From: Actinomycetota bacterium
GTDB taxonomy: Bacteria; Actinomycetota; Thermoleophilia; RBG-16-64-13
Assembly: GCA_012523095.1 (NCBI GenBank)
Contig: JAAYJE010000113.1
Coordinates: 1 to 64,000 of the forward strand
Reading direction: 5' to 3'
DNA length: 64,000 nt
The notes under the pieces: generated by a model
What the model was told of the DNA's origin: nothing
What the model saw: the letters and a program-made list of their open reading frames with translations, nothing else
Database searches by the model: none
Program-made: the position numbers and the translations under genes
Shown: positions 1 through 64,000 of the stretch, piece by piece
Numbering within the stretch: position 1 is the first letter of the stretch
Layout: each line of letters starts with the position of its first letter

Positions 1-40
1 ATGATTCCCTGCCTCCACCGCGAGCCGGACGGCCTATCGG

Positions 41-1171
41 TTATTGTGTCGCCCAGTCTGGGAAATCGTCGACCTTGCGTACCGACGTGATGAGCCAGCG
101 GCCCTCGTAACCCTCGGGGGTGACGGTGGACACCCACTCGACGACGTATTCGTAACCGGCCCACGGTCTGTCGCTCCCTTGCCAATATTCGTTCACTGTC
201 ACCGGGATGCTGACGTGTGTCGCTGGATTGACCGGATCATCAGCCCATTGCTCGTAGTTCAGGGAGTCGGGCACAAGATAGGCGGTGTGTCCGGCCAAGC
301 GCCCTGCCACCCTACGGGCGACAAGGTCGGTGATGGCCGACGACGCCCCCGGTCCGAGGACGCTCTGTGAATAAGGATCCTTCCCGGTCAGTCTTCCCGC
401 CTCGACTTCGGCGTAGACGGACTCGACCATCTGAAAGGCGGCACCGGAGTTGGAGATCGCGTTGTTGACGACGGCTCTGTTCGCTCGCTCCACGGCAGTT
501 GCGGCCATGACGGCGACCACGAAGACGAAGAACCCGAGTATGCCTATAGCCACGGCGGTGCTGAAGCCGGCCAGACAGCGGAATCTCAAGGCGCGAGGCT
601 GTTCGGGTATATCCTTGGTTCTTACCAGCCGGGTCTCCTCTCCGAGCGGAACCCGCCGCAACCCGAGGGCGCGCATGCCTACGGTCGTCCGCTCCGTCTG
701 TCGGCGATATCGGATCGACCACCAGCCGGAACAGGCGGCGACGCCGGAGAAGAACAGCCAGAAACCGACTACCCATAGTGGGTCCAACCCGGCCAACGTT
801 GTGGACTGCCAGAAGACCACGACCAGAGGGATCAGACCGAAGAAGAGGAAGCCCGCGACCCAAATGAGAGCGTCGATCCCGCGCGCAGATCGGCGCAGCC
901 AGGCGGGGGCCGGAGGAATGGCGGCCGGGCCCGAGAGAAGCCCACGTTCCTCCAGTATCCGGACGGCCAGCTCTCTGGGAGTGCCGAACTTGGCCAGCGC
1001 GATTGTTTCGTCTTCGCCCGTCTCGGCAGTCACATCGGCCACATGTGCTTGGATCTCGTTTAGGATTTCCATCGTCTCGGCCGGTCCCAGGATCTCGATC
1101 CCATCAGCCAGTTGCTGCAGATACATCTCCACGGCGCTTGTGGTGTGTTCAGCGGCTGTTACTTTGGCCAC
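41..1171 (-). CDS. HAAS-domain membrane protein co-transcribed with PadR
   Basis: The N-terminal ~80 residues look like the HAAS/DUF1700 helical domain that is commonly encoded next to PadR regulators. Three hydrophobic segments follow (about residues 97-122, 128-150 and 203-228). The stretch between the second and third (IRYRRQTERTTVGMRALGLR) resembles an RDD-type loop. The C-terminal ~145 residues are soluble and probably extracytoplasmic. The start overlaps the end of padR by 23 bases, so the two genes are one unit and probably translationally coupled. By analogy with other PadR/HAAS pairs it is a membrane partner of the regulator; the signal is not visible in the sequence. The domain calls are pattern recognition only, and the C-terminal part was not recognised. 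Confidence 0.7.
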   Translation of the reverse strand: MAKVTAAEHTTSAVEMYLQQLADGIEILGPAETMEILNEIQAHVADVTAETGEDETIALAKFGTPRELAVRILEERGLLSGPAAIPPAPAWLRRSARGIDALIWVAGFLFFGLIPLVVVFWQSTTLAGLDPLWVVGFWLFFSGVAACSGWWSIRYRRQTERTTVGMRALGLRRVPLGEETRLVRTKDIPEQPRALRFRCLAGFSTAVAIGILGFFVFVVAVMAATAVERANRAVVNNAISNSGAAFQMVESVYAEVEAGRLTGKDPYSQSVLGPGASSAITDLVARRVAGRLAGHTAYLVPDSLNYEQWADDPVNPATHVSIPVTVNEYWQGSDRPWAGYEYVVEWVSTVTPEGYEGRWLITSVRKVDDFPDWATQ

Positions 1172-1511
1172 CGTCGTCCTCCTTCCAGAGATAGGCCACG
1201 GACCGGGCGAGGGAGTCCCATTCGCGCTGAGCCTCGTCCAGAAAGGCGGTGCCCTCGGCGCTAAGGGCGTAGTACTTGCGAGGGGGGCCCGAGTCGGAGG
1301 TCGCCCAGCGGGAGCTGAGCATCCCGTCGGCCTCCAGACGCCTTAGTACGGGATAGATGGTGCTTTCGCCAGCAGCCAGCCGACCGAGGGAAAGGAGTTC
1401 CTTGACGATGGCATAACCGTGGAGTTCGATACGAGTCGCGAGCAGACGGAGAACGAGAAGTTCCACCACGCCTTTGCGTACCTGGACAAGCCACCGATCG
1501 GTGTACTCCAC
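1149..1511 (-). CDS. PadR family transcriptional regulator
   Basis: A 120-residue winged-helix protein of normal PadR length. It carries the family pattern: a hydrophobic recognition helix with LHGYAIVKEL, the STIYPVLRRLEADGML wing region, and PPRKYYALSAEG near residues 75-86. The start is GTG at 1509-1511, with AAGGAG about 13 bases upstream. It is the first gene of a two-gene minus-strand operon with the HAAS membrane protein. The promoter upstream is covered by inverted repeats, so autorepression is likely (inference). The inducing signal is unknown. Confidence 0.9.
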   Translation of the reverse strand: MEYTDRWLVQVRKGVVELLVLRLLATRIELHGYAIVKELLSLGRLAAGESTIYPVLRRLEADGMLSSRWATSDSGPPRKYYALSAEGTAFLDEAQREWDSLARSVAYLWKEDDGGQSNSR

Positions 1512-1553
1512 TGCGTCTCACTTTCTCCTTGGCGGTCTTGGCTAAGCGTAAGT

Positions 1554-1599
1554 CACTACTATGCTAACCATAGTAATACGCATTAGATAGTAGTGTCAA
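1554..1599 (-). promoter_or_regulatory. padR promoter with overlapping palindromic operator
   Basis: On the minus strand TTGACA (1594-1599) and TACTAT (1570-1575) form a -35/-10 pair with an 18-base spacer. Two inverted repeats cover it. A 9-base outer pair (CACTACTAT at 1554-1562, ATAGTAGTG at 1587-1595) spans the spacer and -10. A 6-base inner pair (ACTATG at 1558-1563, CATAGT at 1569-1574) lies on the -10 itself. This is the expected geometry for PadR autorepression, but binding is inferred. Confidence 0.65.
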
Positions 1600-1675
1600 G
1601 AGGGGGAATGGGCTCGAGGCGGTTCAGGGGGCATCGCGATACGCATAGGAGGTGCCGGTCCGGTCTATCGACAAG

Positions 1676-1703
1676 AAAAGGCGCACTGTTCGGTGCGCCT
1701 TTT
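1676..1703. terminator. Bidirectional intrinsic terminator
   Basis: A perfect 11-base stem, AAAAGGCGCAC (1676-1686) pairing with GTGCGCCTTTT (1693-1703), closes a 6-base loop. It has an A-run on one side and a T-run on the other, so it works on either strand. It lies 60 bases past the stop codon of the minus-strand sigma factor gene and most likely ends that transcript. Confidence 0.85.
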
Positions 1704-1763
1704 GTCATTTCGACGGTGTTGTCCGTCCGCATCACTCCGGCGGACGGAGTCGGGCATAAGACG

Positions 1764-2852
<1,089 letters not shown>

Positions 2853-2894
2853 AGTCCTCTGCTATCCTAACGGTAGGTTTAAGCTTTCCCAATT

Positions 2895-2959
2895 TATACT
2901 GTTGAATGACGCAAACCGCAACAGTATACTCTGTGGCGCCCTGGAAGTCAACAGGGCGC
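2895..2959 (-). promoter_or_regulatory. Sigma factor gene promoter with two inverted repeats
   Basis: On the minus strand TTGACT (2946-2951) and TATACT (2923-2928) are 17 bases apart, a good sigma-70 promoter whose start would lie near 2916. One inverted repeat (GCGCCCTG 2936-2943, CAGGGCGC 2952-2959) frames the -35. A second (TATACTGTTG 2895-2904, CAACAGTATA 2919-2928) runs from the -10 into the early transcript. Either could be an operator or a 5' hairpin. Confidence 0.65.
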
Positions 2960-2987
2960 GCACTCTTGATGTTACCCTCAATTGTAA

Positions 2988-3001
2988 CGAACAAACGTTC
3001 G
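2988..3001. promoter_or_regulatory. Candidate LexA (SOS) box
   Basis: The 14-base palindrome CGAACAAACGTTCG fits the Gram-positive SOS box CGAAC-N4-GTTCG at every arm position, and its centre AAAC fits the R-N-R-Y preference. It sits 37 bases upstream of the sigma factor -35 and in front of plsX, so its target could be either divergent gene. A weak plus-strand promoter (TTCGCA 2998-3003, TATGAC 3020-3025) would overlap the box. LexA binding is inferred. Confidence 0.6.
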
Positions 3002-3194
3002 CAACGCAACAGCCGTTCTTATGACTTTATGCCCGTCTTACAAGAGACGTTGGGAAGCGGTGTAGCGTTCCGCCACGTCGTGTGTTTCGTTGATTATGTT
3101 GGCCGCGACCGGTCCGCCTCCTTCCCGGACGCCGCGCTTTGTGAGACATTCGTGATGATGGGGGCGGCACGATGATCCGTGTAAGGAGACCCGT
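3002..3194. other. Intergenic part with no gene seen
   Basis: This is the plsX-proximal remainder of the 342-base gap 2853-3194. Reading frames here show no family resemblance. The rpmF and DUF177 genes that often precede plsX are absent. Apart from the plsX ribosome binding site (TAAGGAG at 3182-3188), nothing was recognised. Confidence 0.5.
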
Positions 3195-4262
3195 TTGAAC
3201 GATCAAGAAGGTAACCTCATGATACCTGGACAACCGGAGATCCCCGGCGCGCCGATCACGCTGGCTCTCGACGCCGAGGGTGGTGACAATGCTCCCGCGG
3301 AGGTGATCGCCGGAGCGCTTGAGGCCGCCTCGCCTGATCTGCGTGTGCTCTTGGTGGGCCGCCCTGAGGTGATAGAACCCTACCTGAGAGGTGAAGATCG
3401 GACGCACGTGGAAGTGGCCGCCTCCGCTTCCGTGATCACCTTCGAAGACGAACCTGCCGCCGCGGTCAAGAACATGAAGGACTCTTCGATCGTGGTGGGA
3501 GCCCGCACGGTGGCGGAGGGCCGTTCGCAGGGCTTCGTGTCGGCGGGTAACACCGGCGCCATGGTCGCTGCGGCCCTGCTCGTGGTGAAGCGCGCCGGTG
3601 GCATACGGCGGCCGGCCATCGTAACCACGCTGCCGGGACTTCGGGGCCCGGTGGTGTTCCTCGACGCCGGGGCCAACGCCGATTGTCGCCCGGAGCACTT
3701 GGTGGAGTTCGCCGTGCTGGGCGTCGCTTATGCGCGGACGGTGCTGAACGTGGCCCGGCCTCGTGTGGGGCTGCTCAACATCGGCGAAGAGGCCGGCAAG
3801 GGGAGCGAGTTGGCCAGAGCGGCCAACGCCCTTCTGGCGGGTTCGGGGCTGGATTTCGTCGGCAACGTGGAAGGCCGGGGTCTGCTCATGAACACGGCCG
3901 ACGTGGTGGTGACCGACGGCTTCACCGGCAACGTCGCCCTGAAGCTTCTGGAAGGCTGCTCTTCGACGATATTCCAGCGTATGAAGGAGGCCGCGGCCGG
4001 AGGGCTCCGCGCGAAGACCGGCGGCCTGCTGTTACGGCCGGCTCTGCGCCGTCTGCGCACCGGGTTGGACCCGGAGGAATACGGCGGCACATATCTGTTG
4101 GGTGTGCGGGGGCTGGTGGTGATCTGTCACGGCAACTCATCGAGTCGGGCCGTAGCCAACGCGCTTCGCTTCGGGGCCGAGGCTCTTCGCAAGGGGGTCC
4201 TCCCGGCGATTGAGGAAGAGGTGGCCGGGCTGACCGGACGGCGGGACCCTGCCGCTTCTTGA
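3195..4262 (+). CDS. plsX: Phosphate acyltransferase PlsX
   Basis: PlsX converts acyl-ACP and phosphate to acyl-phosphate, the donor for PlsY in phosphatidic acid synthesis, at the membrane face. The 355-residue protein shows the N-terminal signature as DAEGGDNAP (residues 26-34; the usual form is DAMGGDNAP), SAGNTGAMVAAAL, LDAGANADCRPEHL, NIGEEAGKGSEL and VTDGFTGNVALKLLEG. The start is TTG at 3195, six bases after TAAGGAG; an ATG at 3219 is possible but has a poorer site. The acpP gene follows, matching the common plsX-acpP pairing. The Met-to-Glu change in the first motif is unusual. Confidence 0.95.
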   Translation: MNDQEGNLMIPGQPEIPGAPITLALDAEGGDNAPAEVIAGALEAASPDLRVLLVGRPEVIEPYLRGEDRTHVEVAASASVITFEDEPAAAVKNMKDSSIVVGARTVAEGRSQGFVSAGNTGAMVAAALLVVKRAGGIRRPAIVTTLPGLRGPVVFLDAGANADCRPEHLVEFAVLGVAYARTVLNVARPRVGLLNIGEEAGKGSELARAANALLAGSGLDFVGNVEGRGLLMNTADVVVTDGFTGNVALKLLEGCSSTIFQRMKEAAAGGLRAKTGGLLLRPALRRLRTGLDPEEYGGTYLLGVRGLVVICHGNSSSRAVANALRFGAEALRKGVLPAIEEEVAGLTGRRDPAAS

Positions 4263-4337
4263 GCGCCGTTGATACAATGGCCGGGTTCCTCACGCGGCTT
4301 GTCCGGTGGTTCGAAAAGTGTCTACAAGGAGTTTCAC

Positions 4338-4577
4338 ATGAGCAAAGATGAGATCCTCGCCAAGGTGCGCGACATCCTGGTCGAACAGCTGGGCGTGGAG
4401 GCTGAGAACGTGACGCTGGAGGCCTCGTTCCAGGATGACCTCAATGCCGACAGTCTGGACCTGGTGGAACTCATCATGGAGCTTGAAGACCTGTTCGGCG
4501 TGAAGATCACTGATGAGGAAGCTCAGACCCTGACCACGGTCGGTGCGGCGGTCGATTTCATCGCCGCGCGCGTGTAA
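4338..4577 (+). CDS. acpP: Acyl carrier protein
   Basis: A 79-residue acidic four-helix protein that carries growing acyl chains on phosphopantetheine. The attachment serine is Ser39 in ADSLDLVEL. The helix-2/3 region ([16 protein letters not shown]) is typical. ATG at 4338 follows AAGGAG at 4326-4331. The reading frame extends further upstream, but the conserved protein begins here. It lies between plsX and rnc, a standard arrangement. Confidence 0.96.
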
Positions 4578-4596
4578 GACAAGTCTACGGGACAGG

Positions 4597-5427
4597 ATGG
4601 AGATGCGGGGACTGCCGGCTCTGCTGCGGGCCGTCCCCGCACGTCTCTTCCGGAGACCGCCCCGTCCCGACGCCCGTATGATGACGTTGCGGTCTTCGAG
4701 CGGGTCCTCTCTTACGGAGCTGATAGCGGGCCTGACTCCGGAGCTACGCGAGAAGGCCCTTACACACTCCTCCTGGGTGGATCGACGCACCGAGTCTTAT
4801 GAGCGCTTGGAATTCCTCGGAGACAGCGTCTTGGGGCTCGCCATAGCGTCGGCTCTGTGCCGGAGATACCCCGAGAGCAAAGAAGGCGATCTTGCTCGAC
4901 TCAAGGCCTTCGTAGTGAGCCGCGCCAGCTGCGCGGAGGTGGCGGAGCGGCTCGATATAGCGGGGCTGATCCTCGAGCAGGCGCCGGCCCCCGAGACCAA
5001 GCGTCGGGAGATAGCCGGCAACAGTACGATATTGGGCAACGTCCTCGAGGCTCTCATCGGGGCCGTCTTCCTCACGTATGGTTTCGAACAGACGCGGTCG
5101 GCCGTGGTTGAGGCTTTCGAAGAGCAGATCCGCTACGCGGTCACCGGGCATGTGGATCACAAGAGCGCTCTCCAGGAGCTGCTCGCGCCCCGCGGCCTGC
5201 AACCCAGCTACCGGCTGGTGGAGGAGTTGGGTCCCGCGCATGCCCGGGTGTTCACGTCCGAGGTGTCGGTGGGCGGACGCACCCGGGGTTCCGGCACAGG
5301 GACCACCATCAAGAGGAGCGAGCAGGCCGCCGCGCGGGAAGCCCTGGCCTCCATAAGCGCCGAGGCGGATTCGAGGGGGCGGAGCGCAGGCGGATCGTCA
5401 TCCGAAGCCCGTGGCGAGGGGGATTGA
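4597..5427 (+). CDS. rnc: Ribonuclease III
   Basis: A double-strand-specific endonuclease for rRNA precursors and regulatory duplexes. The catalytic domain holds the signature ERLEFLGDSVL (residues ~69-79) and GNVLEALIGAVFL (~147-159), with the metal-binding acidic residues in place. A dsRNA-binding domain starts near residue 186 (DHKSALQELLAPRG) and ends with EQAAAREALASI. Starts at 4597, 4603 or 4678 are possible. The first 35-40 residues are basic and not part of the family core, so the true start may be the later ATG. The stop is one base from the smc TTG start. Confidence 0.92.
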   Translation: MEMRGLPALLRAVPARLFRRPPRPDARMMTLRSSSGSSLTELIAGLTPELREKALTHSSWVDRRTESYERLEFLGDSVLGLAIASALCRRYPESKEGDLARLKAFVVSRASCAEVAERLDIAGLILEQAPAPETKRREIAGNSTILGNVLEALIGAVFLTYGFEQTRSAVVEAFEEQIRYAVTGHVDHKSALQELLAPRGLQPSYRLVEELGPAHARVFTSEVSVGGRTRGSGTGTTIKRSEQAAAREALASISAEADSRGRSAGGSSSEARGEGD

Positions 5428-5428
5428 G

Positions 5429-8400
5429 TTGGTCTTTCTCCACTCCATCCGGTTGCGTGGTTTCAAGACGTTCGCTAGGCCGACGGAGCTGACGTTCGAG
5501 CCGGGGGTCACGGTGATCATCGGTCCTAACGGCAGCGGCAAGAGCAACATAGCCGACGCGGTCCTCTGGGTCCTGGGCGAACAGAGCCCCGGTAATCTCA
5601 GGGGTCGCACCATGCAGGACGTGATCTTCTCCGGCCCGGGCGGCCGACGTTCGAGCGCGGTCGCCGAGGTGAGCCTGGTCTTCGACAACGGCTCCGGCGC
5701 CCTGCCGTTTGATTGCGGCCCGCTCGAAGTCACCCGACGGTTGAACCGGGACGGCGGTTCAGAGTACAGGTTGAACGGTAGTGGGTGCCGGCTTCTGGAC
5801 GTGCAGGACTTGGTGGGGGGCATGGGCCTGGGCAGAGAGATGCACAGCGTCATCAGCCAGGGCAAGGTGGAGGAGCTGCTCCACTCCACCCCGGAGGCTC
5901 GTCGCGCCATGGTGGAGGAAGCGGCCGGGCTGGGCCGCTTCAAGAAGCGTCGGGAAAGGGCACAGGCCAAGCTGGAGCGCACCCGGCAGAACCTCTTGCG
6001 GGTGGGAGACGTCGAGCGCGAGGTGAAGACCGCCTTACGGCCGTTGCGCCGGCAGGTGGCCGCGGCGGAACGATTCGCAGTGGCGACTGAGGATTGGGCC
6101 CTAGCCAAGACCCGGCTTGTCCTCCACGATCTCGGGGGGGTGCTGGCCTCGCGCGCGGAGACGCAGAAGCTTCTGGAGACGGCCGACGCCCGCCGGGCTG
6201 AGATAGAGAGAACGCTGAGTGAACTGCGCAGGGAGAAGGCCGAGGAGGAGCAGCGCTTCAACGCCGCCCTCGAGGAGCGGGAGAGACTGGGTTCGGCTCA
6301 TCATCGGGCCGGAGCCGCCGCCGAGCGCCTGGAGGCACGCGCCACCGCTTTGAGACAGCGACTGGCCCGCCTGGAAGGAGAGACCGACCGGGCGCGGCGA
6401 CGGCTGGATCTGGCCCGTAGCGAGGTGGAGTCTCTATCGACGAGGGCCGACGAGGTCTCCGGCCCCACACCCGACGAAGCGCGGTTGTTGAAGGTGGCCG
6501 GATGGGCCCAGATGCTCCGAGGCGCTCTTGAGGAGTCACTCCCGGCCTACAGCGCGGTCGTGGAGGAGGAGGAAGGCCTCAAGGACGCGGTCTTCGAGTT
6601 GGAGACGGCTCGGTCTCGGGCCTTCCAGGACAGGGAGTTCCTCCGTCGCGAAGTGGAGGAGAGGAGTCGGGTGGGAGCCGAACTTGAAGCTCTCGCCCGT
6701 GAAGCGGCGGCTCGTCTGGAACAGTCGCAGGCAGAGAGGGTCCGGCTGCAGAGCGATCTGGACCGGGCGATGAAGGCGGCGCTCGAGGCTCAGGCGGATC
6801 TGAGGGCGGCCGCAGAGGGGCGCGAGGAGGCCAGGGCTGCAGCCGATGAAGCCTCCAGAGTCGAGGCAGGCCTGGCTGAGGAGTCCGCCGGGCTGGAGGC
6901 CAGGCAGGCTGTGCTGGCCGATCTTCTGGCGCGCAGAGAGGGCGCGTCGCCGGGTGCACGGGAGCTCGTGGCCGCCCACGAAGATTACGTCCCTCTGGCG
7001 GAGGTGCTGGTGGTCGAGCCGGGGTTCGAGCGGGCCGTCGCCGCCGCCCTCGGGCCGGTGGCGGGGGCTGTGTTGGTGCCGGCCTCGCGCGATCTGGATA
7101 GGGTGTTCGATGTGGAAGGCGCGGTGGAGGCCGTCAGCGGGTCGATACAGGTCCCGAGGGCCGACCGCTCGGCCGCCGCTCCCGTGGGCACACGCGATCT
7201 GTGGGACGTCGTCTCCGGACCCGAAGCCGCGCTTGCCGGCCTGCGGAGGCTGATCCCGCCCACGGCTGTGGTGGAGGGCGGTGAACGCTTGGACGCCGGG
7301 CGTTTCGAAGGGCACGAAGGGACTTGGCGCCTGGTGAGCCGTGATGGGGAGTTGCTCCAGGCCGGAGTGCACGCCGCGCGGCGGCGCGAGATCGGAGCCG
7401 AGACCCTTATGACGGCCCGCAACGAACTGGCGGCGGTTTCGCGGGCCCGCGATGGACTGTCCGCGAAGCAAGACGCCGCCCGCGAGACGAGCGCCCATGC
7501 GGCCGCTTCAGCCGCCGAAGCTGAGGAGTGCTTCCGTGGGATGGAAGAGCGGCTGCACCAGGCAGAGCGGCTCGTGGTCGCAGGCCGGGGTGAACTCGAC
7601 CTGCAGGAGCGCCGGCTGGAGGAGGCCGGATCACAGTGCGTTGAGCTGCAGGGCCGCCGGGATCGAGAAGCAGATCTGAGCGAACGGTTGCTGGCCGATC
7701 TCGACGAGGTCGAAGAGAGTACGACGGGGATGGAGGCCGAGCTGGAGCAGGCGCGCGCCGCTCTGCGGGCATTGCAGGGACGGGTGGAGACCATGCGGCA
7801 GGCCGTTGCCGGATTGGAAGAGAAGAAGAGCCAGGCCGCGCTGGTAGAGGTAAGGCTCCGAGAACGCTGCCGGGCGCTTGAGAGTGAACGGCTGCGACTT
7901 CGCAACCAGAGGGCCTCTGCGGAGTTGGAGGCCTCCCGTTGTGAACGTCGGGTGGGTCTCTTAGACCGGTATCTCCCTGTTGTTGGAAGCCTGCTGGAGG
8001 TGACGGAGCGGTTGGTCGAGGGGGCTCGCGTGGTCGCGGGTGAGATGGAGTCTGTGGTAGAGGCCGTGCGGACACGCACCGAGGGCGCCGCACGCGTCAT
8101 GCGCGATCGCGGCGGCGAGGAGGCGGGCCTGCAGCGTGAACACGATGCCCTGGTCTCCCGCCTGACCGATCTCAGGGTACAGGAAGCCCTTCTCGAGGAA
8201 AGGCGCACTCTCTTGGAGGATGAACTGAGCGGGCTGAAGCGTCGTCATCTGTCACCGCGGAGGTTGACTGCCGCCGATGTGGAGGGCGAAGACGCGGAGT
8301 CGTTGACGGCTGCGGTGGAGCGGGCGGAACGGCGCCGGGAACACATCGGGCCGGTGAACCCGCTCGCAGAGCAGGAGTGCGCCGAGATGGAGGAGCGGGC

Positions 8401-9013
8401 GGCCTTCCTAGCCGAACAACGCCGTGACCTGGAAGCCTCCATCAACCAGCTTCAAGAAGTGATCGACGAACTGAATGACCACATCGAGTGCACGTTCGGG
8501 GAGATCTTCAAAGCGGCGCGGGAACATTTCCAAGGGGTGATAGCCTCTGTGTTCCCGGGGGCGAAAGGGACTCTCAAACTCACCGAGCCGAAGTCGCCCG
8601 GGCGCCGTCCGACCGAGGACATCGAGGGAGGACTCGAGGAGCCGGAGGAGGAGAAAGAGGCGGCCGGAGGCATCGCCCTGGAAGTCAAGCTGCCCAACAA
8701 GGCGCCGCGCAGCCTCAGCCTGCTGTCCGGCGGGGAGAAGGCCATGACGGCGATCGCCTTCCTCTTTTCTCTTTTCCTGGCTCGGCCCTGCCCGTTCTAT
8801 ATCCTCGACGAGGTGGAGGCTTCTCTCGACGACATCAACATCCGCAGGTTCCTGACCTTAGTGAGGAAGCATCGAGACAAGGCGCAGTTCATAGTGATCA
8901 CGCATCAACGGCAGACCATGGAGATCGCCGATACTCTGTACGGAGTGGCGCTGGAGAGCGACGGAACGTCGCGGGTCCTGTCGCGTAGACTGACGATATC
9001 GAAAGGGGCGTAG
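5429..9013 (+). CDS. smc: Chromosome partition protein SMC
   Basis: A long coiled-coil ATPase (~1194 residues) that condenses and organises the chromosome with ScpA/ScpB. Walker A is GPNGSGKSN (residues ~32-40). A first coiled-coil arm runs to about residue 500. The hinge includes GARELVAAHEDYVPLAEVLVV-like sequence around 510-640, followed by the second arm. The C-terminal head has the signature LSLLSGGEKAMTAIA (~1096) and Walker B FYILDEVEASLDD (~1123). TTG at 5429 was chosen: the family begins with a short hydrophobic strand (VFLHSIRLRGFK) and AGGGGGA lies six bases upstream. A GTG at 5411 would overlap rnc. The smc-ftsY pairing is common. Confidence 0.96.
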   Translation: MVFLHSIRLRGFKTFARPTELTFEPGVTVIIGPNGSGKSNIADAVLWVLGEQSPGNLRGRTMQDVIFSGPGGRRSSAVAEVSLVFDNGSGALPFDCGPLEVTRRLNRDGGSEYRLNGSGCRLLDVQDLVGGMGLGREMHSVISQGKVEELLHSTPEARRAMVEEAAGLGRFKKRRERAQAKLERTRQNLLRVGDVEREVKTALRPLRRQVAAAERFAVATEDWALAKTRLVLHDLGGVLASRAETQKLLETADARRAEIERTLSELRREKAEEEQRFNAALEERERLGSAHHRAGAAAERLEARATALRQRLARLEGETDRARRRLDLARSEVESLSTRADEVSGPTPDEARLLKVAGWAQMLRGALEESLPAYSAVVEEEEGLKDAVFELETARSRAFQDREFLRREVEERSRVGAELEALAREAAARLEQSQAERVRLQSDLDRAMKAALEAQADLRAAAEGREEARAAADEASRVEAGLAEESAGLEARQAVLADLLARREGASPGARELVAAHEDYVPLAEVLVVEPGFERAVAAALGPVAGAVLVPASRDLDRVFDVEGAVEAVSGSIQVPRADRSAAAPVGTRDLWDVVSGPEAALAGLRRLIPPTAVVEGGERLDAGRFEGHEGTWRLVSRDGELLQAGVHAARRREIGAETLMTARNELAAVSRARDGLSAKQDAARETSAHAAASAAEAEECFRGMEERLHQAERLVVAGRGELDLQERRLEEAGSQCVELQGRRDREADLSERLLADLDEVEESTTGMEAELEQARAALRALQGRVETMRQAVAGLEEKKSQAALVEVRLRERCRALESERLRLRNQRASAELEASRCERRVGLLDRYLPVVGSLLEVTERLVEGARVVAGEMESVVEAVRTRTEGAARVMRDRGGEEAGLQREHDALVSRLTDLRVQEALLEERRTLLEDELSGLKRRHLSPRRLTAADVEGEDAESLTAAVERAERRREHIGPVNPLAEQECAEMEERAAFLAEQRRDLEASINQLQEVIDELNDHIECTFGEIFKAAREHFQGVIASVFPGAKGTLKLTEPKSPGRRPTEDIEGGLEEPEEEKEAAGGIALEVKLPNKAPRSLSLLSGGEKAMTAIAFLFSLFLARPCPFYILDEVEASLDDINIRRFLTLVRKHRDKAQFIVITHQRQTMEIADTLYGVALESDGTSRVLSRRLTISKGA

Positions 9014-9017
9014 TGTC

Positions 9018-10025
9018 TTGAGCCACGATTGGTCGGAGGTGTTCCTGGGGGTCTCCGCGGATTCCGTCATCCAGACCCCTGAAGAGATCCAGAAGGTCCG
9101 CGGGGGCTGGATCGCACAACTGCGGGATGGTCTCGCCAAGAGCCGCAAGGCCCTCCAGCAGCAGTTCGCCTCGGTGCTCTTCGATCGCTTCGATGAGAGT
9201 CTGTGGGAAAGGATAGAAGAAGCGCTCATCTATGCCGACGTGGGCGTGGAGACCACGGTGTCGATCGTGGAGGCTTTGGAGGCCGAGGCCGACAAAGGCG
9301 CCATCAAGGACTCCGCAAGTCTCATAGCCGAGCTGCGCAGAATCACCACCCTGCATTTTTGCCAGGCGGACACGCGCATCGACGTGGCCCACTCGCCGGC
9401 GGTGATCCTCGTTGTGGGAGTGAACGGCACCGGCAAGACCACCACCATAGGCAAGATCGCCTGGCATCTTAAGGAGCTGGGCAAGGAGCCGTTGTTGGTG
9501 GCCGGAGACACATTCCGCGCGGCCGCCATCGAGCAGCTGGTGGAGTGGGGCCGGCGGGTGGGATGCGAAGTGGTGCGCCATGAGCGCGGGGGAGACCCGG
9601 GGGCGGTGGTGTATGACGGCATCGCCGCGGCCGAAGCGCGGAAGGCCGACGTGGTCATCATCGACACGGCGGGGCGTCTCCACACCCAAGTGAACCTGAT
9701 GAAGGAGCTTGAGAAGGTGCGGCGCGTGATCGGGAAACGCCTGCCGGGCGCCCCGCACGAAACCCTGCTCAGCATCGACGCGACGACGGGTCAGAACGGA
9801 CTGATCCAGGCCCGTATGTTCAAGGAGGCGGTGGAGCTCTCAGGCGTGGTGTTGACGAAGATGGACGGGACGGCCAAAGGTGGCATAGCGCTGGCCGTAT
9901 CACACGAACTCGACCTGCCCATCAAGCTCATCGGTACGGGAGAAAGGCTCGAAAGCCTTCAGCCGTTCGACGCCGCCGATTTCACGGCGCTGCTCTTCGA
10001 CGACTCCCTCGGCCCCTCGGTTTGA
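9018..10025 (+). CDS. ftsY: Signal recognition particle receptor FtsY
   Basis: The SRP-family GTPase that docks Ffh-ribosome complexes at the membrane. The N domain covers residues ~35-120. In the G domain, G1 is GVNGTGKTTT (134-143), DTAGRLHTQ lies near 216 and the TKMDG specificity loop near 278. The acidic A domain is nearly absent (335 residues in total), as in many Gram-positive forms. The start is TTG at 9018 with AAAGGGG nearby, four bases after the smc stop. The partner gene ffh follows. Confidence 0.95.
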   Translation: MSHDWSEVFLGVSADSVIQTPEEIQKVRGGWIAQLRDGLAKSRKALQQQFASVLFDRFDESLWERIEEALIYADVGVETTVSIVEALEAEADKGAIKDSASLIAELRRITTLHFCQADTRIDVAHSPAVILVVGVNGTGKTTTIGKIAWHLKELGKEPLLVAGDTFRAAAIEQLVEWGRRVGCEVVRHERGGDPGAVVYDGIAAAEARKADVVIIDTAGRLHTQVNLMKELEKVRRVIGKRLPGAPHETLLSIDATTGQNGLIQARMFKEAVELSGVVLTKMDGTAKGGIALAVSHELDLPIKLIGTGERLESLQPFDAADFTALLFDDSLGPSV

Positions 10026-10050
10026 CGGGATTACCGGCTGCTAGTAAACT
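10022..10050 (+). promoter_or_regulatory. Promoter upstream of ffh
   Basis: TTGACG (10022-10027) and TAAACT (10045-10050) are separated by 17 bases; the -35 includes the ftsY stop codon. The transcript would begin near 10057 and have a leader of about 65 nt with a short GC-rich hairpin (GCGGCG...CGCCGC, 10085-10105). It probably serves ffh-rpsP-khpA. Confidence 0.6.
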
Positions 10051-10123
10051 CCCACCCTCGCGGCCCGCTTGGGTCGCCTCGAGTGCGGCGCGCGCAAAGC
10101 GCCGCTGAACGGCAAGGTGGCGG

Positions 10124-11458
10124 GTGTTCGATTCTCTCTCTGATAAGCTGCAGATAGCCTTCGACGGCCTCAAGAAGCAGGGCAGGCTCACCGACAAAGA
10201 CGTCGAGCGCGCCGCCCGCGAGATCCGTCTGGCCCTGCTTGAGGCGGACGTCAACTTCAAGGTGGTCAAGCAGTTCGTCGACTCGGTGAAGCAACGCGCG
10301 CTCGGCGTCGAAGTGCTGGGAAGCCTGACGCCCGCGCAGCAGTTCATCAAGATAGTGAACGAAGAGCTGACGGCTCTCATGGGCTCGGCCACCACCAAGC
10401 TTACTTTTTCTCCGCGACCGCCGACCCTGATCATGATGGTGGGTCTGCAGGGCTCAGGCAAGACCACCGCCTGCGGCAAGCTGGCCAACTTCCTGCTCGC
10501 CCAAGGCAAGAGCCCCGGTTTGGTGGCGGGCGACGTGTATCGGCCGGCGGCCATCGACCAGCTCAAAACCCTGGGGCAGCAGCTCGGGGTGCCGGTGTAC
10601 GATGAGGGCGACCAGGCCGATCCGGTGGACATCGCCAAACACGGTGTCAGGTGGGCGCAGGAAAAGGGGCGCGACGTACTGATCATCGACACGGCCGGCC
10701 GTCTACACATCGACGAGAAGCTCATGGACGAGTTGGTGCACATCCGTCACGCTGTGAAGCCCCACAACATCCTGCTGGTCCTGGACGCCATGACGGGGCA
10801 GGACGCGGTGAACGTGGCCCTCAAGTTCCAGGAACAGGTCCAGTTCGACGGCGTGGTGCTCACCAAGATGGACGGTGACGCCCGTGGAGGCGCCGCCCTG
10901 TCGGTGCGGGCCGTGACGGGCAAGCCTATCAAGTTCGCCAGCAGCGGCGAGAAGCTCGACAGCTTCGAATACTTCTATCCGGATCGGGTGGCCTCACGGA
11001 TCCTGGGGATGGGTGACGTACTCACGCTGATCGAAAAGGCTGAGCGCACCATCGACGAGAAGAAGGCCCGGGAGCTGGAGCAGCGGCTACGCAAATCCAC
11101 TTTCACCTTCGACGACTTCCTGGAGCAGATCCAGCAGGTGCGCAAGATGGGCTCTATTTCGAGCATCTTGGGCATGATCCCCGGCATCCCCTCGGGCAAG
11201 CTCAAGGGCATGCAGGTGGATGAGAAGGCTTTTGACAAGATCCAAGCGGTGATCTTCTCCATGACTCCGGAGGAACGCAGCCATCCGGAGCTCATCAGCG
11301 GCAGCCGTCGCCGGCGCATCGCGGCCGGCTCGGGCACCAACATCCACACTATCAATCAGCTGCTCACCCAGTTCAAGCAGGTTCAGAAGATGATGAAACA
11401 GCTGGGCTCGGGCCGTGTACCGAAGAACCCGTTCCAGATGTTCGGGAACTCCAGTTAG
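10124..11458 (+). CDS. ffh: Signal recognition particle protein Ffh
   Basis: The SRP54 GTPase that binds signal sequences and 4.5S RNA. The NG domain carries GLQGSGKTT (107-115), DTAGRLHIDEKLMDEL (~188) and TKMDGDARGGAAL. The methionine-rich M domain occupies the C-terminal third (KMGSISSILGMIPGIPSG, SRRRRIAAGSG, MMKQLGSG). It is 444 residues long, as usual. The start is GTG at 10124 after AAGGTGG. It is followed within 16 bases by rpsP, the conserved ffh-rpsP-khpA-rimM-trmD order. Confidence 0.96.
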   Translation: MFDSLSDKLQIAFDGLKKQGRLTDKDVERAAREIRLALLEADVNFKVVKQFVDSVKQRALGVEVLGSLTPAQQFIKIVNEELTALMGSATTKLTFSPRPPTLIMMVGLQGSGKTTACGKLANFLLAQGKSPGLVAGDVYRPAAIDQLKTLGQQLGVPVYDEGDQADPVDIAKHGVRWAQEKGRDVLIIDTAGRLHIDEKLMDELVHIRHAVKPHNILLVLDAMTGQDAVNVALKFQEQVQFDGVVLTKMDGDARGGAALSVRAVTGKPIKFASSGEKLDSFEYFYPDRVASRILGMGDVLTLIEKAERTIDEKKARELEQRLRKSTFTFDDFLEQIQQVRKMGSISSILGMIPGIPSGKLKGMQVDEKAFDKIQAVIFSMTPEERSHPELISGSRRRRIAAGSGTNIHTINQLLTQFKQVQKMMKQLGSGRVPKNPFQMFGNSS

Positions 11459-11474
11459 TGAGAGGAGGTGACGA

Positions 11475-11717
11475 ATGGCAACAGCTATCAGATTGGCACG
11501 TCGTGGGAGTAAGAAGCGTCCAACCTACCGCATCGTGGTGGCCGATTCCCGGAGGGCCCGTGACGGCCGCTTCATCGAGACCATCGGCTTCTACAACCCT
11601 CAGACCGAGCCGTCGGTGATCGAAGTGGACGAGGCCAAGGCCAAGCAGTGGCTGGCGACCGGCGCTCAGCCCTCCGATACGGTGCGGAAACTCCTGAGTC
11701 TGAAAGGCATCGTCTAA
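11475..11717 (+). CDS. rpsP: 30S ribosomal protein S16
   Basis: An 80-residue 30S subunit protein with the family pattern [41 protein letters not shown] and [15 protein letters not shown] strong GAGGAGGTGA site lies just ahead of ATG 11475. Its stop abuts the GTG start of khpA, so the two are probably translationally coupled. Confidence 0.97.
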
Positions 11718-11948
11718 GTGAAAGATCTGCTCGAGTTCCTGGCCCGCTCGCTGGTGGACCATCCCGACCAAGTGCGGGTGGAAGAGTCCGAGTCGGCGGA
11801 AGGCGTGCTGTTGCGTCTGTTCGTGGCCAAAGAGGACGTGGGCAAGGTGATAGGCAAGCAGGGCCGCATTGCCCGCGCTCTGCGCACTGTGGTCAAGGCA
11901 AGCGCCGTCAGAGACGGCAGGCAGGCCACGGTCGAGATCGTCGATTAG
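11718..11948 (+). CDS. khpA: KH-domain RNA-binding protein KhpA
   Basis: A 76-residue single KH-domain protein with the GxxG loop in VIGKQGRIARALR. The family binds RNA, often with KhpB, and sits between rpsP and rimM in many Gram-positive bacteria, as here. The start is GTG immediately after the rpsP stop. The role in RNA regulation or cell-size control is known for relatives only. Confidence 0.93.
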   Translation: MKDLLEFLARSLVDHPDQVRVEESESAEGVLLRLFVAKEDVGKVIGKQGRIARALRTVVKASAVRDGRQATVEIVD

Positions 11949-12159
11949 GAGCGACTCCAAGGCCTGGTTCGGAATGGTATTGCGCCGACAGGATGCGATG
12001 GGGACGCGCGACGCAAGGACGCATGGAGCGGGCGTAGCAGAGCTATGGGCACGCCTAAGCGCGAGTCGCGAGCCTATTCGCGCGGTGAGGACGTAGCATC
12101 GTGCCGCCAAGCGCAGACTCGGTGGTCGACCCCTCATTGCTAAGCGGATGCGGTGAGCT
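11949..12159. other. khpA-rimM gap with possible RNA hairpins
   Basis: No gene was recognised in this 211-base gap. A compact fold is possible at 12031-12055: outer GGCGT/ACGCC and inner TAGC/GCTA around an AGA loop. The gap is long for an operon whose other junctions are tight. No promoter or terminator was identified with confidence. Confidence 0.3.
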
Positions 12160-12735
12160 ATGACGCGCCCCGAGTGGATCGAAGTGGGGCGGATCGTGCG
12201 TGCGCACGGGGTGCACGGCGAAGTCAGGGTTAGGCTTCTCTCGGACAACCCGGAGCGCTTCGCTTCGGGGTCCGTCCTTCACGCTCGTCCCGGACGGCCG
12301 GGCGTAGCGGCGCTCAGAGTGCGCGAACAGGTGCGTCTAACGGTCGAGAGCCTGCGGGGCGACGGTGACTTCCCCATCGTAGGATTCCGCGAAGTGGCCG
12401 ACCGAGACAGGGCCGAGGCCATGAGCGGATACACGCTGGAGGTGCGCTCGACCCAACTCCCCGAGCTGCCTGAGGACGAATTCTACCCCTTCGATCTGGA
12501 GGACCTGCAGGTGCGGGATCCCGCGGGGGCGACCGTCGGGAGGGTGACGGGAGTGTTGGATTCTCCGGCCCATCCCATCCTGGTGATCGAGCTCGACACG
12601 GGCGGCGAGAAGATGGCGCCGTTTGTCTCGGCGGCGGTGCCGACCGTGGCGGTGGCTGAAGGCTATCTGGTGGTTGAACCGAGGTTCCTGGACGAAGTCG
12701 GTCAGGATAGGACTGAGGGAGATGTCTCGAGATGA
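12160..12735 (+). CDS. rimM: 16S rRNA processing protein RimM
   Basis: A 30S maturation factor that binds S19 in the assembling head. The N-terminal RimM barrel begins VGRIVRAHGVHGEVRVR. The C-terminal PRC-barrel part contains EFYPFDLEDLQVRD and VVEPRFLDEV. It is 191 residues long. Its stop overlaps the trmD start by four bases (ATGA), giving the usual rimM-trmD coupling. Confidence 0.95.
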   Translation: MTRPEWIEVGRIVRAHGVHGEVRVRLLSDNPERFASGSVLHARPGRPGVAALRVREQVRLTVESLRGDGDFPIVGFREVADRDRAEAMSGYTLEVRSTQLPELPEDEFYPFDLEDLQVRDPAGATVGRVTGVLDSPAHPILVIELDTGGEKMAPFVSAAVPTVAVAEGYLVVEPRFLDEVGQDRTEGDVSR

Positions 12736-13478
12736 AGCGCTTTGACGTCTTCACGCTGGTCCCGGAGGCCTTCAACTGGTTCGTCGTGCAACATCCCGTC
12801 TCCACGGCCATCGAGGCCGGCGCGGTCTCCATCTCCGTGCACAATATCCGGGACTACAGTGCTCTCCCTCATCATGAGGTGGACGACACTCCGTACGGAG
12901 GCGGTCCGGGTATGGTAACGCGCGTGGACATAGTGGCGGCGGCGCTCGAAGGGGTGTTCGGAGAGCCTGCGACCCGGGTGCGGGATACGCGTGACGTCTA
13001 TGTGCTGGCGGCGGGGGGCCGTCCCTTCGAGCACGGTCTTGGACTGGAGCTGTCTCGGACCGAGAGGGATCTCGTGCTATTGTGCGGACGGTTCGAGGGT
13101 TTCGACGCCAGAGTGGAGACGCTTCTGGCGAGCGGGTCGATATCGGTGGGTCCCTACGTCCTGGCGGGTGGCGAAGTAGCCGCGTTGGCCGTCCTGGAGG
13201 CCGTGATCCGCCACCTGCCCGGGTCCCTCGGCAACACGGACAGCGTGGTGGAGGAGTCGTTCAGCGAGGAATTGGGAGGGATGGTCGAGTATCCTCACTA
13301 TACGAGGCCGCGGGAGTACGAGGGTCTGAAAGTGCCGCAGGTGCTTGTCGGCGGAGACCACGCGGCCATCGCGCGGTGGCGGAGGGAGAACGCCAGGCGG
13401 TCTCCCTGGGCGCAGGGTATAGGCCGCGCCGGCCCCCGGGACACTGCTTCGACATGCGACGGAGAAGGTGAAGAGTGA
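12732..13478 (+). CDS. trmD: tRNA (guanine-37-N1)-methyltransferase TrmD
   Basis: A SPOUT-fold enzyme that makes m1G37 to prevent +1 frameshifting. Visible motifs are FDVFTLVPEAF at the start, DDTPYGGGPGMV, LLCGRFEGFDARVE and the knotted SAM site SVGPYVLAGGEVAALAVLEAV. It is 248 residues long. It overlaps rimM by four bases upstream and the first signal peptidase gene by four bases (GTGA) downstream. Confidence 0.96.
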   Translation: MKRFDVFTLVPEAFNWFVVQHPVSTAIEAGAVSISVHNIRDYSALPHHEVDDTPYGGGPGMVTRVDIVAAALEGVFGEPATRVRDTRDVYVLAAGGRPFEHGLGLELSRTERDLVLLCGRFEGFDARVETLLASGSISVGPYVLAGGEVAALAVLEAVIRHLPGSLGNTDSVVEESFSEELGGMVEYPHYTRPREYEGLKVPQVLVGGDHAAIARWRRENARRSPWAQGIGRAGPRDTASTCDGEGEE

Positions 13479-14221
13479 GTACGGACCACGATCAGGCGGG
13501 CGCCGTCCCCAGAAGCGGGCCGGTCTCCCCGGGCGAACCGGCGCTTAGAAGTGAGTCGGGCCTGCAGGGTGGGTCGGCCCCGCCGGGTGGGTCGGCCCCG
13601 CCGGTAGACGACGGCCTCCAGGGGACCCTGGGATCTAGGAGGGAGGTAGACCCTCGGCGGGCGGCCGGTGAGGCGAGAAGAAGGCGGGCCGCGGCGGAGC
13701 GGAAGAAGCGGACTCCGCTGGGGATGGTCATCGAGGTGGTGATCATAGTCGCCGCTGCTTTCGCGATCGCGATGCTGGTGCAGGCCTTCATCGTCAAACC
13801 CTTCACGATCCACCAGGTCTCCATGCAACCTACGCTCCAGGAGCGCGACCGTATCCTGCTCAACCGTCTCTCCTACCACTTCCGAGATCCTGAAAGGGGA
13901 GACGTGGTGGTCTTTCATTCGCCCATGGTCAAGGGCGAGGACCTGGTCAAGCGGGTGATAGGGGTGCCGAACGACCGAGTGGCGGTCAAGGACGGCGATT
14001 TGTATATCAACGGGGCCATACAGGAAGAACCTTACGTGCTGGACAGCGAGATGTTGGACGAGGATCAGGAGGTCTTGGTCCCCGAGGGTCACGTGTTCGT
14101 CATGGGCGACAACCGTAACAACAGCGGTGACAGTCGGTTCTTCGGGCCCATAGAGACCGACTCGATCATCGGGTGCGCCTTCTGCGTCTATTGGCCCATC
14201 AGACACTGGCGAGGGCTGTAG
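13475..14221 (+). CDS. lepB: Signal peptidase I (first copy)
   Basis: A membrane serine/lysine protease that removes signal peptides from exported proteins. It has a cytoplasmic N-terminal region of ~85 residues rich in Gly, Pro and Arg, one membrane segment (~84-106), the catalytic serine in HQVSMQPTL (Ser116), the lysine in DLVKRVIG (Lys159) and the [12 protein letters not shown] box (~209-220). The start is GTG, overlapping trmD by four bases. An 18-base direct repeat (13568-13603) encodes GGSAPP twice in the N-terminal region. A second lepB lies beyond rplS. Confidence 0.94.
13568..13603 (+). repeat. 18-base direct repeat x2 in lepB1
   Basis: Two perfect adjacent copies of GGTGGGTCGGCCCCGCCG in the non-conserved cytoplasmic N-terminus encode GGSAPP twice. 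Confidence 0.95.
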
Positions 14222-14272
14222 GTCCTCTCGCTCTCGGCGCCGATCGCGGGAGGCGTTCGAGTCGGAAGCGGG

Positions 14273-14301
14273 TTGCAATCGGGACCGCGATGCTCTAAAG
14301 T
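14273..14301 (+). promoter_or_regulatory. Promoter upstream of rplS
   Basis: TTGCAA (14273-14278) and TAAAGT (14296-14301) have a 17-base spacer. The start would be near 14308, about 50 bases ahead of rplS. This lets rplS, and probably lepB2 and rnhB, be transcribed separately from trmD-lepB1. Confidence 0.55.
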
Positions 14302-14360
14302 CTGCTCGCTTTTCTTCAGGTAGGTCGTCGAGCACACGCCGGAACAGATCAGGGTCAGGT

Positions 14361-14711
14361 ATGCACATGGGCGTTATTGAGGAATTCGAACGGGATCAAC
14401 TCCGCCAAGACATCCCGGATTTCAAGGCCGGCGATACGTTGCGGGTGCACTTCAAGGTCATCGAGGGGAGCCGGGAGAGGATCCAGGTCTTCCAAGGCTT
14501 CTGCATCCGCAGACAGGGTCATGGCGCTCGGGAGACCTTCACCGTGCGCAAGCAGTCCTTCGGAGTGGGGGTGGAGAGGACCTTCCCGGTCCATTCTCCG
14601 AAGATCGACAAGATCGAGGTCGCCGCGATAGGCGACGTGGCAAGGGCCAAGCTCTACTATCTGCGTGAGAAGCTCGGCAAGAAAGCGCGCGTCAAAGAGA
14701 AGCGTATCTAA
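14361..14711 (+). CDS. rplS: 50S ribosomal protein L19
   Basis: A 116-residue protein at the 30S-50S interface. Family motifs are [57 protein letters not shown] and the basic tail [25 protein letters not shown] at 14361 follows AGGGTCAGG; the ATG at 14367 is an alternative. It lies between two signal peptidase genes, as in actinobacterial rplS-lepB clusters. Confidence 0.97.
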
Positions 14712-14722
14712 GGCACTGCTGC

Positions 14723-15343
14723 ATGGAAGAACCGGATCGAAGCTCTCTCGCAGAGCCGAAGCCGGTCGGTTGCGGCGAGGCAGCCCCGGCGGATGGAGCC
14801 CGGACCGTCGGGAAGACGAAGCGGCACGTCGGCAAGACCCGCCGGATCGTCGAAGTGGTCGCCATCGTGGCGGCCGCTTTCGTTTTGGCGCTTGTGGTGC
14901 AGCAGTTCCTCGTGAAACCATACGCGATCCCCTCGGAGTCCATGGAGCCGACTCTTGTAGGGGGCGACCGAGTACTGGTCAGCCGGATCACCTATCACTT
15001 CCGCTCTCCGGAGAGGGGCGACGTCATCGTGTTCCATCCTCCAGGGTATGAGGGCGCAGTCCCGTTGATCAAGCGCGTCGTCGCTGTGGGCGGCGATACA
15101 GTCTCGGTGCACGATGGCAGGTTGTGGCTTAACGGCACCGCACAGGATGAGCCCTACCTGAAGGAGAGTCTGATCGAGGGTGAGTATCCCGAGACGACGA
15201 TCAAGCCGGGGTACGTCTGGGCCATGGGCGACAATCGTAACGACAGCGGTGACAGCCGATACTTCGGGCCGGTGCACGAAGACGAGATCATCGGTGTCGC
15301 TTTCGCCATCTACTGGCCGCCGCGCGATATGGGCGGACTCTGA
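14723..15343 (+). CDS. lepB: Signal peptidase I (second copy)
   Basis: A second type I signal peptidase of 206 residues. Its membrane segment is ~43-62, the catalytic serine lies in PSESMEPTL (Ser73), the lysine in PLIKRVVAVGG (Lys117), and the MGDNRNDSGDSRYFGP box near residue 180. It is shorter at the N-terminus than the copy at 13475 and lacks that copy's Pro/Gly region. Both carry complete catalytic residues, so both are probably active. They may differ in substrate or timing, as is known for multiple Sip proteins in Streptomyces and Bacillus. Confidence 0.94.
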   Translation: MEEPDRSSLAEPKPVGCGEAAPADGARTVGKTKRHVGKTRRIVEVVAIVAAAFVLALVVQQFLVKPYAIPSESMEPTLVGGDRVLVSRITYHFRSPERGDVIVFHPPGYEGAVPLIKRVVAVGGDTVSVHDGRLWLNGTAQDEPYLKESLIEGEYPETTIKPGYVWAMGDNRNDSGDSRYFGPVHEDEIIGVAFAIYWPPRDMGGL

Positions 15344-15355
15344 CCCGCCTTTCTT

Positions 15356-16045
15356 ATGACAAGATCACCCGGCCTCAAGAAGAACCGCCTTTCGGACCCG
15401 TTCCGTTTCGATCGCGACCTGTTGCGCGAGGCCGGCGCGACCTCGTGGGGCGGTGACCTGCGCCTGGCCGGTGCCGACGAGGCCGGGCGCGGTTGTCTGG
15501 CAGGCCCATTGGTGGCCGCCGCGGTAGTCCTGGATTACCGCGGCGCTCCCTTCGCCGGATTGGAGCGTCTCACCGACTCCAAGCTGCTCACGCCCGAGAC
15601 ACGGGAGATTCTATACGGGAGCGTCCTTCGCTGTGCCGCGAGAGTCGCGTGGGTGGCATGCTCACCTTCCACGATAGACAGAGTGGGTCTCCATCGCTGC
15701 AATATCGACGCGCTTGGTCGCTCGCTCGATGCGTTGTATGGGGAGTACCGGCTGGCGGTGGTGGATGGGTTCGACCTCAAGCGGCCCGAGCTCCGGGCGC
15801 GCGCCATGATCGCCGCCGATTATAGGAGCGGAGCAGTGGCGGCCGCTTCCATCGTGGCGAAGGTGGTGCGCGATAGACTGATGAGGACACTCGCGTCACT
15901 CCATCCCGAGTACGGTTTTGATGAGCACGTAGGGTACGGGACCAAGCGACATCGAGAGGCCCTGCGACGCCACGGTCCCTGCGAGCTTCACCGCCTGAGT
16001 TTCCAGGGAGTGGGCGTCGGCCGGTTGGAGTTGTGGGACGACTGA
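15356..16045 (+). CDS. rnhB: Ribonuclease HII
   Basis: Cuts RNA in RNA-DNA hybrids and at single ribonucleotides in DNA. The acidic active site is visible in GADEAGRGCLAGPLVAAAV (Asp41, Glu42), LTDSKLL and VVDGFDL. The C-terminal GTKRHREALRRHGPCELHR is typical. It is 229 residues long with ATG at 15356. It keeps the rplS-lepB-rnhB-yraN order. Confidence 0.95.
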   Translation: MTRSPGLKKNRLSDPFRFDRDLLREAGATSWGGDLRLAGADEAGRGCLAGPLVAAAVVLDYRGAPFAGLERLTDSKLLTPETREILYGSVLRCAARVAWVACSPSTIDRVGLHRCNIDALGRSLDALYGEYRLAVVDGFDLKRPELRARAMIAADYRSGAVAAASIVAKVVRDRLMRTLASLHPEYGFDEHVGYGTKRHREALRRHGPCELHRLSFQGVGVGRLELWDD

Positions 16046-16233
16046 GACAGGGCGACGGCATCAGGGATCGGAGACGGTAGAGGTAGCGTCTCCGAGGGTC
16101 CGCTCCAATCTGGTACCAAGGTTTGAGTCCGTGTCTCCTCCACCTCCGATAGTCTCGACATCCGAGTCGATCGCCAGGCCACAGCACAGAGGAGACCGTC
16201 CTGAACCAGGGACCATCGATACACGTAGATCGA
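16046..16233. other. rnhB-yraN gap with one hairpin
   Basis: A 7-base stem (GGAGACG 16070-16076, CGTCTCC 16087-16093) follows the rnhB stop by 24 bases. It lacks a T-run, so it is at best a weak or factor-assisted terminator. No gene is seen in the 188 bases and no clear promoter was found. Confidence 0.3.
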
Positions 16234-16587
16234 GTGGCGCGAGGCCGCGCGGGTGAGCAGGCGGCCGCCCTGTTCCTCTCAGCACGTGGGTACCGCGTGC
16301 TGGCCAAGAACCAACGTACTCCTCTCGGAGAGTTGGACATCATCTGCCGCGAGGGGTCGGAGGTCGTGGTGGTGGAGGTCAAGGCGCGCTGCAGTTCGAC
16401 GTACGGCGAGGCCTTGGAAGCCATCGGTCCTCGCAAGGCGCGCCGTCTACGGGGGGCGGCGGCCTGGTGGCTGTGCGACCGAGGATGGTTTCCCTGTCCG
16501 CTGCGTTTCGACGCGGTTGTGGTGGCGCTTGACGGCCAGGGTGTACCTTGCAGCATTGAACACGTCAAGGATCTGCTGGGAGCATGA
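16234..16587 (+). CDS. yraN: YraN/UPF0102 family nuclease-fold protein
   Basis: A 117-residue protein with the UPF0102 restriction-endonuclease-like core: GRAGEQAAALFLSARGYRVLAKN, GELDIICREG and VVVEVKARCSSTYGEA. Its function is not settled in the family. It almost always neighbours rnhB and comM, as here. The start is GTG at 16234 with no obvious ribosome binding site. It overlaps comM by four bases. Confidence 0.92.
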   Translation: MARGRAGEQAAALFLSARGYRVLAKNQRTPLGELDIICREGSEVVVVEVKARCSSTYGEALEAIGPRKARRLRGAAAWWLCDRGWFPCPLRFDAVVVALDGQGVPCSIEHVKDLLGA

Positions 16588-18140
16588 CGGCGCCTATAGG
16601 AGTGGCGTCTATCTGGGGCTTCGCCATGGTGGGCGTCGACGCCGTGCCCGTGAGAGTGGAGGCTCATGCCAGGAACGGTCTGCCGGGAGTCACCATCGTC
16701 GGCCTTCCGGGCGCCGCGGTGCGCGAGGCCGGCGAGCGGATCCGTTCCGGCGCTGCTTCGACAGGGCTCGCCCTTCCCGCCCGGCGCATCACCATCAACC
16801 TCAGTCCCGGCGATGTCCACAAGGAGGGACCTGGGTTCGACCTGCCTGTCGCTCTCGCCACCCTCGCAGCGTGCGGGCACATACCGGTGGAATGTGTCCG
16901 CGATGTGGGAGCGGTGGGAGAGGTCTCCCTGGGAGGAGTCGTGCGGCCGACCCGAGGGGTGGTATCGGCCGCGGAGTCCGCGGGACGGATCGGCGTCCGG
17001 CTGGTCATCACCGCAGTCGAGGGGCTGCCGGCCGCCGCGGAAGTCAGCACGGCCCCCGTGGCGGGGGTGCGGTCCTTGGCCGAGGCGGTCCTTGCAGTCA
17101 AAGACTCTCGATATCGAGACCGGGTGATCGAGCGGGGGATCCGGTGGTTGAACAGGCGGCGCGCCGTCCCCGCGGCCGGCGCGGCTGAAGACGTCGACCT
17201 GGCAGACGTGGTGGGTCAGGAGACGGCGAAGAGGGCCCTCGAGATCGTAGCGGCCGGAGGGCATCATCTCCTGATGTTCGGATCGCCCGGAGCAGGCAAG
17301 ACCATGCTGGCCCGCCGGTTGCCGGGCATCCTGCCGCCGCTGACCAGAGAGGAGGCCGTCGACGTTACCAGAGCATGGAGCGCCGCCGGTCTGCAGGGCG
17401 TTCAGACCGGGTTGGCCAAGGAGCGGCCTTTTCGCGCCCCTCACCATACCGCGTCGCGCGCCGCTCTCATCGGAGGCGGCGTCGCCCTGCGGCCCGGCGA
17501 GATAAGTCTGGCCCACCGTGGGGTTCTTTTCCTAGACGAATTGCCGGAATTCTCCAGGGACGCGCTGGAGGCTCTGCGGCAGCCACTCGAGGAGGGTCGA
17601 GTGGTCATCTCGCGTCGGATGGGGACGGCGGTCTTTCCGGCCGTGTGCACCTTGGTCGCGGCTATGAACCCCTGTCCGTGTGGTTATCTGGGGCACACGG
17701 AGAAGGTGTGCCGTTGTTCCGGCGCCGCCCTGGAGCGATATAAATCGCGTGTGAGTGGGCCACTTCTCGACCGGATCGACGCTCTGATAGAGATCCCACC
17801 GCTCACCCTGACGGCGCTCGAACGGACCGTGGAAGGCGAGACGTCGGCTCTCGTACGAGACAGAGTTAGCGGGGCCCGCGAGTTCCGGCTCCACCGAGAG
17901 AATCATCAAGTGGATCAGGTCCGCGCGCCCCTGGAAGAGAGGAACGGGCTGACCGAGGAGGCGCGCAGGTTGCTGCGCGACGCGTTGGTGCGGGATAGTC
18001 TGAGCGGGAGGGCGTATGTCAGGACCGTGAGGCTGGCTCGGACCATCGCGGACCTGGATGGAGCGCCGTCGGTGCGCATGGATCACGTGGCAGAGGCGCT
18101 GGCCCTCCGTCTGGACCAGCGCCGGGTCGGTCTGTTCTAG
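16584..18140 (+). CDS. comM: YifB/ComM Mg-chelatase-like AAA+ ATPase
   Basis: A 518-residue AAA+ helicase-like protein; ComM promotes branch migration during natural transformation. The N-terminal ChlI/Lon-like domain starts with VASIWGFAMVGVDA and contains GLPGVTIVGLP. Walker A is GSPGAGKTML (~233). RAPHHTASRAALIGGG and FLDELPEFSRDALEALRQPLE follow. A Cys-rich patch, MNPCPCGYLGH then CRCSG, is typical. It lies with dprA immediately downstream, a competence/recombination pair. Confidence 0.95.
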   Translation: MTAPIGVASIWGFAMVGVDAVPVRVEAHARNGLPGVTIVGLPGAAVREAGERIRSGAASTGLALPARRITINLSPGDVHKEGPGFDLPVALATLAACGHIPVECVRDVGAVGEVSLGGVVRPTRGVVSAAESAGRIGVRLVITAVEGLPAAAEVSTAPVAGVRSLAEAVLAVKDSRYRDRVIERGIRWLNRRRAVPAAGAAEDVDLADVVGQETAKRALEIVAAGGHHLLMFGSPGAGKTMLARRLPGILPPLTREEAVDVTRAWSAAGLQGVQTGLAKERPFRAPHHTASRAALIGGGVALRPGEISLAHRGVLFLDELPEFSRDALEALRQPLEEGRVVISRRMGTAVFPAVCTLVAAMNPCPCGYLGHTEKVCRCSGAALERYKSRVSGPLLDRIDALIEIPPLTLTALERTVEGETSALVRDRVSGAREFRLHRENHQVDQVRAPLEERNGLTEEARRLLRDALVRDSLSGRAYVRTVRLARTIADLDGAPSVRMDHVAEALALRLDQRRVGLF

Positions 18141-18164
18141 AGCTCGAGCGAACGGGCCACTGAT

Positions 18165-19346
18165 ATGACACCACGAGACTCTTTGTCTATCGACCTCGAC
18201 CGCGGCGCTTACGAAGCCGCTTTGGGGTTGGCTTGGATGAGCGAGTCGGGATGCCATTCGCTGCTCCGACTCCTGGTCCGGGAGGGGCCGGAAGCGATCT
18301 GGCAGGCATCGTCGGGGCGGCTGTCCGAGTGGGGACTCACACCTCGAGCCGTCGCTCGCTACCGGGAGAAGAGACGCTCTTTCGTCCTCGAAGAGGCTCT
18401 CGGAAGGATGACGTCCTTAGGCATGGAGTTCGCGCCTTTCGGATCGCAGCTGTATCCGCGGGAGTTGGGGCAGCTTGTCTATCCGCCGGCCGGGCTCTTC
18501 TTCTACGGAGAACGGGAGACCCTGGAGCGACTGACGGGATGCCTGAGGGTGACCATCGTCGGGACCCGGCGGGCGACGGCATACGGACTGCGGGCGGCGG
18601 ACGCTTTCGCTTCGGAGTTCGCACGGCAAGGCATAGCCGTGGTGAGCGGCATGGCACTGGGCATAGATACACAGGCCCACAAGGCGGCCTTGGAAGCAGA
18701 CGGCCTGACTGTGGCTGTCCTTGGGTGCGGAGCCGATGTCGTCTACCCACGTCGTCACCGGTCGGTTTACGAGCGGATTGTAAGAAGCGGGATCGTCCTC
18801 AGCGAGCTCCCGCCGGGTGTCGGACCGGCTCGGTGGACTTTCCCGCACCGCAATAGACTTCTCGCGGCGCTCGGGGACGCGACGGTGGTCGTGGAGGCCT
18901 CGTGTGCGAGCGGCGCGCTGCAGACAGTCGACCATGCGCTCGAACTGGGGAGACCTGTCTTCAGCATACCGGGATCGATATACGCAGATGGCCACGAAGG
19001 CTGTAACACACTGCTCTATCAAGGAGCGTTTCCGGCGCTTGACCCCTGTGTGACGGTGGAGGACTTTCTCTATCTGACAAGAATGGAAAGGCAAGGTCGC
19101 CGGCCGGCTCGGACGCTCCGATCGTTGGATGGCGGGGCGAGAGGCATCGGTGGTGGATTGAACGAGGTTCAGGACCCTAGGCTCGCGGGTATCCTAGAGT
19201 TCCTCGTGTCTGCGCCGTGCTCGGTGGAGACTCTGATGGTTGAGAAGGGTCTGACCGTGCGCGAGGCTATGGCTGCGCTGGGCGAACTGGAGTCGGGCGG
19301 CTTGGTGATGCGAGGCGGTCCGGGTCTGTACATCCGAGCTCCCTGA
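18165..19346 (+). CDS. dprA: DNA processing protein DprA
   Basis: A Rossmann-fold protein that loads RecA on incoming single-stranded DNA. The 393-residue protein has an N-terminal SAM-like helical region (to ~105). The core carries VGTRRATAYG (~131), SGMALGIDTQAHKAAL, VLGCGADVVYPRRH, FPHRNRLLAALGDATVVVEA and PVFSIPGSIYA. A C-terminal winged helix covers ~335-393. The usual SGSL(I)T segment reads SGALQT. ATG at 18165 lies 24 bases past comM. Confidence 0.95.
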   Translation: MTPRDSLSIDLDRGAYEAALGLAWMSESGCHSLLRLLVREGPEAIWQASSGRLSEWGLTPRAVARYREKRRSFVLEEALGRMTSLGMEFAPFGSQLYPRELGQLVYPPAGLFFYGERETLERLTGCLRVTIVGTRRATAYGLRAADAFASEFARQGIAVVSGMALGIDTQAHKAALEADGLTVAVLGCGADVVYPRRHRSVYERIVRSGIVLSELPPGVGPARWTFPHRNRLLAALGDATVVVEASCASGALQTVDHALELGRPVFSIPGSIYADGHEGCNTLLYQGAFPALDPCVTVEDFLYLTRMERQGRRPARTLRSLDGGARGIGGGLNEVQDPRLAGILEFLVSAPCSVETLMVEKGLTVREAMAALGELESGGLVMRGGPGLYIRAP

Positions 19347-19371
19347 AAGGGCGAAGTGGGGCGGGAGGACG

Positions 19372-20379
19372 ATGCGATCAGTAGGCGAAGCGGTATCGAC
19401 CGGCCCCAGCTCAGAGATCGAGCAGGCAATCACTTCGTTCGTCCGGGGGCTGATAGCGGCCGACTACAGCGCCCGCACCGTTGAGGCGTCTACGTGCGAC
19501 CTAAGACAGTTCGCCGCGTTTCTGGCCGGGCGCGGGATGGAACAAACCGGCGATATCGGGAGGGTCGATGTCACCGATTACGCCGCCGCGCTCGCCGATC
19601 CGGCCGGATTCACTCCTACCGCCGGCGGCGAAGTGAACGACGGGGCTCGTCGTGAGTCGCCCAAACGCGGGCTGCAGCCGTATTCCCGGGCTACCGTCGC
19701 GCGCAAGCTTTCCGTGGTACGGAGCTTCCTGCGTTTCTGCGAAGAGAATGGTCTGATCGAGTCCAGTCCTGCGGCCGGCGTAGGCTCACCGAAGTTGCCG
19801 CGGCGGCTGCCGCAGGTGCTGAGCCCCGAGCAGGTCTCCACACTATTGGAGGCCATGGGGGGTACGAAACCCCTGGACCTGAGGGATAGAGCTCTATTCG
19901 AGTTGGTATACTCATCAGGTTTGCGCTGTCAGGAGGCGCTGGACTTGAGACTGAGGGACCTCAGTTTTGAGTCTTGCGAGATCAGGGCAAAAGGAAAGGG
20001 GCGCAAGGTGCGTATCATCCCCGTGGGGGAAGTCGCACTAAGGGCCTTAGAGCGTTACCTGCAGGAAGGACGGACTCGATTGATCACGGGTGCTACGCAG
20101 GAGGATCACGTCTTCTTGAGCCGGACGGGTCGACCACTATCTTCGTCTGATGTCCGGCGACGCCTCGCGAGGCATCTTGCTCGGGCCGGCGTGCCCAGTG
20201 GCACGTCGCCCCACACGCTACGGCACTCGTTCGCCACCCATCTGCTTGAGGGGGGAGCGGATCTTCGCGTCATCCAGGAGCTACTGGGGCATTCTTCTCT
20301 GCGCACCACGCAGGTGTACGCCCATGTCTCTGCGGGACACCTGCGCAAGACCTATCGGCGAGCACACCCGCGGGCGTAG
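19372..20379 (+). CDS. xerC: Tyrosine recombinase XerC
   Basis: A site-specific recombinase that resolves chromosome dimers at dif. The core-binding N-terminal domain covers ~20-150. The catalytic residues are complete: Arg185 (SSGLRCQEAL), Lys in AKGKGRKVR, His281/Arg284 (PHTLRHSFATH), His307 (LGHSSLRTT) and Tyr316 (QVYAHVS). A residue 75-100 insert (FTPTAGGEVNDGARRES) makes it somewhat longer (335) than the usual ~300. The position between dprA and the sigma gene matches actinobacterial chromosomes and argues for the housekeeping XerC rather than a mobile integrase. Confidence 0.93.
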   Translation: MRSVGEAVSTGPSSEIEQAITSFVRGLIAADYSARTVEASTCDLRQFAAFLAGRGMEQTGDIGRVDVTDYAAALADPAGFTPTAGGEVNDGARRESPKRGLQPYSRATVARKLSVVRSFLRFCEENGLIESSPAAGVGSPKLPRRLPQVLSPEQVSTLLEAMGGTKPLDLRDRALFELVYSSGLRCQEALDLRLRDLSFESCEIRAKGKGRKVRIIPVGEVALRALERYLQEGRTRLITGATQEDHVFLSRTGRPLSSSDVRRRLARHLARAGVPSGTSPHTLRHSFATHLLEGGADLRVIQELLGHSSLRTTQVYAHVSAGHLRKTYRRAHPRA

Positions 20380-20381
20380 GC

Positions 20382-21191
20382 GTGGCGGTGATGACCATCG
20401 ACCCTGCCGAACAACACGACATAGCCCAGGCGTGGCGGCTGTACAAGGACTTCGGCGACGCAAAGGCCCGAGATCAGCTTATCTTGGCCTATTCTCCCCT
20501 TGTGAAGTATGTTGCCGGACGCATGAGCAGTTCTCTACCGGCCCACATCGAAGAGGGAGATCTGGTCTCCTACGGCCTTCTGGGTTTGATAGGAGCTCTT
20601 GAGCGCTACGATCCGGGTCGTAACATCAAGTTCGAAACCTTCGCCGTGTCGCGCATCAAAGGGTCCATCATCGACGAACTGCGGGCGTTGGATTGGGTAC
20701 CTCGGTCGGTTCGCAGCTGGGCACGTAAGGTGGAGAGCGCCGTCACCGAGCTCGAGAACAGACTCATACGAGCTCCGACGGATGACGAGGTCGCCGCGGA
20801 ACTAGGCGTGGAGCCGGAGGAGTTCCAAAACATCCTCAACCAGATAAGTTGCGCGTCGATCGTCGCTCTCGATGAATTCTGGGACTCGACCGGTACCGGC
20901 CGGGACAAGATGAACCTGATCGATACCATAGAGGACTCCGATGCGCCCGATCCTTCGAGGGCGTATCGTGTCCAGGTCGTCAAGGAGACCCTCACCGCGG
21001 CCATAGAGCGGCTGCCGGAGCGTGAGCGGATAGTGATAGGCCTCTATTACTACGAAGGTCTGACGTTGAAAGAGATCGGAGAGGTCTTGGGGGTGACCGA
21101 GTCGCGAGTCTCGCAACTCCACACCAAGGCAGTCCTTCGTCTGCGAGGCCGGATCAAAGAGGACCTGGATCTCGACGCGCTGGCGATGTAG
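20382..21191 (+). CDS. whiG: WhiG/FliA-family sigma factor (sigma-28 type)
   Basis: A 269-residue group 3 sigma factor. Region 2 has LILAYSPLVKYVAGRM, EEGDLVSYGLLGLIGALERYDP and KFETFAVSRIKGSIIDELRALDWVPRSVR, diagnostic of the FliA/WhiG branch. Region 4 has LPERERIVIGLYYYEGLTLKEIGEVLGVTESRVSQLHTKAV. In Streptomyces WhiG starts sporulation; in motile bacteria the same family drives flagellar genes. The location between dprA/xerC and rpsB is the whiG locus of Actinomycetota. No flagellar genes are in the window. The start is GTG at 20382, three bases after xerC. Confidence 0.9.
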   Translation: MAVMTIDPAEQHDIAQAWRLYKDFGDAKARDQLILAYSPLVKYVAGRMSSSLPAHIEEGDLVSYGLLGLIGALERYDPGRNIKFETFAVSRIKGSIIDELRALDWVPRSVRSWARKVESAVTELENRLIRAPTDDEVAAELGVEPEEFQNILNQISCASIVALDEFWDSTGTGRDKMNLIDTIEDSDAPDPSRAYRVQVVKETLTAAIERLPERERIVIGLYYYEGLTLKEIGEVLGVTESRVSQLHTKAVLRLRGRIKEDLDLDALAM

Positions 21192-21312
21192 GGGGCTGAG
21201 TCTCACCCGAGGGAACATCCGGCCCGCCACGATACGAGACGATACGCTGCAGCCCTTCATATCGAGCGCCCATGCCCGCCCTGCGCCGGGATTCGGTGCT
21301 CATTGTGTCATG

Positions 21313-21321
21313 TGGTAGACT
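21313..21321 (+). promoter_or_regulatory. Extended -10 promoter for rpsB
   Basis: TGG followed by TAGACT (21316-21321) forms an extended -10 with no good -35. The leader would run about 100 nt to the rpsB ATG at 21431. Near-identical elements precede proS and rimP. Confidence 0.45.
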
Positions 21322-21352
21322 GCTTCGGCTGGTCAAGCGAACCCGAGGATCA

Positions 21353-21389
21353 CTGCTGTGGGGGTGCTGGGAGACCGGTTCCACAGCGG
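21353..21389 (+). ncRNA. Candidate rpsB leader hairpin
   Basis: GCTGTGG (21355-21361) pairs with CCACAGC (21381-21387) and extends to nine pairs with a G-T wobble. The loop of about 19 bases contains an ACCGGT palindrome. It is about 40 bases ahead of the rpsB start codon. It could be the S2 autoregulatory element; this is inferred from position and stem only. Confidence 0.35.
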
Positions 21390-21430
21390 CCCTCGGAGAG
21401 TACGTTGAACATAACCAGAGTGAGGTAAGC

Positions 21431-22720
21431 ATGCCCGCGGCATCAATGAAGCAGCTCCTGGAGTCGGGAGTGCACTTCGGCCACCAGACCCGCCGATGGA
21501 ACCCCAAGATGAAGCCCTATATCTTCACTGAGAGGGGCGGCATCCACATCATCGACCTGCAGCAGACCACCATCCTTCTCGACCGTGCCTATGATTTCGT
21601 GCGCAACATCACCGGTCGTGGGGGGACGATTCTGTTCGTCGGGACGAAGAAGCAGTGCCAGGATGTCGTCCGCGAAGAAGGCGAGCGGGTTGGGATGCCA
21701 TACGTGTCGCACAGGTGGCTGGGTGGACTCTTGACCAACTTCGCCACCATCGAGAACCGTATCAAGCGTCTGCACGAGCTACGTAGGCTGAAGGAAGAAG
21801 GTCAACTCAGCCTGCTTCCCACCAAGGAACGGATGTCCATGGAGCGGGAGCTGGAGAAACTCGAGATCAATCTGGGCGGAGTCGGCACCATGACCCGGTT
21901 GCCCGACGCGGTATTCGTGGCCGATCCGAAGAGGGAAGCCATCGCCACGAAGGAAGTTAACAAACTGGGCGTACCGCTCATCGGCCTCTGCGACACCAAC
22001 TGCGATCCTGACGAGGTCGACTTCCTGATCCCCGGCAACGATGACGCCATCCGGTCCTGCAGCCTCATCGTGAAAACACTGGCCCGTGCGGTCGAAGAAG
22101 GCCGCCAGAAATTACAAGTGTCCGAGTTCCTTGCGGCTGAAGCGGCGAAGACGGTGGTGCAGAGCGATTCGGCTCCCTATTCGTCCGATGACGTGAGGTC
22201 GGATAGATCGGAAGGCCGTCAGGGCCGCGGCGCTCGGGGTGGAAGGACTTTCACAGGCGGCGCCCCGGGCAGGAGTTCCGGGCGGCCGGGTGCGGGTGGG
22301 TACGGTGGCGCCGGTGGCCGATCGCCTGCGGGCGGACGATCCGGCTCGCGAGAGCCCGGTCTCAGGAATGCCGACGCGACGCGGCCGGCGCCGGCGCGTC
22401 GTTTGGCTCCCAAGGCGGCCGCCCCGAAGAAGGAGGCCACCTCCGAAGCTGAGGCCACCGCGGAAGAGGCCGTCGCTGCGGAGGCCCGGGCTGTAGAGAC
22501 CGCGGCTGTGAAGCCCCCGGTGACGGAGGCCCCGGCAGGAGAGGCCGCTGCCGCAGAAGAGGCGGTCACAACTGAGACGCCGGCGGCCGAGTCCGCCGTC
22601 GGAGAGGCGGTGCCCGAGAAGGACGCAGCACCCGAGAAGGACGCAGCACCCGAGAAGGACGCTACGCCCGAGAAGGACGCTACGCCCGAGAAGGACGCTA
22701 CGACGGACGCCGGGGCCTGA
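21431..22720 (+). CDS. rpsB: 30S ribosomal protein S2 with long C-terminal extension
   Basis: Residues 1 to ~235 are a complete S2: MKQLLESGVHFGHQTRRWNPKM, FVGTKKQCQDVVREE, RWLGGLLTNFATI and PLIGLCDTNCDPDEVDFLIPGNDDAIRS. A further ~190 residues follow. First comes an Arg/Gly-rich section (~260-315, with GRQGRGARGGR and SSGRPGAGGYGG), then an Ala/Glu/Pro-rich section, then five copies of an 18-base repeat encoding PEKDA(A/T). The ATG at 21431 was chosen because S2 begins there; the frame is open upstream. S2 is normally about 230-260 residues, so the tail nearly doubles the protein. It is followed by tsf as usual. Confidence 0.95.
   Translation: MPAASMKQLLESGVHFGHQTRRWNPKMKPYIFTERGGIHIIDLQQTTILLDRAYDFVRNITGRGGTILFVGTKKQCQDVVREEGERVGMPYVSHRWLGGLLTNFATIENRIKRLHELRRLKEEGQLSLLPTKERMSMERELEKLEINLGGVGTMTRLPDAVFVADPKREAIATKEVNKLGVPLIGLCDTNCDPDEVDFLIPGNDDAIRSCSLIVKTLARAVEEGRQKLQVSEFLAAEAAKTVVQSDSAPYSSDDVRSDRSEGRQGRGARGGRTFTGGAPGRSSGRPGAGGYGGAGGRSPAGGRSGSREPGLRNADATRPAPARRLAPKAAAPKKEATSEAEATAEEAVAAEARAVETAAVKPPVTEAPAGEAAAAEEAVTTETPAAESAVGEAVPEKDAAPEKDAAPEKDATPEKDATPEKDATTDAGA
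22613..22702 (+). repeat. 18-base tandem repeat x5 in the rpsB tail
   Basis: Five head-to-tail copies of CCCGAGAAGGACGCNNCN. The first two end GCAGCA and the last three end GCTACG. They are in frame and encode PEKDAA or PEKDAT. The two sub-types show stepwise duplication. Confidence 0.95.
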
Positions 22721-22739
22721 CCGGCCGGTCACTCTCCCA

Positions 22740-22768
22740 CGGGTCGGCGTCGTTGAGGTGCCGAGCCG
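22740..22768 (+). promoter_or_regulatory. Hairpin between rpsB and tsf
   Basis: CGGGTCGGC (22740-22748) pairs with GCCGAGCCG (22760-22768) with one mismatch and an 11-base loop. No T-run follows. In the rpsB-tsf operon such a hairpin may attenuate transcription or protect the message; function is inferred. Confidence 0.35.
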
Positions 22769-22816
22769 TCATGAAATGCTGTTGAAGGATGATCGACGTC
22801 TCGACGGAGGCTTGTG

Positions 22817-23419
22817 ATGCGAATCGATGCCGGACTTGTCAAGAAGCTCAGGGAAGCCTGCGGGGCAGGCGTGATGGACTGTAAGATAGCGCTGAACGAA
22901 GCGCAGGGCGATTTGGACGAAGCCGTCAAGATCCTGCGACAGAAGGGGATGGCTACGGCCGACAAGAAGTCCTCTCGAGCCGCCAACGAGGGCCTCATCG
23001 ACTACTACATCCATCCGGGAGCAAAGGTGGGGGTCCTGGTCGAGGTCAACTGCGAGACTGACTTCGTGGCCCGCAACGAGGATTTCAAGACCTTCGTGCA
23101 CGATGTGGCCATGCACATCGCGGCGGCGAGCCCTGCTTGGGTATCGCGCGATGATATCCCGGAGGAGGTCAAGGCGGCTGAGCTCGAGATCTACGCCATG
23201 CAGGCCAAACAGTCGGGTAAGCCCGACGCGATCATCCAGAAGATCTCAGAGGGCAAGTTGGTCAAATGGTACTCGACAGTGGTCCTGCTTGAGCAGGAGT
23301 TCATCAAGGATCCGGAGAAGACCATCGACGATCTGCGTCGTGAGCTGATAGGCAAGATCGGTGAGAACATAGAGATCAGGCGGTTCGCGCGTTTCCGCGT
23401 GGGCGACGAGGTGGCCTAG
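22817..23419 (+). CDS. tsf: Elongation factor Ts
   Basis: The guanine-nucleotide exchange factor for EF-Tu. The UBA-like N-terminus has LREACGAGVMDCKIALNEAQGDLDEA and the core has GVLVEVNCETDFVARNEDFK. At ~200 residues it is the short form, lacking most of the second dimerisation subdomain. ATG at 22817 has GGAGG six bases upstream; GTG at 22814 is the alternative. Confidence 0.95.
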   Translation: MRIDAGLVKKLREACGAGVMDCKIALNEAQGDLDEAVKILRQKGMATADKKSSRAANEGLIDYYIHPGAKVGVLVEVNCETDFVARNEDFKTFVHDVAMHIAAASPAWVSRDDIPEEVKAAELEIYAMQAKQSGKPDAIIQKISEGKLVKWYSTVVLLEQEFIKDPEKTIDDLRRELIGKIGENIEIRRFARFRVGDEVA

Positions 23420-23440
23420 GGGCGCGCTCTCTTCGTCAAA

Positions 23441-24792
<1,352 letters not shown>

Positions 24793-24793
24793 C

Positions 24794-25582
24794 GTGGGCC
24801 TACCCGCTTGGCTGAGGGCTCTCTGGAGCCGCGGAAGCAAAGGCGCCTCTGGGCAGGCCGATGAGGGGCCGGGGGGCGTCCTACCCTTCCACGTGGCCAT
24901 CATCATGGACGGCAACGGGCGCTGGGCCCGTCGTCACGGTCTCCCCGTCGGCGCCGGCCACCGAGCGGGAGTTCAGGCGGTGAGACGGGTGATCACGGCG
25001 GCTCGTGACGCGGGAATCGGGCAACTGACGCTCTACTCCTTCTCCACCGAGAACTGGGGTCGACCGACCGAAGAGGTCGAGGGGCTCATGCGGCTGCATG
25101 CGGAGATGATCGAGTCGGAGGTCCCTGAGCTGCACGAGAACGACTGCCGAGTGGCGTTTGTCGGCAGCCGACAGGGGCTGAGCGCCGACCTGCTCAGCAA
25201 GATACAGTGGGCGGAGTCGCTCACGGCCGCCAACACGAGGATGATCCTCTTCATCGCTTTCAACTACGGGGGCCGGCAGGAGGTAGTGGAAGCCGTGCGG
25301 CGCGCCGCGGCTTCAGGTGTCGATCCGGTGTGCATCACGGAGGACGACATCGGGCGACACCTGTATTCGCCCCTGATGCGCGACCCGGACTTGTGTATCC
25401 GGACCTCAGGCGAGAGGCGGATGTCGAACTTCCTGCTTTGGCAGTCGGCGTATTCCGAGCTCCACTTCTCGGATCGTCTATGGCCCGACTTCGACGAGGT
25501 GGAGTTCCGGCGGGCGCTTGCCGACTACGCGAAGCGCGACCGGCGCTTCGGAGCTCGTCGCAGCGGGAATCTGGATGCTTAG
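24794..25582 (+). CDS. uppS: Isoprenyl (undecaprenyl) diphosphate synthase
   Basis: A cis-prenyltransferase that makes the C55 lipid carrier for peptidoglycan. Motifs are HVAIIMDGNGRWARRHGLP (catalytic Asp near residue 38), GVQAVRRV, LTLYSFSTENWGRP, FIAFNYGGRQEVVEA and DLCIRTSGERRMSNFLLWQSAYSEL. GTG at 24794 is the likely start; the open frame extends back into frr but the conserved part does not. The last bases overlap cdsA by eight. Confidence 0.94.
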   Translation: MGLPAWLRALWSRGSKGASGQADEGPGGVLPFHVAIIMDGNGRWARRHGLPVGAGHRAGVQAVRRVITAARDAGIGQLTLYSFSTENWGRPTEEVEGLMRLHAEMIESEVPELHENDCRVAFVGSRQGLSADLLSKIQWAESLTAANTRMILFIAFNYGGRQEVVEAVRRAAASGVDPVCITEDDIGRHLYSPLMRDPDLCIRTSGERRMSNFLLWQSAYSELHFSDRLWPDFDEVEFRRALADYAKRDRRFGARRSGNLDA

Positions 25583-26372
25583 ACAGCGTGTTCTTGTTGC
25601 CGTAGTCGCTCTGCCGATCGGGATGGCGGCGATCATCTTCGGAGGCTATTACCTCTTCGGGCTGACGATCGTGGTCGCGGCTCTCGGCCTCCACGAGTAC
25701 TACACGATACTTCGGCCCTATCGCCCTAATCTGCTGGTCGGGTATCTTTCGGGCCTGGGTGTGGTGGTGGGAGCGTTCTTCCTCGGACTGGAGGGCGTAT
25801 TGGTAGGATTGGCCGCTCTCGTGATCCTCACCTTCTTCTGGTCGCTCTTCGGCGAGCTGGGGGCGCATCTGGTGGGCAGGTTGGCCATGACGGCGTTCGG
25901 AGTCCTGTGGATCGCCCTAGGGTTCGCCTACATCTTGCTCATCAGGGCTTTGGAGCACGGCATGGCCCTCACGATCCTGCTGTTCGCCTGCACGATAGTC
26001 AGCGACACTTTCGCCTATTTCGTGGGTAGGGCCATCGGTCGCCATCAGATGGCGCCTCACATCTCGCCCAAGAAGACCATCGAAGGGGCGATCGGTGGAC
26101 TGGTCGGGGCTGTAGTGGCGGCTCTCATCGTCCGGATCTACTCACCGTGGTTGTCGACGAAGGACGCCGTCGTGCTGGGGTTGGTCATCGGCATGGTAGG
26201 ACAGTGGGGAGACCTATTCGAGTCGGCCTTCAAACGGGACTTCCGTGTGAAGGACTCCGGGCGGCTGTTGCCCGGACACGGCGGGATGCTCGACCGCTTC
26301 GATTCTGTGCTGTTGGCCGGGTTCGTCGCGTACTGGACCATCATGGCGCTGATGGGGGGCGTGGTGCGATGA
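25575..26372 (+). CDS. cdsA: Phosphatidate cytidylyltransferase
   Basis: A membrane enzyme that makes CDP-diacylglycerol from phosphatidic acid and CTP. The ~265 residues contain about seven hydrophobic segments. The C-terminal signature is complete: SDTFAYFVGRAIGRH, PKKTIEGAIGG, GDLFESAFKRDFRVKDSG and LLPGHGGMLDRFDS. It feeds PgsA, encoded at 54565. ATG at 25575 was taken because upstream frame content belongs to uppS. It overlaps dxr by four bases. Confidence 0.95.
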   Translation: MLRQRVLVAVVALPIGMAAIIFGGYYLFGLTIVVAALGLHEYYTILRPYRPNLLVGYLSGLGVVVGAFFLGLEGVLVGLAALVILTFFWSLFGELGAHLVGRLAMTAFGVLWIALGFAYILLIRALEHGMALTILLFACTIVSDTFAYFVGRAIGRHQMAPHISPKKTIEGAIGGLVGAVVAALIVRIYSPWLSTKDAVVLGLVIGMVGQWGDLFESAFKRDFRVKDSGRLLPGHGGMLDRFDSVLLAGFVAYWTIMALMGGVVR

Positions 26373-27523
26373 GGCGGGTGGTCGTCCTAGGTTCGACGGG
26401 CTCCATCGGAGTGCAGGCTCTGCAGGTCGTCGCGGCGACTCGCGATCTGTGCGTGAGCGGGTTGTCCTGCGACCGCAACGTCTCTCTACTCTTGGAGCAG
26501 GCTGGTTCCATGGGCGTGACCGATCTCGCCGTAGCCGACGAGCGGGCGGCGGCCGCTGTTCCCGCCGCCCTTTATCCGGAACTGAGGGTGCGGGCCGGCC
26601 GCGAAGGAGCTGCGCGACTGGTGAGGGAGGTTGAGGCCGACCTGGTGTTGAACGGCATCGTGGGCTTTGCCGGCCTGGAGGCGTCGCTGGCGGCGCTGGA
26701 CGGCGGCCGGACGCTTGCTTTGGCCAACAAGGAGAGCTTGGTCTGCGCGGGCTCACTGGTCACCGGACGGGCGGCGGACCGAGGGGTTGCGATCCTTCCC
26801 GTGGATTCGGAACATTCTGCGCTGTATCAGCTCTTGGCCGCGGTAGGTCGCGAGGCCGTGGAGTCGGTTGTGATCACCGCGTCGGGCGGTCCCTTCCGAG
26901 GTCGGGACCGTGTCGGACTGGCGGGGGTGACAAGAGAGCAGGCCTTGGCTCATCCCACGTGGTCGATGGGCGAGAAGATCACGGTCGATTCGGCCACACT
27001 CATGAATAAGGGCCTGGAGGTGATCGAGGCCCATCATCTGTTCGGGCTGCCTTACGAGAAGATCGAGGTGGTGCTTCACCCGCAATCCATCGTGCACGCT
27101 CTCGTGCGGATGAAGGATGGAGCGCTATTGGCACATCTGGGTTCGCCTGACATGCGCGTGCCCATCTCGTATGCTCTTCACCACCCCCACCGGGCGGCCC
27201 TCGGCTCCGAGCGGCTGGATCTTTCCGCCGGTCTGACGCTCGACTTCGGCGCCCCCGACGAGGAGACTTTCCCCGCCATCCGCCTGGCACGAGAGGCTGG
27301 GGTCAGGGGAGACGCGGCGACATGCGCGCTCAATGCCGCCAACGAGGTGGCGGTCCGAGCCTTTCTGAAGGGGGAGTTGTCTTTCTTGGGTATAAACTCA
27401 GTGGTCGAGCACGTGGTTCTTGAGAGTGACGGCGGCCCACTCGGAACCTACGAGGATGTCGCGGCCGTCGATGAGTGGGCCAGGCGGGCGGCGGAACAGG
27501 CCTGCAGGCGGTGCCTCGGATGA
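26369..27523 (+). CDS. dxr: 1-deoxy-D-xylulose 5-phosphate reductoisomerase
   Basis: First committed enzyme of the MEP isoprenoid pathway, forming MEP with NADPH. The nucleotide loop is VVLGSTGSIG (residues 4-13). LANKESLVCAG, PVDSEHSALYQ, TASGGPFRG and THPTWSMG-like HPTWSMGEKITVDSATLMNKGLE are all present, with the metal-binding DSEHS. It is 384 residues long. ATG at 26369 overlaps cdsA by four bases. With ispG downstream it places two MEP enzymes in this operon. Confidence 0.96.
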   Translation: MRRVVVLGSTGSIGVQALQVVAATRDLCVSGLSCDRNVSLLLEQAGSMGVTDLAVADERAAAAVPAALYPELRVRAGREGAARLVREVEADLVLNGIVGFAGLEASLAALDGGRTLALANKESLVCAGSLVTGRAADRGVAILPVDSEHSALYQLLAAVGREAVESVVITASGGPFRGRDRVGLAGVTREQALAHPTWSMGEKITVDSATLMNKGLEVIEAHHLFGLPYEKIEVVLHPQSIVHALVRMKDGALLAHLGSPDMRVPISYALHHPHRAALGSERLDLSAGLTLDFGAPDEETFPAIRLAREAGVRGDAATCALNAANEVAVRAFLKGELSFLGINSVVEHVVLESDGGPLGTYEDVAAVDEWARRAAEQACRRCLG

Positions 27524-27548
27524 GAAGGGGCGAGAGGAAGTCGCTTAG

Positions 27549-28730
27549 TTGAATACGTTACTCGGGATCATAGTAGGGATCATCGGACTGGGTTTTCTGA
27601 TCCTGGTCCATGAGTTCGGGCACTTCATCGTGGCCAAAGCCACCGGCATGCGGGTGGAGGAGTTCAGTCTCGGTTTCGGTCGCTTTCTGGTGAGCCGCCG
27701 ATGGGGCGAGACCGTGTATGGGATCTCGGCGATCCCTCTGGGCGGATACGTGCGGGTCACCGGCATGCATAAGGAGGAGTTCGAACAGAGGGTCGCCGAT
27801 CTAGAGGCGCAAGAAGCGGGAGAGGATCGTGATGGGGAGAGAAGGCGCCCCCAGGATCCCGAAGACCGCCTGGCAGGCAAGAGAGCTCTGACGGCGGAGG
27901 AGATCGCTTCCACTCCCGAGAAGCGCCGATATTACACCCACCCCTTCTGGCACAAGTTGCTGTTCATAGTGGCCGGTGTGGCGATGAACGCCGTCATCGC
28001 GTATCTGCTCCTGTATGCGGTCGGGGTCACACAGGGCGAGAACTGGAGGGGGACGGTGATCGCGGAGGTGGCAGAGAACTCGGCGGCGGCGGCGGCCGGG
28101 ATCCAACCGGGGGACCGCGTGGTTCGTTTCGCGGGCGTCGAGGTGGATACGTGGGAAGAGCTCACCATGGAGATCATCGCCAGCAAGGGGAAGACGGTCG
28201 AGATCGTCGTCGAGCGAGGGGGTGCGCTCGAGGGGTTGCAGGCGGAACTGGGGGTCAACGAGCAAGGCACCGCCTATCTCGGAGTCACGTCGACCACGGA
28301 CATCGAACACCGAGACATCGGGCCGGGGGAGGGTTTCGCCTACGCGGGCCGAGAGACGCTGTCTGCGGTGGTGGTCATCTTCAGAGGTATCGGATGGATG
28401 TTCTCGGGGAACGTCCCCGTCACGGGCCCGCAGGGCCTGGCGGGACCGGTGGGCATCGTGCAGATCTCAGCGGATGCGCTCGCCGGCGGATGGGCGTCGT
28501 ATGCGTGGTTCCTGGCGCTGATCAGCATCAACCTCGCGCTCCTCAATATGCTGCCCCTCCTACCCCTGGATGGGGGCCATGTCTTACTGAACGTCATCGA
28601 ACGGATACGCGGTCGCAGTATCTCATTGCGGGTGTTCGAACGCATATCGATGGTAGGGTTGGCTCTGTTCGTCATGCTTTTCTTTGTGGCGATGTACAAC
28701 GATGTCGGCCGCATCTTCACCGGCTGGTAG
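27549..28730 (+). CDS. rseP: Site-2 zinc metalloprotease RseP (M50)
   Basis: An intramembrane protease. The zinc site HEFGH lies in the first membrane segment (His21, Glu22, His25). A PDZ domain lies around residues 165-260 (AAAAGIQPGDRVVRFAGVEV), and the third ligand is in MLPLLPLDGGHVLLN near the C-terminus. The 393 residues include a charged insert (~80-125, EDRDGERRRPQDPEDR) before the second membrane segment. The start is TTG at 27549 after GAGAGGAAG. Substrates are probably anti-sigma factors or signal-peptide remnants; none is encoded here. Confidence 0.94.
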   Translation: MNTLLGIIVGIIGLGFLILVHEFGHFIVAKATGMRVEEFSLGFGRFLVSRRWGETVYGISAIPLGGYVRVTGMHKEEFEQRVADLEAQEAGEDRDGERRRPQDPEDRLAGKRALTAEEIASTPEKRRYYTHPFWHKLLFIVAGVAMNAVIAYLLLYAVGVTQGENWRGTVIAEVAENSAAAAAGIQPGDRVVRFAGVEVDTWEELTMEIIASKGKTVEIVVERGGALEGLQAELGVNEQGTAYLGVTSTTDIEHRDIGPGEGFAYAGRETLSAVVVIFRGIGWMFSGNVPVTGPQGLAGPVGIVQISADALAGGWASYAWFLALISINLALLNMLPLLPLDGGHVLLNVIERIRGRSISLRVFERISMVGLALFVMLFFVAMYNDVGRIFTGW

Positions 28731-28740
28731 GGTGGCGGGC

Positions 28741-29805
28741 GTGACCGGCCGGCTGCAGGTGGACGTGGGCGGGGTGCCTGTGGGCGGTGGTGCGCCGGTG
28801 GTGGTCCAATCGATGACCAACACCCGCACTGATGATGTCGAGGCCACTCTGGGCCAGATACGGGCATTGGCTACGGCGGGGGCTAAGATCGTACGCGTGG
28901 CCGTGCCCGACCGGGTCTCGGCCGAGGCCGTCTCTTTGCTGGTGTCTCAGTCGCCGGTGCCGCTGATCGCCGACGTCCACTTCGATCATTCTCTGGCCGT
29001 GGCGGCCGTGCAGGCGGGAGCCGCGGGAGTGCGCGTCAACCCAGGCAACATCGGGGGGCGCGAGGAGATGCGGGCCGTGGTGGATGCCGCGCGGGAGCGG
29101 GGGGCGGTGATCCGTGTGGGTGTGAACAGCGGCTCCCTGCAGCGTGATCTCCGTGGGCTCGAGGAGCGGGATCCCGCCGGGGCGTTGGTGGAATCGGCCG
29201 TGCGCCACTGCGCCGTGTTGGAGGATATGGGTTTCGGTCGCATCAAGGTCTCGGCCAAGTCGTCCTCACCGCTTATCACTATCGCCGCGAACAGGCGACT
29301 GTCGGAGAGAGTGCCCTACCCGCTTCACCTGGGGCTCACCGAGGCGGGGACCCGGTGGGCGGGGTCCGTCCGGAGCGCCGTGGCGCTGGGGGTGCTCTTG
29401 GAAGAGGGTATCGGCGACACGATCCGGGTGTCCCTCACGGGCGACCCGCTGGAGGAGGTACGGGTGGCTCTCGAGATATTGAGAACACTCGGTCTGGCTC
29501 CTCGGGGACCTAGGGTCATCTCCTGCCCCACCTGTGGACGGACGCGGATCGATTTGGAGCCGCTTGCCTTGGAGGTGGAGAGGCGTCTGGAGGAGCTGGG
29601 GTTGGAGCTGGAGGTGGCCGTGATGGGTTGTGTGGTCAACGGGCCGGGCGAGGCCCGCAAGGCGGATTTTGGGATCGCCGGAGGAGAAGGCGAAGGGGTT
29701 GTGTTCTCCGAGGGAAGACCGGTCAGGAAGGTGCGCGAGGCAGACTTGGTCGAGGCATTGTTCGACGAGATCGCTCTGCGGCGGCAAGGGCTGGTAGACT
29801 GCTAG
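28741..29805 (+). CDS. ispG: 4-hydroxy-3-methylbut-2-enyl diphosphate synthase
   Basis: A [4Fe-4S] enzyme of the MEP pathway that converts MEcPP to HMBPP. The TIM-barrel part begins VVVQSMTNTRTDD. The cluster ligands lie in ISCPTCGRT (~260-267) and VMGCVVNGPGEARKADFG (~295). About 354 residues. GTG at 28741 was chosen for the AGGGTGG five bases upstream; in-frame starts at 28732 and 28702 overlap rseP. Confidence 0.95.
   Translation: MTGRLQVDVGGVPVGGGAPVVVQSMTNTRTDDVEATLGQIRALATAGAKIVRVAVPDRVSAEAVSLLVSQSPVPLIADVHFDHSLAVAAVQAGAAGVRVNPGNIGGREEMRAVVDAARERGAVIRVGVNSGSLQRDLRGLEERDPAGALVESAVRHCAVLEDMGFGRIKVSAKSSSPLITIAANRRLSERVPYPLHLGLTEAGTRWAGSVRSAVALGVLLEEGIGDTIRVSLTGDPLEEVRVALEILRTLGLAPRGPRVISCPTCGRTRIDLEPLALEVERRLEELGLELEVAVMGCVVNGPGEARKADFGIAGGEGEGVVFSEGRPVRKVREADLVEALFDEIALRRQGLVDC
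29792..29800 (+). promoter_or_regulatory. Possible extended -10 promoter for proS
   Basis: TGG followed by TAGACT, inside the last codons of ispG, matches the element in front of rpsB exactly. No -35 is seen. The transcript would start about 58 bases before proS. Confidence 0.35.
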
Positions 29806-29864
29806 ACTGTCCGCGCGCGGGTCGCACGCCGCGCGCCATCAAGCGTCTGTCCTAGGAGGAGTCC

Positions 29865-31628
29865 ATGCGGGCGACCGCTCTCTTCATGCCCACGGTCAAG
29901 GAAGATCCTGCCGACGCCGAGGCCGTGAGCCACAAGCTGATGGTCCGGGGCGGTTTCGTCCGCCAGTTCGCTTCCGGCATCTACATCATGCTGCCGCTCG
30001 GGTGGCGGGTCATGCAGAGGATATGCGGGGTCATCCGGGAGGAGATGGACGGCATCGGCGCTGTGGAGATGTCGATGCCCACCATGCATCCGGCCGACGT
30101 GTGGCAGGCGACCGGTCGCTACGAGTCCATCGGGCAGGAGATGTTCCGTCTCCAGGACCGGGGCGGCCGGGATATGGTGCTGGCGATGACCCACGAGGAA
30201 GTCTTCACTTGGTTGGCCTCCCGGGAGCTGAGATCGTATCGCGACCTGCCTCAGATCTGGTATCAGCTGCAGTTGAAGTTCCGCGATGAACCTCGGCCCA
30301 AAGGTGGGGTCCTGCGGGTGCGAGAGTTCCTGATGAAAGACTCGTATTCGTTTGATATCGACGAGGCCGGGCTGGACAAGAGCTACGAGAAACACATCGG
30401 AGCGTACGACCGCATCTTCGCGCGCTGTGGGGTTGACATCTATCGGGTTGAGAGCGACAGCGGCTTCATGGGTGGCGCGCAGGCTCATGAGTACATCGCC
30501 CCCTCGGCCGCGGGTGAGGACCGCATCGCCCTGTGCCCGTCTTGCGGATACGCGGCGAATGTGGAACTGGCCCGGTCGGTGGCCCTGCCGCCGGCGGAGG
30601 CGGTCGGGGCCGCTCCGACCGGTGAAGCCACGGATGCACCCCGCGAGGTGGGCACGCCCGGACGGCGCACCATCGAGGAAGTCTCGACTTATCTGGGGAT
30701 CGCGCCGTCCTTGCTCATCAAGGCCCTGGTCTATGTTGCAGGCGACAGACCCGTGATGGCTCTGGTCAGAGGTGACCACAGCCTGCACGAGAGCAAACTG
30801 GCGCGGTATCTGAAGACTGAGGTGCGGGCGGCGCAGGCGGAGGAAGTGCGTGCCGCAACCGGGGCGGAAGTGGGCTTCGTGGGACCCGTCGGGCTCCCTG
30901 CCGGGACCGGACTGCGGGTGGTGGCCGACGAGAGTCTCAGGCCCGCCCCAGTCGGCGCCGAGTCCCCTTGGCCGGGCCCGCGCGGGTACGCGGCGGGCGC
31001 CAACAAGACGGACGCCCATCTCGTGGGTGTGGTAGTGGGACGCGACTTTCAACCGGAATACGCCGATCTTCGCGAAGCGCAGGAGGGCGATGGTTGTCCA
31101 CAGTGCGGGCGGACTTTGATCGTCGAACAAGGCATCGAAGTGGGCAACATCTTCAAGTTGGGCACCAAGTACTCCATGCCGCTGGGGGCCACCGTGCTCG
31201 ACGAGACGGGCCGGGAGCGCACCATGATCATGGGCTCGTACGGCATCGGGCCGGCCCGTATCGCCGCCGCCGCGGTGGAGCAACGCAGCGACGACCGAGG
31301 CATCGTATGGCCGAAGGCGATTGCTCCGTTCGACGTCCACATCGTCCAGGTCCAAGCCAAAGATCAGGTGCAGATCGAGGTGGCCGCCTCTCTCCACGAC
31401 TCTCTGGCCGCCGAAGGATGGGAGGTGCTCTGGGACGATCGCGACGAACGCCCGGGTTCCAAGTTCGCCGACGCGGAGCTGATAGGCTGCCCGGTACGGG
31501 TGACGGTCGGGAAGGGGGCTTCGCTGGGCATGGTGGAGGTGGAGGCACGGAGGGGCGGCGATCGTCTCGAGGTTGCCGTGGGCGAGTGCGGCGTACTGGT
31601 CCGTCGCCTGTGGGAGGCGTGCGAGTGA
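29865..31628 (+). CDS. proS: Proline--tRNA ligase
   Basis: A class II synthetase of the bacterial type. The catalytic core has QFASGIYIMLPLGWRV, MTHEEVFTWLA, LKFRDEPRPKGGVLRVREFLMKDSYSFD and GSYGIGPARIAAA. Between them (~225-400) is the editing insertion domain, with VSTYLGIAPSLLIKALVYVAG. The anticodon-binding domain occupies the last ~110 residues. It is 587 residues long, with GGAGGAG ahead of ATG 29865. It is conserved next to rseP/ispG in many bacteria. Confidence 0.96.
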   Translation: MRATALFMPTVKEDPADAEAVSHKLMVRGGFVRQFASGIYIMLPLGWRVMQRICGVIREEMDGIGAVEMSMPTMHPADVWQATGRYESIGQEMFRLQDRGGRDMVLAMTHEEVFTWLASRELRSYRDLPQIWYQLQLKFRDEPRPKGGVLRVREFLMKDSYSFDIDEAGLDKSYEKHIGAYDRIFARCGVDIYRVESDSGFMGGAQAHEYIAPSAAGEDRIALCPSCGYAANVELARSVALPPAEAVGAAPTGEATDAPREVGTPGRRTIEEVSTYLGIAPSLLIKALVYVAGDRPVMALVRGDHSLHESKLARYLKTEVRAAQAEEVRAATGAEVGFVGPVGLPAGTGLRVVADESLRPAPVGAESPWPGPRGYAAGANKTDAHLVGVVVGRDFQPEYADLREAQEGDGCPQCGRTLIVEQGIEVGNIFKLGTKYSMPLGATVLDETGRERTMIMGSYGIGPARIAAAAVEQRSDDRGIVWPKAIAPFDVHIVQVQAKDQVQIEVAASLHDSLAAEGWEVLWDDRDERPGSKFADAELIGCPVRVTVGKGASLGMVEVEARRGGDRLEVAVGECGVLVRRLWEACE

Positions 31629-31647
31629 GTTAATGACGGCGGTATCG

Positions 31648-31656
31648 TGGTATAAT
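31648..31656 (+). promoter_or_regulatory. Extended -10 promoter for the rimP-nusA operon
   Basis: TGG followed by a perfect TATAAT (31651-31656). No strong -35 was found; TTAATG at 31630 is too close. It lies about 80 bases before rimP and starts the rimP-nusA-infB transcript. Confidence 0.65.
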
Positions 31657-31688
31657 CCCGCGGCAAACGAAATCCAAGTTGGTTCAGC

Positions 31689-31720
31689 AAGTGGGTGCGG
31701 ACGGGCCCACTTTTGTTTTA
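31689..31720 (+). terminator. Terminator-like attenuator in the rimP leader
   Basis: AAGTGGG (31689-31695) pairs with CCCACTT (31706-31712), and the stem is followed by a T-rich run TTTTGTTTT. It lies downstream of the promoter and 17 bases before the rimP start, so it can stop transcription inside the leader. NusA, encoded in the operon, stimulates pausing and termination at such hairpins, so feedback attenuation is plausible (inference). Confidence 0.6.
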
Positions 31721-31736
31721 CTCGAAGGAAGTGGTT

Positions 31737-32189
31737 GTGGAGCTGTCGGAGGAGTGGTTCCAGCAGATCATCGACCAAGAGGTCGAGGACGTGGAACTGG
31801 TGCTCCTGGAAGAACTAGGTGGAAGACGCTATAAGGTCCTCCGTCTGTACATCGATCACCCGGCCGGTGTGACGCACGGACTGTGTACTCGGGTGTCGGG
31901 TGCGGTGGGGCAGGCCCTTGACGAGGTCGACGCCGTGGGGGGCGCATACACCTTGGAGGTGAGTTCTCCAGGTGTAGAGCGACCCTTGCGGAAGCGGAGC
32001 CACTTCGAGGCGCAGGTGGGCAAGAAGGTATACGTCAAGACTAAGGCGCCCGTCGAAGGGGTCAAGGTCCGGCAGGGAGTCCTGTTGGAGGTAGGAGCGG
32101 AAGAGATCGTGTTGCAGGAAGCGGGAGGGCCGGTGCGGATCCCGTTGACCGAAGTTGGTAATGCCCATTTGATCTACGAGTTCAAATAG
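31737..32189 (+). CDS. rimP: Ribosome maturation factor RimP
   Basis: A 30S assembly factor of ~150 residues. The family pattern is VEDVELVLLEELGGRRYKVLRLYID, THGLCTRVSGAVGQALDE and YTLEVSSPGVERPLRKRSHFE. GTG at 31737 has AAGGAA six bases upstream. GTG at 31731 would be inside that site. It heads the conserved rimP-nusA-ylxR-infB-rbfA operon. Confidence 0.94.
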   Translation: MELSEEWFQQIIDQEVEDVELVLLEELGGRRYKVLRLYIDHPAGVTHGLCTRVSGAVGQALDEVDAVGGAYTLEVSSPGVERPLRKRSHFEAQVGKKVYVKTKAPVEGVKVRQGVLLEVGAEEIVLQEAGGPVRIPLTEVGNAHLIYEFK

Positions 32190-32198
32190 GGGGAAGGG

Positions 32199-33368
32199 AT
32201 GAACAAGGAGACGATAGAGGCTCTCCGTCAGATAGAGAAAGAAAAGGGCATCCCCTTCGACCTGCTCATGGAAGCCCTGGAGGATGCACTCCACTCGGCC
32301 TACCATAAGACGCCTCGCGCGGTCTCCTTCTCCGAGGTGAAGATCGATCGGGACACCGGGGAGATACGGGTGTTCGAGTTGATATTCCCGCCCGGTCAAG
32401 AACCGCAGATCGAGGACGAAGAGACGGAGATCGACACGTCCATGGCCACGCGCGAAGAGATCACTCCGGAAGATTTTGGGCGCATCGCGGCTCAGACTGC
32501 GAAACAGGTCATCTATCAGCGTATCCGCGAGGCCGAGCAAGGTATTGTTTACCAGGAGTACTCCGATCGGATCGGGGAGATCGTCACCGGCATCGTCCAG
32601 CAATCGGACAGCCGTTATACACTGGTCGACCTGGGCCGGGTCGAGGCTCGTCTGCCCAAGAACGAACAGGTGCCGACGGAGCGCTATGAGCACGGTATGC
32701 GGCTGAAGGCGGTCATCAAAGAGGTCTCGCAGAATCCCAAGGAGCCGCCCATAATCTTGTCGCGGCGTAGTGAGGAGCTGGTGCGCAGACTGTTCGAGTT
32801 GGAGGTTCCGGAGATCTACGATGGACTTGTGGAGATCGTAGGAGTCGCAAGGGAGCCGGGTTACCGCTCGAAGATATCCGTGATCTCTCATAGCGACGGG
32901 GTCGATCCCGTGGGCGCGTGCGTGGGGCCCAGGGGTTCGCGTGTGCGCATGGTCGTCTCAGAACTGCGCGGCGAGAAGATCGACATCATCCCCTTCGATG
33001 AGGAGCCGGCTCGGTTTGTAGCCAAATCGCTCTCGCCGGCCCGGGTGCGCGAAGTACTACTTGATGACGCGCAGCGCGAGGCGACGGTGGTCGTGCCCGA
33101 CGACCAGCTGTCTTTGGCCATCGGCAAGGACGGACAGAATGCCCGTCTCGCGAACCGGCTTACCGGTTGGAAGATCGATATCAAGTCCGAGACGGAGATG
33201 ACCGAGGAAGAGGCGGTCTACGTAGCGGCCGAGGATGAACCTCAGGTTGTGGATGGCCGATGCCACTATCTGACCACCGGCGGCAAGCGTTGTCCCAACG
33301 CGGCGCTGCCGGGCAGTCTATACTGCGGCATACCGTTACATCAGTCGACCGATGATGAGCGAACCTGA
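32199..33368 (+). CDS. nusA: Transcription factor NusA with C-terminal Cys/His tail
   Basis: Modulates pausing, termination and antitermination. The N-terminal domain covers ~1-130, S1 ~135-205 (GEIVTGIVQQSDSRYTLVDLG), and KH1/KH2 ~215-345 ([35 protein letters not shown]). After the normal end, ~40 residues carry Cys355, Cys365, Cys376 and His381 (C-x9-C-x10-C-x4-H) in GRCHYLTTGGKRCPNA and YCGIPLHQ. This resembles short zinc-binding tails that end in YC-x-x-H. Zinc binding is inferred. ATG at 32199; the stop overlaps ylxR by 17 bases. Confidence 0.95.
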   Translation: MNKETIEALRQIEKEKGIPFDLLMEALEDALHSAYHKTPRAVSFSEVKIDRDTGEIRVFELIFPPGQEPQIEDEETEIDTSMATREEITPEDFGRIAAQTAKQVIYQRIREAEQGIVYQEYSDRIGEIVTGIVQQSDSRYTLVDLGRVEARLPKNEQVPTERYEHGMRLKAVIKEVSQNPKEPPIILSRRSEELVRRLFELEVPEIYDGLVEIVGVAREPGYRSKISVISHSDGVDPVGACVGPRGSRVRMVVSELRGEKIDIIPFDEEPARFVAKSLSPARVREVLLDDAQREATVVVPDDQLSLAIGKDGQNARLANRLTGWKIDIKSETEMTEEEAVYVAAEDEPQVVDGRCHYLTTGGKRCPNAALPGSLYCGIPLHQSTDDERT

Positions 33369-33630
33369 ACGGCAGTGTATCGGTTGCGGGCACCGCGGGC
33401 CCCAGAGTGGGTTCGTACGCTTGGAGCTCGACAGAGAGTCGGTCCCGCCGCGTGTGGAGGTGACTGCGAAGGGGAAAAGAAAGGGCCGAGGGGCGTATTT
33501 GTGTAGGAGAAGGTCGTGCTTGGACCGGGCCTTGCATAGAAAAGCTCTCCAAAGGGCCTTCCGATCTCCGGTGATGATCGACGAACACGCGATACTGGCG
33601 GCTCTTGCGGATGGTGCCGGAGAGTCATGA
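33352..33630 (+). CDS. ylxR: YlxR family RNA-binding protein (RnpM)
   Basis: A 92-residue basic protein with the YlxR pattern: CIGCGHRGP near the start, FVRLELD, GRGAYLCRRRSCLDRALHRKALQRAF. In Bacillus the family (RnpM) binds RNase P RNA and modulates it. It sits between nusA and infB, its usual place. ATG at 33352 overlaps nusA. Confidence 0.92.
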   Translation: MMSEPERQCIGCGHRGPQSGFVRLELDRESVPPRVEVTAKGKRKGRGAYLCRRRSCLDRALHRKALQRAFRSPVMIDEHAILAALADGAGES

Positions 33631-33651
33631 GGCGAGCAGGATGGGTGAGCA

Positions 33652-36600
33652 GTGGCGAAGAGACGGATTTACGACATCGCTAAGGAGAAAGGCCTGACGA
33701 ACCAGGAGCTCCTGGAACGTCTGAACGCGGCGGGGCTCGAAGTCAAGAGCAGTGTCTCCACTGTGGAAGAAGCGGACGTCGATCGCGTGCTCGCCGCCAA
33801 AGTCAAGCCTAGCGCGACCAAACCGTCGGGGGCCAAACCTGCCGGACCGACGTCTACATCGGCGAAGGGCGCGGCCAAACCGTCGAAGACGACGCCGGCC
33901 GCCGCCAAGTCTGCCGCCGCCAAAGTCAAGCCTACTGCGACCAAGCCGGTCGCGGCCGATTCGGTCAAAGCCGAGCCGGCCCCCGCGAGAGATGCTGCCG
34001 AGAAGGCCGTCTCCGGGGTCGTCAAGGCGAAGGCGGCCGACAAGAAGACCGCCGCCAAGACTCCCGATACCAAGGCCGCCACCAAGGCCGCCGCCAAGGC
34101 CGCCGATGCCAAAGCCGCCGACGACAAGGCCACCGCCAAAGCCGAGCCGCCCGAGGCCGTCAAGAGCGAGCCTGAGAAGAGCGGCGAGGCGCCTGCCGAG
34201 CCGGCTGCTAAGAAGCCGGCTGCTAAGAAGCCGGCCGGCACGAAGGAGTCTTCGGCGGAGCCGTCGGCCGCCCGGGTCGCCCGAACAGGTGCAGAGAAGG
34301 CGGCGGTCTCGGTGCCGGGACCGCCGACAGGACAGGCACCCCGGCCGGGTGGGGCGCGCCCCGGAGGAGTGCGGCCTGAGGGGGCGCGTTCGGGTGTGAG
34401 GAAGCCATCTTCGAGACCTCGGGGTCGCGGAGCGCGGCTGGAGGATATGCCCACGGTGGTGGGGCCGGGAGTGCCGCTGCGCAAAGGCGTCAAGCCGTCA
34501 GGAAACGTCCTCAGCAAAGAAGAGCTTGCACGCATACAGGCCGAGAAGGCGGCGCAGGCCGAGGCGGCGCGCAAGGCGGCCGCCGCTGCGCCATCGAAAC
34601 CTGCTGCTCCGGTAACCGGAGATACTTCGGCCCGCGGCCCGGCGCCGCCGGGCGCCGGACGGCCTCGATCGGGCGGATTCTCAAAGGAAGCCGGTGACCG
34701 GCGGGAGCGTGCTTCTCGCACGGCGTCGGTGCCCATCCCGGACAAATGGGCCGAAGCGGCTCAGGCTACCGGGCTGGTGGGTCCGACACGGCCTCCCGTG
34801 GCCTCGCGCGTGCGTCGAGGCGATGAGAAGCCCGCGAAGCGGCGGGTGATCATCGATTCACAGGCTGGGCGGAAGGGTGGCCGGGGCGGCATGCGCGACC
34901 GGCGTGGCGGAGCGGTAGGTGAGGCCGAGAAGCCGCCTCCGAAGAAGAAGGTTGTGCCCGGCGTCGAGTCTCCGGTCAGGGTCAAGAGCGGGGCGAGCGT
35001 CAAAGATCTGAGCGAGGCCCTCGAATTGAGCGCCGGAGAGCTGATCAAAACGTTGCTCAAACTGGGCGAGATGGTCACGATCACACAGTCGCTGTCGGAC
35101 GACGCCATTCTGATCCTGGCGGAGGAGTTTGAACGCCAAGTCGAGATCGAGCACGCTGAAGAAGAGAAAGAGGGCCCTGAGGCCTTCGTTGATGATCCTG
35201 CCGATCTCGTCCCCCGCGCGCCGGTGGTCACGATCATGGGACACGTCGATCACGGCAAGACATCACTGCTCGACGCCATCCGTGAGACGGAGGTCGTCAA
35301 GAGCGAAGCGGGCGGCATCACGCAGCATATCGGCGCGTATCAGGTGACCCACAACGACAAGAAGGTCACGTTCCTGGATACTCCGGGGCACGAGGCCTTC
35401 ACCGCCATGCGCGCTCGGGGCGCTAAATCGACAGATATCGCGGTTATCGTGGTGGCGGCCAACGACGGCGTCATGCCTCAGACTTTGGAGGCCATCAGCC
35501 ATGCAAAGGCGGCCGAGGTGCCCATAGTGGTCGCCATCAACAAGATGGATCTGGCCGATGCCAGCCCCGATCGGGTCAAGGCCCAGTTGTCGGAAGAGGG
35601 TTTGGTTCCTGAAAGCTATGGGGGGGACACCGTCATGGTCGAGGTCTCGGCTAAACAGCGGCTGAACCTCGAAGAGCTCATGGACATGATCCTCCTCGTC
35701 GCCGAGGTGCAGGAACTCAAGGCCAACGCCAAAGCGTCGGCGTCCGGGGTCGTCATCGAGGCCCAGCTGGACGTGGGGCGTGGACCGGTGGCCACCGTTC
35801 TCGTCCAGAGGGGGACCCTGCGGGTGGGAGATGCTCTGGTCAGTGGCGAGGCGCACGGCAAGGTCAAGGCCATGTTCGACTTCATGGGTCACTCCATCAC
35901 CAAAGCCGGTCCCTCGGTGCCGGGTCAGGTCCTGGGCTTCAACACCGTGCCGTCGGCGGGTGATTTCGTGGTTGTGGCCAAAGACGAGCGTGAGGCTCGG
36001 CAGAAGGCCGAACAACGTACTGCGCGGCTTCGGCAGGAGCAGTTGGCCAAGAGCCGGGGCGGCAGCAGTCTGGACGAGTTCTACCGTCGTCTGAAGGAAG
36101 GTCGGGTCAAGGAGCTCCCGCTGGTGGTGAAGGGAGATGTGGCCGGGTCGGTGGAGGCTTTGGAAGAGGCTCTGCGCGGCATCGCCCACCCTGAGGTGAA
36201 GGTGGAGATCGTGTTCGCGGGCGTAGGAGGCATCAACGAGTCGGACGTCCTGCTGGCCTCGGCCTCCAAAGCCGTGGTGCTCGGCTTCAACGTGCGACCG
36301 TCGTCGGCGGCGAAGGTGCTGGCCGAGCAGGAACAGGTGGATGTGCGTACCTACCGAGTGATCTACAAGGCCATCGAGGACGTGGAAGCGGCTCTGGTCG
36401 GGATGTTGGAGCCGGAGGAAGTGGAGGAAGAACTGGGGACCGCCGAGGTGCGCCAGGTCTTCCATGCGTCTCGCATCGGGACTATCGCAGGCTGCTACGT
36501 GCAGTCGGGGAAGATCGTCCGCTCGGCTCGGATCCGCCTCGTGCGCGATGGCAACATCATCCACGAGGGCATGATCGGCTCCCTCAAGCGTTTTGCCGAC

Positions 36601-36720
36601 GATGCCCGAGAGGTGTCGGCCGGCTACGAGTGTGGTCTGCATCTTGAAGGATACGACGATGTTCATGAAGGCGACATCATCGAAGCGTACGAGATCAAGG
36701 AAGTTGCCCGCACTCAATAA
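33652..36720 (+). CDS. infB: Translation initiation factor IF-2
   Basis: The GTPase that delivers initiator tRNA to the 30S subunit. Residues 1-50 form the IF2-N domain ([20 protein letters not shown]). Residues ~55-420 are a low-complexity Ala/Lys/Pro/Gly linker, including a 15-base direct repeat at 34201-34230. A second IF2-N-like domain lies near 445. The G domain has [15 protein letters not shown] (~530), [15 protein letters not shown] and [13 protein letters not shown]. Domains II-IV follow, ending in the fMet-tRNA-binding barrel. At 1022 residues it is long but typical of actinobacterial IF-2. The start is GTG at 33652. Confidence 0.96.
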
Positions 36721-37021
36721 GAGCAACAAGGGTTTCGTCGGCATTCTGGCGGCCGAGCTGTACTTCCCCGAGAACGGCTCCCTCAAAGGCAAGCGGATGT
36801 ATCTTCGGCGGGTCAGAGACCAGCTTACGCGCCGTCACGGAGCGTCTTTCGCGGAGATCGGCCATCAGGACCTCTGGCAACGGTCAAGGGTGATCGCGGC
36901 CGTGGCGGCGTCGGACCTGCAGGTCCTCGAGGAGGTCTTGGACCGGGTGAGAGCGTATTTGGATTCGCAGGAATGGGTGCTCACCTCTTGCACGACCGAG
37001 GTGGTGGACGTAGATGCGTAA
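36704..37021 (+). CDS. DUF503 family protein (YlxP-like)
   Basis: A ~105-residue protein with the DUF503 pattern: FVGILAAELYFPENGSLKGKRMYLRRV, FAEIGHQDLWQRSRVIAAVAASD and VLDRVRAYLDSQ. The family has no firm function and commonly lies between infB and rbfA. TTG at 36704 was chosen for its distance to the conserved core, but its ribosome site is poor. ATG at 36659, with AAGG eight bases upstream, is the alternative and would overlap infB by 62 bases. Confidence 0.85.
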   Translation: MPALNKSNKGFVGILAAELYFPENGSLKGKRMYLRRVRDQLTRRHGASFAEIGHQDLWQRSRVIAAVAASDLQVLEEVLDRVRAYLDSQEWVLTSCTTEVVDVDA

Positions 37022-37421
37022 TGTGGCCTCATACCGGATGCGCCGCGTCAATGAGGCGGTGAAGGAGATCATCGGTACGGCGCTGGCCAAGGATGTGAAG
37101 GACCCGCGCATTGGTTTCGTGACCCTCACTGGGGTCGACACGGCTCCCGACCTGTCGCATGCCAAAGTGTTTGTCTCTGTTTACGGTAGGCAGGCCCAGA
37201 AGGACGCGACCCTCGAGGGACTCCGGGCGGCGCGACCTTACTTGCAGCGTCTCATCAGCGAAGAATTGACGCTGAAGCGGACCCCCACTCTGGAGTTCGT
37301 CTACGATGCAAGCGTCGACCGGGGGATGCGTATCCAGGCTCTTCTGAAAGCCTCCGGCGCGGATATGTTGAGCCCGGAGGACGACCCGGAGAGGCGGTCC
37401 ACTGAAGAGGGGACTCCTTGA
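37014..37421 (+). CDS. rbfA: Ribosome-binding factor A
   Basis: A KH-like 30S maturation factor of 135 residues. Motifs are YRMRRVNEAVKEIIGTALAKDVKDPRIGFVTLTGV and DLSHAKVFVSVYG, then LKRTPTLEFVYDASVDRGMRI. ATG at 37014 overlaps the DUF503 gene by eight bases, and its stop overlaps the TTG start of nrnA by four. Confidence 0.95.
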   Translation: MRNVASYRMRRVNEAVKEIIGTALAKDVKDPRIGFVTLTGVDTAPDLSHAKVFVSVYGRQAQKDATLEGLRAARPYLQRLISEELTLKRTPTLEFVYDASVDRGMRIQALLKASGADMLSPEDDPERRSTEEGTP

Positions 37422-38467
37422 TCCCCGCGCCCGAGCGGCACGCTGCCCCGGACTTCCATGTGGAGACCGACACCGCTGCGCACGACCGACGTGCGACCTT
37501 GGTCGTTGAAATAGCCGGGCGGCTGCGGGCGGAGAAGCAGGTACTTGCAATCTCGCACGAAGCGCCCGATGGCGATGCATTGGGCTGCCTCTCGGCCTTC
37601 GCGTTGGTGTGCGACCGGCTGGGGGTAGCCTGCACCCTGTACATCCCGGGCGAGAGCCGCTTTCCGCCCGAGTACCTCTTCCTACCGGGGTTGGATGGCG
37701 TCGTCAGGGGGGAGGCGCCGTCTGTTGGGCCGGGCGTCTCCGTATACTTCTTCGATTGTGCGTCGCTCCTCAGGACCAACTCGGGCGAATTCCCGCCCGG
37801 CGTGACGCGGATCAATATCGATCATCACCAAGACAACCCAGGCTACGGGGATATCAACCTGATCGACCCAAGCGCTCCGTCGACAACAGCGATCCTGTAT
37901 GAAGTGCTGAAGGCGGGCGATATCCCGATCGACGCGCAGGTGGCGACGGCTCTCTATGTTGGACTGGTGACCGACACCGGACGCTTCCAATACTCGAACA
38001 CCACCCCCGGCGCCCATCGCATGGCCGCGGAATTGCAGGAAGCAGGCGTGGACGTGGCTTCGGTGTACAGGCACATCTACGAGAGCACTCCTTTGCCGAA
38101 ACTGCTTCTGCTGGAGCAGGCGCTGGGGAACCTGGAGGTACGTCTGGGGGGAGCGTTGGTGGTCTCTTGGCTCCGTAACGAGGACTTTGAAAGGGCCGGG
38201 GCCGATGAGGGTCACGCGGAGGGACTCATAGATACACTGCGTCGCATCCACGGAGTGCGGGTCGCTGTGCTGTTGCGGGAGCGACGGCGAGGGGAGCTGG
38301 TCGAGACTAAGGCGAGTCTGCGCTCCACCGACGGCGCCCTTGATGTGGCGACCCTGGCTAATGAGAAGGGCGGAGGGGGTCATGTGCGGGCGGCCGGTTT
38401 CACCACGGCCGAGGACATCCCTACGGTTCTGGCTTGGATAGAGCGTAGGGTGGAGGCGAGTCTCTGA
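37418..38467 (+). CDS. nrnA: DHH/DHHA1 phosphoesterase (NrnA-type nanoRNase)
   Basis: Degrades short RNA and may hydrolyse pAp or cyclic dinucleotides. The DHH domain has SHEAPDGDALGC (His47, Asp51, Asp53), FFDCAS, INIDHHQDNPGYG (~134-136) and LVTDTGRFQY. The C-terminal DHHA1 part ends with EKGGGGHVRAAGF. It is 349 residues long, with a ~25-residue N-terminal lead. TTG start. The position between rbfA and truB is conserved in Gram-positive bacteria. Confidence 0.92.
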   Translation: MIPAPERHAAPDFHVETDTAAHDRRATLVVEIAGRLRAEKQVLAISHEAPDGDALGCLSAFALVCDRLGVACTLYIPGESRFPPEYLFLPGLDGVVRGEAPSVGPGVSVYFFDCASLLRTNSGEFPPGVTRINIDHHQDNPGYGDINLIDPSAPSTTAILYEVLKAGDIPIDAQVATALYVGLVTDTGRFQYSNTTPGAHRMAAELQEAGVDVASVYRHIYESTPLPKLLLLEQALGNLEVRLGGALVVSWLRNEDFERAGADEGHAEGLIDTLRRIHGVRVAVLLRERRRGELVETKASLRSTDGALDVATLANEKGGGGHVRAAGFTTAEDIPTVLAWIERRVEASL

Positions 38468-38468
38468 G

Positions 38469-39353
38469 ATGGGCCTACCCTTGAGCCCGGTCTCGCGGGT
38501 GGTGCTGGTGGACAAACCTGTGGGGCCCACCAGTTTCGACGTGGTCCGAGCCGTCCGTCGCGGTCTGAGGGCTCGGGTAGGTCACGCCGGAACGCTTGAT
38601 CCTTTCGCAAGCGGTCTACTGCTCACCATGATCGGTCAGGCGACGCGCGCCTCCGCGCTGCTGATGGGCCTCCCCAAAGAATACGAGGTGACCGTGCAGT
38701 TCGGCGCCGTGTCCACCACGGCGGACCCCACCGGGGAGATCGTGCCCACAGGAGGCAGGGCGTCGGCACGGCAGGTGGTGGAGGTCTTGGACCGTTTCAG
38801 GGGGCGCGTCCGCCAGCGAGTGCCCCTGACCTCAGCCGTCAAGGTGGGCGGTGAACGCCTCTATAAGAAGGCCCATCGCGGCGAGGTGATGGAGACGCCG
38901 GAGCGCGAGGCGACCATCCACGACCTTGCCATGATCTCCTTCGACGAAGAAGCGCAACAGGCCACCCTCATCGTGCGTACCGCCAGTGGCGTATATGTGC
39001 GTGTCCTGGCGGAAGACATCGGGGAAGCCGTTGGAGCGGGGGGCTTCGCATCCGCCTTGAGGCGGACCCGTATCGGGATGTTCAAGGTGGATGACGCGCT
39101 CAGCCTCGACGATCTGGCTCCCGAACGATATGAGGCCGGCGGGCCGGGAGTACTGAGTCTGGATGAGGCGCTTTCCTTCCTGCCCCGCGTCGATCTTGAT
39201 GAGGGAGAGGCCCGGAGGGCCGCAAACGGCAACGAAATCCACGGTGTACTGACCGGTCGCGCCCGCGTATACAGGGGCGGGCGGATGCTGGGTGTCTACG
39301 AGCGCCGGGGTGACGTCTCGCGGCCTCTGGTGGTCTTCGCCGAGCCGGTATGA
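38469..39353 (+). CDS. truB: tRNA pseudouridine(55) synthase TruB
   Basis: Makes pseudouridine 55 in the T loop of tRNAs. The catalytic aspartate is Asp44 in GHAGTLDPFASGLL. KPVGPTSFDVVRAVR, SAVKVGGERLYKKAHRGE and RTASGVYVRVLAEDIG are present. The C-terminal part is PUA-like. It is 294 residues long, with ATG at 38469. It overlaps ribF by four bases. Confidence 0.95.
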   Translation: MGLPLSPVSRVVLVDKPVGPTSFDVVRAVRRGLRARVGHAGTLDPFASGLLLTMIGQATRASALLMGLPKEYEVTVQFGAVSTTADPTGEIVPTGGRASARQVVEVLDRFRGRVRQRVPLTSAVKVGGERLYKKAHRGEVMETPEREATIHDLAMISFDEEAQQATLIVRTASGVYVRVLAEDIGEAVGAGGFASALRRTRIGMFKVDDALSLDDLAPERYEAGGPGVLSLDEALSFLPRVDLDEGEARRAANGNEIHGVLTGRARVYRGGRMLGVYERRGDVSRPLVVFAEPV

Positions 39354-40315
39354 CCATGCGTCTCTATCCCTCTCTGGAACAGGTGCAGACACCCCCGTCT
39401 TCGGGGCGGGCGGTCGCCATAGGCGTGTTCGACGGGGTCCACCGGGGTCATCAGCGCATCCTCCGGCGGGCGGTCGAGTGGGCTGCAGCTGGAGGCGCTT
39501 CGTCTACGGCTGTCACATTCTATCCTCATCCGGAGACCGTCTTACGGCCCCGCGGCGCTCCTAAGATGCTGACGTCGCTTGAGCGGAAGACGGCGCTCCT
39601 CGAGGAGCTGGGCCTTGACGAGGTCGTCGTGGTGCGGTTCGACGAAGACTTTGCCCGCCTCTCACCAGAGGCCTTCTGCCGAGCGGTTCTGTCGGCCCGT
39701 CTGGGAGCTCGGGTGGTGTTCGTGGGCGAGAACTTCCGGTTCGGCTATCAGGGAACCGGCGTGGTCGCCGACCTGCTCGAATACGGTTCGACGCATGATT
39801 TCGGAGTCCAGGCGGTCTCATTGGTAGAGGAGGCTGGGGAGATCGTGTCGAGCACGCGCATCAGAGCGTTGCTGCGGGCCGGGCATGTGAAGGAGGCGGC
39901 CCGGCTGCTGGGCCGTCCCCATCGCCTGGAAGGCACGGTGGCGAGCGGAGCAGGTCGCGGCAGGCAGCTCGACGCTCCGACCGCCAATCTGCCCTACGGA
40001 AGAGACACGGCGCTTCCACGATCGGGCGTCTACGCGACCCTGTCCGTTGTCGACGGCTCCGAGCCGCGTTTGTCCGTCACCAGCGTAGGGACTAATCCCA
40101 CCTTCGAGTCCGATCACAAGATCAGGGTAGAGACTCTCATCCTGGACTACTCAGGCGACCTTTATGGGCGGCATCTGGCGGTGGACTTCGTGGACCGGAT
40201 CCGAGGACAGGAGGTTTTCCCCGATGCGGATTCGTTGGCCGGGCAGATCAAAGACGACGTCGCGGCGGCTCGTCGTCTCCATGCGGCCGCCTCCGGTGCG
40301 AAGGAGGGGTCGTGA
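39350..40315 (+). CDS. ribF: Bifunctional riboflavin kinase / FAD synthetase
   Basis: Converts riboflavin to FMN and FAD. The N-terminal nucleotidyltransferase has AIGVFDGVHRGHQRILRRAV (~23-42) and FVGENFRFGYQGTG, with SSTRIRALLRAG. The C-terminal kinase domain begins near residue 185 (LEGTVASGAGRGRQLDAPTANL) and has GVYATLS and SVGTNPTF. It is 321 residues long. It is four-base coupled to truB before it and to the deacetylase gene after it. Confidence 0.95.
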   Translation: MTMRLYPSLEQVQTPPSSGRAVAIGVFDGVHRGHQRILRRAVEWAAAGGASSTAVTFYPHPETVLRPRGAPKMLTSLERKTALLEELGLDEVVVVRFDEDFARLSPEAFCRAVLSARLGARVVFVGENFRFGYQGTGVVADLLEYGSTHDFGVQAVSLVEEAGEIVSSTRIRALLRAGHVKEAARLLGRPHRLEGTVASGAGRGRQLDAPTANLPYGRDTALPRSGVYATLSVVDGSEPRLSVTSVGTNPTFESDHKIRVETLILDYSGDLYGRHLAVDFVDRIRGQEVFPDADSLAGQIKDDVAAARRLHAAASGAKEGS

Positions 40316-41238
40316 CGACCGGGTCCGGTGTGGCGCCCCATCTCGACCCGCGACGAGACTCACGGGTCCCGGCTGTGACCATCCTGCTGCTTCTCGCCGT
40401 GGTGGTCGCCGGTGTGGGCTTCTTGTTGTCGTGCTCTCCGAACCGTGAGCCCGCTGAGGGGATCTCACTCGGTCTGAAGGCGGCGGCGTTCGTGGAGAGT
40501 CGAGGTGGCGGGTATTCTAAGGCCGAGGCGGCGGCGCTGGCGGCTCCGCTCCCCAAGGACGCCGTCGACGTGCACGTTCCGGTGCTGATGTACCACTACG
40601 TGGACGAGGAACCTCCGCCGGCCGGTCCGTATGCCGACGGGCTGACGGTCCGGACACCGGACTTCATCAAAGAACTCGAGTTCCTGGCTGCGAACGGTCA
40701 CCACACGGTCACGTTGGCCGAGGTGTACCTGGCCATGGCTGGAGTGAGGGAACTCCCCGCCAAGCCGGTCGCCCTCACCTTCGACGATGGGGGTTTGGAC
40801 AACTACGAAGTAGCCTTCCCGCTGCTGAAGGAGTACGGGTTCAACGCCACTTTCTTCGTCATCACGGAACGTATCGGCATGGAGGGGCAGATGGATTGGG
40901 ACCACCTTCGCGAGATGGTAGCGGCGGGTATGTCGGTGCAATCGCACACCGTGTCCCACCCGGGTCTGCCCGGAGTCTCCGATGCGCGCCTGCGGTCAGA
41001 GCTGGTCGAGTCGCGTTCAGTCGTTGAGGAGGGAGTCGGCGAGCCCGGCTATGCGCTCAGTTACCCGAGCGGCGCCTACGACGAGAGAGTGATCAAAGCG
41101 GCCCAGACCGCCGGTTATGTGATGGCCGTGGCCACCGACCATGGAGTAGAGGTATCGCCTGAGGCGCCTTTCGAGATCACCCGGCTTAGGATCCAGCCGT
41201 TTCTGCCCCTCGATACCTTCGCAAGACTGGTCAGATGA
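40312..41238 (+). CDS. Polysaccharide deacetylase lipoprotein
   Basis: A NodB-fold hydrolase predicted to remove acetyl groups from cell-wall or surface glycan. A lipobox, FLLSC with Cys41, follows a hydrophobic stretch (~20-39) preceded by RRDSR, so it is probably a membrane-anchored lipoprotein. The NodB core has PVLMYHYVDE (~86), ALTFDDGGLDNYEVAFPLL with the metal-binding aspartate, and SHTVSHPGL with the metal histidines. The GTG start overlaps ribF by four bases, an unusual partner for ribF. The substrate is unknown. Confidence 0.88.
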   Translation: MTTGSGVAPHLDPRRDSRVPAVTILLLLAVVVAGVGFLLSCSPNREPAEGISLGLKAAAFVESRGGGYSKAEAAALAAPLPKDAVDVHVPVLMYHYVDEEPPPAGPYADGLTVRTPDFIKELEFLAANGHHTVTLAEVYLAMAGVRELPAKPVALTFDDGGLDNYEVAFPLLKEYGFNATFFVITERIGMEGQMDWDHLREMVAAGMSVQSHTVSHPGLPGVSDARLRSELVESRSVVEEGVGEPGYALSYPSGAYDERVIKAAQTAGYVMAVATDHGVEVSPEAPFEITRLRIQPFLPLDTFARLVR

Positions 41239-41373
41239 TGGACGAGGCCCCGATTGCTCGGAAGTTGTCGAGAAGTCGGCGGCGGCGCCGGCCGCCTCTT
41301 CCTTGGACCTCTGCATCGTAGAGAGAGCAGCGCCGCCACGCCACCCGCGATGAGCAGGGCTCCCGCCGGGGGC
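41239..41373. other. Gap between convergent genes
   Basis: The deacetylase gene and the minus-strand lipoprotein gene converge here. A GC-rich palindromic patch (GGCGGC 41278-41283, GGCCGCC 41290-41296) could act as a bidirectional terminator, but the T-runs are poor. No gene is seen. Confidence 0.3.
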
Positions 41374-42162
41374 TCAGTCTCCCCCCACCTCGAAGTGCGA
41401 GAGGATCCGGTGAAAGAGTGGTTCGTACCTCTCCCAGTCGGCCTCGATGGTGAAGAACTCCAGTTCGTAGAGGCGCTGTTCGGCGACGAGCACGCAATCC
41501 AGCCCTGAGAAGGTGTGGCCGTCGTCGGAGAGGGTGAGTCTCATGGCCATGGCTGGGGCGCCCGCTATCTGTGTCTTCTTCCAGGGCTCCAACACCTGCA
41601 CGGCGTCGTTCTTCGCGCGCAGTCTCTCGAGAGTCTCCGGCAGAGTATCGGGCAGCCGGGAGAGTATCGACTCGTCGTAGGGTATGTCCTCAAGGATGTT
41701 GACCTGGAGCATGTTGGAGTAACAGCCGTCTACCACGGGGCCTTGGTGATCCGCGAAGCCCACCACCTCAATGCCGTACACATCGGCGTCGCCCAGTTGT
41801 CTTAGATTAGTCTCCTGCCACCAGTCGGGGTAGTAGATCACGAAACGGTTGCGGCGATCGGCATATTTGGCGAGGCCGGTCATATCTTCGATAGCGGTGG
41901 CGGCTGTTACATCCGCGGCGCCGCCGAAGGTTCGCGAGGACGAGGTGGGATCGGGCAGACTTGGACAGGGGCCGAGAGTGGAGTGCGAGCATCCCCCAAG
42001 GAATACCAGGCTTCCCGCAAGGAGCGCCAGGCTCCCCACAAGGAAGGTAACACTCGTCGGAACGAGCATCATACGCCCGGCCGACAGCATCACACGCCCG
42101 GCCGACAGCATCACACGCCCGGCCGATAGCATCGGAGCGGTTCGTGTCACAATCGCCGCCAT
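41374..42162 (-). CDS. Predicted lipoprotein of unknown function
   Basis: The N-terminus is a hydrophobic signal ending in a lipobox FLGGC (Cys58 from the longest start). The mature part is ~200 residues, with [44 protein letters not shown] and a C-terminal [24 protein letters not shown]. The last segment resembles proteins that test membrane-bound stress or PsbP-like folds, but no family was recognised with confidence. The first 30 residues are a 21-base repeat x3 encoding MLSAGR(V/M), so the true start could be any of several Met codons, most plausibly near 42072-42090. It is the only minus-strand gene between 2853 and the window end. Confidence 0.65.
42073..42135. repeat. 21-base tandem repeat x3 at a lipoprotein gene start
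   Basis: Three head-to-tail copies of ACGCCCGGCCGACAGCATCAC, the third slightly diverged. On the minus strand each copy supplies an in-frame Met codon and encodes MLSAGR plus one residue. Confidence 0.95.
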
Positions 42163-42233
42163 CCGCGTTGTCTTGTCTCGGTCACAGGGCCATTCTACGG
42201 GACAGGAGGCCGGGGGTAGTGGTGTCCGGCCTG

Positions 42234-42367
42234 TGGTAATCTACATCACCGCTTCGGACGAACGAACCCGGACGGGGCGTGCCCCACGGCGCGTCGGCAT
42301 TGAAACCTGCATCTCGGCCCGGACCGTAGTGTCCCCGCTGGGAGCATGGAGCCCAGGGAGGCCATGC
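42234..42367 (+). promoter_or_regulatory. rpsO leader with possible extended -10 promoter
   Basis: TGG followed by TAATCT (42237-42242) resembles the extended -10 elements ahead of rpsB and rimP, though the hexamer is weak. The ~115-nt leader contains a GGGG-CGTG-CCCC hairpin. Ribosomal protein S15 often represses its own message through such leaders; this is inferred. The ribosome site is AGGGAGG at 42354-42360. Confidence 0.3.
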
Positions 42368-42634
42368 ATGCTGAGCAAAGAACGCAAGACTGAGATCATC
42401 AACCAGTTCAAGAAGCACGAGGTCGACACGGGTTCGCCGGAGGTGCAGATAGGCATCCTCACCGAGCGGATCAACGTGCTGACAGAACATCTCAAGACCC
42501 ACTCCAAAGATCACCACTCCCGCCGGGGTCTGCTCAAGATGGTCGGGCAACGGCGCCGTCTCCTCAATTACCTGCAGAGTCAGGATGTGGAACGATATCG
42601 GACCGTGGTCAAGGAACTTGGGCTCCGGAGGTAG
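42368..42634 (+). CDS. rpsO: 30S ribosomal protein S15
   Basis: An 88-residue protein of the 30S platform. The pattern [67 protein letters not shown] is near canonical. ATG at 42368 follows AGGGAGG by seven bases; the frame is open far upstream but not conserved there. It is followed by pnp, the widely conserved rpsO-pnp pair. Confidence 0.97.
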
Positions 42635-42727
42635 GGGGACCGGAGAAGTGTCGAAAAGAGAGACGGCAGAGTAGGTTTTTTACGGCAGCGGGGGCCAAAG
42701 AGCGGTCCTCAGACGGGAGAATAGAAA

Positions 42728-44854
42728 GTGGCGAGCGGAGTAAGCAGTACAGAGGTAACGCTGGGCGACAAGAAGATCACCTTCGAGACGGGAAGGTTGG
42801 CGAAACAGGCGAGCGGGGCGGTGGTGGTACGTTCCGGCGATACTATGGTGCTGGTCACCGCGGTGGTGGCGAGCACGGAGCGCAACGTGGATTTCTTCCC
42901 GCTCACAGTGGACGTGGAGGCGGGGATGTACGCCGCGGGCAAGATCCCGGGCGGATTCATCAAGAAAGAAGGCCGCCCCAGCGATCAAGCGATCCTGAAT
43001 GCGCGGCTCATCGATCGGCCCATCCGGCCCCTATGGCCCAAGGGCTTCAACAAAGAGACCCATATCGTCGCCACGGTGTTGTCCGTGGACAAGAGGAATC
43101 CCTACGACGTGTTGGCGATCGCCGGGGCGTCGGCGGCGTTGTGCCTTTCGCATGCCCCGTTCATGGGACCGGTGGGAGCCGTACGGGTGGCTAAGGTCGA
43201 CGGCTCCTGGGTGGTCAATCCCACCTACGAGGAGATCGACCAGAGTCCGGTGAATCTGGTGGTCGCCGGCACCAATGAGGCCATCGGCATGGTTGAGGCG
43301 GGTTGCGAGGAGGTCGACGAGACCGATATATTGGCGGGGCTTGAGGTGGCCCACGAGGCTATCAAGAAGCAGTGCCAGGCCGTCAACGCATGGGCCGCCG
43401 AGGTGGGCGTCCCTAAGATGGAGTTCGTCGAGAAGCTGCCCGACCGGCTCCTCATGGGCAAGATCAACGCCCGCTTCGGGGGCGAGATCGAGCAGGCCAG
43501 CAACGTCTTCGACAAGCACGAGCGAGCGGACGCGGTGGCGAAGGTCAAGCAGGAAGTGCTGGCGGCGTACCCGCCCGCGGAGGGTTCCGAGGATCCGGTG
43601 GCCGAGACGGCGGCGCTTGCGAAGGCGTTCGATGCTGTGGAGAAGGAGATCGTGCGCCGAGTCATAGCGGTCGACAAGAGGCGACCCGACGGCCGTGGCG
43701 TGGATGAGATACGGCAGATCGACTGCGACGTGAGGGTTGCTCCGCGCACGCACGGCTCGGGGCTGTTCACGCGGGGTCAGACCCAGGTGCTCACGCTGCT
43801 CACCCTTGGCGCCGCTCGCGACGAGCAACGCATCGACGGCCTCGACATCGAGGAGTCGAAGCGCTTCATGCATCATTACAAGTTCCCTCCGTTCAGTGTG
43901 GGCGAGACGGGCTTCATGCGCGGTCCCGGCCGACGTGAGATAGGGCACGGAGCCCTCGCGGAGAGGGCGTTGTGTTCACTGATCCCTGACGAAGAGACCT
44001 TCCCGTACACCATACGCTTGGTCTCCGAGACCCTCGAGTCCAACGGCTCGAGCTCAATGGCCAGCGTTTGTGCGTCGACCTTGGCGCTCATGGATGCCGG
44101 CGTGCCGATCTCCCGCCCGGTGGCGGGCATCGCAATGGGTTTGATCAAAGAGGGCGACGACTACGTCGTGCTGACCGACATAGCCGGCGTCGAGGATCAC
44201 CTCGGCGACATGGACTTCAAAGTGGCGGGCACGGAGAGTGGCATCACGGCTCTGCAGATGGACATCAAGATCAAGGGCGTGACCTTCGACATCATGAAGG
44301 ACGCACTGGAGAGGGCGCGGAAGGCCCGGATGTTCATCCTTGAGAAGATCACGGCCGCCATCAGCACCCCGCGGGCCGAGCTCTCCGAGTTCGCTCCCCG
44401 CATCGGCACCGTCCGCATCGATCCGGAGAAGATCGGAGCGATCATAGGCAAGGGTGGCGAGACCATCCGAGGCATGGAGGCCGAGTTCGAGTGCACGATC
44501 GACGTAGCCGAGGATGGGCTCATCAAAGTCTTCGCCACCGACGGCAAGTTGGGCGATGCCTGCCTCGAACGTATCGGTCTGCTCACCCGGGATACCGAGC
44601 CGGGCGACATCGTCGAAGGGCGGGTGGCCTCCACGACCTCCTTCGGCGCCTTCGTGACGCTCAAACCCGGCACAGACGGTCTGATACACATATCGCGCTT
44701 GGCGGACCGCAGGGTTGCGAACGTGGAAGAAGTGGTGAACAGGGGCGATCTGGTGCGGGTGGAGGTCCTGGACGTACAGCAGCAAGGCGGCAAGGAGAAG
44801 ATCAGCCTCCGTTTGTTGGAGAACCTCTCAGCAAAGGAAGGCAGTGCCTACTGA
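42728..44854 (+). CDS. pnp: Polyribonucleotide nucleotidyltransferase (PNPase)
   Basis: A 3'-5' phosphorolytic exoribonuclease. Two RNase PH domains are visible: the first has GDTMVLVTAVVAS and RPSDQAILNARLIDRPIRPL, the second THGSGLFTRGQTQVLTLLTLGAARDEQ, HHYKFPPFSVGETGFMRGPGRREIGHG and SNGSSSMASVCASTLALMDAGVP. A KH domain (IGAIIGKGGETIRGMEAE) and an S1 domain (GDIVEGRVASTTSFGAFV) close it. It is 708 residues long. The start is GTG at 42728. In the 93-base gap from rpsO, GGACC (42637) and GGTCC (near 42700) could pair, as in RNase III-cut rpsO-pnp spacers. Confidence 0.96.
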   Translation: MASGVSSTEVTLGDKKITFETGRLAKQASGAVVVRSGDTMVLVTAVVASTERNVDFFPLTVDVEAGMYAAGKIPGGFIKKEGRPSDQAILNARLIDRPIRPLWPKGFNKETHIVATVLSVDKRNPYDVLAIAGASAALCLSHAPFMGPVGAVRVAKVDGSWVVNPTYEEIDQSPVNLVVAGTNEAIGMVEAGCEEVDETDILAGLEVAHEAIKKQCQAVNAWAAEVGVPKMEFVEKLPDRLLMGKINARFGGEIEQASNVFDKHERADAVAKVKQEVLAAYPPAEGSEDPVAETAALAKAFDAVEKEIVRRVIAVDKRRPDGRGVDEIRQIDCDVRVAPRTHGSGLFTRGQTQVLTLLTLGAARDEQRIDGLDIEESKRFMHHYKFPPFSVGETGFMRGPGRREIGHGALAERALCSLIPDEETFPYTIRLVSETLESNGSSSMASVCASTLALMDAGVPISRPVAGIAMGLIKEGDDYVVLTDIAGVEDHLGDMDFKVAGTESGITALQMDIKIKGVTFDIMKDALERARKARMFILEKITAAISTPRAELSEFAPRIGTVRIDPEKIGAIIGKGGETIRGMEAEFECTIDVAEDGLIKVFATDGKLGDACLERIGLLTRDTEPGDIVEGRVASTTSFGAFVTLKPGTDGLIHISRLADRRVANVEEVVNRGDLVRVEVLDVQQQGGKEKISLRLLENLSAKEGSAY

Positions 44855-46121
44855 CGAGTATCGTCTGGAACAGCTCTCCAACGGACAGCGTCTGGTAACC
44901 GAGAAGCTCGACCATCTGAGGTCGGTGTGCATGGGCTTCTGGATCCCGGCCGGTTCGCGGGACGAGCCCACGGAACTTGTCGGCGCCACGCACTTCATAG
45001 AGCATCTGCTGTTCAAGGGTTCAGCTCGGTACACCGCAGAGGAGGTCGCCCAGGTCTTTGACATGTTGGGCGGAGAGCTGAACGCCAGCACCTCGCGGGA
45101 ATACGTGGTCGTTTACGGCCGGTTCCTGGACGATCAGCTGCCGGTGGCCATGGACGTCATGACCGACATGCTTCTGACGCCCACTTTCACCGACCTGGAC
45201 CGGGAGCGGGAGGTGGTGCTGGAGGAGATCGCCATGGTTGATGACTCCCCGCAGGATCTCATCCACGACGTGCTGGCTGAGGTCGTGCTGGATGGACATC
45301 CGTTGGCCCATCCCATCCTGGGTACGAGGGAGAGCATCTCCGGCGTATCGGAAGAGGAGATCCGGGCGTATCACAACACGCGCTTTCAGTTCGGTGACAT
45401 GGTTGTGGCGGCCGCGGGCAACATCGACCACGATCGGCTGCGCGGGCTGCTTCTCGAGAGCCACGAAACGGTGAGCCGGGGAGATCCGGCCCGCGCCCCG
45501 TTCATCCCGGAGACCGGCCCTCGCCGGCGGTTCCTCAATAAGGAGACCGAGCAGATGCACGTGTGCATCGGTGGTGTGGGGCTTGCTCGGGACGACGAGC
45601 GTCGTTATCAACTCTCGGTGCTGGACAGTCTGTTCGGCGGCTCACTCAGCTCGCGTCTGTTCCAGGAGGTCCGTGAGAAGCGGGGCCTGGTCTACAGCGT
45701 ATACTCCTTTTCCAGCATGTACTGGGAGACAGGCCTGACCGGGCTGTATTTTGGTTGCCGTCCTGAACGTCTGGGGGCCGTCATGGAGACGGTGGGCCGA
45801 GAGCTGGGTCGATTGGTCTCAGAACCGGCGCCGGTGGAGGAACTGCGGCGGGCCAAGGAGCATCTGAAAGGGCGGATGATCCTAGGTCTGGAGAGTACCT
45901 CCAGTCGTATGAGCCGGCTGGGGAGGGGGGTGCTCACCGATATCGAGATCCTCTCGTTGGACGAGCTGGCCGAACGTATAGAGTCGGTTACCGGTGAGCA
46001 GGTCATGGAGTTAGCCGCGGAGGTCTATAGTCCCGCCGGGCTGTCGGTGGTCGGCATCGGCGGCGATGAGGACCGGTTCACCGAGGCAGTGCCAGAGGGT
46101 TGCCTGGGAGGGCTGGACTGA
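44844..46121 (+). CDS. M16 family zinc peptidase
   Basis: A 425-residue pitrilysin/processing-peptidase-type protein. The inverted zinc motif HFIEH is present (His50, Glu53, His54) with the distal acidic residues in EVVLEEIAMVDDSPQDL, so it is the active-type subunit. The C-terminal half has LFGGSLSSRLFQEVREKRGLVYSVYSF. It commonly follows pnp in Gram-positive bacteria; the substrate is unknown. The GTG start overlaps pnp by 11 bases. Confidence 0.93.
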   Translation: MPTDEYRLEQLSNGQRLVTEKLDHLRSVCMGFWIPAGSRDEPTELVGATHFIEHLLFKGSARYTAEEVAQVFDMLGGELNASTSREYVVVYGRFLDDQLPVAMDVMTDMLLTPTFTDLDREREVVLEEIAMVDDSPQDLIHDVLAEVVLDGHPLAHPILGTRESISGVSEEEIRAYHNTRFQFGDMVVAAAGNIDHDRLRGLLLESHETVSRGDPARAPFIPETGPRRRFLNKETEQMHVCIGGVGLARDDERRYQLSVLDSLFGGSLSSRLFQEVREKRGLVYSVYSFSSMYWETGLTGLYFGCRPERLGAVMETVGRELGRLVSEPAPVEELRRAKEHLKGRMILGLESTSSRMSRLGRGVLTDIEILSLDELAERIESVTGEQVMELAAEVYSPAGLSVVGIGGDEDRFTEAVPEGCLGGLD

Positions 46122-46145
46122 AGCGATACCACAGGGAGGGTACCG

Positions 46146-46910
46146 GTGACTCAGAAGATACGAGCCCGCGAAGAGTCTATTCTGCGGGTGGCTGTGGCTG
46201 GGGCTAGGGGTCGCATGGGGCGCGTCACGTGCGCGGCCATCTTGGACGATAAGGATACGGCGCTTGTGGCTGCGATCGATTCCACGTTCTCGTTCGAAGA
46301 TCCAGGGTTCCCAGACAGCGAGCGATGCTTCGCCGGCCTGGAGCAGGCGCTTGTCGGCGTGGATATCCAGGTGGTCGTCGATTTCACCACGCCGGCGTCG
46401 GTCAAGGACAACGTGCTCACGTGTGTACGAAACAGGGTGCCCGTGGTGGTGGGTACAACAGGCTTGAGCACCGCGGCTCTGTCCGAGATAGAGGCAGAGG
46501 CCTCGGCGTATGACAACACCCCTGTGCTCGTGGCTCCCAACTTCGCTATAGGGGCGGTGCTGATGATGAAGTTCGCCCGCTCGGCGGCCGCCCACTTCGA
46601 GGCCTGCGAGATCCTTGAACTGCACCACGACGGCAAACTGGACGCTCCCTCGGGAACCTCCCGGTTGACCCGTTTGGGAGTCGAGGAGACCTGGCGAGAT
46701 CGAGGTATCGACAAGGAGCCTCCTATCCACAGCGTCCGCCTGCCGGGGCTTGTGGCCCATCAGGAGATCATCTTCGGCGGGTTGGGCGAGACTCTTACCA
46801 TCAGACATGATTCCCTGGCAAGAGAATCATTCATGCCGGGGGTTCTGCTGGCCGTGAAGCGAGTGCGCTCGCTCCAAGGACTCGTCGTTGGATTGGAGAA
46901 CATCCTATAG
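46146..46910 (+). CDS. dapB: 4-hydroxy-tetrahydrodipicolinate reductase
   Basis: Second-ring-step enzyme of diaminopimelate/lysine synthesis. The nucleotide-binding loop is VAVAGARGRMGR near the N-terminus. DFTTPASVKDNV, VVGTTGLS, APNFAIGAVLMMKFA and the substrate site LELHHDGKLDAPSGTSRLT are present. It is 254 residues long. GTG at 46146 follows GGGAGGG. The neighbour dapA, often adjacent, is not found in the window. Confidence 0.95.
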   Translation: MTQKIRAREESILRVAVAGARGRMGRVTCAAILDDKDTALVAAIDSTFSFEDPGFPDSERCFAGLEQALVGVDIQVVVDFTTPASVKDNVLTCVRNRVPVVVGTTGLSTAALSEIEAEASAYDNTPVLVAPNFAIGAVLMMKFARSAAAHFEACEILELHHDGKLDAPSGTSRLTRLGVEETWRDRGIDKEPPIHSVRLPGLVAHQEIIFGGLGETLTIRHDSLARESFMPGVLLAVKRVRSLQGLVVGLENIL

Positions 46911-46998
46911 AGCCGGTGCGGCGCTTTTCCTTACTTCGGGCGGTAGGGGCGGAGCTCCCGGCCGGCCCTCATCTACGCGGAGGTTCTGACCGCCACCC

Positions 46999-48660
46999 GT
47001 GACAACGCAAGCACTCAAGGTCATCCCTCTAGGGGGTCTGGGGGCCATCGGCAAGAACATGATGGTCTTGGAGTACGGCGACGCCTTCATCGTCATCGAC
47101 ACCGGTCTCATGTTCCCCGATGACGAGATGCTGGGCATCGATCTGGTGTTGCCCGACTTCTCGTATGTGGTGGAGAACCGCGAACGACTGCTGGGCATCG
47201 TCATCACGCATGGACATGAGGATCACGTGGGGGCGCTGCCTTATCTGCTCAAACAGGCGGACGCGCCCGTGTATGGGACCCGGCTCACCCTCGGGTTGGT
47301 GAATGCGAAGCTCGGCGAGCACGGTCTGCAGGGTAAAGTCTCACTGAATGAGATATCGCCCGCCAAGGAGCTCCGATTGGGACCGTTCAGGATGGAGTTC
47401 CTCGAGGTGTCGCACAGCATACCCGATGGGGTGGCGCTGGGCATCCACACCCCGGTGGGTACGGTGGTGCATACGGGTGACTTCAAGCTTGATCAGACGC
47501 CCATCGACGAGCGACCGACGGCGATGCAAAAATTCGCTGAGCTCGGCAGGAAGGGCGTTCTTCTGCTGCTCTCCGACAGTACCAACGCCGACACGCCCGG
47601 CTTCACCATACCCGAACGCACCGTGGGGCAGAGGTTGGACAGCATCTTCGCGCTGGCTCCGGGGCGGATCATCGTGGCTTCGTTCGCCAGTCACATCCAT
47701 AGGATCCAGCAGGTCATCGACACGGCGTCCCGTCATGGCAGGTCGCTTGCGATCATCGGCCGGAGCATGGTGAAGAACGTCAACATCGCCTGTAACCTGG
47801 GCTATCTGACGGTGCCGGAAGGGCTGATGATACGCCCGCAGGACATCGCCACGCTGCCGCCCGATCGCGTGACCGTCCTCTCCACCGGCAGTCAAGGAGA
47901 GCCGCTGTCGGCTCTGGCTCGAATGGCAGCCCGCGACCATCCCTCGGTGGAGATCATGAAGGGGGACACGGTCATTATCTCGGCCCGTCCCGTACCGGGC
48001 AACGAGACGAGTGTGTACCGTACTATCGACAGGCTGTTCGCCGCCGGCGCGAAGGTGATCTACGATTCGTCGGCCGGCGTCCACGTTTCGGGGCACGCGG
48101 CCACCGAAGAGCTCAAAGTGATGCTCAACCTGGTGGGGCCGAAGTACTTCATGCCCATCCACGGCGAGCACCGTCATCTGTATTTCCACGCCGAACTGGC
48201 CCGCGCCACCGGTATTCCCGATGAGCGCATCTTCCTGATGGAGAACGGGGACGTCTTAGAGCTCACCCCGGACGGCGCCGAGATCACCGGCAAAGTGCAG
48301 GCGGGCATGATCCTGGTGGACGGGTTCGCCATGGGAGACCTGCACGACCTCGTGCTCCGCGACCGCCGGCACCTGGCCAGCGACGGCCTGGTCATGGTGG
48401 TGATAACCAGGAGCGCCCAGGACGGGAGCATCGTGACCGAGCCGGAGGTGATCTTCCGCGGTCTTGCGCACGCCGGTGAGATGGAGGATCTGAGCGAGGC
48501 GGCTAAGAGACTGGTGATGGAGTCCCTGAGCTCCGAAGAGATGGCGCAGATGGGCGACCTGGGTCTTGTTAAGAACCGGGTCCACGATGTTCTTCAGAAA
48601 TTCCTCCGCAAAGAAGCCGGTAGGCGCCCGATGATCCTGCCGGTGATCGTGGAGGTGTAG
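46999..48660 (+). CDS. rnj: Ribonuclease J
   Basis: A beta-lactamase-fold RNase with 5'-3' exo- and endonuclease activity. The metal motif THGHEDHVGALPYL (His71, His73, Asp75, His76) is complete. HSIPDGVALGIHTPVGTVVHTGDFKLD, the beta-CASP region with SFASHIHRIQQVI and RSMVKN, and VSGHAATEELKVM follow. It is 553 residues long. GTG at 46999 has GGAGG 15 bases upstream, which is far. It follows dapB as in dapB-dapA-rnj clusters, but without dapA. Confidence 0.95.
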   Translation: MTTQALKVIPLGGLGAIGKNMMVLEYGDAFIVIDTGLMFPDDEMLGIDLVLPDFSYVVENRERLLGIVITHGHEDHVGALPYLLKQADAPVYGTRLTLGLVNAKLGEHGLQGKVSLNEISPAKELRLGPFRMEFLEVSHSIPDGVALGIHTPVGTVVHTGDFKLDQTPIDERPTAMQKFAELGRKGVLLLLSDSTNADTPGFTIPERTVGQRLDSIFALAPGRIIVASFASHIHRIQQVIDTASRHGRSLAIIGRSMVKNVNIACNLGYLTVPEGLMIRPQDIATLPPDRVTVLSTGSQGEPLSALARMAARDHPSVEIMKGDTVIISARPVPGNETSVYRTIDRLFAAGAKVIYDSSAGVHVSGHAATEELKVMLNLVGPKYFMPIHGEHRHLYFHAELARATGIPDERIFLMENGDVLELTPDGAEITGKVQAGMILVDGFAMGDLHDLVLRDRRHLASDGLVMVVITRSAQDGSIVTEPEVIFRGLAHAGEMEDLSEAAKRLVMESLSSEEMAQMGDLGLVKNRVHDVLQKFLRKEAGRRPMILPVIVEV

Positions 48661-48665
48661 GCTCC

Positions 48666-51299
48666 GTGGCCGCGAAGAGTCGGCCTGCGCGAAGCGGCGA
48701 CAAGAAACCGCAGCAGTCGTCCCAGCGCAAGCGCGAGATCGTAGCTCTGGTCCTGTTGGGCATCGCCGTGTTCTTGTTGTTCGCCTTGATCGGTACGGAG
48801 AAAGGCGGCGTGGTAGGCCGTGCGGTGGAGACCGCCCTGTCGTTCGCGTTCGGCAGGTTGGCCTTCCTGCTCCCCATCGCGATGATAGCGGTGGCCGTGA
48901 CGACGGTGTTCGAGATGCGGCCGTGGCGCTCTTCTCGCTTCGCCGGGGTGCTGGTCTTTCTCTTCGGGGTATTCCTGTTGGTCGCGGGAGGCGTTCCTCC
49001 CTTCGGCGGTCATGGGGACGATGCTTTCGTGCGGGCGGAGTTCGAGACCCGGGCGGGAGGGCTTGGTGAGGCCTTCCATGCGGCGTTCAACAGTCTGGTG
49101 GGTGTGGTGGGTGTGGCGATCATCGGTTGGCTGACCGTGTTGGTAGGCTTAAGCTTGGCTACGGGTGTCACCGCCCTGATGCTGGGGCGCCGCACCAAGC
49201 AGGCCGCGAAGGCGGTCAAGACCACGGCTGAGCGGAGCACGTTCGCTACATGGCGCCGGCCCGAAGGGGGGAGGGGCCGGGACGGCGCGGCGGCGCAGTC
49301 TCCAGAGGGGACCCTCGAAGGTGCCATCCGGGCAGGCGGCGCGGCGCCCGCTTACGCGCCTCGTCTAGGTCCCGTAGACTTAGTAGACGGAGATGGACTC
49401 GAAGACAAGACGCCGGTGGCCGCCACCGGCGCACACGAGGTCTTCGGCGAGTCGTTCGATGACTGGGGCGCCCGCGCCGACACCGGCAGTGCGGCGGGTC
49501 GGGAGGGCGTGTTGGACCCTGCGCCGGGCGTGCTCGATGGGGCCCAAGCCTACGCCGATATATTCAGCCCGGAAGAACGAGCGGAAAGGGCTGCGGCGGC
49601 GGGCACTATCGCCGGACGGAGCGCCCATCGTGAGGTCGCGACCGTTGGGCTGCCGGCCGGGGAAGGCGCCGGCGCGGCTTCCGGCGTCGCCAAAGGGGAC
49701 CAGAAGTCCCGGGTCGGCGATGACACCACGACCGGCGATGACACCACGACCGGCGACGACACGAGACCGCGTCAGGAGGCGCTGCCCGGGTTGGCGAGGC
49801 AACCCGGGCAGATCGAACCGGCCTTGGAAGAACCGACCTACATACTGCCCGAACCTCACATGTTGCGGAAGAGCGCGCCGGCCGCCACGGGCCGGGCCGG
49901 CAGCGACCGGGACACGGCCACGGTGCTCCTGAAGACGCTCTCCCAGTTCGGCGTGGAGGCCCGTGTCATCGGCATGGTCGTCGGACCGCGCGTCACCCGT
50001 TACGAACTACAACTGGCACCGGGCACCAAGGTGGCCAAGGTGTCTTCTCTGAAGGACGACCTGGCCTATGCGCTCGCCAGCACGGAGATCAGGATCCTGG
50101 CGCCTATCCCCGGCAAATCCGCTGTGGGGGTGGAGATCCCCAACCAGAGGCCCGACTGGGTCACACTGGGGGACATCTACCACGAGTTCCCCAAATCGGC
50201 GGGACCGCTCATGGTGTGGTTGGGCAAAGACATCTCCGGTAAGGCCGTGTACGCGGATGTCACGCGGTTGCCTCACCTGCTGATCGCCGGCACGACCGGG
50301 TCGGGGAAGAGCGGATGCGTCAACTGCATCGTGTCGTCGGTGCTGTTGCGCAGCACTCCCGAACAGGTGCGGATGATCATGATCGACCCTAAGAAGGTGG
50401 AGTTATCCCATTACGACCGCATCCCGCATCTGCTGGTGCCGGTAGTGACCAACATGAAGGACGCCGCCGGTGTTCTTCACAACGTGGTCAAGGAGATGGA
50501 AGAGCGTTACGAGCTGATGGAGCTCGATCACGCCCGCAGCCTGGCCGAGATGAACAAGACCCGCGTCCGGCGCGGAGAGAGGCCGGTGCCCTATATCCTG
50601 CTGGTCATAGACGAGCTGGCCGACCTGATGATGGCCTCCCCTCAGGAGGTGGAAGATCACGTCATACGTTTGGCCCAGAAGTCACGCGCCGTGGGCATCC
50701 ATCTGGTTGTGGCCACCCAGCGTCCGTCCGCGGATGTCATAACCGGTATGATCAAGGCCAACATCCCTTCGCGTATAGCGTTCGCGGTCTCGAGCCAGAC
50801 CGATTCCCGGGTGATACTCGACGTCAACGGTGCGGAGACCCTACTGGGCATGGGCGATATGCTCTTCAAACCCTTGGGGTCGAGTCATATGCAAAGGGTG
50901 CAGGGCGCTTACATAACTGAGGAAGAGATCGCCAGTCTCGTCAACCATTGGCGGCGCCAGGCAGAACCGGAGTTCCGGGAAGAGCTGTTGAAGCGACCGG
51001 CCGAGGCTAAGAAGAGTGAAGACGACCTCTTCGATCCAGATGCCGACGACCTCTTGGCCGACGCGGCCGAACTCGTCATCGAGACGGGGAGCGCCTCGGT
51101 CTCCATGCTCCAGCGGCGGCTGCGGGTGGGTTACACCAGAGCCGGCCGCCTCATAGACATGCTGGAGAGGCGGGGCATCGTCGGTCCCTGGGAGGGGAGC
51201 AAGCCGCGTCAGATCCTGATCGAAGCGGACGAATCGGAGCATGTGTTGGCGGTCCTTCGCGATGGGGAGCGCGCCATCGGCGAGGAGGCCGGTGACTGA
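48666..51299 (+). CDS. ftsK: DNA translocase FtsK/SpoIIIE
   Basis: A hexameric pump that moves chromosome DNA at the septum. Four membrane segments lie within residues ~15-175. A linker (~180-400) is acidic and low-complexity, with an 18-base repeat (49719-49754) encoding GDDTTT twice. The motor has the alpha/beta domains and Walker A GTTGSGKSGCVNC (~542), Walker B LLVIDELADLMM and VVATQRPSADVITG. The gamma winged helix ends the protein (VSMLQRRLRVGYTRAGRLIDMLERRGIVGP), the KOPS-reading domain. It is 877 residues long with a GTG start. Confidence 0.95.
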   Translation: MAAKSRPARSGDKKPQQSSQRKREIVALVLLGIAVFLLFALIGTEKGGVVGRAVETALSFAFGRLAFLLPIAMIAVAVTTVFEMRPWRSSRFAGVLVFLFGVFLLVAGGVPPFGGHGDDAFVRAEFETRAGGLGEAFHAAFNSLVGVVGVAIIGWLTVLVGLSLATGVTALMLGRRTKQAAKAVKTTAERSTFATWRRPEGGRGRDGAAAQSPEGTLEGAIRAGGAAPAYAPRLGPVDLVDGDGLEDKTPVAATGAHEVFGESFDDWGARADTGSAAGREGVLDPAPGVLDGAQAYADIFSPEERAERAAAAGTIAGRSAHREVATVGLPAGEGAGAASGVAKGDQKSRVGDDTTTGDDTTTGDDTRPRQEALPGLARQPGQIEPALEEPTYILPEPHMLRKSAPAATGRAGSDRDTATVLLKTLSQFGVEARVIGMVVGPRVTRYELQLAPGTKVAKVSSLKDDLAYALASTEIRILAPIPGKSAVGVEIPNQRPDWVTLGDIYHEFPKSAGPLMVWLGKDISGKAVYADVTRLPHLLIAGTTGSGKSGCVNCIVSSVLLRSTPEQVRMIMIDPKKVELSHYDRIPHLLVPVVTNMKDAAGVLHNVVKEMEERYELMELDHARSLAEMNKTRVRRGERPVPYILLVIDELADLMMASPQEVEDHVIRLAQKSRAVGIHLVVATQRPSADVITGMIKANIPSRIAFAVSSQTDSRVILDVNGAETLLGMGDMLFKPLGSSHMQRVQGAYITEEEIASLVNHWRRQAEPEFREELLKRPAEAKKSEDDLFDPDADDLLADAAELVIETGSASVSMLQRRLRVGYTRAGRLIDMLERRGIVGPWEGSKPRQILIEADESEHVLAVLRDGERAIGEEAGD
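49719..49754 (+). repeat. 18-base direct repeat x2 in the ftsK linker
   Basis: Two perfect adjacent copies of GATGACACCACGACCGGC encode DDTTTG twice in the linker between membrane and motor domains; a partial third copy follows. Confidence 0.95.
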
Positions 51300-52413
51300 C
51301 CTCCAGGTACCCTCGGTCGGCGCCGCCGACGTCATGGAAGGGGGGTTCCAGGTGGTGGACGTCCGGTCTCCCGGGGAATTCGCCGACGGCCACATGCCGG
51401 GCGCCGTCAATATGCCTTTTCTAGACGACCTGCAGCGCGAAGCGGTGGGCATCGCCTACAGGCAGGGAGGAAGTCCGCGGGCCCGACTGCTCGCCATGGA
51501 GTTGGTCGCCGCCGGTCTGCCGGAGTATCTACGCTCGCTGGCCGAGCTGGCGCGCTCCCAACCCCGCGGTCGCCGAGTGGCCGTCATGTGCCGCCGTGGT
51601 GGGGAGCGGAGCCGCAATGTGGTGCTGTTGCTGGCGCTGATAGGAGTGCACGCGGTGCGGGTGACGGGTGGCTATCAAGCGCATCGGCGTGAGGTCTTAG
51701 CCGGGCTGGATCGATGGCGTCCGACTGTGCCCGTATTCACCCTGCACGGGCAAACAGGCGTGGGCAAGAGCTCTCTCCTGCGGGCGCTCGAGGTGATAGC
51801 TCCGACCATGCGAGGCCCGCGGCCCTGGCCCCTCGATCTCGAGGCCGTCGCGCAACACCGAGGCTCCTTGCTCGGAGGTCTCAATCAATCGGGCAAACGG
51901 TGTCAGAAGGATTTCGACGCCCTGCTTTGGGATGCGCTCCGGAGGCCGAGAGGAGACTACCTGGTCCTCGAGGGAGAAGGGAGCAAGATCGGAAGGCTGT
52001 GCGTGCCGAGCTCGGTCGCCTGCGCCATCCGGAGCGGCAGGCCGGTGCTGGTGACGGCCCCGCTCCCGGCCCGGGTGGAGAGGATCCTGCAGGAGTACGA
52101 CCCCTCCGGTTGGGGTGAGGAGGACGTGGAACGCTTCCGTCAAGGCCTTCGACTGGTGGCCGCACGACTCTCGCGCGAGACCGTGCGTTCCTTGGAAACA
52201 GCTTTCGATGATGGTAGATTTACCGACGTTGTCGAGGGGCTCCTGGTCGAGTACTACGATTCTCTTTACCAGAGGTCGAGCGTGGAGGGGAGAGATTTCG
52301 TCCTTAGGTTCGCCAGCGGTGCCGACCCCATCGAAGACGCGCGCCGATTCGCCCGCTCCGCGGCGCGCCTGATCCGAGAGGTATCATCCGATCCCCGTGT
52401 TGGATATAGGTAA
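51292..52413 (+). CDS. mnmH: tRNA 2-selenouridine synthase MnmH/SelU
   Basis: In known cases this enzyme replaces sulfur by selenium in the wobble base of certain tRNAs, passing through a geranylated intermediate. The N-terminal rhodanese domain has VVDVRSPGEFADGHMPGAVNMPF and the catalytic loop MCRRGGERS with Cys100. The P-loop domain has HGQTGVGKSSLLRAL (~152-166), DLEAVAQHRGSLLGGL and EGEGSKIGRLCVPSSV, matching the family order. It is about 373 residues long. GTG at 51292 overlaps ftsK by eight bases and has GAGGAGG upstream. The selenophosphate synthase gene selD is not in the window. An unusual neighbour for ftsK and rodZ. Confidence 0.88.
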   Translation: MTDLQVPSVGAADVMEGGFQVVDVRSPGEFADGHMPGAVNMPFLDDLQREAVGIAYRQGGSPRARLLAMELVAAGLPEYLRSLAELARSQPRGRRVAVMCRRGGERSRNVVLLLALIGVHAVRVTGGYQAHRREVLAGLDRWRPTVPVFTLHGQTGVGKSSLLRALEVIAPTMRGPRPWPLDLEAVAQHRGSLLGGLNQSGKRCQKDFDALLWDALRRPRGDYLVLEGEGSKIGRLCVPSSVACAIRSGRPVLVTAPLPARVERILQEYDPSGWGEEDVERFRQGLRLVAARLSRETVRSLETAFDDGRFTDVVEGLLVEYYDSLYQRSSVEGRDFVLRFASGADPIEDARRFARSAARLIREVSSDPRVGYR

Positions 52414-53212
52414 CAGACTCCGAGAGGCCCGCATCCGTAAAGGCCTCACCATCAAAGACGTCGAAGAGGCCACCAAGATCCGCTCCAAGTACCTGGAGGC
52501 GCTGGAGGAAGAGGACTTCGAGGTGCTTCCGGGCCCTGTGTTCGTGAAGGCTTTCCTGCGCACGTACGCCTCTTTCCTCAAGGTCGACGCCGACGACGTG
52601 GTCGAGGAATACCGGAGCGATCACGAGTCAAGGCGAGAAGAACCTGTGTTGTTGCGGACCCGAGAAGTGGAGAAATCTCGCTCTCGCGCGGCCGAACAGA
52701 AGAAGCGCCGGGCGCGCCGCAACCAGAGAGGCTATATCGCCGCCGCCGTCCTGGCGGTGATCGCGGTCGGTCTGCTCGCGTGGTTCGGTTCGGGTCGGGG
52801 GGGCGGAGAGCCCGCCACTCTCGACAGCGCCAGCTTCAGCAGTTCGGAATCAACGCCCGGGGTGAGCGCTACGAGTGGGCCCACCGTCACGACCGCCACC
52901 GACGGATCGTCCACCACGACATCGTCGACCGCGGCCGCCACCGGGGAGAATGTGGTGATGGTGCTGACGGTCCGTGAGGGTAGTTGCTGGCTGGTGGTGC
53001 GCGAAGACAGCCAGAACGGTGCGGAATTGTTCGCCGGCACGCTCAGCGCCGGAGGCCAGAAGACCTTCAAGGACGCCAAGCGTTACTGGATGAATGTGGG
53101 TAAACCTGACGTTCTCGGTATCACCATCAACGGCAACGTCAGAGCGTTGGAGGGAGAAGCGGGCGCTTTCGTCGTCACTGAGAGCGGTGCGAAGCCCGAG
53201 TCAAGCCACTAG
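52397..53212 (+). CDS. rodZ: RodZ-like cytoskeletal membrane protein
   Basis: The N-terminal helix-turn-helix of the RodZ type (NRLREARIRKGLTIKDVEEATKIRSKYLEALEEEDF, then LPGPVFVKAFLRTYASFL) is followed by a basic stretch and one membrane segment (~112-132). An Ser/Thr-rich linker (~140-190) leads to a C-terminal DUF4115 domain (VVREDSQNGAELFAGTLSAGGQKTF). RodZ links MreB to the elongation machinery; mreB is not in the window. GTG at 52397 overlaps mnmH by 17 bases. Confidence 0.9.
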   Translation: MLDIGNRLREARIRKGLTIKDVEEATKIRSKYLEALEEEDFEVLPGPVFVKAFLRTYASFLKVDADDVVEEYRSDHESRREEPVLLRTREVEKSRSRAAEQKKRRARRNQRGYIAAAVLAVIAVGLLAWFGSGRGGGEPATLDSASFSSSESTPGVSATSGPTVTTATDGSSTTTSSTAAATGENVVMVLTVREGSCWLVVREDSQNGAELFAGTLSAGGQKTFKDAKRYWMNVGKPDVLGITINGNVRALEGEAGAFVVTESGAKPESSH

Positions 53213-53213
53213 G

Positions 53214-54575
53214 ATGGGGTCGCGGCCGGCCTCGTTGGTGAGCGTGTACTTCCATACCTTAGGCTGCCCCAAGAATGAGGCCGACAGCCGGACCGCCTGC
53301 CGCTCCCTCGTTGCAGCCGGCGCGGTGGTCGTCGCGGACCCTGACGAGGCCACACACATCGTCATCAACACGTGTGGGTTCATCCAGGATGCCAAGGAAG
53401 AGTCGATAGGCGCCATTCTCGACGCATGCGCCCGATATCCGCAGAAGACGGTCTTGGTGACGGGTTGCCTGGTGGAGCGATACCGGGCAGAGCTGCAGCG
53501 CGGCATCCCGGAGGTGGCGGGGTGGTCTGGGCTGCTGGAGGGACCGGAAGGCGATAAGATGCTGCGCAGGCTCGGTCTGGAGACCCCCAAGAGCCTGAGT
53601 GAGACCCCCACGCATCCGCGTGAGACCCCCGGTCGCTTGGGTGGAGAGGCCTCCTTGTACAGCGCGCCCTACGCCTATCTCAAAATCTCCGACGGTTGTG
53701 ACGAACTCTGCACCTTCTGCGCGATTCCCGGCATCAAAGGGGCCTACAGGTCGCTCGGCCGCGACGAGATCCTCCGCGAAGCCGCCGCCTTGCTCACTGA
53801 GGGCGCTAAGGAGTTGGTCTTGGTGGGGCAGGACACGGCGGTGTGGAAGAGTGACGGTCTTGATCTGGTTGGTCTGATCGACCTGCTCGCGGCCGACGAG
53901 CGGGTCCGGCGTATCAGGGTGATGTACCTGCAGCCGGAGCACGTGACGGCCGGGTTTCTTGAGTACATGGCCGAACAACCTAAGTTGTGCCGTTATCTCG
54001 ACATCCCCTTCCAGCACTCCGACCCTGAGATCCTGCGACGGATGAGAAGGTGGGGTGATGGGCGGGCCTACCTGGGATTCCTGGAGCGGGCTCGCGCCCT
54101 GATGCCCGATGTTGCTGTGCGTTCCACTTTCATCGTGGGTTTCCCGGGAGAGGGCGAGGCACATTTCGGGCGCCTGCTTCGTTTCGTCGACGAAGCCGGG
54201 TTTGATTACGCCGGAGGCTTCGTATACAGTCCCGAGGAGGGGACGCGGGCGGCGGCTATGAGACCGCGCGTGGGACGGGCGATCGCCCGTCGGCGGCTGA
54301 ACCGTTTGAACGCGCTACTGATGGAGCGGGCGGAGTCGAGGCATCAGCAGATGGTCGGATCTCGGGTGGACGTCATGATCGATTCGTTCGAGGAAGAAGA
54401 TGAGGGCGAGACCGTGATCGCGGTGGGGCGCACGGCGGGCCAGGCACCGGAGGTGGATGGGGTCACCTATATCGAGGGAGGTCTGCCCGAAGGGACGATG
54501 GTGGGGGACATCGTGACGGTCACCGTGAGCGCGGCGCCGGGATACGATCTGGTGGCCGGTGGTGATGCGTCCTAA
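53214..54575 (+). CDS. rimO: Ribosomal protein S12 methylthiotransferase RimO
   Basis: A radical SAM enzyme that methylthiolates an aspartate of S12. The N-terminal UPF0004 domain supplies three cysteines (TLGCPKNEADS, NTCGFIQDAKEES, VTGCLVERY). The radical SAM site is CDELCTFCAIP (Cys162, 166, 169). The TRAM domain closes the protein. The SDGCDE and FQHSDPEILRRMRR signatures favour RimO over MiaB. A 21-base repeat x3 (53580-53642) encodes ETP plus four residues between the first two domains. ATG at 53214. Confidence 0.94.
   Translation: MGSRPASLVSVYFHTLGCPKNEADSRTACRSLVAAGAVVVADPDEATHIVINTCGFIQDAKEESIGAILDACARYPQKTVLVTGCLVERYRAELQRGIPEVAGWSGLLEGPEGDKMLRRLGLETPKSLSETPTHPRETPGRLGGEASLYSAPYAYLKISDGCDELCTFCAIPGIKGAYRSLGRDEILREAAALLTEGAKELVLVGQDTAVWKSDGLDLVGLIDLLAADERVRRIRVMYLQPEHVTAGFLEYMAEQPKLCRYLDIPFQHSDPEILRRMRRWGDGRAYLGFLERARALMPDVAVRSTFIVGFPGEGEAHFGRLLRFVDEAGFDYAGGFVYSPEEGTRAAAMRPRVGRAIARRRLNRLNALLMERAESRHQQMVGSRVDVMIDSFEEEDEGETVIAVGRTAGQAPEVDGVTYIEGGLPEGTMVGDIVTVTVSAAPGYDLVAGGDAS
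53580..53642 (+). repeat. 21-base imperfect repeat x3 in rimO
   Basis: Three adjacent 21-base units each begin GAGACCCCC and encode ETP plus four variable residues, in the linker between the UPF0004 and radical SAM domains. Confidence 0.85.
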
Positions 54576-55167
54576 TCTTCCCAATTCCATAAGCTTGTTC
54601 CGGGTGCTGATGGTCCCGGTGCTGATGGTGTTCCTGCTGGTCGACGTCCCCGGTGGCGACATCGTGGCCCTCTTCGTCTTCCTTGTGGCGGCCGCGAGCG
54701 ACTTCCTCGACGGTTATCTGGCCCGCAGAAGCCATCAGACCACCGTGTTGGGGGCCTTCCTCGACCCCTTGGCCGACAAACTGCTCGTCATAGCCGCTCT
54801 GGTGTCGTTGGTGGGTCTGGGCGACCTGTCCGCCTGGGTTGCTATGGTGGTGATCGCGCGGGAGCTGGCGGTGTCGGGGTTGCGGATGGTAGCGGCTTCG
54901 GAGAACGTAGTCATCTCCGCGAGCAGATGGGGCAAGATCAAGACGGCCGGTCAGATGCTGGCCATCGCGGCGCTTATCGTCGAGCCTCGGTGGTTGAAAC
55001 CGGAGTGGACTTTGTGGGGACAGAAGGTGACGTGGTACCTGGTGATGCTCATGCTGGCGCTCACGGTGATCAGCGGTGTCATGTACTTCGTGCACGCCCG
55101 AAGAAGGTTGGTCGGGAAGATGTCTCACGATGCGAACGCCGTTGAGCGGTCGGCGGAGGACGCATAG
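54565..55167 (+). CDS. pgsA: CDP-diacylglycerol--glycerol-3-phosphate phosphatidyltransferase
   Basis: A CDP-alcohol phosphotransferase that makes phosphatidylglycerophosphate at the membrane. The catalytic pattern D-G-x2-A-R-x8-G-x3-D-x3-D is complete in FLDGYLARRSHQTTVLGAFLDPLADK. About 200 residues with four to five membrane segments. ATG at 54565 overlaps the end of rimO by 11 bases; two GTG codons lie just upstream. The rimO-pgsA-(cinA)-recA order is common; cinA is missing and thpR takes its place. Confidence 0.93.
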   Translation: MRPNLPNSISLFRVLMVPVLMVFLLVDVPGGDIVALFVFLVAAASDFLDGYLARRSHQTTVLGAFLDPLADKLLVIAALVSLVGLGDLSAWVAMVVIARELAVSGLRMVAASENVVISASRWGKIKTAGQMLAIAALIVEPRWLKPEWTLWGQKVTWYLVMLMLALTVISGVMYFVHARRRLVGKMSHDANAVERSAEDA

Positions 55168-55182
55168 AGGGGGCGGATCAGG

Positions 55183-55764
55183 ATGGGTGATGAAGGCGGC
55201 GGAAGGCAAAGGCTGTTCGTCGCCGTGCCTCTGCCCGAAGGGCTGTTCGAGTTCGTCCGCGCAGCACAGGAGTCGTTGCCCTGCCTGCCCGGACTCCGCC
55301 TGATGCGGGAGGAGCAGTTACATGTCACCCTGGCTTTCATCGGCGAGGCGCCCGACTCCAAGGCGCAGGCCGCGCGGGCGGTGGTGCGCTCCGTGCCGGA
55401 GGGCACGGGGGGAGAGGCTTCCATCGGCGGCTTCCTGTTCCTGCCTTCGCCCGGGAGGGCGCGGGTGGTGGCTTTGAATATGTTGGATGATGGCGGGGTG
55501 TTCGGGAGACTGTACGAGCATGTGATGACCGGGCTGGAGACGGCCGGGGTGACGGAGAGGGAGAAGCGGCCGTTCCGGCCCCATCTCACCATAGCGAGGC
55601 TGCGGAACCCCGGGCCGGTGCAACCAAGGTCTGAGAGCGGGCAGGCAGGCTTTGCGGTAGAGTCGGTGTGTTTGTACAAGAGCGAGCTGAGACGTGAGGG
55701 AGCGGTTTATTCGGTGCTCGAACGGACCGTCTTGACGCAGGGAGATGGATTCGAGAGAGGTTAG
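55183..55764 (+). CDS. thpR: RNA 2',3'-cyclic phosphodiesterase ThpR (LigT)
   Basis: A 2H phosphoesterase of 193 residues. The two H-x-T/S-x motifs are HVTL (His47) and HLTI (His134). [16 protein letters not shown] and [19 protein letters not shown] mark the LigT/ThpR branch. It opens 2',3'-cyclic phosphates on RNA ends. It lies directly before recA, as in several Gram-positive groups. ATG at 55183. Confidence 0.92.
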
Positions 55765-55772
55765 GAGGAGCG

Positions 55773-56876
55773 GTGGAAAAGGATAAGGCCCTTGAGATGG
55801 CCGTCTTGCAGATAGAAAGACAGTACGGCAAGGGGTCCATCATGCGGCTGGGAGACGAATCGGCGGCGCTGCGGGTACCGGCCATCTCTACGGGGTCTTT
55901 GGCGCTCGACCTCGCGCTCGGAGTGGGCGGGGTGCCGAGAGGCCGGGTGGTTGAGATATTCGGTCCCGAGTCGAGCGGCAAGACGACCCTGGCCCTGCAC
56001 ATGATCGCCGAGGCTCAACGGGCAGGGGGCAAGGCGGCCTTCATCGACGCAGAGCATGCCATGGACTCTCTGTACGCGCGCAAGATCGGCGTGAACGTCG
56101 ATGAACTGTTGGTTTCGCAACCCGACAACGGCGAGCAGGCTCTGGAGATCACCGAGTTGCTTATCCGCAGCGGTGCGCTCGACATCGTGGTCATCGACTC
56201 CGTGGCGGCGCTCACCCCTCGGGCTGAGCTCGAGGGTGAGATGGGCGATTCTCATGTTGGTCTACAGGCTCGACTCATGAGTCAGGCCCTGCGGAAGTTG
56301 GCGGGCACTATCAGTAAGACGCAGACCACAGCGGTCTTCATCAACCAGCTCAGGGAGAAGGTCGGCGTCATGTTCGGCAATCCTGAGGTCACCCCGGGGG
56401 GCAGGGCACTCAAATTCTACGCGTCGGTGCGGCTCGACATACGTCGGATCGAGACGCTCAAGGAAGGGACGGAGGCCGTGGGCAACCGGGTCCGCGTGCG
56501 CGTGGTGAAGAACAAGGTGGCTCCGCCCTTCAAGGAAGCGGAGTTCGACATCATGTACGGAGTGGGCATCTCCACCGAGGGTGACGTCCTCGACCTGGCC
56601 GTCGGGAACAAGATCGTACAGAAGAGCGGCTCTTGGTTCTCGTACGGCGACCAGCGCTTGGGGCAGGGGCGGGAGAACGTGCGACAGTTCCTGCGCGACA
56701 ACCCCGACCTGGTGCAGCAGTTGCGCCGGCAGGTCATCCAGGCTGTGGAGCCGGAGTGGGGGGGCGCGGTCGCGGAGTCTGCGTCTGAGGATGCGGCCGT
56801 CGTCGTGTCGGCGCCGGCGGCTGCCGCTGCGGACGGGGAGGCCCCCGCGGGAGGTAAAGAGGCGGCCACACAGTAG
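55773..56876 (+). CDS. recA: Recombinase RecA
   Basis: Forms filaments on single-stranded DNA for strand exchange and triggers LexA cleavage. Walker A is GPESSGKTT (64-72). [64 protein letters not shown] and the [15 protein letters not shown] segment are canonical. The last ~35 residues are Ala/Glu-rich. It is 367 residues long with GTG at 55773 after GGAGGAG. No SOS box was found in the ~50 bases upstream, so control may come from further up. Confidence 0.97.
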
Positions 56877-56887
56877 TGTCCATGGGC

Positions 56888-56918
56888 GAGTCGACCACCT
56901 GGGTCCGTCGATCGACTC
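56888..56918 (+). promoter_or_regulatory. Hairpin between recA and recX
   Basis: GAGTCGA (56888-56894) pairs with TCGACTC (56912-56918) with a 17-base loop. It has no T-run. In other bacteria a hairpin here limits read-through from recA into recX; the same role is plausible but unproven. Confidence 0.4.
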
Positions 56919-56927
56919 AGCGGCGCC

Positions 56928-57650
56928 GTGGCCGGGGGTAGGCGCGCGACGCCGGCGTCGCGCGCGGACGGTACGATCACCGGACTGGTCGCGAAGAGAG
57001 GCCGGTCTGATCGCGTGAGGGTCTTTCTCGACGGTAAGCCGGCCTTCGACTTGGCCGCGGTTGTTGCAGACCGCGCCTCCCTCCGCGTGGGCGATATCCT
57101 GACGGAGGAGGAGCAAGAGCGGCTGGTTATGGCCGACACTCCCTACCGTGCCCGCGAGAAGGCTCTGGGGTTCCTGGCCGTTCGAGAACGCACGGGCCGG
57201 GAGATCGAAACGCATCTGCACAGGTCGGGCTTTGAATCCGATATCGTGACCGGCGTGGTGACCTGGCTGGAGGAATTGGGCTACGTCGATGACCGGCGTT
57301 TCGCGGAACGGTATGCGGAGGAGAGACTCACTCAAGGGTGGGGAGAGAGACGGGTGAAGGCCGAACTCCTGGGCAAAGGGGTCGAACGGGGGATCGTCGA
57401 GGCGACGCTCGACGCGTGCGCCGGCAAGGAGGGCCATGCGGGAGAGGGCCTTGAGGCTGTGACTGCCATGGCGCGCCGGCGTTTCGGGAGCCAGTTCGCG
57501 TTGGATCCCGAGGCCGCATCCCGTCGGCTGGCGGCGTTCATGGCTCGTCGTGGGTACGACTGGGACGCCATCCGCTCCGTGGGACGGGCTCTTGCCTCTG
57601 AGGCCGGCAAGGGAGAAAGCGCGATCGACGCCGGACGCGGTCTCGACTAG
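56928..57650 (+). CDS. recX: RecX regulatory protein
   Basis: An inhibitor of RecA filaments, built of three-helix repeats. The core has AREKALGFLAVRERTGREIETHLHRSGF, LEELGYVDDRRFAERYAEERLTQGWGERRVKAELLGKGV and a C-terminal repeat RRLAAFMARRGYDWDAIRSVGR. The ~70-residue N-terminal lead (GTITGLVAKRGRSDRVRVFLDGKPAFDL) is common in Gram-positive RecX. GTG at 56928 lacks a clear ribosome site, consistent with low expression or coupling to recA. Confidence 0.9.
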   Translation: MAGGRRATPASRADGTITGLVAKRGRSDRVRVFLDGKPAFDLAAVVADRASLRVGDILTEEEQERLVMADTPYRAREKALGFLAVRERTGREIETHLHRSGFESDIVTGVVTWLEELGYVDDRRFAERYAEERLTQGWGERRVKAELLGKGVERGIVEATLDACAGKEGHAGEGLEAVTAMARRRFGSQFALDPEAASRRLAAFMARRGYDWDAIRSVGRALASEAGKGESAIDAGRGLD

Positions 57651-57683
57651 TCCGGAACCGGCCGGGGCCCGGCCGTCGCTTCC

Positions 57684-57713
57684 TTGACACTTCACTCGCG
57701 GCAAGGGTAAACT
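57684..57713 (+). promoter_or_regulatory. Promoter between recX and rny
   Basis: A consensus TTGACA (57684-57689) and TAAACT (57708-57713) are 18 bases apart. A second possible -10, GATAAT (57725-57730) preceded by TGC, follows. Just downstream is the palindrome CGGTCG-A-CGACCG (57731-57743), which could be an operator or a 5' stem. Confidence 0.7.
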
Positions 57714-57730
57714 CAGCCACGTGCGATAAT

Positions 57731-57952
57731 CGGTCGACGACCGTTGTTGTTGGACCTTGCTTGTGGCTGACGATTGTTCTTCGACTCGGCATGCCTTGCG
57801 ACTGGAGGCGGGTCGAAGAGTTGAGTCTTGGGGAGAACCTCGGCGCTGCGATCCGACAGGGGATGGCGGTCAGGTCGCCGGCGCGGTTTGTCTCGAGTGG
57901 GGGCAAGGTGTGGAACAGGTAGTCATCGGCCGGGCGTGTGCTCGGCTTTTTT
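57731..57952 (+). ncRNA. Structured rny leader or small RNA
   Basis: The ~220 bases between the promoter and the terminator hold several stems: CGGTCG/CGACCG (57731-57743), a perfect 8-base stem TCTTCGAC/GTCGAAGA (57778-57785 with 57812-57819) enclosing GCCT/AGGC, ATCC/GGAT, and GGCG/CGCC near 57866-57880. No credible reading frame is present. Known riboswitch signatures were not recognised. It is either an attenuated leader of rny or a free-standing RNA. Confidence 0.5.
57929..57952 (+). terminator. Intrinsic terminator upstream of rny
   Basis: GCCGGGC (57929-57935) pairs with GCTCGGC (57940-57946), with one G-T pair and a GTGT loop, followed by six T. It is 78 bases before the rny ATG, so rny needs read-through or a promoter in the remaining gap. 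Confidence 0.75.
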
Positions 57953-58030
57953 CGTGTCCGGCGGACGGTCGACCCTCGCATGATTATCCAACCAAGCGGC
58001 GGTGACGTGCGCGATGGGAGTGGTGGACAT

Positions 58031-59572
58031 ATGATGACGGCAGTGTGGATCGTGATAGTGCTGGTGGCGGCGATCGTCTTCGCAGTCGTCGGCTTCTTTG
58101 CCCGCAAGCATTTGGGAGAGGCGAAGATAGAGTCGGCTGAAGAAGCCGCCAAGAAGATCGTGGAAGACGCCGAACGCCAGGCCGAGGCCATCCAGCGCGA
58201 GGCCCGGGTGGAGCTCAAAGACGAGCTGCACCAGCTTCGGACCCAGAGCGAGGCGGAGAGCAAGGAGCGGAGGCAGGAACTGAGCCAGCTCGAGAACCGC
58301 CTGCTGGCGAGAGAAGAATCGCTCGACGAGATGCAGAAGGACACGGCGCGTCGGGAACAGTCGGTGAGTGATCGCGAAGCCCATTATCGGAAAGTCCTTG
58401 AGGAGGTCGAGAGCGCCCGCACGGAACAGCAGCGCCGACTGGAAGAGATCTCCGGCCTCACCAAGGACCAGGCCGCGGAGATTCTGCTCAAGCGCACCGA
58501 GGACGAGGTGCGGCACGACATGGCCAAGATGGTCCGCGCTATAGAGGAAGAGGCCCGGCACGAAGGCGAGCGAAGAGCGCGGGACATCCTCTCGGTGTGT
58601 ATCCAGCGTACCGCGGCCGGTCATGTGGCCGACACGACGGTGTCGGTGGTGCCGTTGCCTTCGGACGACATGAAGGGGCGCATCATCGGGCGTGAGGGCC
58701 GCAACGTCCGCACGTTGGAGAATCTGACCGGCATCGACTTCATCATCGACGACACACCGGAAGCGGTGGTGCTATCGGGCTTTGACACCGTTCGCCGCGA
58801 GATCGCCCGGTTGACGCTCTCGAAACTGGTGGCCGACGGACGTATCCACCCGGCTAAGATCGAAGAGATGTATTCAAAGGCTCGGGAAGAGGTCGAGAAG
58901 GAGATCCAAGACGCCGGTGAGCAGGCCGTGCTCGACGCCAACGTTCACGGGGTGGCGCCGGAGCTCTTGCGCCTTCTGGGCAGACTCAAGTTCCGTACCA
59001 GCTATGGACAGAACGTGCTCATGCATTCGCTGGAGGTCGCGCACCTGGCCGGTCTGATGGCCAACGAACTGGGTGTCAACGCCAAGCTGGCCAAGCGGGC
59101 CGGACTGCTTCACGACTTGGGCAAAGCCGTGGACCACGAAGTCGAGGGTTCCCATGCCATGATCGGAGGGAACCTTGCTCGTCGCTACGGCGAGTCGGAG
59201 GCGGTGGCGCACATCATCGAAGCCCACCACTACGAGATCGAGCCCAACATGGTCGAGGCCGTACTGGTGGCTGCGGGTGACGCCGTGAGCGGCGCCCGTC
59301 CAGGAGCGCGCAGAGAGACGCTTGAGACCTATATCAAGCGGCTGGAGTCCCTGGAACGGATCGCGGAGAGCAAGCCCGGCGTGGAGAAGTCGTATGCTAT
59401 ACAGGCGGGCCGCGAGATCAGAGTGCTGGTCAAGCCCGATGAGATCGATGACGACGCTGCGGGCCTTCTCTGCCGCGAGATCGCCAAGGAGATAGAGCAG
59501 GAGCTCGACTACCCCGGCACGATACGGGTCACGGTCATCCGGGAGAGCCGCGCGATCGAGTACGCCAAGTAG
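58031..59572 (+). CDS. rny: Ribonuclease Y
   Basis: A membrane-anchored endoribonuclease that starts mRNA decay in many Gram-positive bacteria. One N-terminal membrane segment (~5-24) is followed by a long coiled coil (~30-190), a KH domain (~210-270, [21 protein letters not shown]) and an HD domain with [18 protein letters not shown] (~360) and the [24 protein letters not shown] tail. It is 513 residues long. ATG at 58031 gives the standard membrane start. It precedes miaB-miaA. Confidence 0.95.
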
Positions 59573-59595
59573 CCCGGTGGGAGAGCGGCGCGCGC

Positions 59596-60951
59596 ATGGT
59601 GAGCCGCATGCAGCCCGACACGTATTATCTGCGCTCTTTCGGGTGCCAGATGAACGACCACGACTCCGAGCGGATCGCGGGTCTACTCGAGAGACTGGGC
59701 TGGGTAAGGCGTGACCTTCCTGAGGAGGCCGGTCTCCTGGTCTATAACACCTGTTCCATCCGCGAGAAGGCCGATAGTCGACTGGCGGGGCATCTGGGGA
59801 CCGCGGCGCGGCTGAAGAGGGCGGACCCGTCGCGGCGGCTGGTGGTGGCCGGTTGCCTTGCCCAGAGCCGCCGGGAGGAGTTGCTGAGCGACTTCCCGTT
59901 CATCGACGTCCTGGTGGGGCCGCAGAGCCTGCACGAACTACCGAGGCTTCTCGAGCAGCGTCGTGACACGGACCGCCCTGTCGGAGCCTTCGAGGAGACC
60001 ACCGGCGTCTTCAGCGCCGCCCTCCCACGCGCGCGGCCGAGCGGACCGACGGCCTGGGTGCAGATCACGGCCGGTTGCAGCAACTTCTGTTCGTACTGCA
60101 TCGTGCCCTATGTGAGGGGCCCGGAGGCGTCACGTTCGACCGTTGAGATCGTAGAGGAGGTGGCCCACCTAGTGGAGGCGGGGGTCAAGGAGGTCACCTT
60201 TCTAGGCCAGAATGTCAACGCTTACGGCAAGGAGCCGGGCTTCGCCGGAGCGGAGGGTTTCGCGGATCTGCTGGCCCTCGCCTGCGAGGTGCCGGGACTG
60301 GAGCGCATCCGCTTCATGACCTCCCATCCGAAGGACATGTCTGAGGACCTGATCGACCTACTGGCGGCGTCCAATCAGTTGTGCGAGCATGTCCATCTGC
60401 CCGTGCAGTCGGGCAGCGACGACATCCTGTCCGCCATGCGGCGCGGATACACGCGAGAGGGGTACCTGAGCCTTGTGCGGCGCCTGCGGGAGGCCGTCCC
60501 GGAAGTGGCGCTCACCACCGACCTTATCGTCGGATTCCCGGGCGAGACCGAGGCCGACTTCGAAGAAACCCTGTCTCTGGTGCAGGAGTGCGCCTTCGAC
60601 GGTGCCTTCACCTTCATCTACTCTCCACGGCGGCAGACTGAAGCCGCGCGGCTGGCCGGCCGACTCGATCCCGAGGTCGCGCGCGCCCGTATGGCGCGAC
60701 TCGTCGATCTGGTGCAGAGGATCGGGAGGCAACGGAACGAGGCCCTGGTCGGTACGGTGGTCGAGGTCCTGGTAGAGAAGGTGAGCCGCCAGGCGGCTGG
60801 AGAGGTCATGGGAAGGACTCGGACCCATAAGCCGGTGAACTTCCCGTCTTCGCCGGAGCCCGGGGCGCTGGTAAGGGTGGAGTTGACGGAGGCGACCTCC
60901 ACCAGTCTCCGCGGCCGAGAGGTCCCGGCAGGGGCTTCGGTGCGGTCATGA
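59596..60951 (+). CDS. miaB: tRNA-2-methylthio-N6-isopentenyladenosine synthase MiaB
   Basis: A radical SAM enzyme that adds the methylthio group to i6A37. The N-terminal cluster cysteines are in SFGCQMNDHDSERIAG, NTCSIREKA and VAGCLAQ. The radical SAM site is CSNFCSYCIVPYVRG (Cys160, 164, 167). FLGQNVNAYGK and HLPVQSGSDDILSAMRRGYTRE favour MiaB. The C-terminal TRAM domain ends it. It is 451 residues long. It overlaps miaA by four bases, so both i6A-pathway enzymes are co-expressed. Confidence 0.95.
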   Translation: MVSRMQPDTYYLRSFGCQMNDHDSERIAGLLERLGWVRRDLPEEAGLLVYNTCSIREKADSRLAGHLGTAARLKRADPSRRLVVAGCLAQSRREELLSDFPFIDVLVGPQSLHELPRLLEQRRDTDRPVGAFEETTGVFSAALPRARPSGPTAWVQITAGCSNFCSYCIVPYVRGPEASRSTVEIVEEVAHLVEAGVKEVTFLGQNVNAYGKEPGFAGAEGFADLLALACEVPGLERIRFMTSHPKDMSEDLIDLLAASNQLCEHVHLPVQSGSDDILSAMRRGYTREGYLSLVRRLREAVPEVALTTDLIVGFPGETEADFEETLSLVQECAFDGAFTFIYSPRRQTEAARLAGRLDPEVARARMARLVDLVQRIGRQRNEALVGTVVEVLVEKVSRQAAGEVMGRTRTHKPVNFPSSPEPGALVRVELTEATSTSLRGREVPAGASVRS

Positions 60952-61031
60952 GCGGCCCCGGCGCCAGCGCGGCCGGTCGCGACACGGTCATGAGCCGCTC
61001 CGGCGCCAGCGAGCCCGGTCCCGGCACGGTC
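60948..61031 (+). repeat. 42-base direct repeat at the miaA start
   Basis: Two adjacent copies share ATGAGC, GGCGCCAGCG and CACGGTC. Each begins with an ATG in the same frame. The second copy's end matches the start of a third, in which ATG has become ATC. Confidence 0.75.
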
Positions 61032-61982
61032 ATCGGGATACTGGGGCCCAGCGGGGTAGGTAAGACGGCGGTGGCGGTCGAACTTGCCCGGCTCTGCGGC
61101 GTCCGGGTGATCTCCTGCGACTCCATGCAGGTGTACCGAGGCTTCCCGGTGCTCACCGATCAGCCCTCCGCGGCGGAAAGGGACGTCGTCCGGCACGAGC
61201 TGATCGGCTGTGCGGAACCGCTTGAGACGTTCTCTGCCGCCCGCTATGCGGAGGCTGCCTGCCCCTTGGTCGAGGCGGACTTGGCGGAGAAGGGCCGAGC
61301 TTTGCTAGTGGGAGGGACGGGGCTGTACATGCGCGCGGCTTTGGCGCCGCTTGACGCGCGGCCGCAGGCCGACCCTGGATTGCGTTTCGAACTCGAGAGC
61401 CGGGCCCGTGAAGAAGGGGGTGAGACACTCCATGCCGAGTTGGCCCGTCTCGATCCGGCGGCCGCAGAACGGATCGACGCACGCAACATCCGCAGGGTGG
61501 TGAGGGCTCTGGAGACGGTCTCGGCGACCGGGAGGGCCTGGTCGGGCCGGGATGATCTGTGGGCTCCTTCGTATCGTCATCCGACGCTGATGATCGGGCT
61601 GACGCTGGAAAGGACGGAGCTGTATCGGCGCATCGAGGAGCGCGCCGTCCGTATGATCCGGCGGGGCGCGGTAGATGAGGTGCGGGCCTTCCGGGAAGAG
61701 CACGGGTCGGAACGGACCCGGCCTGGTGGCGCCGGGATCCGCAGCGCCATCGGATATGAGGAGGTATGCCTCCACCTGGAGGGACGTCTGACGCTTGAAG
61801 AGGCGGCAGCGCAGATCGCGGCGGCGACGCGGCGCTACGCCCGTCGCCAACTCACCTGGCTGCGCAAGGTGGAAGGCGCTGTTATCATTGACATCGCGGA
61901 CAGGAGTCCCGACGATATCGCCGAGGAGATAGCAGCGCTCGCTGCGTCCGGAGAAAGCACGAAGGAGCCCGAACACGCATGA
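60948..61982 (+). CDS. miaA: tRNA dimethylallyltransferase MiaA
   Basis: Transfers a dimethylallyl group to A37 of tRNAs. Walker A is GILGPSGVGKTAVA (~30-43 from the longest start). VISCDSMQVYRGFPVLTDQPS and LVGGTGLYMRAALAPLD follow, and ARRQLTWLRK lies near the C-terminus. The first ~28 residues are not conserved and come from a 42-base duplication (60948-60989 with 60990-61031); ATG at 60948 and ATG at 60990 are equivalent, and the second would give a more typical N-terminus. Confidence 0.93.
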   Translation: MSGPGASAAGRDTVMSRSGASEPGPGTVIGILGPSGVGKTAVAVELARLCGVRVISCDSMQVYRGFPVLTDQPSAAERDVVRHELIGCAEPLETFSAARYAEAACPLVEADLAEKGRALLVGGTGLYMRAALAPLDARPQADPGLRFELESRAREEGGETLHAELARLDPAAAERIDARNIRRVVRALETVSATGRAWSGRDDLWAPSYRHPTLMIGLTLERTELYRRIEERAVRMIRRGAVDEVRAFREEHGSERTRPGGAGIRSAIGYEEVCLHLEGRLTLEEAAAQIAAATRRYARRQLTWLRKVEGAVIIDIADRSPDDIAEEIAALAASGESTKEPEHA

Positions 61983-63010
61983 AGCTGGCCAAATGGCAGG
62001 GACTCGGCAACGACTACCTCATCGTGGAGGAGAGCGCTCTGCCCGCCCCTCTCACGCCGGAGGCCATCGGGCTGCTGTGTGACCGCCACCTGGGCGTCGG
62101 TTCCGACGGGATCCTCCTGAGGACCGAGCCCACCGGCGCGGTGCCCGGCGCGGTGGCCCGTATGCGGGTCTTCAATCCCGACGGCGGTGAACCCGAGATG
62201 TGCGGTAACGGCATCCGCATGTTCGCCCGGTATCTGGCCGCGACCGGCACGGTCGTCGCGCGTGAGTTCACGGTTGAGACGCTGGCGGGTCCCATCACGC
62301 CCCGGCTGCTTGAAGACGGCGCCGTGAGGGTGGACATGGGGCGGGCGCGGTTCCGGAGCGACAACATCACGCCGGAGGTCACGCCGCAGGTCGCGCCGCA
62401 GGTCGCGCCGCAGGTCGCGCCGCAGGTCGCGCCGGACGTCCCGGGGAGTGTCGCAGACAAGACCCGGGGAGCGTCTGACGCCGCCGGTCCGGCCGAGGGT
62501 TCGGCCGGCGGCGCCGATGTGGTGGACGCCCTCCTGCGTGCGGATGGGGTCGACTACCGCTTCACCTTCGTCGATGTCGGGAACCCTCACTGCGTGATCG
62601 TGGTGGATGATCCGGCGACATTCGACGTGGCCGACGTGGGTCCCGTTGTCGAACGCCATCCCTACTTCCCCAATCGCGTGAACGTGGAGTTCATCCGTGT
62701 GGAGATCGACGGCTCGGTGAGGATGCGGGTGTGGGAGAGGGGAGTGGGAGAGACCCAGGCCTGCGGCACCGGGGCGACTGCGGTGGGGGCGGCGTGCGTC
62801 CGCCTGGGACTCGCAGCGAGTCCGGTGCTGGTGCGCCTGCCGGGCGGCGATCTCACCATCGAGGTGGAGGGCGGCGCCGAGACCGGTGCGCCCGCGGGTT
62901 CCGAAGGCCTGCAGGTCTTCATGACCGGGCCGGCGGAGGAGGTTCTCACCGCGGAACCGTCACCCGAACTCCTGCGCCGGCTGGGTTGGCCGGCGCCATC
63001 TACCCACTGA
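61979..63010 (+). CDS. dapF: Diaminopimelate epimerase with repeat insert
   Basis: Converts LL-DAP to meso-DAP for lysine and peptidoglycan. The two catalytic cysteines are Cys75 (EMCGNGIRMFARY) and Cys262 (QACGTGATAVGAA). KWQGLGNDYLIV and VDVGNPHCVIVVDD are canonical. Between the domains (~130-180) is an extra segment, starting with six copies of a 12-base repeat encoding (A/T)PQV and continuing Ala/Gly-rich. At 343 residues it is longer than the usual ~275-290. The start overlaps miaA by four bases. Confidence 0.94.
   Translation: MKLAKWQGLGNDYLIVEESALPAPLTPEAIGLLCDRHLGVGSDGILLRTEPTGAVPGAVARMRVFNPDGGEPEMCGNGIRMFARYLAATGTVVAREFTVETLAGPITPRLLEDGAVRVDMGRARFRSDNITPEVTPQVAPQVAPQVAPQVAPDVPGSVADKTRGASDAAGPAEGSAGGADVVDALLRADGVDYRFTFVDVGNPHCVIVVDDPATFDVADVGPVVERHPYFPNRVNVEFIRVEIDGSVRMRVWERGVGETQACGTGATAVGAACVRLGLAASPVLVRLPGGDLTIEVEGGAETGAPAGSEGLQVFMTGPAEEVLTAEPSPELLRRLGWPAPSTH
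62369..62440 (+). repeat. 12-base tandem repeat x6 inside dapF
   Basis: Six in-frame units of (A/G)CGCCGCAGGTC, with the first and last units diverged, encode TPEV, TPQV, APQV x3 and APDV. They lie in a surface loop between the two epimerase domains. Confidence 0.95.
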
Positions 63011-63038
63011 CCGACGACCGACCGACAAGGAGGCTCAC

Positions 63039-64000
63039 GTGCGGTTCTCGCACAGGATGGACAACTTGGCCCCGTATCTCTTCGCGGGTATCGAGCAGAA
63101 GATCGCCGACAAACGGAAGAGTGGGGTGGATGTCATCAGCCTGGGCATCGGTGACCCCGACGTCCCCACGCCGGACTACATCGTGGAGGAGATGCAGCGC
63201 CAGGTGGCCGATGGGAGGAACCACCAGTATCCGAGCAACCGGGGTCTGACGGAGTACGCCGAGGCCGCCGCCGCCTTCTATCAACGCCGCTTCGGGGTGA
63301 CGCTGGACCCCGAAAGGGAGTTCATGGCTCTTCTGGGGGCGAAAGAGGGCCTGGCCCACATCTGCATGGCGCTCCTGGACGTCGGCGACCTCGCTCTGGT
63401 GCCCGACCCTGGGTATCCGGTCTACGCGGGAGGCTCCATCATGATGGGAGCCGAGGTCAAATACCTGGAACTCCGTCGCGAGAACGGCTTCCTCCCCGAC
63501 CTGGATGAGCTCAGTGAGGAGGAAGCCCGGCGCGCCAAGGTGCTCTTCATCAGCTACCCCAACAATCCTACCGCGGCTGTGGTCCAGGACGGCTTCTTCG
63601 AGCGGGTGGTGGCCTTCGCCAAGGAATACGAGATCGCTGTGGTGCACGACAATCCGTACTCCGAGATCACCTACGACGGCTATGTGGCGCCCAGTTTTCT
63701 TGCCGCGCCCGGCGCCAAGGAGGTGGGGGTGGAGCTCTTCAGTTTCTCCAAGCCCTTCAACATGACGGGCTGGCGTACGGGGTTCGCGGTCGGCAATCAC
63801 GAGATCTTGGAGCACCTCTGGCGGCTCAAGACGAACATGGACTCCGGCATGTTCGACGCCCTCCAGCGCACGTCGGCCTTCATCCTCAACGGCCCCTGGG
63901 ACTCCGTACACGAGATGTGCCGGGTCTACCAGCGCCGCCGCGACCTGCTGGCCGAAGCTCTGGTGTCGGTGGGGATAGAGGCGCCGAAGCCCGAGGCTAC
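63039..64000 (+). CDS. dapL: LL-diaminopimelate aminotransferase (partial)
   Basis: A class I/II PLP aminotransferase that converts tetrahydrodipicolinate directly to LL-DAP. The visible 320 codons begin at GTG 63039, five bases after AAGGAGG, and run off the window end. VISLGIGDPDVPTP, YPSNRGLTEYAEA, SYPNNPTAAV, VHDNPYSEITYDG and the PLP lysine Lys238 in FSKPFNMTGWRTGF fit the DapL group. Other aspartate-type aminotransferases are possible, but the position after dapF supports DapL. Together with dapB and dapF it implies the aminotransferase route to meso-DAP. Confidence 0.88.
   Translation, partial: MRFSHRMDNLAPYLFAGIEQKIADKRKSGVDVISLGIGDPDVPTPDYIVEEMQRQVADGRNHQYPSNRGLTEYAEAAAAFYQRRFGVTLDPEREFMALLGAKEGLAHICMALLDVGDLALVPDPGYPVYAGGSIMMGAEVKYLELRRENGFLPDLDELSEEEARRAKVLFISYPNNPTAAVVQDGFFERVVAFAKEYEIAVVHDNPYSEITYDGYVAPSFLAAPGAKEVGVELFSFSKPFNMTGWRTGFAVGNHEILEHLWRLKTNMDSGMFDALQRTSAFILNGPWDSVHEMCRVYQRRRDLLAEALVSVGIEAPKPEA

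Follow-up and report, generated by a model that had tools for sequence, protein, structure and literature searches.

A candidate transcription attenuator in the leader of the RNase Y gene of an uncultured Thermoleophilia-type bacterium

The untranslated leader of rny, the gene encoding RNase Y, in an uncultured Thermoleophilia-type bacterium probably acts in cis as a transcription attenuator controlling rny by premature termination, a reading to which we give a probability of roughly 60%. In many bacteria RNase Y initiates the decay of mRNA, and the amount of the enzyme must stay bounded. The leader lies in the window, the whole stretch of 64,000 nucleotides of DNA that was analysed, which belongs to a draft genome of 2.5 Mb. 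A preliminary description of this DNA had left the choice between an independent RNA of about 220 nt and premature termination upstream of rny. A predicted antiterminator, a pairing that reaches past the terminator and the linkage to rny all point to premature termination and away from a stand-alone RNA; the terminated RNA of about 230 nt would be a by-product.

The genes of this region follow one another in the order recA (55773-56876), recX (ending at 57650), rny (58031..59572, + strand) and a miaB-like gene, names which we take from the sequences and from general knowledge. The closest named relatives of the RNase Y are found in Actinomycetota bacterium AS06rmzACSIP_50 (89%) and Thermoleophilia bacterium FR_37 (77%). 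Further along, a dapF-like ORF (61979-63010) carries five tandem 12-bp repeats (VAPQ) at window positions 62370-62443. The features recognised or predicted between recX and rny are the following.

57684..57713, + strand: sigma-70-type promoter, with the -35 element TTGACA at 57684-57689, an 18-bp spacer and the -10 element TAAACT at 57708-57713
57720..57731, + strand: predicted 5' end of the transcript (predicted start site) and 5' strand of the long-range helix P0
57730..57737, + strand: predicted antiterminator strand, UCGGUCGA, with complementarity to the 5' arm of the terminator, UCGGCCGG (57926-57933)
57754..57762, + strand: 5' strand of the long-range helix P1 (ACCUUGCUU), from a permutation test
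57778..57819, + strand: internal hairpin of 11 bp in the predicted fold, 57778-57788 paired with 57809-57819
57901..57909, + strand: 3' strand of P1 (GGGCAAGGT), from the same kind of test
57926..57952, + strand: intrinsic terminator, with a hairpin at 57928-57947 and a run of six T at 57947-57952
57968..57982, + strand: 3' strand of P0, downstream of the terminator, pairing with 57720..57731
58016..58020, + strand: Shine-Dalgarno-like GGGAG of rny, kept as GGAGTGGTG or GGACTGGAG in relatives

The leader was compared across three families from the same class, mostly represented by draft genomes: f1, the order of the window (18 genomes), f3 (13 leaders) and f6 (12 leaders). Upstream of rny they share a common layout, consisting of a TTGAC-type promoter, 195-255 nt, usually a GC-rich hairpin with a T-run, and then rny itself. 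Conservation in sister genomes, on which the preliminary description had staked its proposal, was found for this layout in each of the 18 genomes from the order, as well as in f3 and f6; DNA similarity alone picks out the gap mostly inside the genus. The window's promoter matches the consensus at 10 of 12 positions, which taken alone is not beyond chance, as four sites of this type were found against 2.1 expected in the 18-kb region scanned. TTGAC and a -10 element are, however, kept at the same site upstream of rny in 18/18 genomes of the order, whose RNase Y proteins are 72-92% identical, and the TTGACA-18-TAAACT promoter proposed earlier is borne out. Three mechanically called ORFs (82, 53 and 51 codons) overlap the stretch, and none keeps its position, length or frame in 17 relatives; a coding function was rejected on this ground, in agreement with the original remark that the stretch holds no credible reading frame. 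Taken together, the promoter, the terminator, the linkage to rny and the covariation of P0 described below are supported by comparison of sequences.

The six-T terminator of the preliminary description is present (57928-57952), and the ATG of rny at 58031 follows 78 nt after the end of the T-run. A hairpin with a T-rich tail is present in 15/18 genomes of f1 (counting L017, whose stem is short), 13/13 of f3 and 12/12 of f6, and it is degenerate in L015 and L019 of f1. In L009 (G003:C22), the terminator loop, the 3' arm and the T-run are replaced by a run of N, and the hairpin is possibly masked or unassembled. No second promoter was found between the terminator and rny in the window. Furthermore, the distance from the terminator to the start codon is only about 25-60 nt in f3, which leaves little or no room for such a promoter, so that transcription of rny must cross the terminator. 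With the complete terminator present, equilibrium folding favours it in most leaders, and read-through would therefore need a kinetic decision or a factor.

A strand able to compete with the terminator is predicted at the very beginning of the transcript. When the RNA was cut just short of the terminator 3' arm, the 5' arm was predicted to pair with approximately nt 10-25 of the transcript in 37 of the 40 leaders of f1, f3 and f6. The main partner lies within nt 1-35 in 12/15, 13/13 and 12/12 leaders, respectively, against 5.5, 4.8 and 4.6 expected from dinucleotide-shuffled leaders carrying the real terminator, and the mean pairing probability (0.63, 0.72 and 0.72, compared with 0.27, 0.27 and 0.25 after shuffling) exceeds that of every one of the 100 shuffle sets made per family. 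Another partner is preferred in three of the 15 f1 leaders. For the truncated RNA of the window, UCGGUCGA pairs with UCGGCCGG in the centroid fold and not in the minimum-energy fold. From these folds with their shuffle controls, the predicted antiterminator is well supported as a property common to the families, and covariation supports it only partly: in f6 the arms of AUCUGCU..GCAUA with UAUGC..AGCAGAU change together between genera (p = 7.5e-4, with few genera), in f3 the signal is weak (p = 0.04), and in f1, where the sequence of the strand is conserved, cognate and permuted arms did not differ (p = 0.26).

The simplest reading of a promoter followed by a terminator is a plain constitutive leader, in which a partial terminator insulates rny from recA-recX (SOS) and fixes its expression at a low level with no switch. 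This would suit the position after recA-recX and a terminator that is strong in folding, and it is nevertheless unlikely: the terminator stands 3' of the promoter of rny itself and so limits that promoter too, the 5' end is complementary to the terminator arm in three families, and f6 keeps the terminator without recX.

A second long-range pairing involves the same end of the transcript. In f1 the first ~12 nt can pair with a stretch located 20-40 nt 3' of the terminator, forming helix P0. When RNAalifold was run on the complete f1 alignment, the terminator and a local hairpin (GGUCG/CGACC), which competes for these 5' bases, were the only structures recovered. Misalignment of the variable middle is the probable cause, and for this reason P0 was tested through duplex energies of cognate and swapped arms. 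The cognate arms are favoured with z = -5.3 across the 18 f1 genomes and with z = -4.1 when one genome per genus is used (p <= 5e-5). When the two arms are aligned without gaps, in a register that was picked by eye (that of the energy test was not), standard pairs make up 81% of the cells, compared with 67% after swapping of arms (0 of 5000), and changes on both sides occur at 11/12 pairs. Independent minimum-energy folds also show P0 in most f1 leaders. Moreover, P0 is retained despite the poor terminators of L015 and L017, which indicates that selection acts on the read-through rny mRNA and not only on the terminated RNA. An equivalent helix between the 5' end and post-terminator bases was sought in f3 and f6 and rejected (p = 0.39 and 0.47, respectively). 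Within the leader of f1, helix P1 (ACCUUGCUU with GGGCAAGGU) is less strongly backed than P0 by the sequences, with a permutation z of -2.7 (p = 0.003) and p = 0.057 for one genome per genus.

The element is bound to its neighbour. BLAST and models were used to look for copies. With a sequence model built on the f1 5' element, 17/18 genomes show a single strong copy each, located upstream of rny, and no convincing match lies away from rny in the 18. The f6 RNA covariance model has matches in 14 f6 genomes with rny, and the match adjoins that gene in every genome where adjacency could be judged, all but G067, whose rny is split across contigs; the RNA was not found in G022, G085 and G090, which gave no rny match either. 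In f6 the upstream neighbour is recA, recX is absent and the leader still adjoins rny. In a further family, f2, no RNase Y homologue was found in the genomes sampled (G018, G023, G028 and others), many of which are more than 95% complete. The occurrence of the RNA is thus tied to rny, as expected for the autoregulatory leader of an RNase gene, and a promoter, an untranslated leader and an intrinsic terminator stand directly 5' of it, as in cis attenuators, together with the predicted, shuffle-controlled upstream strand able to pair with the terminator 5' arm.

These results make it quite improbable that the RNA is a stand-alone, trans-acting sRNA of about 230 nt lying upstream of rny by chance, with rny fed by leak-through or from recA-recX. 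Such an sRNA would have its own promoter and terminator and this very size, and the preference for the terminator at equilibrium in most leaders would be natural for it; yet the element occurs only next to rny, stays there when recX is gone and is missing from f6 genomes without rny, and its best covarying helix, P0, employs bases 3' of the terminator and persists in f1 members where the terminator is poor.

The body of the leader shows little conservation. The palindrome CGGTC-GAC-GACCG (57731-57743), placed at the likely start in the preliminary description, is real in the window and specific to the window genome, being broken in relatives; the perfect 8-base stem also described there is present, and the predicted fold extends it to 11 bp. 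Folding energy was dropped as evidence of special structure, since it is not significant for either 57720-57952 (z = -1.6) or 57720-58014 (z = -0.3), and the case for the leader therefore depends on the comparison of genomes. The Rfam search that had been proposed gave no match for the window stretch at gathering scores, with chance-level matches only at E<=10, and no known riboswitch or leader class of Rfam 15, Actino-pnp included, matched in the window and 20 relatives, in keeping with the first impression that no known riboswitch class is present. 6S RNA (RF00013), the first guess for an RNA of ~220 nt with a strong promoter, was rejected, as its score is below the cut-off and the 6S RNA of this genome lies at a separate locus (G000:C154). 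A riboswitch-like mode, with the ~190 nt from the 5' strand to the terminator binding a small molecule and so choosing between antiterminator and terminator, is very unlikely, for although the switching strands flank a large structured domain containing P1 and hairpins, there is no Rfam riboswitch match, the mean column identity of the domain is 47% in f1, unlike that of known aptamers, and consensus folds outside the hairpins are weak.

According to the attenuator reading, transcription would begin near 57720, the predicted start, and the first ~20 nt of the RNA would pair with the terminator 5' arm as an antiterminator, allowing read-through and the production of RNase Y. If the 5' end were held elsewhere, the terminator would form, releasing a leader RNA of about 230 nt and yielding no RNase Y. 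After read-through, the same 5' end would pair just 3' of the terminator through P0, closing the entire leader as one domain that ends 5' of the Shine-Dalgarno sequence. We infer that termination is regulated, and P0 may protect the 5' end of the rny mRNA from 5'-end-dependent decay.

By analogy, RNase Y activity is a plausible first candidate for the signal, acting as a feedback, and a natural one because RNase Y controls itself in Bacillus subtilis via cuts in its own mRNA. A more specific version, in which the leader senses the capacity for RNA decay because RNase Y or 5'-end trimming of the nascent leader removes the antiterminator and causes termination, appears distinctly unlikely as it stands. 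An AU-rich AUAGAU motif, conserved just 3' of the 5' strand, was considered as an RNase Y site and set aside: it is somewhat open in f1 but not in f6, and it is missing from the window leader.

Attenuation is not universal in the class, since f4 and other families have an rny leader conserved at its 5' end without an obvious terminator. As judged from the sequences, either the mode of control would have changed within the class or attenuation would be one mode among several. A group of f4 leaders (L116-L123 and L170-L189) shares a different, strongly conserved 5' motif, approximately CUUCAUCCGACGUUUUGCCUGCA..CGUUUUCCGAAUCG, with no obvious terminator. Six leaders of this family (L116, L161, L172, L174, L177 and L178) contain a 17-codon uORF of the form M-S-x(5)-D/N-T/S-E-R-x-L-T/A-A-A-x-stop, which starts with ATG or GTG and, by eye, shows synonymous changes without indels; it is a possible leader peptide. 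In L118, L159, L160, L170 and L171, the Shine-Dalgarno sequence of rny falls within a predicted hairpin (CCUACG...CGUAGGAG), which suggests translational control in that branch.

The closest known system concerns the same gene. In B. subtilis, RNase Y autoregulates by cutting its own mRNA in the 5' UTR (164 nt) and within the first ~100 nt of the ORF, which leads to decay (Korobeinikova et al., 2023, PMC10303841). Both cases would involve control in cis through the rny transcript, with the 5' UTR as one control region; the text of PMC10303841 mentions neither terminator nor attenuation, whereas a terminator and a predicted antiterminator are found here. In Escherichia coli, RNase E binds a stem-loop in the leader of its own gene, rne (Diwa et al., 2000; Schuck et al., 2009; as cited in PMC2864571 and PMC10303841). 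This is likewise the leader of a gene for a decay-initiating endonuclease, although RNase E is an enzyme unrelated to RNase Y. We know of no terminator switch in the E. coli rne leader. The rplJL leader of B. subtilis is controlled by L10(L12)4 attenuation (PMC4538822), and it is similar in that attenuation takes place 5' of a gene that may itself encode the effector; the protein ligand is known for rplJL, while the effector is a candidate only for rny. Finally, the Actino-pnp motif (RF01688) is a conserved RNA of Actinobacteria classed as cis-regulatory (PMC2864571). The rny leader differs from it in having no Rfam match. From its name and general knowledge, Actino-pnp presumably adjoins an RNase gene, and the two would be alike as conserved actinobacterial RNAs upstream of such genes.

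No earlier report of an attenuator or a conserved RNA 5' of rny was found in the open-licence literature. Self-control of RNase Y via its own leader is not wholly new, as B. subtilis achieves it by mRNA decay and not by attenuation. A conserved leader of the terminator/antiterminator type before rny, in an actinobacterial class that is unstudied, would represent a second, independent solution to the control of RNase Y, and it would add an RNA family missing from Rfam in which the 5' end of the transcript serves as the switching strand. If, in addition, the leader were to sense decay as outlined above, the feedback would be direct, and transcription of rny would go on only as long as the 5' end of its RNA stayed intact.
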